Source: an uncultured Nitrosomonadales bacterium (lineage in GTDB: Bacteria; Pseudomonadota; Gammaproteobacteria; Burkholderiales; Gallionellaceae). Taken from it: 32,901 nt of DNA. The position numbers and the translations under genes are program-made. This document shows, one piece after another, positions 1-32,901 of the stretch. Below the pieces are notes generated by a model. It searched no databases. It saw only the letters and a program-made list of their open reading frames with translations, and was not told the DNA's origin. Location of the stretch: positions 1 through 32,901 of the forward strand of contig CAITJF010000100.1 in assembly GCA_903892645.1 (NCBI GenBank), in the 5' to 3' direction. Every line of letters starts with the position of its first letter. Within the stretch, counting starts at the first letter, position 1.

Positions 1-123
1 ACATTGCTGATCCACCTACTCTAGCCAGCAGGTAATTTAAGCAGCCAGTAGTGAAAAGCTTTACACGAAACCGTCAGTTTCGACTACAGTTAGTCAGAAA
101 ATCAACCTCTGAAAGGAAGAATC

Positions 124-348
124 ATGCGCACCCTTATTTCTCTTATTATTGCTTCTGCGTTCGTCGCCATGAGTTCGCTGACGCTGGCGGAAACTGTATC
201 TGCCGAGCCAACAATAACCGAGACATCGGCAACCCCTGCGGCTCCGGACAACCCAGCCGAAGCTGCCAAGCCTGCTGCCCAGGCAAATACTGCAGAGTCG
301 CCAAAACCGAATGCTGAATCAGAGTTGCCTACCTGTGTTCCAAAATAA
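124..348 (+). CDS. Small secreted Ala/Pro-rich protein, unknown function
   Basis: 74 residues. The N-terminus (MRTLISLIIASAFVAMSSLTLA) is a clear signal peptide with probable cleavage after the Ala near residue 22, so about 50 residues would reach the periplasm. The mature part is low complexity, rich in Ala, Pro, Glu and Thr, and ends in TCVPK with one cysteine. The ATG follows an AGGAAG ribosome-binding site. The next gene, a haem protein, starts 25 bases after the stop, so the two may form an operon. I recognise no family; similar short Ala/Pro-rich exported proteins are common in betaproteobacteria. Export is well supported, function is not. Confidence 0.6.
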   Translation: MRTLISLIIASAFVAMSSLTLAETVSAEPTITETSATPAAPDNPAEAAKPAAQANTAESPKPNAESELPTCVPK

Positions 349-373
349 CGCCTTATACAAAAGGAAGATGCAT

Positions 374-814
374 ATGAAAAAATTCTTGATACTGGCACTT
401 CTACTTGCACCTGTTGGCGCCATGGCTGCGGGGGAAAGCATGGTTGGTCATATGGCACACAATATGAACGATAAAAGAATATCTCTCGGTCTTTCCCCTG
501 GAATGAAGCAACACCAGCTTGTAAATATGAGGGCACATTTGGCGGCGACCCAATTGATTATTGGTCTGCTCTCCGAAGGAAAGTTTGAAAAGGCTTCGAA
601 AGTGGCCCACACGAAACTTGGGTTGACCGAAGAGATGAAACAGATGTGCGGCATGTTCGAGAACGAGGATTTTAAGAAACTTGGGTATGCTTTCCACAAC
701 AGTGCAGACGAATTAGGAGATGCCTTGCAAATGAAAGACATGAAAAGATCGTTGCAGGCATTACACAAGACGACAGGTTATTGCGTGCAGTGCCATGAGA
801 AATTCCGGCAATAA
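374..814 (+). CDS. Periplasmic c-type cytochrome, cytochrome c'-like
   Basis: 146 residues from the ATG at 374, chosen because AAGGAAG lies 7 bases upstream; in-frame ATG 368 is too close to it. Residues 1-19 form a signal peptide (KKFLILALLLAPVGAMA). The single haem motif CVQCH is at residues 137-141, close to the C-terminus, and the rest is predicted helical. A C-terminal haem motif on a helical bundle of about 130 residues is the layout of the cytochrome c'/c556 class. A periplasmic electron-transfer or gas-binding role follows from the family. It lies just downstream of the small secreted protein. The class is likely; the physiological partner cannot be read. Confidence 0.75.
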   Translation: MKKFLILALLLAPVGAMAAGESMVGHMAHNMNDKRISLGLSPGMKQHQLVNMRAHLAATQLIIGLLSEGKFEKASKVAHTKLGLTEEMKQMCGMFENEDFKKLGYAFHNSADELGDALQMKDMKRSLQALHKTTGYCVQCHEKFRQ

Positions 815-904
815 CCAAATGATTCTCAATGGCTGTCGCGTTTAAGTTATCCATCCCTGGCTGATTTTGCTATCATCCCCCTGAAGCACTCGGGGAACTG
901 ATTG

Positions 905-1519
905 ATGGTCACGCGCAAAACAAGCACCAAACTTTCGCAAAAAAAAGTAGAGGACATCGGGCGTGCCGCCGCCCGACTGCATCACTTGCTCAAGGAACTC
1001 GGCCACGTTAAAGGCTTGCAGCAGAGCGCCTCCACTATGCCGGATGCACGCGCGCGGTTAAGCTTTATCGACCAGTCCATGCATGAGGCTTCAGAGAAAA
1101 CCCTCAGCGCCGTAGAAAACTCGCTGCCGCTCACCGAAGCCACGCGCAAGTCCTGCGCCCGCATGGCCAAGCAGCTGTCAAATGCGGAGGATCTTGCACA
1201 CCACACGCTGGTTCAGAAAACAATCTCCCATCTCGGGGAAATAGCCGTCGCGGAAGAAACTCTGCACCACAATCTGCTGCAGATTATGGAGGCACAGGAG
1301 TTTCGTGATATCGCCGGTCAGATGGTCGACAAAATCCTGGGAGCCGCAGAAGAAATTGAAGTAATCCTGCTCGACATCCTGCGTGAATATGCACCGAATG
1401 CCAAGGACTCTCTCATCTCAAAAGAAGGCCATACCGCAGGCCCTGCAATTAAAGCCGAGCCGGACGGTGTCAATGGGCAAGATGAAGTGGATGACTTGCT
1501 TTCCTCCATGGGCTTCTGA
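905..1519 (+). CDS. cheZ: CheZ, protein phosphatase of CheY-P
   Basis: 204 residues. CheZ dephosphorylates CheY-P and so terminates the chemotaxis signal in the cytoplasm. The protein is almost entirely helical. QEFRDIAGQMVDKI at residues 131-144 matches the CheZ active region: Asp135 and Gln139 have the same spacing as E. coli Asp143/Gln147, Gln being the catalytic residue. An acidic linker leads to a C-terminal QDEVDDLLSSMGF, the conserved CheY-binding peptide. The ATG at 905 has GGGGAA upstream; an in-frame TTG at 902 is the alternative. No other chemotaxis gene lies in the window, so it is an orphan here. It is slightly short compared with E. coli (214). Confidence 0.9.
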   Translation: MVTRKTSTKLSQKKVEDIGRAAARLHHLLKELGHVKGLQQSASTMPDARARLSFIDQSMHEASEKTLSAVENSLPLTEATRKSCARMAKQLSNAEDLAHHTLVQKTISHLGEIAVAEETLHHNLLQIMEAQEFRDIAGQMVDKILGAAEEIEVILLDILREYAPNAKDSLISKEGHTAGPAIKAEPDGVNGQDEVDDLLSSMGF

Positions 1520-1607
1520 GCAGATTGCGTAGGACACAACATCTGCGGGGGGTAGGCCGTAGTTGTACTAAAGACAGGCATTCTCTATAACCAGCGACTT
1601 GCTTGAT

Positions 1608-1677
1608 AGCCTAGTCGAATGGCTATAACCAATGGCTTAGCTGTCGTTTTTGGACAGCCTAGCCAGATGGCTAGTGG
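1608..1677. repeat. Two near-identical 18-nt hairpin repeats flanking a third hairpin
   Basis: AGCCTAGTCGAATGGCTA (1608-1625) and AGCCTAGCCAGATGGCTA (1656-1673) are direct repeats differing only in the central loop; each contains a short inverted repeat. Between them GCTGTC (1640-1645) and GACAGC (1653-1658) form another stem. The array lies between cheZ and the small membrane protein. It may be an RNA structure, a terminator region or degenerate repeats. No uridine run follows, so I do not call a terminator. Confidence 0.45.
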
Positions 1678-1770
1678 CTTCATCAGTAGTTTCATCAGGC
1701 TCCTCGAGTTTAAGAAGTTGACACCACCGTATGTTTTGTTTAAATGATTTCCAACGCAAGAAAAAACCCC

Positions 1771-2034
1771 ATGAATTTTGAACTTCCCTCCATGTGGAAT
1801 TTAATTATCTCCACCATCGTGTTCTTTATTGCCGCCTGGTATCTCAACCGTTATCTGGATGAGCAGGGGATCAGCAAGTGCATGACGCGCGGCGTGCTGG
1901 TATTTTCACTCGCCTCTTTGGTGTCATGGGGCTCCGGGGAAGTGGTGGACTGGACTCAAGGCCCGCAACCTGCATCGCAAACTTCGAAGGATTTATCCCA
2001 ACTCCTGAAGGCAGCCGGCCAGCCGCAACCGTAA
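1771..2034 (+). CDS. Small single-span inner-membrane protein, unknown
   Basis: 87 residues from the ATG at 1771 (MNFELPSMWN); an in-frame ATG at 1744 would add nine polar residues. One strong membrane segment is seen around residues 9-25 (WNLIISTIVFFIAAWYL). It is followed by a charged stretch, a second weakly hydrophobic region (VLVFSLASLVSWG) and a polar Gln/Pro-rich tail. No motif is recognisable and the ribosome-binding site is weak. It stands alone, with stem-loop repeats upstream and a non-coding stretch downstream. Codon use and the coherent membrane segment argue that it is real. Confidence 0.5.
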   Translation: MNFELPSMWNLIISTIVFFIAAWYLNRYLDEQGISKCMTRGVLVFSLASLVSWGSGEVVDWTQGPQPASQTSKDLSQLLKAAGQPQP

Positions 2035-2409
2035 CTATTTGTCCCTGCACTATGAACCCTCAACTCCGTTCTGGTTGAGCGAAGAATCTTCTTTGCCCAA
2101 CATGGCTGGGTTATTCATCGATATCTAAGTACGGCGGGGCGGCGCAATAAATCCGTCACAAATAATTCATTGGCGCTAAATATTGGCGGATTAGCATTCA
2201 CCATCGCTAATATGTTCCTATTTGTTCTGATGCTTGCCAGGAGGCGCCTGATGATAGCTCTTGTTGACGCACAACCAACACATGCAACCAACCGGCAGCG
2301 TGCACCTTCTCCCCATGCCACCATGTCAAGCTTGCGCGCTGCCCTGATTTGGAATGTACAGCGACCGGCTACGCACGATTTTTCACCATGCCACCACAAG
2401 GAAACCACT
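2035..2409. other. Non-coding stretch before the c-di-GMP gene
   Basis: 375 bases without a convincing gene. A TTG-initiated open frame extends upstream from the EAL protein to 2170, but its translation is a low-quality string lacking family resemblance and it has no ribosome-binding site. A hairpin with stem CTCAAC (2059-2064) and GTTGAG (2074-2079) is visible. It presumably holds the promoter and leader of the downstream gene; no sigma-70 pair stands out. Confidence 0.4.
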
Positions 2410-4311
2410 ATGCAAACTAACCACCCGCCAAATCCTCTTCGCAATTCCGCATTATTGGAGCTAGGCGCTTCCCCGGCTTGGAAATTGAATCAACCGGCTG
2501 CACGCGCCAATTTGCAACACCAACCCAATGGAATCACCATGCAAACTCTCCAGGAAATACTCACCCAACGCAATCTCTCCGCACTTTTACAGCCGATCAT
2601 GGATCTTTCCAGCGGCACGTTTCTCGGCTTTGAGGGGCTGATACGCGGGCCTGCCGATAGCTCTATGCATTCGCCTGTCAGCTTGTTCAGCGCAGCCAGG
2701 CAACAGGGGCTTACCCTGGAAGTCGAGATGCTATGCCGTCAGGTTGTGCTGGAATCCTTTGCCGCTCAAAAGTTACCCGGCAACATATTCCTGAATGTCA
2801 GCCCGGAAGCGTTGACACACCCCAGCTTCAAGAATGGCCAAACGCTGGCTTACCTTGAGAAGCTCGGCATTGACCCGAAACGGGTCATCGTCGAAATCAC
2901 CGAGAACCAGCCCACCTACGATTTTGAAGCGATGCGCAACGCGCTGCTGCACTACCGCAACATGGGATTCCAGATTGCGATAGATGATTTGGGCGAGGGG
3001 TTTTCGAGTTTGCGGCTGTGGTCAGAGTTGCGCCCTGAGTTTGTAAAAATAGATATGCACTTCGTGCAGGGCGTCAATACCGACCCGGTCAAGCAACAGT
3101 TTTTAAGGTCGATTCAACAAATCGCACAAAGCTCCGGTACGCAAGTGGTTGCAGAAGGAATTGAGACAGATGCTGAATTCAGGGTCATACGAGATATGGG
3201 GATTGCCTGCGGACAGGGGTATTTTATCGCCCGCCCCAATCCCACCCCTCCATTGACCGTATCTGCCGAAGTCGGCTGCCTGATCAATACAAGCCACATC
3301 ATTGAGCAACCCTATAGCAGCAAACGCAGTGTCACAGTAGAAACGTTGATGCGTTATGTGGAACCATTCCAGCCGGAAACAGAGGTTGAAAGAATTTTCA
3401 TCCATTTTTCTGAAAACCCCAAAATACGGGCCATTCCTGTCGTTAAGCACGGACGCCCCGTTGGATTGATTAACCGATATGAATTTGTAGACAGCTTTGC
3501 AAAACCATTCCAACGTGAGCTGCTCGGCAAGAAACCCTGTATAGACATGATGAATGCAGATCCATTGATGGTGGAAAAATCCACTCCCATCCATGAATTG
3601 AGCATGTTCATGAGTGAATCAGGTATTGAGCATTTTACCGACGGCTTCATCATCACCGAGCAAGGCCGTTACGTCGGACTCGGCACCGGGCAAGACCTGT
3701 TGCGCGAGATTACCAAGGCACAGATCGAAACCGCGCGCTACGCCAACCCCCTGACTTTGCTACCCGGCAATGTCCCTATCAATGAGCACATTGATTCTTT
3801 GCTCCAATCCGGCAAATCATTTGCGGTCTGTTATGGCGACATTGACCACTTCAAACCCTTCAACGACGTGTATGGTTATCGCAAGGGTGATGAGGTAATT
3901 CAATTCACCGGCAGGGTACTTGGCCGGGCATGCGATCCCAATCTCGACTTTATCGGCCATATTGGCGGGGATGATTTCATCATGGTCATGCAAAGCACGG
4001 ATTGGGAAAAACGCTGCCATCAAGCCTTGGCCTCCTTTGCAAATACATCCTCTGTGCTGTATGAGGAAAAACATCGCTCCATCGGTGGCTATTCGTGCGA
4101 AGACCGTCAGGGCCGCATCGTTCACCACCCGCTACCCACGCTTTCAATCGGCGTGGTTTTGGCTGTTCCAGGAATGTTCGATTCGCATCATGAAATAGCG
4201 GAGGCTGCCACGGTCGCCAAGAAAATGGCCAAGAAAACCTCCGGCAACAGCCTGTTTATCGAGCGGCGTGAATTACAACAACCTGAAACAGCCATTGCAC
4301 AATATGGATAA
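2410..4311 (+). CDS. EAL-CBS-GGDEF cyclic-di-GMP turnover protein
   Basis: 633 residues, no membrane segment. Residues about 50-290 are an EAL phosphodiesterase domain: E75-G-L replaces EAL; NVSPE (from 129), EITEN (from 162), the metal-binding IDDLGEG (D192, D193), K213, and E249 of AEGIET are all present. Key catalytic residues are therefore kept, suggesting an active c-di-GMP phosphodiesterase. Residues about 300-430 look like a CBS pair (IRAIPVVKHGRPVGLINR, VGLGTGQDLL), which usually binds adenine nucleotides. Residues about 450-620 are a GGDEF domain with GGDDF at 519-523, so cyclase activity or c-di-GMP sensing is possible. The ATG at 2410 was chosen for AAGGAAA 6-7 bases upstream; ATG 2539 is an alternative. 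Its end overlaps the acyltransferase gene by 8 bases. Confidence 0.88.
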   Translation: MQTNHPPNPLRNSALLELGASPAWKLNQPAARANLQHQPNGITMQTLQEILTQRNLSALLQPIMDLSSGTFLGFEGLIRGPADSSMHSPVSLFSAARQQGLTLEVEMLCRQVVLESFAAQKLPGNIFLNVSPEALTHPSFKNGQTLAYLEKLGIDPKRVIVEITENQPTYDFEAMRNALLHYRNMGFQIAIDDLGEGFSSLRLWSELRPEFVKIDMHFVQGVNTDPVKQQFLRSIQQIAQSSGTQVVAEGIETDAEFRVIRDMGIACGQGYFIARPNPTPPLTVSAEVGCLINTSHIIEQPYSSKRSVTVETLMRYVEPFQPETEVERIFIHFSENPKIRAIPVVKHGRPVGLINRYEFVDSFAKPFQRELLGKKPCIDMMNADPLMVEKSTPIHELSMFMSESGIEHFTDGFIITEQGRYVGLGTGQDLLREITKAQIETARYANPLTLLPGNVPINEHIDSLLQSGKSFAVCYGDIDHFKPFNDVYGYRKGDEVIQFTGRVLGRACDPNLDFIGHIGGDDFIMVMQSTDWEKRCHQALASFANTSSVLYEEKHRSIGGYSCEDRQGRIVHHPLPTLSIGVVLAVPGMFDSHHEIAEAATVAKKMAKKTSGNSLFIERRELQQPETAIAQYG

Positions 4312-5170
4312 GCACCCACCAGATATTCTGGTAAGCCTGTTCCGGGGCTGCCGCCTCGCCCTGCATCTTTTGCATGGGATGCTGCTGGCGGTATTCTATC
4401 CGCACCTGAACCAAGCTAGACAACGCCGCACCCTGAAAACATGGAGCAGGCAACTACTGGACATTCTCAATATCGGCATCCAGACCGAGGGGCAGCAACC
4501 CATGCGCGGCGAAAGCGGTTACTTGATCGTCGCCAACCATGTTTCATGGCTGGATATTTTTGTGCTGAATGCGATTCATCCCTCGCGTTTCATTGCCAAA
4601 TCGGAAGTACGCAATTGGCCACTCATCGGCTGGCTATGCAAACGCAGTGGCGCTGTCTTCATTGAACGCGCCATACGCCGTGATGCTGCATTGATTTCCC
4701 AGCGCGTCAGCCACCTGCTTAAACAGGGAGTTTGCGTAGGGCTGTTCCCCGAAGGCACCACCACCAACGGCAAACAGGTCGGGCATTTTCACTCGGCTCT
4801 TATCCAACCCGCAGTTGATGCGGGTGCCAGGCTTTGCCCCATTGCCCTGCGCTATCTGGACGATCATGGCGAGCCAAGTTCCGCCATTGCCTTCACCGGC
4901 GACACAACACTTGTGCAGTCCATTTGGCGCATCCTGCAATGCAGGCATCACACCGCGTTGGCTGTGTTCACTTCCGTACTGGACGCATCCAACGAAAATC
5001 GCCGTGCGCTGGCGCGCGCTGCGCAAGAAGCCATAGCGCAGGGGCTGCAAAATATCACCCCAAAGAAACAAGAACAGGAAACAATTTTTGCGCATCCCCA
5101 AACACGGCTATCGGCACAATCAGGCTATGTGCTGCTGCTTGATCCGGCTTTGAACAAGCTACCCAAATAG
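4304..5170 (+). CDS. Lysophospholipid-type acyltransferase (PlsC/OlsA family)
   Basis: 288 residues. The PlsC family adds a fatty acyl chain to a lyso-lipid at the inner membrane. Motif I NHVSWLD is at residues 78-84 (catalytic His79 and Asp84) and motif III FPEGTT starts at residue 148. A hydrophobic N-terminal stretch (LHLLHGMLLAVFY) would anchor it. The start is uncertain: ATG 4304 overlaps the preceding stop as ATGGATAA, favouring translational coupling, while GTG 4268 would give 300 residues. The neighbouring N-acyltransferase of OlsB type makes lyso-ornithine lipid, so this is likely the OlsA O-acyltransferase that completes ornithine lipid. A general PlsC role in phosphatidic acid synthesis is the alternative. 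Confidence 0.85.
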   Translation: MDKHPPDILVSLFRGCRLALHLLHGMLLAVFYPHLNQARQRRTLKTWSRQLLDILNIGIQTEGQQPMRGESGYLIVANHVSWLDIFVLNAIHPSRFIAKSEVRNWPLIGWLCKRSGAVFIERAIRRDAALISQRVSHLLKQGVCVGLFPEGTTTNGKQVGHFHSALIQPAVDAGARLCPIALRYLDDHGEPSSAIAFTGDTTLVQSIWRILQCRHHTALAVFTSVLDASNENRRALARAAQEAIAQGLQNITPKKQEQETIFAHPQTRLSAQSGYVLLLDPALNKLPK

Positions 5171-5172
5171 CG

Positions 5173-5228
5173 ATTTCATATTTTCTTCATATTCCAGTCA
5201 TCACCCTGCAACAGAGCTTGCATATCCT
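5173..5228 (+). promoter_or_regulatory. Candidate PHO box and -10 element in front of olsB-like gene
   Basis: Four half-sites start every 11 bases at 5173 (ATTTCAT), 5184 (TCTTCAT), 5195 (CAGTCAT) and 5206 (CTGCAAC). The PhoB half-site consensus is CTGTCAT followed by four AT-rich bases; matches are 5, 4, 6 and 4 of 7. TATCCT at 5223-5228 lies exactly 10 bases after the last half-site, where a PhoB-dependent -10 is expected. Transcription would begin about 20-25 bases before the ATG at 5259. This implies induction under phosphate starvation, which fits ornithine lipid synthesis. Confidence 0.55.
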
Positions 5229-5258
5229 GCCCGTATCTTCAACCAATCAGGGGATGCA

Positions 5259-6086
5259 ATGCTGGAACTCAACCGACAAACTCAACCCGCTGTACAACGC
5301 CGTTTAATAACCGCTCTGGCACGTAGCGAGGCGGAAGTATTGGAGGCACAACGCCTGCGCTATAAGGTGTTCGCCGAAGAAATGGGGGCAAACCTGCCCA
5401 GCGCGAAAGAGGGAATTGATCGTGATATTTTCGACAGCTACTGTGAGCATTTATTAGTGCGCGAAAGCAATGAGAATAAAGTCGTAGGTACTTACCGCAT
5501 ACTCTCACCCGATCAAGCAAAAAAGGTCGGCAGTTACTACGCCCAGACTGAGTTCGATTTAACCCGCTTGCAGCATCTCAGCGACCGCATGGTAGAGGTC
5601 GGGCGTTCCTGCGTGCATTGGGATCACCGCGACGGCGCAACCATTGCCCAATTATGGAGCGGACTGGCTCAATACATGCTGAAAAACCGCCATGAATATC
5701 TGATCGGCTGTGCCAGCATCAGCATGGCGGATGGCGGCCATGTTGCAGCCAGCATCTATCGTAAATTGCACCAAACATATGCCGCCCCTGCCGAATACAG
5801 CGTATTCCCCCGCTACCCTCTACCGCTACATGCCTTGAACCAGAACCTCGATGCACCGATCCCGGCCTTGCTCAAGGGCTACCTGCGCCTTGGGGCTTAT
5901 ATTGGTGGCGAACCGGCATGGGATCCGGATTTCAATACCGCCGACCTGTTTATCTTCCTGCCGATGTCGCGCATAAGCAACCGCTATGCGAAACACTTTC
6001 TTAAGGGAACCAGAAATTACCATGCTGCGCTTGATTTGAAACATGGCAGTTTGATTAACCTGGATTCAAGCCTTCACCGGATTTGA
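5259..6086 (+). CDS. OlsB-like N-acyltransferase (ornithine lipid synthesis, GNAT-type fold)
   Basis: 275 residues. Members of this family transfer a 3-hydroxyacyl group from acyl carrier protein to the alpha-amino group of ornithine, the first step of ornithine lipid. Family-typical features are the N-terminal EAQRLRYKVFAEEMGA, DIFDSYCEHLLV, VVGTYRIL, and EVGRSCVH near residue 117. There is no signal peptide; it would act at the cytoplasmic face of the membrane. The ATG at 5259 has AGGGGA a few bases upstream. It follows the OlsA-like gene by 88 bases, which contain a candidate PHO box, so it may have its own phosphate-controlled promoter. A homoserine-lactone-synthase-like or hemolysin-like label from automatic annotation is possible but less apt. 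Confidence 0.82.
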   Translation: MLELNRQTQPAVQRRLITALARSEAEVLEAQRLRYKVFAEEMGANLPSAKEGIDRDIFDSYCEHLLVRESNENKVVGTYRILSPDQAKKVGSYYAQTEFDLTRLQHLSDRMVEVGRSCVHWDHRDGATIAQLWSGLAQYMLKNRHEYLIGCASISMADGGHVAASIYRKLHQTYAAPAEYSVFPRYPLPLHALNQNLDAPIPALLKGYLRLGAYIGGEPAWDPDFNTADLFIFLPMSRISNRYAKHFLKGTRNYHAALDLKHGSLINLDSSLHRI

Positions 6087-6113
6087 TTTGTATATGTTTG
6101 AAAGAAAAATTCC

Positions 6114-6329
6114 ATGAACCAAAATTTTTACACGCCAGAAGAACTCGATCATATCCTGATGGAAATGAAAGCCCATCACCGCAGAGATATGCTGCTGTGC
6201 ATTGATGAAATAATGACCACTATGGATAAGGCAAGCCCAGCCGGAAAGCAGTGGAAATCGGCCAGGAGGCATATTCAACTCATTGAGGGGAATAAGTTCG
6301 CTAACCAACCCATCAGTGCCATGAGTTAA
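6114..6329 (+). CDS. Small soluble protein, unknown function
   Basis: 71 residues, charged and predicted helical, with no signal peptide or membrane segment. It begins 27 bases after the stop of the olsB-like gene with a weak purine-rich ribosome-binding region (GAAAGAAAAA). Features are an N-terminal YTPEELDHIL, like the start of a helix, and several His, Met and Lys residues. I do not recognise a family. Position suggests co-transcription with the ornithine-lipid genes, but no functional link can be read from the sequence. Confidence 0.5.
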   Translation: MNQNFYTPEELDHILMEMKAHHRRDMLLCIDEIMTTMDKASPAGKQWKSARRHIQLIEGNKFANQPISAMS

Positions 6330-6446
6330 ATTACTCCTACTCCTCATGTGATGCCGCTAGTTTTTTTGGGCAGACAATTGTCCCATTCCTTGACACACCC
6401 TAAACGAAGAATAACCAGCCGAAGCCTTTATGCATTTGATTGAACC

Positions 6447-6475
6447 ATGTAATAAATTTTTCACATTCATCAGTT
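6447..6475 (+). promoter_or_regulatory. Candidate PHO box upstream of phoU
   Basis: ATGTAAT (6447-6453), AT-rich spacer AAAT, TTTTCAC (6458-6464), spacer ATTC, then ATCAGTT (6469-6475): an 11-base period with 5/7 and 4/7 matches to CTGTCAT in the first two units and a weak third. It lies 34 bases before the phoU ATG. No good -10 hexamer follows at 10 bases (TAAGCT), so this is weaker than the copies before olsB and pstS. Confidence 0.4.
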
Positions 6476-6508
6476 AAGCTGGCTTGCTCCAATTACTCAG
6501 GAATCACC

Positions 6509-7246
6509 ATGCACAGCAATGAACACACTTCTAAACAATTCGATGCCGAGCTTGAGGCGATTCGCACCAGCGTGTTGGAGATGGGGGAGTTGGTTAAAAG
6601 CCAGATTAGTGATGCCATCAATTCGCTGGCCAGCAATAACATGGCTTTGATGGCGCGCGTGAGCGATGACGACCATCGCGTCAATGCCATGGAGGTCAGG
6701 ATTGATGAGGTGTGCACTCAGGTAATTGCGTGCCGCCAGCCGACAGCGAATGATTTGCGTTTTGTGATGACCGTGATTAAGACCATCACCGATCTGGAGC
6801 GTATCGGTGATGAAGCCGAAAAGATCGCGCGTATGGCCAAAATGCTATCGCTAAATCAAGGCCTTTCTATCCCGCGCTATAACGAAATTAAACGCGCTTC
6901 TAAAATTGCCCTGGATATGCTGTGTAAATCGCTGGATGCTTTTGCGCGCCTGGATGTAATCCTTGCTGCGCAAGTGGTGCGGCAGGATGATCAGGTAGAT
7001 GAGAGGTTTCATGCCATTGTGCGTAAGATCATTATGTTTATGATGGAAAACCCGCACAACATCTCCGCCGCACTGGAAGTACTGTTTGTGGCCAAAGCGA
7101 TTGAGCGCATCGGCGACCATGCTCAGAACATGGCTGAATATGTCATCTACATGGTTAAAGGGCGCGATGTACGCCATATAACGGTGGACGAAATCGAACA
7201 CGAAGTACAACGGCAGAACAGCGACAATTCATTTTTGCCACCGTGA
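6509..7246 (+). CDS. phoU: PhoU, phosphate signalling regulator
   Basis: 245 residues. PhoU is a cytoplasmic helical protein that links the PstSCAB transporter to the PhoR-PhoB two-component system and dampens Pho signalling when phosphate is plentiful. The sequence shows the two tandem helical-bundle repeats with the acidic metal-binding signatures TDLERIGDEAEKIA (first half) and KAIERIGDHAQNMAEYV (second half). The start at ATG 6509 has AGGAA 7 bases upstream; an upstream TTG at 6440 adds non-conserved sequence and was rejected. Unusually for a pst locus it stands upstream, separated from pstB by the arsenic operon and pstSCA. A candidate PHO box precedes it. Confidence 0.95.
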   Translation: MHSNEHTSKQFDAELEAIRTSVLEMGELVKSQISDAINSLASNNMALMARVSDDDHRVNAMEVRIDEVCTQVIACRQPTANDLRFVMTVIKTITDLERIGDEAEKIARMAKMLSLNQGLSIPRYNEIKRASKIALDMLCKSLDAFARLDVILAAQVVRQDDQVDERFHAIVRKIIMFMMENPHNISAALEVLFVAKAIERIGDHAQNMAEYVIYMVKGRDVRHITVDEIEHEVQRQNSDNSFLPP

Positions 7247-7319
7247 TCTGCCCGCACAAAAACGTGCGAAACGAAAGTTTCTAAAGCAACCAGCCCATCT
7301 CTCCGGTCAAGGCAAACCA

Positions 7320-7694
7320 TCAGGGTTTCTTTGGGCGGGCAGCTCTAATCTTTCCAAATCCCGTCATTGCATGTTTTAGTTGCGCTCCATTCATTTCACC
7401 CAAGGCTTTCAGACCGGCACGAAGTACTACGCTTTTCTTAACCCGCAACCCAGCCTTAAGACATGCTTCTTTAATTTCAGTGATCTTCTGGTACTCTGCT
7501 TGCGGCATGGAGAAATCACGTACCACTTTCGTTTTAGGCTTTTTCTTGGAGGGCTTTGTTGCCGATTCTGGTGTTGTATTAACTAATTTCTTGGCTACCT
7601 GTTTTGCAACAGGCTTCACTACCCTTTTTTCTACAGTGGGAGTTTTTGTAGTTGCAATTTTTTTTGCGGTTGCTTCAGCCTTCTTGGTAGCCAT
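7320..7694 (-). CDS. Histone-H1-like lysine/alanine-rich protein
   Basis: 124 residues. Residues 1-60 are a Lys/Ala/Thr/Pro-rich tail (KKAEATAKKIATTKTP) like eukaryotic H1 C-termini and bacterial H1-like proteins. Residues about 60-115 form a compact domain (FSMPQAEYQKITEIKEACLK, VKKSVVLRAGLKAL) with a ribbon-helix-helix look. A DNA-binding or nucleoid role is inferred from composition. The ATG has AGGAAA 8 bases upstream. It stands alone on the minus strand between phoU and the ars operon. The exact family is not recognised, and the RHH suggestion is only a resemblance. Confidence 0.65.
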   Translation of the reverse strand: MATKKAEATAKKIATTKTPTVEKRVVKPVAKQVAKKLVNTTPESATKPSKKKPKTKVVRDFSMPQAEYQKITEIKEACLKAGLRVKKSVVLRAGLKALGEMNGAQLKHAMTGFGKIRAARPKKP

Positions 7695-7771
7695 GTTTTT
7701 TTCCTATCAGTAATATTTAAAATGATATAGGCAGTGTACACAACGTCCTTCTTAAAATGGAAGTGTAATAT

Positions 7772-8800
7772 TTACTTACTCGCTGTTTGACCATACCAGC
7801 CCTGTGTGGCATTGGCGATTTTTACCACCAGCAACATCACCGGCACTTCGATCAGCACGCCGACCACAGTGGCCAGCGCTGCGCCGGATTGAAAGCCGAA
7901 CAGGCTGATGGCAGTGGCAACGGCCAGCTCGAAAAAGTTGCTCGCGCCGATGAGTGCCGAAGGCGCGGCCACACAGTGCGCCACGCCCAGGCGGCGATTC
8001 AGCCAGTACGCCAGGCCGGAGTTGAACAACACTTGAATCAGGATCGGCACAGCCAGCATGACGATCACCAGCGGTTGCGCGACGATGGCATTGCCCTGCA
8101 AGGCAAACAGCAATACCAGAGTCACCAGCAGCGCACCCATTGAATACGGGGCAATGTGTTCCATCACTTGCTTGAACACGCCATCGCCTTTCGCCAATAA
8201 TTGGCGGCGCAATAGTTGCGAGAGGGTGACTGGAATCACGATGTAAAAAATCACCGAGACGAATAGCGTATTCCACGGCACGGCAATGCTGGCGATGCCG
8301 AGCAACAACGCCACCAGCGGAGCAAAGGCGAAGATCATGATGGCATCGTTGAGCGCCACTTGCGATAGCGTGAAATAGGGATCGCCTTTCACCAGATTGC
8401 TCCACACGAACACCATCGCGGTGCACGGTGCGGCGGCCAGCAAAATCAATCCGGCGATATAACTGTCGTGCTGTTCCGGTGGCAGATAATCGGCAAACAC
8501 CTGGCGGATGAACAGCCAGCCGAGGAAGGCCATCGAAAAAGGCTTCACACCCCAGTTGATGAACAGCGTGACGCCGATGCCACGCCAATGTTTCTTCACC
8601 TGATGCAACGCGCCGAAGTTGATGCGCAGCAGCATAGGAATAATCATCACCCACACCAGCACGCCGACCGGAATGTTCACCCTGGCGATTTCCAGGCTGG
8701 CGATAGCCTGAAACAGGCCCGGCAGGAATTGCCCGAGCACCACGCCTGCGATGATGCACAGACCTACCCAAACGGTCAGATAACGTTCAAATAGATTCAT
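7772..8800 (-). CDS. acr3: ACR3-family arsenite efflux permease
   Basis: 342 residues, about ten membrane segments. ACR3 exports arsenite across the inner membrane using the proton gradient. Family signatures include VMIIPMLLRINFGAL, INWGVKPFSMAFLGWLF, CTAMVFVWSNLVKGD (with the essential Cys) and ALNDAIMIFAFAP. The start ATG at 8800 lies 4 bases after the arsC stop (TAG CGAG ATG), giving tight coupling; an in-frame ATG at 8824 lies inside arsC and was rejected. It is the last gene of arsR-arsC-acr3. Together ArsC makes arsenite and Acr3 expels it. Confidence 0.95.
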   Translation of the reverse strand: MNLFERYLTVWVGLCIIAGVVLGQFLPGLFQAIASLEIARVNIPVGVLVWVMIIPMLLRINFGALHQVKKHWRGIGVTLFINWGVKPFSMAFLGWLFIRQVFADYLPPEQHDSYIAGLILLAAAPCTAMVFVWSNLVKGDPYFTLSQVALNDAIMIFAFAPLVALLLGIASIAVPWNTLFVSVIFYIVIPVTLSQLLRRQLLAKGDGVFKQVMEHIAPYSMGALLVTLVLLFALQGNAIVAQPLVIVMLAVPILIQVLFNSGLAYWLNRRLGVAHCVAAPSALIGASNFFELAVATAISLFGFQSGAALATVVGVLIEVPVMLLVVKIANATQGWYGQTASK

Positions 8801-8804
8801 CTCG

Positions 8805-9305
8805 CTAATCCGGTATGCGGCCAATTTCGGCGAGTTTTTGTTTCAGCGTGAGTTTGTCCAACGCTTCGATTGGCAGGCTCATGAACAATTGAATCCGCCT
8901 TGCCAATTGGTTATAGGCTGTTTTGAACGCTGCCCGCTTGGCCTCATCACCACTCTCAACACCTGCCGGATCAGGGATGCCCCAATGCGCGGTTGCTGGT
9001 TTTCCCGGCCAGATCGGGCATACCTCACCCGCTGCGTTGTCGCACACGGTAAAGATGAAATCGAGTTCCGGTGCACCGAGTGCCGCAAATTCATCCCAGC
9101 TTTTGCTGCGCAACCCCGCGATGCTGTGCCCTTGCTGTTGCAGCAATTCCAGCGCGAACGGATTGACGCGCCCAGCCGGATGGCTGCCCGCACTATGCGC
9201 GATGAATTTTCCTTTACCCAACACGTTGAACAGCGCTTCACCCAAGATGCTGCGTGCGGAATTGCCGGTACATAACACCAGCACGTTGTATTGTTTGTTT
9301 TGCAA
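8805..9305 (-). CDS. arsC: Arsenate reductase, thioredoxin-coupled LMW-phosphatase type
   Basis: 166 residues. It reduces arsenate to arsenite. The P-loop CTGNSARS at residues 12-19 carries the nucleophile Cys12 and Arg18 (CX5R). Cys88 (FTVCDN) and Cys96 (EVCPIWPG) can serve the disulfide relay, as Cys10/82/89 do in the S. aureus enzyme. The start is TTG at 9305: AAGGA lies 7 bases upstream and the frame beyond it reads into an inverted repeat, giving the spurious translation IPACAGMT. That repeat element separates arsC from arsR. The C-terminus (KLAEIGRIPD) runs to within 4 bases of acr3. Confidence 0.93.
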   Translation of the reverse strand: MQNKQYNVLVLCTGNSARSILGEALFNVLGKGKFIAHSAGSHPAGRVNPFALELLQQQGHSIAGLRSKSWDEFAALGAPELDFIFTVCDNAAGEVCPIWPGKPATAHWGIPDPAGVESGDEAKRAAFKTAYNQLARRIQLFMSLPIEALDKLTLKQKLAEIGRIPD

Positions 9306-9325
9306 GATAAAATCCTTAAAGTAAC

Positions 9326-9440
9326 TTGTCATTCCCGCGCAGGCGGGAATCCAGCCAATAAAAACTTCCCCGCAATGCGGGAACAACTAAAATGCATGTT
9401 GAATAAAACCACTGGATTCCCGCCTGCGCGGGAATGACAA
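9326..9440. repeat. REP/MITE-like element with 29-bp perfect terminal inverted repeats
   Basis: 9326-9354 and 9412-9440 are exact reverse complements. Each arm is itself a palindrome, ATTCCCGC with GCGGGAAT around a GCAG loop, and the centre holds a further CCCGCAATGCGGG hairpin. Repeats of the type GTCATTCCCGC...GCGGGAAT are widespread in proteobacterial intergenic regions and give the spurious translation IPAQAGIQ. It sits between arsR and arsC and has changed the leader of arsC without supplying a coding part. Confidence 0.85.
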
Positions 9441-9457
9441 AACCAGAATTTTCAGCA

Positions 9458-9784
9458 TCAATTTTCATTGATATTCGTTTGCTTGCAGGCATCAGGATTT
9501 CCGCCACAGCAGTTTTCCGTCAGATACGCCACCATGCCATTCATCACCGCAAAATTCGCAGAGTAATAAACAAAGCGTCCGTCCTGCCTGCTGTCCACCA
9601 ACCCGGCATGGCTCAGGGTTTTAAAATGAAACGACAGGGTTGCCGGAGCCACTTTCAATCTCTCGGCCACTTGCCCCGCCGCCACGCCTTCCGGCCCACT
9701 TGCCACCAGCAAACGATAAATCGCCAGGCGCGTGGGTTGCGCTAAAGCCGCCAATGCCTTTACCACTTGAGCCGATTTCATCAT
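9458..9784 (-). CDS. arsR: ArsR-family arsenic-responsive repressor
   Basis: 108 residues. A winged-helix repressor of the ArsR/SmtB family that leaves DNA when it binds As(III). Residues 5-80 form the HTH domain (LAQPTRLAIYRLL, VAPATLSFHFKTLSHAGLV, DGRFVYYSAN). The usual metal site in the recognition helix (ELCVCD) is missing. Instead a C-terminal CC at 92-93 and Cys100 (NCCGGNPDAC) resemble the Cys95/96/102 site I recall for the Acidithiobacillus ferrooxidans ArsR. It is first in arsR-arsC-acr3, divergent from pstS, with palindromic operator candidates 12 bases upstream. Confidence 0.93.
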   Translation of the reverse strand: MMKSAQVVKALAALAQPTRLAIYRLLVASGPEGVAAGQVAERLKVAPATLSFHFKTLSHAGLVDSRQDGRFVYYSANFAVMNGMVAYLTENCCGGNPDACKQTNINEN

Positions 9785-9795
9785 TCTACATTTCT

Positions 9796-9819
9796 ATTGT
9801 TAAACAATTATTAAATTGT
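9796..9819 (-). promoter_or_regulatory. Candidate ArsR operator
   Basis: Two overlapping AT-rich inverted repeats: ATTGTT-A-AACAAT (9796-9808, perfect) and ACAATT-ATTA-AATTGT (9804-9819, perfect). They lie 12-35 bases before the arsR start codon, where a self-repressing ArsR would be expected to bind. Dyad symmetry is seen directly; binding by ArsR is inferred. Confidence 0.5.
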
Positions 9820-9890
9820 CAGGTGTGATTAAAACAAGGATTTTCGGCAGAGGCAACTCTATTCTTGCAAAATTCTGACGCTTTTCACCA

Positions 9891-9924
9891 TTGTAATAAT
9901 CCCGTAATACATACGCCCTATGAT
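9891..9924 (+). promoter_or_regulatory. Candidate PHO box and -10 of pstS
   Basis: TTGTAAT (9891-9897) and CCGTAAT (9902-9908) are 11 bases apart, each matching the PhoB half-site CTGTCAT at 5 of 7 positions. TATGAT, a good -10, begins at 9919 exactly 10 bases after the second half-site. This is the geometry of PhoB-activated promoters, which lack a normal -35. It lies in the 222-base region between divergent arsR and pstS. Confidence 0.55.
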
Positions 9925-10006
9925 GTGCATCGCCTCAAGGCATTATTGGTTTAAATGGCATCCGAAATGCAGCAACTAGCAACACACTCAACACAATGGA
10001 GACACT

Positions 10007-11056
10007 ATGAACCGCAAACTCAAGCAACTCATCATCGGCACCATCGCTGCCACTGCGGTGGCTTACGCTGGCGCGAGCCAGGCAACTGACATCACCGGCG
10101 CGGGCGCCACCTTCCCCTACCCGATCTATGCCAAATGGGCCGAAGCCTACAAGGCTAAAACCAACATCGGCATGAATTACCAGTCCATCGGTTCCGGTGG
10201 CGGCATCAAGCAAATTCAAGCCAAGACCGTGGATTTTGGCGCAACTGACGCACCCCTGACGTCTGATGAACTGGCCAAAAATAGCTTGTCGCAATTCCCC
10301 GCCGTAATGGGTGGCCTGGTTGCCGTGATTAACGTTAATGGCGTTGAACCCGGCAAGCTGAAGCTGACTGGCGAGACACTGGCTAACATTTTTCTGGGCA
10401 AGATCACCAAATGGAACGACCCAAAAATTGTTGCCGACAACAAGGATATAAAGCTGCCTGATGACGACATCACCGTGGTACACCGTGCAGATGGCTCCGG
10501 CACCACTTTCATCTTCACCAATTACCTGTCCAAGGTGAGCGCTGACTGGAAAGCGAAAGTAGGCGAAGGCAAGGCTGTGCAATGGCCATCCGGCACGGGC
10601 GGCAAGGGCAACGAAGGTGTAGCTTCTTACGTGCAGCGTATAAAGGGTTCCATCGGTTATGTGGAATTCGCTTACGCCAAGCAAAACAAGATGACTTACA
10701 CTCAAATGAAAAACCACGAAGGGCAATTTGTTCAACCAGATGATGGCAGCTTCAAAGCTGCGGCAGCCTATGCACAGTGGGACAAGAACAATGGTTTCTA
10801 TGAAATTCTGACCGATGAGCCCGGCAAGGAAAGCTGGCCCATTACTGGCGCTACTTTCATTCTGGTGCAAAAGATGCAAGACAAGCCAGAAACCGGCCTG
10901 GAAGTCCTGAAATTTTTTGACTGGGCTTTCGTCAACGGCGGCAAGTTGGCTCAAGACCTGGACTATGTTCCGCTACCGGAAAAGTTGCAGCAGTTGATTC
11001 GCGCTTCATGGAAAGAACAGGTCAAGGATGCGTCCGGCAAGGCCATCTGGAAGTAA
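10007..11056 (+). CDS. pstS: PstS, periplasmic phosphate-binding protein
   Basis: 349 residues. It captures phosphate in the periplasm and delivers it to PstCA. The signal peptide spans about residues 1-26 (LIIGTIAATAVAYAGASQA). The mature protein opens with DITGAGATFPYPIYAKWAEAY, and the phosphate-contacting segments GSGGGIKQI, DFGATDAPL and HRADGSGTT are intact. Length is normal for the family. The ATG at 10007 has GGAG upstream (AATGGAGACACT). It is first in pstS-C-A-B; a stem-loop after it probably lets it be expressed more strongly than the membrane subunits. A candidate PHO box and -10 lie about 85-115 bases upstream. Confidence 0.97.
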   Translation: MNRKLKQLIIGTIAATAVAYAGASQATDITGAGATFPYPIYAKWAEAYKAKTNIGMNYQSIGSGGGIKQIQAKTVDFGATDAPLTSDELAKNSLSQFPAVMGGLVAVINVNGVEPGKLKLTGETLANIFLGKITKWNDPKIVADNKDIKLPDDDITVVHRADGSGTTFIFTNYLSKVSADWKAKVGEGKAVQWPSGTGGKGNEGVASYVQRIKGSIGYVEFAYAKQNKMTYTQMKNHEGQFVQPDDGSFKAAAAYAQWDKNNGFYEILTDEPGKESWPITGATFILVQKMQDKPETGLEVLKFFDWAFVNGGKLAQDLDYVPLPEKLQQLIRASWKEQVKDASGKAIWK

Positions 11057-11118
11057 AGCCCAGGAAGTAACTCCTGGAAAGGTAAGGCGCTAACAGCAAG
11101 CTTTCCAAGATATAATTT

Positions 11119-11138
11119 GAGGGGGCGCAAGCCCTCTC
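11119..11138 (+). terminator. Stem-loop (GCAA tetraloop) between pstS and pstC
   Basis: GAGGGGGC pairs with GCCCTCTC around a GCAA tetraloop (8 pairs, one G-U), followed by the T-rich ATTATTTTGTAT. Such an intercistronic structure partially terminates transcription or protects the pstS mRNA 3' end. A second stem CCAGGA/TCCTGG lies at 11060-11077. Confidence 0.65.
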
Positions 11139-11176
11139 ATTATTTTGTATAGCCTGTCCGGGACACCCAAAGAAAT

Positions 11177-12139
11177 ATGCCGACATCATTGCGGGAAGCA
11201 CACCAAAAGCACCAGAACTCCCTGGACATCCTGTTCCGTAGCGTTACACGCCTGTCCGCATTCGCCGTGCTCGCCCTGCTGCTCGCCATCATCGCTTCGC
11301 TAATCGTGGGCAGCATGCCCGCGATTCATGCATTTGGCCTGGGCTTCCTGACCAGTTCGGAATGGAATCCGGTTACCGATAAATTTGGTGCGCTGGTTCC
11401 AATTGTCGGCACACTCGTCACCTCAGGCATCGCCCTGCTGATCGCTATTCCGGTTAGCTTTGGCATCGCCATTTTTCTAACCGAGCTTTCGCCACGCATT
11501 TTGCGCCGCCCGCTCGGCATCGCCATCGAACTGCTGGGAGGCATCCCCAGCATCATCTACGGCATGTGGGGGTTGTTTGTGTTCGCCCCATTGTTCGGCG
11601 ATTACGTCGAACCGTGGATCAATAAACATCTGGGGCACATGCCCGTCATTGGCCCGTTCTTCTCCGGCCCGCCGATGGGTATTGGTGTGCTGGCCGCCGG
11701 CATTATCCTCGCCATCATGGTCATCCCATTCATCGCCTCGGTAATGCGCGATGTGTTTGACGTGGTGCCCACCCTGCTCAAGGAATCAGCTTACGGACTC
11801 GGCGCGACCACTTGGGAAGTAGTATGGAATGTTGTGCTGCCCTATACCAAAATCGGTGTGGTTGGAGGCATCATGCTGGGGCTAGGGCGCGCGCTCGGCG
11901 AGACCATGGCAGTCACTTTTGTCATCGGTAATGCGCACGAACTGAGCAAGTCACTATTGATGCCAGGCAACAGCATTTCCTCCGCACTAGCCAACGAACT
12001 CACCGAAGCGGTAGGCGAACTGTACACCTCGTCCCTGATCGAGCTTGGGCTGATCCTGTTCTTCATCACTTTTGTCGTTCTGTCGCTGGCGCGCATCATG
12101 CTGCACAAACTGGGACAGCGCGAAGGACAGACTTCGTAA
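11177..12139 (+). CDS. pstC: PstC, phosphate ABC transporter permease
   Basis: 320 residues, about six membrane segments. One of the two membrane subunits of the high-affinity phosphate importer. Signs are the N-terminal segment [21 protein letters not shown], the family stretch [22 protein letters not shown] and the cytoplasmic ATPase-contact loop [21 protein letters not shown]. Start ATG 11177 has a weak site (AAAGAAAT), consistent with lower expression than pstS. pstA starts 5 bases after the stop. Confidence 0.96.
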
Positions 12140-12144
12140 ATGCC

Positions 12145-12990
12145 ATGTTAAATTTATACACGCGCCGCCGCATCATCAATGCAGTCAGCCTCTCCATCTC
12201 GGTACTGGCCATGCTGTTCGGCCTGTTCTGGCTATGCTGGATATTGGTAACGTTGCTAGACCATGGACTGCCCGCACTTACCCCCGTGGTGTTCACGCAA
12301 ATGACCCCGCCCCCCGGCAGTAGCGGCGGCCTGCTCAACGCCATCACCGGCAGCCTGATGATGACCCTGGTCGGTACACTAATCGGCACCCCCATCGGGA
12401 TACTGGCCGGCACCTATCTGGCCGAATTCGGCCAGCGCGGCTGGCTGGCGCCCGTCACCCGCTTCATCAATGACGTATTGCTGTCCGCACCGTCCATCGT
12501 GATCGGCATGTTCATCTACGAAGTATATGTCGTCAAGATCGGCCACTTCTCCGGCTGGGGCGGTGCCTTGGCCCTGTCAGTGCTGGTCATCCCTGTAGTC
12601 ATTCGCACCACCGAAAACATGCTGCGCCTAGTGCCAAACTCTCTGCGCGAAGCGGCGGCGGCGCTCGGAGCACCACAATGGAAAGTCATCAGCTTCGTCA
12701 CCCTGCGCGCGTCGCGCGCCGGTATCCTTACTGGGATATTGCTAGCCGTGGCCCGTATCAGCGGGGAAACCGCGCCACTGCTGTTCACCGCGCTGAACAA
12801 CCAATTCTGGAGCAGCAATATGAACCAGCCAATGGCAAATTTGCCGGTGGTCATTTTCCAGTTCGCCATGAGTCCCTATGAGGACTGGCAACGGCTTGCC
12901 TGGGCCGGTGCGCTGCTCATCACCCTCAGCGTACTCACACTCAATATCGTGGCGCGGGTGGTATTCCGCCAGAGCGCAACCGCCCATTAA
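12145..12990 (+). CDS. pstA: PstA, phosphate ABC transporter permease
   Basis: 281 residues, about six membrane segments; partner of PstC in the channel. Recognisable parts are [38 protein letters not shown], and the ATPase-contact loop [20 protein letters not shown]. The start follows pstC by 5 bases. Its stop codon abuts the left end of a 251-bp inverted-repeat element, so the element was inserted (or retained) precisely in the pstA-pstB gap without damaging either gene. Confidence 0.96.
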
Positions 12991-13241
12991 CATGGTGTTG
13001 AAAAACTACTGCGAGGCGATGATGCTGCGTTGGAAACCGGCTCAAAATGCGTCGTCGCGTAGCGACAGACTATGTGCAAACCGCATCTGCGACACGTTAC
13101 TGGCGAAGCCAGCCGCTTGCGGGAGCGGATGCAGGCCGCACTTCCCGCACCAAAGGCTACGCCCCACCGTGTCAGTACGACTACTTTTTCGCCGGTTTCC
13201 GCCTTGCATGATCGCCTCTCGCTACGTTTTTCAACATCATG
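12991..13241. mobile_element. 251-bp MITE-like element between pstA and pstB
   Basis: Left arm 12991-13041 and right arm 13191-13241 are imperfect inverted repeats of about 51 bases. The outer 16 bases (CATGGTGTTGAAAAAC against the complement of GTTTTTCAACATCATG) differ at one position, and the inner ends GGAAACCGGC/GCCGGTTTCC are exact complements. The interior has further hairpins (GTCGC GTA GCGAC) and no plausible gene. Size, long terminal repeats and lack of coding capacity fit a non-autonomous miniature element. No flanking duplication is evident. It begins immediately after the pstA stop and ends 17 bases before pstB. Confidence 0.75.
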
Positions 13242-13258
13242 TTTGAGGATGCACACCG

Positions 13259-14032
13259 ATGAACGCTGAAAAAACCATCACCCCGAAACTGGTCGTGCGC
13301 GACCTGAATTTTTATTACGGCAAAGACCGCGCCCTCAAGGACATCAACCTTACCATTCCGGAAAAAATGGTGACTGCCTTCATCGGTCCGTCCGGCTGCG
13401 GCAAGTCCACCTTGCTGCGTGCCTTCAACCGCATGTACCAGCTCTACCCGAAACAGAAGGCAACGGGCGAAATACTGCTGGACGGGGAAAACATCCTCGA
13501 CAAGAAACAGGATCTCAACACCCTGCGCGCCAAGATCGGCATGGTGTTCCAGAAGCCCACCCCATTCCCGATGTCCATCTACGACAACATCGCGTTCGGC
13601 GCAAAACTGTATGAGAAATTCAGCCGCCATGACATGGACGAACGCGTGGAATGGGCGTTGAAGAAGGCCGCGCTGTGGACAGAAGTGAAGGACAAGCTGA
13701 AACAGAGCGGTACCGGCCTGTCCGGCGGGCAGCAGCAACGCCTGTGCATCGCCCGCGCCATCGCCGTCAAGCCGCAAGTATTGCTGCTCGACGAACCCAC
13801 CTCCGCACTGGACCCGATCTCCACTGCGCACATCGAAAAGCTGATTGACGAACTGAAAGAAGACTTCACCATCGTCATCGTCACCCACAACATGCAGCAA
13901 GCCGCGCGCGTATCGGACTACACCGCCTACATGTATCTGGGCGATTTGATCGAATTCGGCGACACCAGCACCGTGTTCACCAACCCCAAACGCAAGGAAA
14001 CGGAAGACTACATTACGGGCAGATTCGGATAA
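13259..14032 (+). CDS. pstB: PstB, phosphate ABC transporter ATPase
   Basis: 257 residues. It hydrolyses ATP to drive phosphate import through PstCA. Walker [10 protein letters not shown] (about residues 43-51), Q-loop [11 protein letters not shown], signature [16 protein letters not shown], Walker [12 protein letters not shown] and the H-loop His in VTHNM are intact. The start has GAGGA 9 bases upstream, outside the MITE. The final codons (YITGRFG-stop) form the left arm of an 18-bp perfect inverted repeat. PstB also contacts PhoU in Pho signalling, and phoU is present upstream. Confidence 0.97.
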
Positions 14033-14048
14033 TCTGCCCGTAATGTAG
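14008..14048 (+). terminator. 18-bp perfect hairpin overlapping the end of pstB
   Basis: CTACATTACGGGCAGATT (14008-14025) pairs perfectly with 14031-14048 around a 5-base loop that contains the start of the stop codon region. The left arm is pstB coding sequence. A T-run does not follow, so it may protect the 3' end of the message or stop converging transcription from the minus-strand operon rather than act as a classical terminator. Confidence 0.55.
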
Positions 14049-14125
14049 CGGCGTAAACAATAAGCCTTTGGATTGTTGCGGCGGAGACTAACCTTTTCCC
14101 CGTATAACAAAGTCGCGGAGCAGGT

Positions 14126-15211
14126 TCAGCCCAAAGCTTTCTCCACTTTCATGAAGGATAGATCGGCAAAATCCGTGCTGGTGTAGTCGTTGTCGTCAAT
14201 GTCGAAGTTTTGTTCGACAATCAGGCGACGGCATGCGGCGACGACATCTGCATCGTATTTGATGCCAGACCACTGGTTGATCTCGTCAACAGCTACCGCG
14301 ATACCCTTGGCGTTGCGGTAGGGACGAGCCGACCGAATGGCTTCCACAACATCCGCGACGGTGATGATGCGTGATTCAAGAATGATGTCGTCGTCCATAA
14401 GACCGCTTGGATATCCTGAACCATCGAGCTTCTCGTGGTGTTGCAGGATCATGGTTGCAATCGGCCAGGGGAAATGCACGGATTTTACGATCTTGTAACC
14501 CGCAGCCGGATGCAGGCGAATGGTCTTCCATGCATCGATACCAAGGTGACCGCTATCCGCCAACGTTTCCGTCGGCACCACGATTTTTCCGATGTCATGC
14601 ACCATGCCGCCGAAATAGATGCCTTCAAGACGCTGCTCATCAAGCCCCATTTCGCGGCCGATGGCATAAGCAAGGGCAGCTACACGCCGTTGATGTCCGG
14701 CGGTATAGGGATCACGCAATTCGACAGTCGTAGACACCGAGTTGATGGTCTCGATCAGGCTCGACTTCAGCTTGATAGAATATTCCAGGATTTTCTTCTC
14801 GGCCTCTTTTCGCTCAGTGATATCCCGCAGGTAGGCGGTAAAGTAGGGGCTGCGGCCGGGATGGATCGGCAGCACGGTAAGCTCGACGGGTATCTCCTGT
14901 CCCTGCTTGGTTAGCGCATGCACCTCAACTCGGCGGCCGATGATGTTGCCTTTCCCTGTTTGCAGGTAGTGCGCCAGCGCCTCGCGGTGTTGGTTGCGGT
15001 AGTGCTCCGGAATAATCAGTTCGTCCATGCGTCGGCCAATGGCTTCCGTTGCCAAATAGCCAAAGACGATTTCGGCGGCGTGGTTGTATTCGACGATGAT
15101 GCCGTCATGGTCAATGGCAATGATGCAATCAAGGGAGGAGTCCAGCAGCGCATTAAACCATTCCTGGTCAACCAGGTGCTCATGCAGCAATATCGGTTCT
15201 TTCACGTCCAT
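14126..15211 (-). CDS. PAS - HD-GYP cyclic-di-GMP phosphodiesterase
   Basis: 361 residues, no membrane segment. Residues about 18-135 are a PAS sensor domain (LLDSSLDCIIAIDHDGIIVEYN to TAYLRDITERK), followed by a short coiled coil. Residues about 155-345 are an HD-GYP domain: H173, H205-D206 with K209 (VHDIGK), H234, HHE at 258-260 and DGSGYP at 263-268. All metal and GYP residues are kept, so hydrolysis of c-di-GMP is likely. It starts 49 bases after the Fe-S protein gene on the same strand and may be the fourth gene of that operon, possibly tuning lifestyle to the same signal. The PAS ligand is unknown. Confidence 0.88.
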   Translation of the reverse strand: MDVKEPILLHEHLVDQEWFNALLDSSLDCIIAIDHDGIIVEYNHAAEIVFGYLATEAIGRRMDELIIPEHYRNQHREALAHYLQTGKGNIIGRRVEVHALTKQGQEIPVELTVLPIHPGRSPYFTAYLRDITERKEAEKKILEYSIKLKSSLIETINSVSTTVELRDPYTAGHQRRVAALAYAIGREMGLDEQRLEGIYFGGMVHDIGKIVVPTETLADSGHLGIDAWKTIRLHPAAGYKIVKSVHFPWPIATMILQHHEKLDGSGYPSGLMDDDIILESRIITVADVVEAIRSARPYRNAKGIAVAVDEINQWSGIKYDADVVAACRRLIVEQNFDIDDNDYTSTDFADLSFMKVEKALG

Positions 15212-15260
15212 AAAACCCCCGAATCCTGTTCAGGGCAAGACAGCCAGGACGGCCAGATTG

Positions 15261-15908
15261 CTAGCTTATCCATATCCCCTCCACCCGCACCCGCATACCG
15301 CTCTCCCGTTTGGCAAGGGCGTTGACCAGGCCAGAATGTCGTGACTGCAGCATGCACATACGCGGGAAAAAGAAATAGCGCCGGCCGATTTGAAGCTCCT
15401 GGCGGGCATGCCTGACAATCCCCTCGTAGGCAAGAATATGGTAGTACCCGATTTCCCGGCCCCGCTCCCGCGCAGCCATAGGACCGATCACGCACCAGAC
15501 GATGGTGCCATTAAAATAGTCCGGCTCTTCAACCACTACCCCCACATGCGTTACAGGGCAACCAGTCATCACCGGGCGCCCGTACAGCACATCACCCTTT
15601 TTGACGGCGAGTCTCTCGACATTCGTCGGGTTGAGCGGCACGATGGTCTCGCGCGGCCCGGGATCCTCGGGAAATTGCTCCAGTACAAAATCGTACTCCC
15701 TGCCCAGCATGTCTTTCCAGGTGATGTTCTCGATCTGGGCGGCAAAGGCGGCAACCGCTGCGGCAGGCTGTTCGAGATAGATGCAGCGCTTGAGCGCGTC
15801 CGGGTGGACGGTGGCAAATTCGGCCAAGGCCGCGCAGGTCTTGAAACCGCACTGCCCGCAATCCTTGCCGGGGAGCTTCTCCAGAATTTCGCGCATACTT
15901 TCCGCCAT
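15261..15908 (-). CDS. Four-cysteine Fe-S domain protein, unknown role
   Basis: 215 residues. Residues 17-42 hold CGQCGFKTC...C (Cys17, 20, 25, 42), the small [4Fe-4S] domain found in RnfB and in the corrinoid/Fe-S subunit of acetyl-CoA synthase. The C-terminal part (about 95-215) is a second domain with LNPTNVERLAVKKGDVLYGRP and TGCPVTHVGVVVEEPD, which I do not recognise. The ATG overlaps the upstream stop (TAATG), showing coupling to the GTPase; an upstream extension was rejected because it lies inside that gene. No signal peptide. An Fe-S scaffold, carrier or redox role in a metallocentre assembly pathway is inferred from the GTPase and ATPase partners. Confidence 0.75.
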   Translation of the reverse strand: MAESMREILEKLPGKDCGQCGFKTCAALAEFATVHPDALKRCIYLEQPAAAVAAFAAQIENITWKDMLGREYDFVLEQFPEDPGPRETIVPLNPTNVERLAVKKGDVLYGRPVMTGCPVTHVGVVVEEPDYFNGTIVWCVIGPMAARERGREIGYYHILAYEGIVRHARQELQIGRRYFFFPRMCMLQSRHSGLVNALAKRESGMRVRVEGIWIS

Positions 15909-16606
15909 TACTGGCCCCGATAAAACAAATCTGAATCCAGGGTTCGCAACACCCCGAAATGGTGTTCCCAGCCGATCTCCCTTTTTCCGGCGCAGATGGT
16001 GCATGTCGCCACCGGGGGACTGCCCTTGAGCATCATCGGCTCTTTTACATCTTGCGCCCGTTCGACTCTTGCGGCGATGCGGTCTATGCCAATGCCGTGC
16101 AACGCATCGGTTTCCAGCACATCGACGCCGGCTGCATCAATGATGTTGGCCCGAAACACCTCTTTTTCCGCCTGAGAAACCAAATCAATCTTGGTGACCA
16201 CCGCGATATCCGCCAGCGACAGCATGGCGCCAATCTTGCGCGGCAGATTCATGCCACTGGTCGCCTCCAGCACCACAATGCCGAGTGACCCCTCGATATA
16301 CGGTGCGCAGCGCAAACACAGGCCCGCCGTTTCCACGAACAACGTGTCCGCCCCCTCTTTAGCCGCCCACTTCACCGCATCGCCCAGCACCAGCACCCCG
16401 GCATGATCCGGACACAGTTCGCCGGAGTACACCTTTTTGGTCGGAATACCGAACTCGGCACGGAACAACTCGTCCTCGTCCGCGAATTGCACGTCGATCT
16501 TGAGATAGGCAAGCCGGCATCCTTTTGCCAAAATCCTCCGGGCAACCTGACGCAACACCATCGTCTTGCCGCTGGTGGGCGGCCCGGCACACATGATGAC
16601 CTTCAT
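15908..16606 (-). CDS. HypB/UreG-like GTPase (putative metallochaperone)
   Basis: 232 residues. SIMIBI-class GTPase: Walker A GPPTSGKT at 8-15, switch-region VETAG at 91-95 and the base-specifying TKID at 138-141. HypB and UreG use this fold to load nickel into hydrogenase and urease. Extra cysteines are Cys65 (SGELCPDHAG), Cys97/Cys100 (LCLRC) and Cys202/Cys205 (CTICAGKREIG), enough for metal or cluster binding. There is no hydrogenase or urease gene nearby. It sits between the ABC ATPase (10-base gap) and the Fe-S protein (1-base overlap). Class is well supported; target enzyme is unknown. Confidence 0.8.
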   Translation of the reverse strand: MKVIMCAGPPTSGKTMVLRQVARRILAKGCRLAYLKIDVQFADEDELFRAEFGIPTKKVYSGELCPDHAGVLVLGDAVKWAAKEGADTLFVETAGLCLRCAPYIEGSLGIVVLEATSGMNLPRKIGAMLSLADIAVVTKIDLVSQAEKEVFRANIIDAAGVDVLETDALHGIGIDRIAARVERAQDVKEPMMLKGSPPVATCTICAGKREIGWEHHFGVLRTLDSDLFYRGQ

Positions 16607-16616
16607 CGCGCTCCCT

Positions 16617-17486
16617 TCATATCGATACCAAGCTTGCGAGTTCCATGATTACCCTGAGCTCCTCTTCTGTCAGCCGATCTCCCCCCCGGATTTTTTCGCG
16701 CAAATTGACTATGACCTTGTCAATACGGTCGATAGTCTCGGCGACCCGCCTCTCTTCAGCACCGGTGGTAATAACATCCTGCATGGCGCCATTCTTCATC
16801 ACGATGCGGTAGCCAGAGAGCAGCGCAATATGTGGGTCATGGGTGACAAAAACAAAAATCTTTTCATATTTCCGCAGTAATTCCAGCGCCTTTGTTCGGT
16901 TGATACCGGCATTCTCAATTTCGTCCAGCAAAATAATGGGGGAATTTCCGATAATCACGGCATCGGCGATCAACAACGCGCGGCTCTGACCGCCGGATAG
17001 CTCAGTCATTGCGCTGTCGACAATGATTGGCTCACCAGTCAGCTGATTGGCAAATTCAAGTGTGTCATCGACCACCGACCCAGGCCGTTCGCTGTGTCTT
17101 ATCCGTGCGTGAATATCGAGAAATTTATGAACCGGCAGGTCGGAGAGAAAACTGGTGTGCTGCGTAATCAGCGCGATTGGATTTTTGGAAGGATCATCCA
17201 GAAACTCGTTGGAGGGAACCACGTCATTGATCAGGATACGCCTTCTCGACGGCGTGTTTTCACTGGCAAACAAGCCAATGTCGTTAATCAAGGCGGTTTT
17301 GCCGGAGCCTGTCGGGCCAACGATGCTGAGCACATCACCCATTGCAAGATCAACCCGGTCGACCGGGTCCTTGTTTCCGGCTCTGCCGTAGCCGCCCAGA
17401 ATGGAGATTTTTTTGATCGTCATCGCCGCTACCTTGCCCTCAACCAGAACTTCGCCCTGCTCCTTCGGTGCCAATATTTCAAGCAT
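16617..17486 (-). CDS. Soluble ABC-type ATPase, unknown role
   Basis: 289 residues. ABC nucleotide-binding domain with Walker A GPTGSGKT (57-64), Q-loop Gln109, signature LSGGQ (163-167), Walker B ILLDE (185-189) and H-loop His216. No permease gene accompanies it, so a transport role is doubtful; soluble ABC ATPases also act in cluster assembly (SufC) and enzyme activation (AtwA-like). The C-terminal tail (about 235-289) is helical and charged. First gene of a tight operon with a HypB/UreG-like GTPase and an Fe-S protein. The start is uncertain: ATG 17486 has no good ribosome-binding site; ATG 17423, with AAGG upstream, would drop 21 residues. Confidence 0.78.
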   Translation of the reverse strand: MLEILAPKEQGEVLVEGKVAAMTIKKISILGGYGRAGNKDPVDRVDLAMGDVLSIVGPTGSGKTALINDIGLFASENTPSRRRILINDVVPSNEFLDDPSKNPIALITQHTSFLSDLPVHKFLDIHARIRHSERPGSVVDDTLEFANQLTGEPIIVDSAMTELSGGQSRALLIADAVIIGNSPIILLDEIENAGINRTKALELLRKYEKIFVFVTHDPHIALLSGYRIVMKNGAMQDVITTGAEERRVAETIDRIDKVIVNLREKIRGGDRLTEEELRVIMELASLVSI

Positions 17487-17662
17487 GGGGGAATGCTGTC
17501 CCCTTCAATATGCTTGTCGCCGCATACCCAACATAATGGTTTTAGTATAGGCTCAATGCCGTGTCGGCGCAAAGCAGTTGCTCATGCGCACCATTCGCAG
17601 TTGAAATTATGAGCTGCTGATTAAACTTGGGCTAAGGCTGCACAAAATGGCGGCACCAAATA

Positions 17663-17688
17663 AAAAGCCCGGCTTGCGCAGGGCTTTT
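17663..17688 (-). terminator. Rho-independent terminator of the glycine-zipper gene
   Basis: Read on the minus strand, AAAAGCCC and GGGCTTTT form an 8-pair stem around a 10-base loop, followed by a T-rich run (TTTTTATTT). It lies 59 bases after the stop of the minus-strand gene at 17747. The symmetric A/T flanks could make it work in both directions. Confidence 0.75.
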
Positions 17689-17746
17689 GCATACTACATT
17701 TTCTACAACTATTATCAGTTTTGCATGGTGAACAGACAGAGTCTAC

Positions 17747-18373
17747 CTACCAGGCTGAACGGTCATCGCCATGTCGGCGATCCTTATTACGGTGATCCCT
17801 GCTGTCGCCGCCGCGATTATCGCGGACATCGCTGCTGCTGTTGGTGTCACCCACCACGCCGATGCTGACCTGCACAGTGTCTCCCGGCTGGTAAGGCAAC
17901 CTCGTGGTAATGTCTCGTCCATTGTAGCGGTAGGTCACGTTATAGCCGCGAATAACCTCGTGGGAATTTTCCACTTGGCGGCAATGCTGCTCCTGCCGTG
18001 TCTGCGGCGTTTGTGAAGTTTGTTGCGCCTGCTGGTTGGGTGGATTGGCCACACGATCCCCTATGATGGCGCCCGCAATCGCCCCGGCCGCAGTCGCTAC
18101 GGTGTTGCCGGTACCTTGCCCCACTTGGTTGCCAACCACCCCGCCCACCACCCCGCCAATCAGGGCGCCGCCGATGGAACGTTCTTCTACCGGTGCGGAT
18201 CTGGTTATGGATCCAGTCGAGCTGACGGTCTCATTCCAGCATTCCTGCCGTGGCTCGGAAACACGCTCATAAATCGGTGCGCTCGAAATCACCTTGGCCG
18301 TATCCACAAAATCCGATGCCCAAGCTGAACCTGAAGAAATTGCCGCCAGCATTATCACAAAATTCTTTTTCAC
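17747..18373 (-). CDS. Glycine-zipper 2TM-domain envelope protein
   Basis: 208 residues. Signal peptide about 1-19 (ending GSAWA). A Gly-rich hydrophobic zipper (IGGALIGGVVGGVVGNQVGQGTGNTVATAAGAIAG, about 67-101; positions given, motif shortened to its Gly repeats G-x3-G) is the 17-kDa-antigen/SlyB-like domain that lies in the envelope. A Gln/Thr linker and a beta-type domain follow (YNVTYRYNGRDITTRLPYQPG), then a charged Asp/Arg-rich tail. Start is GTG 18373 with AGGGGGG 8 bases upstream. No lipobox cysteine is seen, so it is not an obvious lipoprotein. A structural envelope role is inferred. Monocistronic, with its own terminator. Confidence 0.8.
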   Translation of the reverse strand: MKKNFVIMLAAISSGSAWASDFVDTAKVISSAPIYERVSEPRQECWNETVSSTGSITRSAPVEERSIGGALIGGVVGGVVGNQVGQGTGNTVATAAGAIAGAIIGDRVANPPNQQAQQTSQTPQTRQEQHCRQVENSHEVIRGYNVTYRYNGRDITTRLPYQPGDTVQVSIGVVGDTNSSSDVRDNRGGDSRDHRNKDRRHGDDRSAW

Positions 18374-18544
18374 CTGTATCCCCCCTCAGAATTATCAAAA
18401 GCGATTACGCAACAGTTGACTCATAAACCAGAAGAATGTTCCTGAAGCCAAGCGAAGAATCCAGTAACCGCCGGGCAGCCTGTTAAGCTTAGGTTGCCAC
18501 CCAAACCTTAACCGATGCTTAATGAACCCGGGTTAGTGTGCCCC

Positions 18545-19912
18545 TTACGCTATCGCCTGCGCCGCTTCGCGCACCGCCTGCGCGATGGTTTCCGACCAAT
18601 GCCGCACCTTGGCGCCATCCTCGCCTTCGACCATCACGCGCAACAATGGCTCGGTGCCGGAAGGCCGCAGCAATACCCTGCCCTTGCCGTCCAGCGCCTT
18701 TTCGGTGGCGGCTACGGCATTGCGCACGCCGGCATGGGCAGTGTAATCCATGCCTTTGGCTACGCGCACATTCACCAGCACCTGCGGATACAGCATCAAA
18801 TTAGCGGCAGCTTGAGCCAGAGTCTGTCCGCCAGCACACAAAGCATGCAATACTTGCAATGCGGAAATAATGCCATCGCCCGTGGTGTGCCGATCAAGGC
18901 AGATGATATGGCCGGAATTTTCCCCGCCCAGTTGCCAGCCGTTCTGCTGCAACAATTCCAGCACGTAGCGGTCACCCACCTTGGCGCGTGCAAATGGCAC
19001 ACCCATCTCCTGCATGGCATGCTCAAAGGCAAGATTGGTCATCAGCGTGCCTGCCACGCCACCTTTGAGCAAACCTTGGGCATGGCGATGTTTGGCGATG
19101 ATATACAGCAACTGGTCGCCATCATATAAGCGCCCGTCCGCATCTACCATCACCAGCCGGTCGCCATCGCCATCCAGCGCAATGCCCAGGTCGGCATGGT
19201 GCTCTTTAACCGCCTGCCGCAAATTATCCGGTGCGGTCGCGCCATAACCGTCGTTGATGTTCTTGCCGTCCGGCTGAATACCGATGGCTGTCACATCTGC
19301 ACCCAGCTCATGGAACACATTACGTGCGATGTGATAAGCCGCGCCGTGCGCGCAATCAACTATTATTTTCAGCCCGCGCAAGTCAAGGTCGTAAGGAAAA
19401 CTGCTCTTGCAGAATTCAATGTAACGCCCCGCCGCATCATCCAGCCGCTTGGCCTTGCCCAGTCTTGCCGATGGCATAGTCACGATGGGATTATCCAATC
19501 CGACTTCGATGGCGCGCTCGGTTTCGTCCGGCAGCTTGCTGCCCTTGCTGGAAAAAAACTTGATGCCATTGTCCTCGAACGGGTTGTGCGAGGCGGAAAT
19601 GACGATACCCGCCTGCAAGCGCAGTGCGCGGGTGAGGTAAGCCACCGCCGGCGTCGGCACCGGCCCGGCCAGATACACATCCACCCCGGCGGCGATCAGG
19701 CCGGCCTGCAATGCCGCTTCCAGCATGTAACCGGAGATGCGCGTATCCTTGCCAATCAACACTCCGGGACGCTCGCCCTGCGCCAGATGCCAGTCGGCAG
19801 AGGCCAGCACCTTGCCTGCAGAATAGCCGAGATGCATCACGAATTCCGGCGTGATGGGGTATTCCCCCACCCGTCCGCGTATGCCATCCGTACCGAAATA
19901 TTTTCTGCTCAC
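18545..19912 (-). CDS. glmM: GlmM, phosphoglucosamine mutase
   Basis: 455 residues. Converts glucosamine-6-phosphate to glucosamine-1-phosphate for UDP-GlcNAc, cell wall and lipopolysaccharide. N-terminus [12 protein letters not shown] is typical. The catalytic phosphoserine is in ISASHNP (Ser108), the Mg-binding DGDGDR is intact, as are GGENSGH and the phosphate-binding [13 protein letters not shown]. The start is GTG 19912, overlapping the folP stop (GTGA) with GGAG 7 bases upstream; the ATG further out lies inside folP. Length matches the family (about 445-455). Last gene of ftsH-folP-glmM. Confidence 0.97.
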
Positions 19913-20736
19913 CCTATCGCTCCCTTCACCGCATTCCAAACCTTTAACGCATCGCAAGTCGCGCGCACGTCATGCACGCGCACTATGCGCGCGCCGCGCT
20001 GCACCGCCAGCAACGCCGCCGCCACGCTGGCAGATACGCGGTGATTTACATCCTGGCCGGTAATCGTACCCAACATGGATTTGCGCGACAACCCCGCCAG
20101 CACCGGCACACCCAGCTCGCCGAATGCGCCGAGTTCACGCAACAGAATCAGATTATGCGCCAGCATCTTGCCAAAACCAAAGCCCGGATCAACCACGATA
20201 CGTTCCCGCGCGATGCCTGCGGCCTGCACGGCATCCATGCGCTTACGCAGGAACTGCAACACTTCCGCCACTACATTTTGGTAATGCGGCTGCTCCTGCA
20301 TGGCCTGCGGACTGCCTTTCATGTGCATCAGGCACACCGCCGCACTGCTTGCGGCCACGGCGGCCAGCGCATCCGGCTGTTGCAGTGCGTTGATGTCGTT
20401 GACCATGCTTGCCCCCGCCGCCAGCGCCGCGCGCATCACTTCAGGCTTGCAGGTATCCACCGAAAGCGGAACTGAAACACCGCGCAAGCCTTCAATCACC
20501 GGCATGACGCGATCCAATTCTTCCTGCACACTGACCGGCAACGCGCCGGGGCGTGTGGATTCTCCGCCAATATCGAGAATGTCCGCCCCTTCTTTGATTA
20601 GTTGATATGCATGCGCCAGCGCGGCATCCTGCTGCAAGTGATGCCCGCCATCAGAGAAGGAATCGGGCGTGACATTGACGATGCCCATGACCAAAGGACG
20701 GGACAAGTCGAATTGGAATTTACCGCAATGGAGCAT
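19909..20736 (-). CDS. folP: FolP, dihydropteroate synthase
   Basis: 275 residues. Condenses p-aminobenzoate with dihydropterin pyrophosphate in folate synthesis and is the sulfonamide target. Motifs: [56 protein letters not shown] and GLSRKSMLG. Start ATG 20736 ([14 protein letters not shown]) fits the family; the open frame beyond it is out-of-frame ftsH sequence. The stop overlaps glmM by 4 bases (GTGA). A 9-bp hairpin lies between ftsH and folP. Confidence 0.96.
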
Positions 20737-20748
20737 GCAAAGAACGAA

Positions 20749-20772
20749 GTGCGAAGGCTTCTCCCTTCGCAC
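20749..20772 (-). terminator. Intercistronic hairpin between ftsH and folP
   Basis: GTGCGAAGG (20749-20757) and CCTTCGCAC (20764-20772) form a 9-pair perfect stem with a 6-base loop, 8 bases after the ftsH stop. On the minus strand it is followed by TTCGTTCTTTG, a weak T-rich tail, so it may attenuate rather than fully stop transcription into folP-glmM. Confidence 0.55.
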
Positions 20773-20780
20773 TTCCCTAG

Positions 20781-22682
20781 TCAGGTTTCCTGCGCAGGTT
20801 GTGTAGGCGTAGTGGCCGGTGCAGTCGGTGCCGCGTCCTGTGGTGGCTTTGGGGCTTGGCTGGGGCTGGGTTTGGGCGGACGCGGCGGCTTGCCGGTCAT
20901 GATGTCTTCGATTTGCTCGGCATCCAGAGTTTCCCACTCCAGCAGGGCATGCGCCATCACCTCGATCTTGTCGCGGTTTTCTTCGATCAGTTTGCGCGCC
21001 AAGGCATACTGCTGGTCGATGATGCGGCGGATTTCCGCATCCACCTGCTGCATGGTCGCCTCGGAAATATTTTTGTGCGTGGTCACGGAGCGCCCGAGGA
21101 ACACCTCGCCCTCGTTCTCGCCATAGACCATGGTGCCCAAGGCGTCCGACATGCCCCACTGTGTCACCATGCGCCGTGCCATGTCGGTGGCGCGCTCGAA
21201 ATCATTGGAAGCGCCGGTGGTCATCTGGTGCATGAAAATCTCTTCCGCGATACGCCCGCCGAACAGCACGGCGATGGTATCGAGAATGCGGTTCTTGTCC
21301 ATGCTATAGCGGTCTTCCGCAGGCAACTGCATGGTCAAGCCCAGCGCGCGTCCGCGCGGGATGATGGTGACCTTGTGCACCGGATCGGTCTTGGGCAACA
21401 GCCTGGCCACTACTGTGTGGCCGGACTCATGGTAGGCAGTATTCTTTCGCTCCTCCTCCGGCATGATCATGGAACGGCGTTCCGCCCCCATCATGATCTT
21501 GTCCTTGGCTGCCTCGAAGTCATCCATCTCGACAAAACGCTTGCTGCGCCGTGCGGCAAACAATGCCGCCTCGTTCACCAGATTGGCCAGATCGGCGCCG
21601 GAAAATCCAGGCGTGCCGCGCGCCAGAATGTCTGCTTTCACATCGGAAGCAACCGGCACCTTGCGCATGTGCACCATCAATATCTGCTCGCGACCGCGTA
21701 TGTCCGGCAGCGGCACCACAACCTGACGGTCGAAACGCCCCGGACGCAACAGCGCGGGGTCGAGCACATCGGGACGATTGGTCGCAGCGATCACGATCAC
21801 CCCGCTGGCGCCTTCAAATCCGTCCATTTCTACCAGCAACGCATTCAGCGTCTGCTCGCGCTCGTCATTGCCACCACCCAGACCGGCGCCGCGCTGGCGT
21901 CCGACCGCATCAATTTCGTCAATAAACACGATGCACGGGGATTGTTTTTTGGCCTGCTCAAACATATCGCGCACGCGCGCCGCGCCGACACCGACGAACA
22001 TTTCCACAAAATCGGAACCAGAGATCGAGAAGAACGGCACCTTGGCCTCACCGGCAATCGCTTTCGCCAGCAGTGTCTTGCCTGTACCGGGACTGCCTAC
22101 CAGCAGCACGCCGCGTGGGATGCGTCCACCGAGATTCTGGAACTTGGCGGGTTCGCGCAGGAAGTCCACCAGCTCGGATACTTCTTCCTTGGCCTCGTCG
22201 CAACCTGCCACATCGGCAAACGTGAAACGCTCCTTGCTTTCATCCAGCATGCGCGCGCGCGATTTACCGAACGAAAATGCGCCGCCCTTGCCGCCGCCCT
22301 GCATCTGGCGCATAAAGAAAACCCACACCCCGATGAGCAGCAACATGGGGAACCATGACACGAAAAGGTTCATCATGAAAGAAGGTTCCTCTTCCGGCTT
22401 GGCTTCAATCTTTACGCCGTTTTTCAGCAGGTCTGAAACCATCCACAAATCGCTCGGCGCGTAGCTGGTGATGCGCTTGCCATCGGTAGTCGTCGCCTTC
22501 AGCGTACGCCCCTCAATGACCACCTTGGAGATATGTCCTTGCCTGACCTCTTCCAGAAACTGCGAATAATCCAACTGCGCCTGCGCAGTCAGTTGCTGGC
22601 GTGAGTTAAACTGGTTGAATACGGTCATCAGCACCAAGGCCACAACCAGCCAAATCCCGATGCTCTTGAATAAATTGTTCAA
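20781..22682 (-). CDS. ftsH: FtsH, membrane-bound AAA+ zinc metalloprotease
   Basis: 633 residues. Hexameric protease that degrades damaged membrane proteins and regulators. Two membrane segments (about 6-23 and 105-124) enclose a small periplasmic part. The AAA domain has Walker A GSPGTGKT at 196-203, Walker [10 protein letters not shown] and the SRH region [21 protein letters not shown]. The zinc site HESGH is at 418-422. The C-terminus is Pro/Gln/Ala-rich. Length is normal. Gene order rlmE-ftsH-folP-glmM is the standard one in beta- and gammaproteobacteria. The start ATG has AAGGAG upstream. Confidence 0.98.
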
Positions 22683-22749
22683 AATTGCTCCTTAAAACTG
22701 GCATATGCCAAGCATGCCAAACATGCGCATTAGACACTTTCCAGATTGA

Positions 22750-23370
22750 TTACTCAAGCCTTTCCAACCCCAAAAGATACAGTTCGCTGCTGCGGTCGCG
22801 CGAGGCCTTGGGCTTGCGTGTCACCACGCGCGCAAAGTAACCGCGCATCAATTTGACATAGTCCTCGAATCCCGCGCCTTGAAACACTTTGACCAGGAAT
22901 GCACCGCCCGGTTGCAAATGCCGCACGGAAAAATCCAGCGCCAACTCCGCCAAGTGCATGGCGCGCGCCTGATCTGTCATGCCAATGCCGCTGATATTGG
23001 GCGACATATCGGAAATCACAAGCCCTACCTGCCTGCCGCCCAGCCGTTCCTCCAGTTGCGCCAATACGCCGTCTTCACGGAAATCGCCCTGAATGAACTC
23101 CACACCGTGTAGTGGGTGCAACGGCAGCAGGTCGAGCGCGATTATCTTGCCACTCGGCCCCACCTTGGCGGCAGCCACTTGCGACCAACCGCCCGGTGTC
23201 GCACCCAGATCGACCACCACCATACCGGGTTTGAGCAAATGGTCGCGCTCGTCGATTTCCAGCAGCTTGTATGCCGCGCGCGAACGGTAACCGTCTTTCT
23301 GCGCACGCTGCACATAAGGGTCGTTAATATGCTCATGCATCCATTGTTTGCTGGTTTTGGATCTCTTCAT
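22750..23370 (-). CDS. rlmE: RlmE (FtsJ/RrmJ), 23S rRNA U2552 2'-O-methyltransferase
   Basis: 206 residues. Methylates the ribose of U2552 in the A-loop at a late step of 50S assembly, using SAM. The catalytic tetrad Lys35, Asp121, Lys161, Glu196 has the same spacing as E. coli Lys38, Asp124, Lys164, Glu199. The SAM motif [15 protein letters not shown] is at 51-65. Typical N-terminus [19 protein letters not shown]. Divergent from yhbY, with 33 bases between the two start codons; 67 bases separate it from ftsH downstream. Confidence 0.97.
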
Positions 23371-23403
23371 AGCTTAGAATGCCGCACCTGATCTGGAGTT
23401 TCT

Positions 23404-23745
23404 ATGTTAACGCTCACCGTATTACAGCGCCAAAACCTCAAGGCGCGCGCGCATCCGCTCAAACCCACCGTCATGATCGGTTCCGCCGGGCTGACTCCGT
23501 CCGTGCTGGAAGAGATCGCCCGCAGCCTGAAAAGCCACGAATTGATCAAGATCCGTGTTATGGATGGCGACCGGAAAGCACGCGAGGCCATGCTGGAAGA
23601 AATCTGTACACAGTTGAACGCCGCAGCGGTGCAACACATCGGCAAGACATTGGTGGTATACCTGCCGCAAGAGGATGTCCCCGAGAAAAAACCGGCTCAA
23701 CGCAAAGGCAAACCGCTTAGCAAGAAACAGCTGGGCAGCCGTTAG
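23404..23745 (+). CDS. yhbY: YhbY, CRM-domain RNA-binding protein
   Basis: 113 residues. A CRM-domain protein that binds pre-50S ribosomal particles. The domain spans about residues 4-95 and shows RQNLKARAHPLKPTVMIGSAGLT and ELIKIRVMDGDRKAR, with the GxxG-like RNA loop (GSAG). A Lys/Arg-rich tail follows. Divergent from rlmE, the usual arrangement, so both rRNA-processing genes share a 33-base control region. It is the last chromosomal gene before the integrated element. Confidence 0.95.
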   Translation: MLTLTVLQRQNLKARAHPLKPTVMIGSAGLTPSVLEEIARSLKSHELIKIRVMDGDRKAREAMLEEICTQLNAAAVQHIGKTLVVYLPQEDVPEKKPAQRKGKPLSKKQLGSR

Positions 23746-24002
23746 ACTCCAAATCAATTCAGCTACGACGGATAAACCACCGTTAACGACCCTCACTTAA
23801 ATGACGAGGGCTTAAAGCTACGGCTCAAGCCGGTATTCCGTCGGCCTTCGTCCGGCTCCTCACACCACCATAAATTGCTCCGCACGCCCTGTGCCTATCC
23901 ATGGGTATTACGGCGCAGGAAACCAAAAACGGCGTGCTACGCTTAAAGTCAAAACCGCAAAGCGCGTTGTCCACGTACCAAAAGCACGGAAAATGAACTT
24001 TA

Positions 24003-24047
24003 TGGTGCTGATGAGACGAATCGAACGTCCGACCTACTGATTACGAA
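24003..24047 (-). repeat. Left attachment site: displaced 3' half of tRNA-Thr
   Basis: On the minus strand it reads from the anticodon loop TTCGTAA through a complete T-arm (GGACG TTCGATT CGTCT) to the CCA end. The 5' half is missing, so it is not a functional tRNA. It matches the right-end tRNA over 45 bases with five differences, all in the T-stem and all preserving pairing. In the Campbell model this is the original host 3' end, pushed 8.8 kb away by integration. Confidence 0.88.
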
Positions 24048-24152
24048 CCGTGCTTGTAAACTTTTTAAATTAATTTAATCAATCGCTTGTAACGCTTGCC
24101 AAATTTAAACCCAGCCTCAAACAACCCCAAACAACGGGGTTTGCATCTTGTC

Positions 24153-24260
24153 ATGGCACAATTATGGCACAGTCTGGCGTTAGCCAGTCTGTTTCCTTAT
24201 TCGTACAAGAGCATCGCTTTTGTGCCAGTTAAACCACCACAGTCTGGCTCTGCCAGTCTG
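24153..24260. repeat. Putative integrase/excisionase arm sites at the left end
   Basis: ATGGCACAATTATGGCACAG (24153-24172) is matched at 19/20 positions by 32769-32788 near the right end. It is followed by four copies of CAGTCTG at 24170, 24185, 24240 and 24254, in two pairs, each pair enclosing a GGC...GCC mini-hairpin. Clustered short repeats near an att core are typical of arm-type sites; function is inferred. Confidence 0.5.
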
Positions 24261-24332
24261 TGACCACGCCTTCACAGGTGCGTAGCATTTGTGGCTGTTG
24301 AATTATCGCCCCATGTCCCTTATAGTGCGGTC

Positions 24333-24500
24333 ATGGCTCCGAAATCTCTGCTCCAACATAACCCCCACTTGCGCAATGCACAGGAATATCAGCGCGCCTT
24401 GCGTGCCAGTGTGCTTTCCTCGATTGCGATTGAAGGTGTCAGAAAAGCTGCGGAACGCGCACTTAACAACTTAACCAGCAAGGTGGTGAAACATGACTAA
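24333..24500 (+). CDS. 55-residue protein with SSxAxEG motif, first gene of the TA operon
   Basis: 55 residues from ATG 24333 (a GTG at 24291 could add 14). Helical and basic. HNPHLRNAQEYQRALRASVL is followed by SSIAIEGVRKA, which fits the [S/T]xxxE[G/N] motif of the inhibitory helix that blocks Fic enzymes. It overlaps the DUF433 gene by 8 bases, so the three genes are probably one operon. No obvious ribosome-binding site. It may be a third antitoxin-like component or a relic of a Fic-system antitoxin; a broken Fic gene lies 0.65 kb away on the other strand. The family is not firmly recognised. Confidence 0.5.
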   Translation: MAPKSLLQHNPHLRNAQEYQRALRASVLSSIAIEGVRKAAERALNNLTSKVVKHD

Positions 24501-24714
24501 TTCACGTATCACACTAGACCCCCTCAAACGTGGCGGACGTCCTTGCATCCGTAATCTGCGCATCAGCGTTTATGACGTTCTGGACATGCTGGCCGAAGGA
24601 ATGAGTGAGGCGGACATCATCGAAGACTTTCCTGAACTCGAAACTGCCGATATTCGCGCCTGCCTGGCCTTTGCTGCTGATCGTGAGCACAACCTTTACA
24701 CCGTAGCGGTGTAA
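24493..24714 (+). CDS. DUF433 antitoxin-type protein
   Basis: 73 residues. A typical DUF433 sequence: ITLDPLKRGGRPCIRNLRIS, then VYDVLDMLAEGMSEADIIEDFPEL and DIRACLAFAADRE. DUF433 is a small winged-helix/HTH fold usually paired with a DUF5615 PIN-like toxin, which it neutralises and whose promoter it represses. Its stop overlaps the next start by one base (TAATG). The match to the family runs over the full length, so it looks intact. Confidence 0.85.
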   Translation: MTNSRITLDPLKRGGRPCIRNLRISVYDVLDMLAEGMSEADIIEDFPELETADIRACLAFAADREHNLYTVAV

Positions 24715-25058
24715 TGAAACTGCTACTCGACGAAAATCTGTCGAGGCGCATCGTCCCCTTCCTGCAAACCGCTTTCCCAGGCTCTTCACAAGTTACCTTG
24801 TTGGGATTGGAAAGCGCAAGCGATGCCGAAATCTGGCAATACGCAAAAACCAACGGTTTCGTGATTGTCAGTCGTGATTCGGATTTTCAGGAACGCTCAC
24901 TCGTAGCAGGCCACCCGCCGCAGGTGGTCTGGCTAAAAATTCCAAACCGCTCCAAAACGGTTGTGCTCAATATTCTGCTCAACCACCACACGGAAATCGA
25001 ACAGGCATTAACTGAGCATAATCGCGCTTGCGTCGAAATTAGCCCCAGTAACCGCTAA
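24714..25058 (+). CDS. DUF5615 PIN-like nuclease toxin
   Basis: 114 residues. DUF5615 (Mut7-C/PIN-like) opens with the acidic MKLLLDENLSRRIVPFLQ (Asp6, Glu7), then DAEIWQYAKTNGFVIVSRDSDF (Asp in SRDSDF) and PPQVVWLKIPN. The acidic residues would coordinate a metal for RNA cleavage. Partner of the DUF433 gene, translationally coupled. Full family length and all acidic positions are present, so it should be functional. Its 3' end lies at the breakpoint where an older Fic gene is cut off. Confidence 0.85.
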   Translation: MKLLLDENLSRRIVPFLQTAFPGSSQVTLLGLESASDAEIWQYAKTNGFVIVSRDSDFQERSLVAGHPPQVVWLKIPNRSKTVVLNILLNHHTEIEQALTEHNRACVEISPSNR

Positions 25059-25079
25059 AGAGGTTTCCTTACTCAATGG

Positions 25080-25148
25080 CACACGCCCGCGCGAACCCTG
25101 TTCAAATTGCGCTTCGGTGAGTTGATCGGTGTCGTAGCGAGATGGCAT
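25080..25148 (-). pseudogene. N-terminal fragment of a Fic-family gene
   Basis: The minus strand gives MPSRYDTDQLTEAQFEQGSR followed by GRV before resemblance stops. This matches the beginning of many cell-filamentation (Fic/DOC) proteins, which start near RYDT...EAQFEPGSRGRVL. The catalytic HxFx(D/E)GNGR part is absent. The ATG overlaps the stop of the res fragment (TGATG), so in the ancestor fic followed res in one operon. The rest was lost at the junction with the toxin-antitoxin operon. Confidence 0.55.
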
Positions 25149-25975
25149 CAGTACCCTACCATCAAATCCAGCCGGAAAATCTGATCCGGTGCGTTCTTGC
25201 CATTCGCGTCTTGCCGAATGGTCATAAACCGCCCGCCATCTTCTTGCATCAGCATTACCGGGCGTTTATAGAGCTTGTGGCTTGCCAGCACCTTGTCCAG
25301 TGTGTCGCTGCTATTCAGCAAGTGGTCGCCCTTGGTCTCTGCCAGCAACAGTCCAGCGCCTAACGTGCGTCCGTTTACCTTCACTACAAAGTCTGGGAAA
25401 TATTGCGCGCCACTTGGCAAGATCAATCCGATAGACCACGGCTTGCGCGGCTCGTTGCGGTGCCACCACTCCACCGTCCCGGACAAATCGCTGTCCAGCA
25501 TTTCGGCAAAGGCCATTTCATCCCGGTTCAAATCTGGCGGCATCACACCATACACATTCAAGCGCGAAGTACGCGCACCAGATGGCAGCTCAATGATGTC
25601 CGGCAATGCCGAGGTGTCCATCAACTCGGCATATTGGGCAGCACATTCGCGTGCGGCCTGTCGAATTAAGTTGGGAAATGCCACCAGAATCAAATCAAGA
25701 ACCAATTCAAGCTCGCGCTCGTTGCACTCAAACCCGCGCACTTCATATTCCGATTGCAGCCGCTTAATCAGCACTGCATGCAAATCACGCGGGTCGAGGT
25801 AATCCGGTTCAAACAAAACGCGATGCGCACGACGCGCAATTTCTGCTTCGGATATCCGCGCCTGATATTTTGTGTCGATCACAGTGCGAGTAAAAATCTC
25901 CTCTTCGCGCCGAATCACCGTTGTTTTTGCGCGTCGGCCTTCGCTCAACTCTTTATCGCCAATCGCAACTTTGCC
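25148..25975 (-). pseudogene. C-terminal fragment of a type III restriction (Res) subunit
   Basis: About 275 residues read open to the stop at 25148. The segment TVEWWHRNEPRKPWSIGLIL and the PD-(D/E)xK nuclease core (PD then, 18 residues on, E-T-K) are typical of the endonuclease end of type III Res proteins. The N-terminal DEAD/helicase part, some 600 residues, is missing: upstream of about 25975 the sequence switches to an opposing reverse-transcriptase fragment. Reading beyond that point to an ATG at 26086 is antisense to that fragment. Without ATP motor domains it is not expected to work. Confidence 0.75.
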
Positions 25976-25979
25976 GCCA

Positions 25980-26417
25980 ATACAAGCTAAGCTGGCACAA
26001 GAGAGTATTGTGTACTCACGATACGTAGATGACATATCAATTTCGTCAAAATTATTTCTCTCCGATGTAAAGCAAACCGCAATCATTGCGCAAGTATATG
26101 GAATGCTAAAACAGCATGGCTACAAGGCCAAACGTCGCAAGCACGAGATATTTACAAGTGGAAGAAGGATGCTTAGCACAAAATTATTGGCAAATCGAAA
26201 GCCAGCACTCCCATCCAATGAGCGTCAGAAAATTCGTGCAGCTGTCTACTCTCTTGAGCAGCGGATTACATCAGGAGAAACTGGTGCAGGAATCAAAAAG
26301 GAATTAAATCGAGTAACCGGTCGTGTGGCTACGCTTGGAACACTCCATGCAACGGAAGCAATGAAACTTAAATCTAGGCTTCACGATATCCGTACTTTAC
26401 TAGCCAGACAAACTTAA
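25980..26417 (+). pseudogene. C-terminal fragment of a retron/defence-type reverse transcriptase
   Basis: About 145 residues. YSRYVDDISIS contains the catalytic YVDD (26022-26033). It is followed by LKQHGYKAKRRKHEIFTSGR and a thumb-like SNERQKIRAAVYSLEQRITS to the stop at 26417, as in retron and related bacterial reverse transcriptases. The fingers and first part of the palm are missing, replaced by the opposing res fragment. With no N-terminus, start codon or visible msr-msd RNA upstream it is a relic. Which reverse-transcriptase class it came from cannot be settled from this piece. Confidence 0.72.
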
Positions 26418-26494
26418 TTTCCTTCCGCCTACTCTCATCCCACCGTCTGATAGAATTCGCATCCTGCACCTACCACGCGAAAATGAGATATTGA

Positions 26495-29296
26495 ATGGCG
26501 TTCACCAGGAACGAAATCCGCAAGCGTCTCACCGCTTTTGCCAAGGAGCAGCAAGGCGCACGCAATGAACGCAGTCAAGCGCAAACCTTCTGGCTGCGTT
26601 TCTACGAATGCTTCGGCATCCGCGCGGAGAGTGCCACCATCTACGAGCAATCGGTAAAAAAGCTCAGTGGCGCGCAAGGCTTCATTGACAGCTTTATTCC
26701 CGGCAAGCTTATCGTCGAACACAAAAGCGCGGGCAAGGACTTGGATGCCGCATTTGACCAAGCCGCAGAATATTTTCTCTCGCTCAAGGAAGAGGAGCGC
26801 CCGCGCTACATCATCACCAGCGATTTTGCGCGCATTCGCCTGTACGACCTGCAAGCGGGTGGCGGCTATCATCAATGCAAGCTCGCCGAACTGCCGAAAA
26901 AAGCCGACTGGTTCATGTTTCTGGTGGAAGGCGAGATTACCGACATCACCGAAGAATCGGAAGCTAACCGCAACGCCGCCTACACCATCAGCAAGCTGCA
27001 CGAAGCCCTGCTGCGCGCCAACTTCAAAGGGCGTGATTTAGAAATATTGCTCACCCGCTTGCTGTTCTGCCTGTTCGCGGAAGATACCGGCGTCTTCGGC
27101 GAAAATGGAATTTTCCTGCGCCTGCTCGAAGCAACCCGTGAAGATGGAAAAGACTTGGGCGGCGCACTCGCCGAACTGTTCCAGGTATTGAACACACCTG
27201 AAGATGAACGCCAGCGCAATCTGGATGAAGCCCTCGCGCGTTTTGCCTACGTCAACGGCAAACTGTTCGCTGACAATGCGCGCATCCCCAGCTTTGACAG
27301 TGAATTGCGCGAACAGCTTATCGCCTGCGCCAGACTGGATTGGAGCGGCATTTCTCCTGCCATATTCGGCGCGATGTTTCAGGGCGTACTGGAAGAGCAT
27401 AACCCCGATGGCGCAGATAGCAGCAATCGCAAGGCCAGCCGCCGTGAGCTGGGCGCGCACTACACCAGCGAGCGCAATATCCTGCGCGTCATCAATCCGC
27501 TGTGCATGAATGACCTACGCGCAGAATTGGCGAAGGTGAAGCGCAACAAAAAACTGCTGGAAGCGTTTTACGACAAACTGCCCACGCTCACCTTTTTTGA
27601 TCCGGCCTGCGGTTGCGGTAATTTTCTCGTCATCGGCTTCCGAGAGCTGCGCCAACTGGAAATGGATACCATCGAAGCAATGAGTGACATAGGCCTTACC
27701 AACGCCAGTCGGGGCGGCCTGCTCGATGTCTCCACTCTGTGCCGCGTCAAGGTCAATCAATTTTATGGCATCGAGATTGACGAAGCCGCCGCGCACATTT
27801 CCCGCGTTGCAATGTGGATCACCGACCACCAGATGAACCTCGAAGCCGCCGAACGCTTCGGTACTACCCGCCCCACCGTGCCGCTGGTGGACAGTGCCAC
27901 CATCGCCTGCGGTAACGCCTTGTGCCTCGATTGGCGTGCCGTGCTGCCGCCGGAGCAATGCAGTTATGTGCTGGGCAATCCGCCGTTCATTGGCCACCAG
28001 TGGCGCACGCCGGAACAAATGCAAGACATGGAATTTATCTGGAGCAACGAAGGCCGTTTCGGTCGTCTCGATTATGTGACCTGCTGGCACAACAAGGCCG
28101 CCGCTTACATGCGAAAAAACCCCGAAGTCAGAACTGCGCTGGTTTCCACCAACAGTATTTGTCAGGGCGAACAAGTCGGCATCCTGTGGAGCTATCTACT
28201 GGCACAGGGTGTGCAGATTCACTTTGCACATCGCACCTTTCAGTGGAGCAACGAAGGCAAAGGTGTAGCCGCTGTGCATTGCGTCATCGTCGGCTTCGGC
28301 CTGAATGAACCGAAGCAGCGCACGATTTTCGACTATGGCGACAACATCAAGGGCGAACCCATTACCATTAACGTGCGCAACATCAACCCCTATCTGGTGG
28401 ACGCGCCCAATGTCATCTTGCCCTCACGCACTGATACACCGCCCGGCCTGCCGCAACTCATCAAAGGCAGTCAGCCCACCGATGGCGGGCATCTCATCTT
28501 TACCGAAGCGGAGAGGGCCGAATTGCTCGCAACCGAACCGCAAGCCGAAAAATGGCTGCGCCCCTATATCGGCGGCGAAGAACTAATTAACGGAGGGCAG
28601 CGCTATTGTCTGTGGCTGAAAGGCATCTCGCCTGCCGAGCTGAGGACAATGCCCAAGATAATGGAACGAGTGCGTGCCGTCGCAGAAATGCGTCTGAAAA
28701 GCCCAACCAAAAGCGTGCAGGAATTCGCCGCCCAGCCCACGCTATTTACTCAGGATCGCCAACCAGATAGAAATTATTTAGCTGTGCCGGAAGTGTCCTC
28801 TGAAAAACGGCGTTTCATCCCTATCGGTTTTTTGTCGAGCAACATCATCGCCAGCAACCAATTGCGAATCATTGTAGGCGGAGCGCTCTACCACTTCGGC
28901 ATCCTGTGCAGCACCATGCACAATGCTTGGTCTCATTACACCTGCGGACGATTGGAAAGCCGCTACCGCTATGAACCAGCCGTCTATAACAACTTCCCGT
29001 GGCCAGACACATCGGACAAACACCACGCAACTATCGAAGCCGCCGCACAAGCCATCCTCGATGCGCGTGCGTTGTATCCAGAATCGTCATTGGCCGATCT
29101 GTACGATCCGCTCTCCATGCCACCGGAACTCGTCAAAGCCCACGCCGCACTGGATAAAGCAGTAGATGCCGCCTATCAATACAAAGGCGGCAAGGATGAT
29201 GCAGCGCGTGTGGCCTTTCTGTTCGAACGCTATCAGCAACTCACCAGCCTGTTACCCACAGCGCCAGCAAAGAAAACCCGTAAGCCGCGTTCTTAA
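26495..29296 (+). CDS. MmeI-type (type IIL) single-chain restriction-modification enzyme
   Basis: 933 residues, the usual length of the MmeI family. One polypeptide both cuts DNA at a distance and methylates adenine. Residues about 1-160 hold the nuclease: Asp65 in FIDSFIPG, Glu75 and Lys77 in VEHKS, the same spacing as the MmeI D70/E80/K82 site as I recall it. A helical spacer follows. The gamma-class methyltransferase has GAHYTSERNI (motif X-like), FDPACGCGNF from 368 (motif I) and NPPF at 495-498 (motif IV). The last third should be the target-recognition and C-terminal domains. Every catalytic motif looks intact. The ribosome-binding site is weak. Cargo of the island; recognition sequence not predictable here. 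Confidence 0.9.
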   Translation: MAFTRNEIRKRLTAFAKEQQGARNERSQAQTFWLRFYECFGIRAESATIYEQSVKKLSGAQGFIDSFIPGKLIVEHKSAGKDLDAAFDQAAEYFLSLKEEERPRYIITSDFARIRLYDLQAGGGYHQCKLAELPKKADWFMFLVEGEITDITEESEANRNAAYTISKLHEALLRANFKGRDLEILLTRLLFCLFAEDTGVFGENGIFLRLLEATREDGKDLGGALAELFQVLNTPEDERQRNLDEALARFAYVNGKLFADNARIPSFDSELREQLIACARLDWSGISPAIFGAMFQGVLEEHNPDGADSSNRKASRRELGAHYTSERNILRVINPLCMNDLRAELAKVKRNKKLLEAFYDKLPTLTFFDPACGCGNFLVIGFRELRQLEMDTIEAMSDIGLTNASRGGLLDVSTLCRVKVNQFYGIEIDEAAAHISRVAMWITDHQMNLEAAERFGTTRPTVPLVDSATIACGNALCLDWRAVLPPEQCSYVLGNPPFIGHQWRTPEQMQDMEFIWSNEGRFGRLDYVTCWHNKAAAYMRKNPEVRTALVSTNSICQGEQVGILWSYLLAQGVQIHFAHRTFQWSNEGKGVAAVHCVIVGFGLNEPKQRTIFDYGDNIKGEPITINVRNINPYLVDAPNVILPSRTDTPPGLPQLIKGSQPTDGGHLIFTEAERAELLATEPQAEKWLRPYIGGEELINGGQRYCLWLKGISPAELRTMPKIMERVRAVAEMRLKSPTKSVQEFAAQPTLFTQDRQPDRNYLAVPEVSSEKRRFIPIGFLSSNIIASNQLRIIVGGALYHFGILCSTMHNAWSHYTCGRLESRYRYEPAVYNNFPWPDTSDKHHATIEAAAQAILDARALYPESSLADLYDPLSMPPELVKAHAALDKAVDAAYQYKGGKDDAARVAFLFERYQQLTSLLPTAPAKKTRKPRS

Positions 29297-29304
29297 TTTC
29301 CACC

Positions 29305-30051
29305 ATGCTTACCCATGTTAAAACTCTATCTCTATGGGAAATCGCCCACTACTGGCATGATGTTGATCCAAGAGAATCCACGACACATCAACTGCCTTTG
29401 AAGGTGCGCGATACGCTGCATGTCTTGTCAATGTGGTGCGGTAAGAAATTGGCCTACCGGGTAGATCGTGAGAAAAACTATCTGGTAGAAGGCCTCAAAC
29501 ATATGCCCCGCTTTACTGCCAGGCATTATCGGCACTCATTCAGGAAGGCGATTGATAGCAAGGTGTTCGGCAAGCGATTTTTCAGCAAGATAGTTATTTC
29601 ACGCAGCCAATTGGCGCGCCTGTGTGACAAACATAGCGAAGAGCTCCCGGTCTTCTGGTTCCCCGACAAGAAATATTCATTCGACACTGCCACTGATGAA
29701 GAATCCAAGGAAATCACCGCTAACGGGCGCTATCAGCTCGTATTGATCTACGATGACACCGATAAGACCTTAGAAACCACCGGCAGCGAGCAACCAATTG
29801 TAGCCACGGTAAATGGCAACGCACTCAAGGCCGCTCAAGCAAGCCACGCTGCAACCAACAAAATAAAATGCCGATTCATCGAATATTATGAGGCAAAAGG
29901 CACTAACTACTCCTGCAGGGAAGCTGCCGCAGGTCATTTTTTTGATTCGTTGCCCGACCCACAAGATAAATTTCACTTCGCCAGCAGGAAAGCAGCTATT
30001 GCCACCCTCTTGCGTGGTCTTCGCAATCACCTGAAGAAAACAAAGTCATAA
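29305..30051 (+). CDS. Unknown protein downstream of the MmeI-like enzyme
   Basis: 248 residues, soluble. The N-terminus SLWEIAHYWHDVDPRESTTH followed by LPLKVRDTLHVL recalls proteins in other integrative elements, but I cannot name the family. The middle has FWFPDKKYSFDTATDEES; the C-terminus is basic (LLRGLRNHLKKTKS) and could be a helix-turn-helix. It begins 8 bases after the mmeI-like stop, so the two are very probably co-transcribed, suggesting an accessory of the restriction system or an element regulator. No catalytic motif is apparent. Confidence 0.65.
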   Translation: MLTHVKTLSLWEIAHYWHDVDPRESTTHQLPLKVRDTLHVLSMWCGKKLAYRVDREKNYLVEGLKHMPRFTARHYRHSFRKAIDSKVFGKRFFSKIVISRSQLARLCDKHSEELPVFWFPDKKYSFDTATDEESKEITANGRYQLVLIYDDTDKTLETTGSEQPIVATVNGNALKAAQASHAATNKIKCRFIEYYEAKGTNYSCREAAAGHFFDSLPDPQDKFHFASRKAAIATLLRGLRNHLKKTKS

Positions 30052-30061
30052 CCCTGCAAGT

Positions 30062-30158
30062 TGCGCCTGCATGCAGACGCAACTCTTGCCAGTAACTCTT
30101 AACCCCGCGAATTTATTGGGTTTGGTGCAGACGCATGTGCGCCTGCATGCAGACGCAA
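30062..30158. repeat. Palindromic direct repeats upstream of rep: candidate origin/nick or operator sites
   Basis: A 21-base unit occurs exactly twice (30062-30082 and 30138-30158). Its core TGCGCCTGCATGCAGACGCA is a palindrome with one mismatched pair, centred on CTGCATGCAG. A half unit TGCAGACGCA lies at 30126-30135, two bases before the second copy. They lie 60-156 bases ahead of the Rep_trans-type gene. Binding by Rep for replication, transfer or autoregulation is inferred. Confidence 0.65.
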
Positions 30159-30217
30159 TAGATAACCATTTTGCATCTTCCGATACTTTCTCCTTCATCA
30201 ACGAACGGAGGTTTATC

Positions 30218-31588
30218 ATGAAGAAAGAATTATCAGGTAATGAGTCAGACTGTTCTGACAATCAAGCAAACATTGAAGCCGCAGCCGTGCGACTGCCCGC
30301 CCGTACACACGCGGAGCGTGTGCCGGACGGGTTGGCGCTCGGCGAGGACTCAAAGGGTACGCCGTCCTGTAACACAGTACCCTCAAACGACAATATAGAT
30401 AAATTCAAGCCGTTGCGGTTCGGGGTTGATAGTCTGTATCTGTCCTATCACGGGCAACTTTTCGATGAATGGAATATTAAGCTGGATGAACTGAAAACCC
30501 AAGCGCAATCGGAAGACGAGGCCGAGCAAGCTCTGGCACAGGTCAGCATCGGATCGCATATTTTTGAAGTCCGAGACAAGGGCATGCCGCGCTTTCCCTA
30601 CGTGCTGGTGGATAACTGCTTTTTCATCAAGATCAACCGCAAGCTATCCAAAACGCTGCCGATGGTGCATGTGCAGATTTCCAGCGAATATCTGGCGGCG
30701 GTTGGTGTGGAAGCTGCCGAGCACGATTTGCGCGTGGTGGTCAATACGCTGGGCATCGTTGACGGTGCAGCAACTGTCAGCCGTGCCGATTTGTTTCTGG
30801 ATTTTGTCTGTGCCGACAATCTTGCCATGATCGAGCAGCCAGACTGGATCACGCGGGCGAGCCTGATGGCGAAATACTACGATTGCCGCTTGGAGCAGCC
30901 TTTCACGGGCTGGGTAATCGGCATGGGTGGCAATTTGCACGCTCGCCTGTATGAAAAGATCGTTGAGATATTCAACAAGTCACGCAAGGCTTATCTGTTC
31001 GGACTGTGGAAAGACAACGGCTGGCAGGTTGGCGAAAAAGTTTGGCGCATGGAGTTCCAAACAGAAAAACAAACGCTCAAGGAATTGGGCATCATCAGCC
31101 TGTCGGATTTGTTGAACCAACAAGCCGCGCTATGGCATTACCTGACGCATGACTGGCTGCGCCTATCCATTCCCAACCCCAATGACACCAAGCGGGATCG
31201 CTGGCCTAACCATGCGCTGTGGGACGCCATTGCCGGGGTGTATGCCCTGCCCCTCGACCAGCCGCGTTTACAACGGTTCAGGCCAGCACGCCTGCCCGCC
31301 GATGAACTGCTGTTCGTACATGGATTGGGTGGCCTCACTTCCTTCATGGCAAGCAGAGGTATTGAAGATTTCGGCGAGGGGTTGGGTGAATATCTCGTGC
31401 AGGCCAAGGAATTCCACGCCAGCAAAGGGGAGCCGTTCCAAAGCTACGTCGGGCGCAAGGTAAAAGCCAAGGCTAGAAAATACAACACCATCGAGAACCA
31501 AAAAAACATGGTTGGTGCGTCGCGCAGATTACAGGAAGAAGCTGAAGCCTACCAGCGTGAGAAGGATGGCGATGATGGAGACGCTTAA
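30218..31588 (+). CDS. Rep_trans-like replication initiator / MobT-type relaxase
   Basis: 456 residues from ATG 30218, chosen because GGAGG lies 6 bases upstream; the open frame further out covers the palindromic repeats. Residues 1-60 are polar and disordered. Then RFGVDSLYLSYHGQL, SRADLFLDFVC, and GWVIGMGGNLHARLYEKIVE (Tyr245) followed by VWRMEFQTEKQTLKELGI match the rolling-circle initiator family that includes plasmid Rep_trans proteins and the NicK/Orf20 relaxases of integrative elements. Tyr245 is the best candidate nucleophile. It would nick the excised circle for replication or mobilisation. It overlaps the excisionase-like gene. Confidence 0.75.
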   Translation: MKKELSGNESDCSDNQANIEAAAVRLPARTHAERVPDGLALGEDSKGTPSCNTVPSNDNIDKFKPLRFGVDSLYLSYHGQLFDEWNIKLDELKTQAQSEDEAEQALAQVSIGSHIFEVRDKGMPRFPYVLVDNCFFIKINRKLSKTLPMVHVQISSEYLAAVGVEAAEHDLRVVVNTLGIVDGAATVSRADLFLDFVCADNLAMIEQPDWITRASLMAKYYDCRLEQPFTGWVIGMGGNLHARLYEKIVEIFNKSRKAYLFGLWKDNGWQVGEKVWRMEFQTEKQTLKELGIISLSDLLNQQAALWHYLTHDWLRLSIPNPNDTKRDRWPNHALWDAIAGVYALPLDQPRLQRFRPARLPADELLFVHGLGGLTSFMASRGIEDFGEGLGEYLVQAKEFHASKGEPFQSYVGRKVKAKARKYNTIENQKNMVGASRRLQEEAEAYQREKDGDDGDA

Positions 31589-31907
31589 TCTTGAACAGGC
31601 CGCCCGTTTTCTCAAGCTGCATCCCGAAGAATTGCGCCGCCGTGCCAAGACTGGCCGTGTGCCTGGGAGCAAACCCGGCAAGTGCTGGGTGTTCATCGAA
31701 CCTGACCTTGCTGATTACCTGCGTTCGCTTTATGCTTCACCTCGGCAAGCGTTGCGAGTGACTCTTGGAAAGGAGGTTTCACCATGTCACTCAAAAGACG
31801 CGGTAACACGTGGCACATTGACTTTGTTACGCCATCCGGTGAACGCATTAGATGCGCTGCTGGCACTGCCGACAAAACCCAAGCGCAAGAATTGCACGAC
31901 AAGCTGA
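31572..31907 (+). CDS. Excisionase-like HTH protein
   Basis: 111 residues from ATG 31572 (31575 and 31566 also possible) with AGGA just upstream. Residues 1-52 (LNLEQAARFLKLHPEELRRR to WVFIEPDLADYLRSLY) are a MerR/excisionase-type winged HTH that recognises DNA with a Lys/Arg-rich turn. The tail overlaps the integrase gene by 124 bases in another frame, unusually long for an annotated pair; a conserved core of about 60-70 residues is what matters. Its start overlaps the rep stop. Expected to steer integrase toward excision. Confidence 0.65.
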   Translation: MMETLNLEQAARFLKLHPEELRRRAKTGRVPGSKPGKCWVFIEPDLADYLRSLYASPRQALRVTLGKEVSPCHSKDAVTRGTLTLLRHPVNALDALLALPTKPKRKNCTTS

Positions 31908-32797
31908 AAGCAGAATCGTGGCGCGTTGTGAAACTGGGAGAAAAGCCCAGGCGTACTTGGGATGAGGCGGCCTATAAATGGCTGATGGAAACCCAGCATA
32001 AAAAATCACATCAACAGGATGTGTCGCAAGTTCGCTGGCTCCAACAGTTTTTTAGGGGCATGTTTCTCGACGAATTGTCGCGGGACGTAATCGCCAAGGT
32101 AGGCGAATTGAAGCTGAGCAAAACGACTCCGGCAACAAGCAACCGTTTGCTCGCTCTGATTCGCTCCATCATGCGCAGGGCAGCTCTTGATTGGGAGTGG
32201 ATAGACAAACCCCCTCTCATAAAGCTGTATCGTGAACCGAAACGGCGTGTGCGTTACTTGACTGCGGAACAGGCGCAAGCACTTCTCCAAGAGCTGCCGG
32301 ATCATTTGGCAGATATGGTGAGGTTCTCGCTGGCAACGGGGTTAAGGCGGGCAAACGTAACAAAGCTGGAATGGTCGCAAGTGGATATTGCGCGGCATGT
32401 TGCGTGGATTCATGGCGATCAGGCAAAAGCGGGAAAGCCGATTCATGTCACGTTGAATGTAACGGCGCTGGACGTGTTGACCAAACAGATCGGGAAACAC
32501 TCAAGGTGGGTTTTTACCTTCAGAGGCAATCCGATTACACAGGTCACCACCAAGGCGTGGTACAAGGCATTAGAACGTGCAGGGATTGAAAATTTCCGCT
32601 GGCATGATTTGCGGCACACTTGGGCGAGTTGGTTAACTCAAAAAGGTGTACCGCTCAACGTGATTCAGGAAATGGGTGCGTGGGAGTCGGCGGAAATGGT
32701 GAGGCGTTATGCTCACCTGGCGCCGGAACAGTTTGCACAGCACTCCAAGGTCATAGATGACGTGCTCAATGGCACAAATATGGCACAGCAGAAATAA
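31784..32797 (+). CDS. int: Tyrosine recombinase integrase
   Basis: 337 residues. Inserts and excises the element at tRNA-Thr. N-terminal arm-binding part (about 1-50), core-binding SAM-like domain (about 55-150), catalytic domain (about 155-325). Catalytic residues: Arg188 (ATGLRRAN), Lys218 region, His274 and Arg277 (HDLRHTW), Trp300 in GAW where many relatives have His, and nucleophile Tyr309 (VRRYAHL). Strong AAGGAGG ribosome-binding site 7 bases before the ATG. The gene ends 36 bases from the tRNA 3' end, the normal place for a tRNA-directed integrase. All residues needed are present. Confidence 0.95.
   Translation: MSLKRRGNTWHIDFVTPSGERIRCAAGTADKTQAQELHDKLKAESWRVVKLGEKPRRTWDEAAYKWLMETQHKKSHQQDVSQVRWLQQFFRGMFLDELSRDVIAKVGELKLSKTTPATSNRLLALIRSIMRRAALDWEWIDKPPLIKLYREPKRRVRYLTAEQAQALLQELPDHLADMVRFSLATGLRRANVTKLEWSQVDIARHVAWIHGDQAKAGKPIHVTLNVTALDVLTKQIGKHSRWVFTFRGNPITQVTTKAWYKALERAGIENFRWHDLRHTWASWLTQKGVPLNVIQEMGAWESAEMVRRYAHLAPEQFAQHSKVIDDVLNGTNMAQQK
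32769..32788. repeat. Right-end copy of the 20-bp ATGGCACA repeat
   Basis: ATGGCACAAATATGGCACAG matches 24153-24172 at 19 of 20 positions. It overlaps the last codons of the integrase (GTNMAQ) and ends 45 bases before the att core. Being present inside both ends of the element, it is a candidate arm-type integrase site. Confidence 0.5.
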
Positions 32798-32833
32798 AAA
32801 GGAGCTAGCAGATTGCGCTAACCCCTTGTTTAT

Positions 32834-32901
<68 letters not shown>

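Follow-up and report, generated by a model that had tools for sequence, protein, structure and literature searches.

The stretch of DNA analysed here, referred to as the window, is 32,901 nucleotides long, and on the evidence of its sequence the region around the rep gene is the core of a putative integrative element of ~8.9 kb (24003-32878), lodged in a tRNA-Thr gene (Table 1). That the element is tRNA-borne had been proposed by a sequence-only reading of this DNA, and is borne out by a 45-bp direct repeat and an Rfam tRNA match, the integrase gene lying beside the tRNA with direct repeats at both ends. The longest exact stretch shared by the two att copies is 18 bp, and they differ at 5 of 45 positions, all of them outside that stretch. 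By eye these differences map to the T arm, consistent with a tRNA 3' half that the element carried over from another host; in other bounded elements, unlike the window, the repeats are mostly identical. The Rfam tRNA (32837-32901, minus strand) is cut by the contig end, and therefore the right flank of the window is not visible. We read it by eye as tRNA-Thr(CGT), and the three integrases closest to that of the window, in L058, L067 and L069, also adjoin a called tRNA-Thr(cgt).

Table 1. Features of the putative integrative element, with their positions in the window.
Feature	Positions	Strand	Basis
att left copy, displaced 3' half of tRNA-Thr	24003-24047	no strand	45 bp, 88.9% identical to 32834-32878
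DUF433 protein, probable antitoxin half	24493-24714	+	Pfam PF04255, E 1.1e-23
DUF5615 PIN-like protein, probable toxin half	24714-25058	+	Pfam PF18480, E 9.2e-35
Reverse-transcriptase fragment with YVDD motif, without 5' part	25968-26417	+	RVT_1 positions 141-201 of 205
MmeI-like type IIG restriction enzyme-methyltransferase, cargo	26495-29296	+	five MmeI Pfam domains
P0005, upstream gene, proposed regulator	29305-30051	+	similar genes at this position in L059 and L063
Palindromic unit 1	30062-30082	no strand	exact repeat, palindrome scan
Half unit TGCAGACGCA	30126-30135	no strand	sequence match
Palindromic unit 2	30138-30158	no strand	exact repeat, palindrome scan
Weak hairpin over rep Shine-Dalgarno (30206-30211)	30190-30211	+	fold; Shine-Dalgarno pairing against shuffles
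rep, Rep_trans-like initiator, 456 aa, predicted catalytic Tyr245	30218-31588	+	fold, active-site motifs
Long imperfect GC-rich hairpin, apex 30313-30315, proposed Rep bind site	30277-30350	+	synonymous recoding test
Conserved nick-type hairpin GGGTAC-GCCGTCCTGTAACACA-GTACCC, proposed double-strand origin	30355-30382	+	conservation, covariation, model R1
xis, HTH_17 excisionase-like	31572-31790	+	Pfam HTH_17, E 6.1e-8; PHROG excisionase, E 1.3e-9
int, tyrosine recombinase	31784-32797	+	Pfam Phage_integrase, E 5.3e-34
att right copy, inside tRNA gene	32834-32878	no strand	direct repeat and Rfam tRNA

Among the remaining genes, the DUF433 and DUF5615 pair (24493-25058) is presumably a toxin-antitoxin system; the DUF5615 protein also matches PIN_10 (E 1.5e-4), under that model's cut-off. 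The RVT_1 match of the reverse-transcriptase fragment (E 5.3e-4) is likewise under the model cut-off, and this fragment, perhaps a retron remnant, adjoins a minus-strand ORF (25148-26086) with no Pfam match. The type IIG cargo gene scores 1119.6 bits with the PADLOC model REase_MTase_IIG, and P0005 matches no Pfam family above cut-off. Conjugation, coupling and T4SS families found no match in the nine element proteins scanned, for which the earlier claim of an element devoid of conjugation genes therefore holds.

For rep, 30218 is a likelier start than the ATG at 30071, given the Shine-Dalgarno CGGAGG (30206-30211) and the way the homologues read; the ATG at 30071, which gives a 505-aa ORF, sits inside the first palindrome. 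Rep matches no Pfam, NCBIfam or PHROG family at E<=1e-3, and for Pfam and NCBIfam this holds even at E<=1. By phmmer, the only PDB sequences matched were glutamate receptors, which we regard as chance, and a profile search gave one weak match, 4cij (E 0.24). Six of 30 aligned Rep sequences match Pfam Rep_trans (PF02486) at E<=1 (best 6.9e-7), and four the phage G2P family (Phage_CRI) at the same threshold; the alignment, A1, omits L008 (broken), L015 (5' cut), L019 (internal stop), and L023 and L026 (start unclear or part only). The structural model of Rep has a mean pLDDT of 78.7, mostly above 84 for residues 61-350 and below 50 for residues 1-58, which are predicted to be disordered. With this model as query, all six Foldseek matches at E<=0.001 are Rep_trans plasmid initiators, the best being 4cij (7.9e-10). 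A second structure aligner gave Z scores of 14.1, 12.6 and 12.1 for three Rep_trans initiator entries, against 7.3 for the next entry; the best alignment (Z 14.1) covers 226 residues with an rmsd of 3.9. TATA-binding proteins appear at Z 6-7, which we take as a common structural arrangement.

The active site of the plasmid initiator RepDE comprises ten named residues, and nine of them, as given in an extract of PMC4797284, are D46, R140, D142, D146, R189, Y191, K193, R212 and E214. These correspond to D71, R189, D191, D195, R243, Y245, K247, R277 and E279 of Rep, a correspondence set by motif order and spacing and not by superposition. Seven of the nine are invariant and two at least 90% conserved among the 30 sequences; the tenth, A144 of RepDE, corresponds to F193. 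Rep thus holds the metal-binding D, D, E set together with the catalytic tyrosine motifs (D71, R189xD191, Y245xK247xxE250 and R277xE279), and Tyr245 is predicted to be the catalytic residue. The strict motif II (T/SxY/ExG) was found within 30 residues before the tyrosine in none of the 30 sequences, and the W/L two positions before R in motif IV is absent from Rep, with V275 there instead. As regards membership of Rep_trans (PF02486), Rep has the RepDE/RepSTK1 fold and lacks the strict motifs II and IV and Pfam significance; since it has no Pfam match even at E<=1, we refer to it as Rep_trans-like, and not as a member. The sequence-only assignment to a Rep_trans-type protein therefore stands, on fold, active-site residues and the weak profile matches of six of the 30 aligned sequences. 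The assignment to MobT is not supported: MOBT proteins, as far as the extracts on them go, consist of an N-terminal HTH joined to PF02486, and in Rep no HTH was matched and residues 1-58 are predicted to be disordered.

Upstream of rep, the palindromic unit TGCGCCTGCATGCAGACGCAA occurs in the window as two exact copies only, and the half unit stands just before the second. The 21-base units are imperfect palindromes, each with 2 mismatches in 20, and a 20-base palindrome pattern allowing up to 3 mismatches has four matches in the window, namely the two sites on both strands, and 0 in 100 shuffles. These units, which the sequence-only reading had pointed out, are thus genuine and commoner than in shuffles. 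They lie 76 bases apart from start to start, with a 55-base spacer; the first begins 10 bases past the stop of the upstream gene and the second ends 59 bases 5' of rep. In the 2.68-Mb genome the 16-base palindrome core is exact at these two sites only, the other matches listed having 2 mismatches. Conservation upstream of homologues, on which the sequence-only reading had staked its origin, was not found: the core is exact in 7/132 loci, all seven being the window locus, and in none of the 125 other loci searched, so that the palindromes are not a conserved origin.

That the palindromic units are nevertheless a nick or transfer origin is very improbable. Their position directly upstream of rep and their exact repetition would suit this role, and the oriT of ICESt3 is, in the portion of PMC6499999 that treats it, the intergenic region beside its MOBT gene. 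In addition, the spacer holds one GTAAC, at 30092, around which the units could pair (90% over 21 bases, 56 apart). However, this GTAAC lies in no hairpin of at least 6 bp with a loop below 60, the loci lacking the core include some with Reps of 78-88% identity, and the conserved hairpin of the published type sits elsewhere. Furthermore, Reps that are 85% alike can have upstream genes lacking BLAST similarity; with upstream genes swapped between similar Reps, an origin placed there would part from its Rep. The palindromes were thus rejected as origin, being unique to the window locus within the 2.68-Mb genome and against the 125 other loci.

The genes upstream of rep were compared across loci. 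A same-strand gene ends 84-166 bases 5' of rep in 24 of 26 loci, counts that omit L066 (none found) and L074 (short distant ORF only), and these genes form three BLAST classes, each with its own spacing to rep. First, class I comprises 19 loci (84-116 bases); a structural model of one of its proteins is too poor for a fold search (mean pLDDT 47.3). Second, class II comprises the window, L059 and L063 (159-166 bases). Third, class III comprises L006 and L058 (148-157 bases). Rep identity shows no correlation with upstream-gene identity (r = -0.04, 276 pairs), and the upstream gene is, as judged from these comparisons, swapped between elements independently of Rep. Inverted repeats with sequences unlike those of the window occupy the interval from upstream gene to rep in 14/19 class I and 2/2 class III loci, some of them being the Shine-Dalgarno hairpin; within class II the window alone has a palindrome, L059 and L063 having none at the threshold used, which was set without a shuffle control. 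Relatives of P0005 were not found in the viral contigs and plasmids. Distant relatives were seen in L076, L080 and L081, near weak integrase matches in a few kb of sequence each; no match to a window-type Rep lies within those few kb, and the upstream gene family may perhaps be independent of Rep. It is tempting to speculate that the palindromes of the window are a binding site controlling rep, for instance an operator for P0005, a reading that we hold only tentatively. The operator is a guess: the spacing ties this stretch to the upstream gene, and the palindromes are absent elsewhere in the class; alternatively, they may be a terminator, a relic or a Rep-related site.

What is conserved instead is a hairpin inside rep. 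The 28-base hairpin begins 137 bases past the rep start in the window, and at +80 to +188 across 26 loci, in all of which it is present. Its loop reads GT'AA in 20 loci, the window included, CT'AA in five and GT'AT in one. The 6-bp stem is perfect in 25 loci, as GGGTAC/GTACCC in 16 and as one of five other fully paired forms in nine, and L036 pairs at five of six positions. Directly preceding TAA (TAT in L066) stands G in 21 loci and C in five, and in every case the complementary base is found six positions later, suggesting that the loop is five bases long and closed by an inner pair. Across the alignment 99.4% of cells are paired, five of the seven pairs have changed on both sides with no one-sided changes, and the covariation score was reached by 0/500 shuffles; one of five covariation measures, further pair types, is no higher than in shuffles (5 vs 5.3).

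Could this hairpin merely mirror conservation of the peptide GTPPSNTVP, which it encodes in frame and which is well conserved in main-clade sequences? This is hardly credible, as the stem survives in just 465/7800 synonymous recodings, and its changes are compensatory, altering both ends of the peptide together (GT..TVP, GA..TAP). Moreover, L035 and L026 have a hairpin of the same type outside rep as delimited, and the peptide falls within the stretch predicted to be disordered. Although residues 1-58 of Rep are predicted to be disordered, their coding DNA folds.

From the 26 loci we built a hairpin model, R1, counting matches at E<=0.01. In the 399 genomes of the order it matches 21 places, 20 of which are the full set of 20 main-clade rep genes found independently by protein, 19 of these being training sequences of R1. 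An independent test was provided by the class sample, with nine matching genomes held out of training: R1 matches nine places in nine new genomes, each at the 5' end of a protein-found rep. Further held-out matches are L037 and G106; the one match away from any rep gene (G093, E 0.0075) came up in both samples. R1 misses the five distant Reps of the order sample, two copies in G727 that are short at the N terminus and, in G496, a tenth new genome, a Rep cut at its 5' end. Among distant Reps, a GC hairpin of 7 bp or more, with [CG]TAA[CT] at its loop, lies near rep in 7/18 loci, against 0.61 expected from shuffles, and 11 have none; the limits used (7 bp, -700 to +300) were chosen after a first look, and the count omits L037 (main-clade), L040 (start cut) and L049 (same match as L048).

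According to the relevant part of PMC9371924, the cutting site of Rep_trans and MOBT proteins is CT'AA, located in a G/C-rich hairpin loop. The loop of the window, GT'AA, differs in its first base, and by analogy the nick position is predicted between T30370 and A30371. Thus, of the earlier proposal of a rolling-circle origin near Rep, the origin itself probably stands, whereas its placement at the palindromes does not.

Rep_trans origins, as described in extracts of PMC13107129 and PMC4797284, combine a bind repeat with a nick hairpin; here the bind repeat may correspond to the long imperfect hairpin that precedes the 28-base one. The folding energy of this long hairpin in the window has a z of -4.06 against synonymous recodings (1/200 as low); 17 of 26 loci, among them the window, have z below -2, and three have a positive z. 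At the Shine-Dalgarno of rep, mean pairing across 26 loci is 0.84 against 0.62 in shuffles, and is reached by at most 5/100 shuffles in 15 of them. This suggests, at the level of sequence comparison, that burial of the Shine-Dalgarno serves translational control of rep. In the window itself pairing is 0.81 against 0.72 in shuffles (rank 26/100, not significant). By eye the hairpin over the Shine-Dalgarno looked conserved, and the leaders in which it is buried (the ~70 bases before rep) include those of L002, L003, L014, L016 and L027.

Relatives of Rep were found in 7 genome contigs, in 19/399 genomes of the order, in 12/369 genomes of the class, in 3 plasmids and in at least 14 loci of viral contigs, two of them main-clade (L036, L037), the latter by a short-pattern scan that was not exhaustive; there are none among 50,697 phage records. 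These collections are samples and were not exhausted. The genome of the window and G015 are in both samples, so that ten of the twelve class genomes are new. A related integrase lies just 3' of rep in 27/28 main-clade loci, a P0002-like excisionase in 17, and an opposite-strand tRNA, of eight amino-acid types, follows in 21; L008, a broken copy, has neither integrase nor excisionase after rep. The integrase of the window is 84, 80 and 79% identical to those of L058, L067 and L069, all of which adjoin tRNA-Thr(cgt), and at most 66% to others, whereas the Reps of these three loci are 41-50% identical to that of the window. Across the sequences compared, the type of integrase is found to go with the tRNA and not with Rep. 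A direct repeat of the tRNA 3' part was found in 15 of 22 tRNA loci, namely 14 main-clade and one distant, the 22 including distant L035; that of L059 is 18 bases only. Of the seven loci with no repeat, the available sequence reaches ~1-6 kb upstream of rep in six and 13 kb in L073. The bounded elements measure 5.0-12.0 kb, the largest resting on an 18-base repeat.

Ten cargo proteins, one of them from distant L035, were picked as likely candidates from 60 and compared with PADLOC, and therefore the eight with a defence-model match at E<=0.01, that of L071 being weak (2.4e-5), do not amount to a rate. The matches include type IIG and type III restriction, TIR, SIR2 and AAA families; a scan of all 60 tallies families and not proteins. 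The cargo proteins of L057 and L062 have no PADLOC defence model match, and by Pfam are RHS proteins and a GT4-conflict/COR protein, respectively. On a plasmid of Indioceanicola, L034, the neighbours of a distant Rep relative are annotated as ATP-dependent endonuclease, UvrD helicase and site-specific integrase; we take the endonuclease and helicase to be Gabija-like. It was also observed that G214 carries L063, L065 and L069, and G221 carries L058 and L060; with different upstream genes and integrases in one genome, such elements may be compatible.

Taking homology, the structural model and analogy together, we consider it probable that the window contains an integrative element in tRNA-Thr that undergoes rolling-circle replication after excision, from an origin embedded in rep. 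First, Int and the HTH_17 Xis would recombine the tRNA repeats and free a circle, as their module and the repeats suggest. Second, Rep may, at a guess, bind near the long imperfect hairpin, and would then nick the loop of the 30355-30382 hairpin at T30370/A30371 via Tyr245, a site type published for Rep_trans and MOBT proteins. Third, the 3' end at the nick would prime leading-strand synthesis, multiplying the circle, and Int would return a copy to the same host or insert one into a new host. The putative origin would thus be embedded in the 5' coding part of rep, where the protein product is predicted to be disordered.

It is unlikely that the element is instead mainly a mobilisable one (IME), with Rep as relaxase for a helper conjugative system and the hairpin as oriT. 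In the pertinent section of PMC9371924, the Rep_trans domain and the nic type are also those of MOBT relaxases, and in ICEBs1 and Tn916 a single protein serves both transfer and replication, as excerpted from PMC5704250. Like the relaxases of these elements and of ICESt3, Rep would act on a nic site in a GC-hairpin loop; however, the N-terminal HTH that marks MOBT was not seen, coupling and T4SS families are unmatched in the nine window proteins scanned, and the hairpin lies inside the gene. A distant Rep homologue takes up most of a 1.7-kb plasmid typed as non-mobilizable, which fits replication. Streptococcal IMEs such as IMESag-rpsI do resemble the window in having a tyrosine integrase and a Rep_Trans gene and no conjugation system of their own, but they belong to Firmicutes and use ribosomal-protein-gene sites, and the extract of PMC5704250 that describes them does not mention an in-gene origin.

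A phage satellite, whose rolling-circle-amplified circle would be packaged by a filamentous or tailed helper phage, is slightly less improbable, although still doubtful. The small build of integrase, AlpA-type HTH_17, replication gene and accessory genes recalls the minimal Vibrionaceae PICMI satellites, which the abridged account in PMC10803314 describes as rolling-circle replicating and packaged as concatemers; the size of the bounded elements and the four G2P-matching Reps also count for a satellite. However, that account gives PICMIs a DUF3987/DUF5906 primase and a fis site, whereas the window has a Rep_trans-like protein and a tRNA site, with no primase family in the nine proteins scanned. 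No packaging or capsid genes were recognised in the scanned proteins, phage records hold no Rep relative, and only two of the viral-contig loci are main-clade. As for a filamentous helper, its marker Zot occurs in 3/16 genomes with the element vs 4/30 without it, and is absent from the genome of the window; this candidate was rejected, there being no excess of Zot in element-bearing genomes.

We return to an integrative replicon with its putative origin in rep, for which known plasmids offer parallels. In pT181 the origin lies within the rep gene. The pT181-family plasmids, with RepDE and RepSTK1 (Rep_trans, PF02486), share with the window the catalytic fold, nine of ten active-site residues, and a nick hairpin with a further inverted repeat nearby. 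They differ in that the element of the window is integrative, with Xis and Int, and has the loop GT'AA, and its Rep is 12-14% identical to RepDE and RepSTK1, with no Pfam match and no strict motif II. The 1.7-kb Mesotoga prima plasmid pTHEBA.01, which encodes a distant Rep (24.6% identity), likewise has a hairpin, GCACCCG-ATCATAGTAATA-CGGGTGC, in the 5' part of its rep, one of the seven counted among distant Reps, but is a free plasmid of another phylum with two annotated genes and no integrase. Rep-Arvir of archaeal viruses such as SNJ2 is, in the excerpted text of PMC13107129, an initiator distantly related to Rep_trans on an integrating element, and the SNJ2-type origin is a nick hairpin with a nearby inverted repeat, as in our candidate; these systems are archaeal, with the origin downstream of rep and a MarR-like domain fused to the initiator. 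Our literature search found no description of tRNA-borne Rep_trans-like elements of this kind, which is not proof of absence.

On balance, we lean towards regarding these elements as an undescribed class of proteobacterial integrative rolling-circle replicons, parked in tRNA genes and shuttling anti-phage genes. Their three independently swapped parts would be, with the same modest confidence, Int with its tRNA, Rep with the in-gene origin, and the upstream gene; with the origin inside rep, Rep and origin would travel together while their surroundings change. For many small islands that sit in tRNA genes and carry defence genes, no means of multiplying or moving is known. Here, with an initiator defined and one nick position predicted within a 28-base candidate origin, this becomes a question that can be tested at the bench, and the hairpin model may provide a route to finding such islands by their origin.
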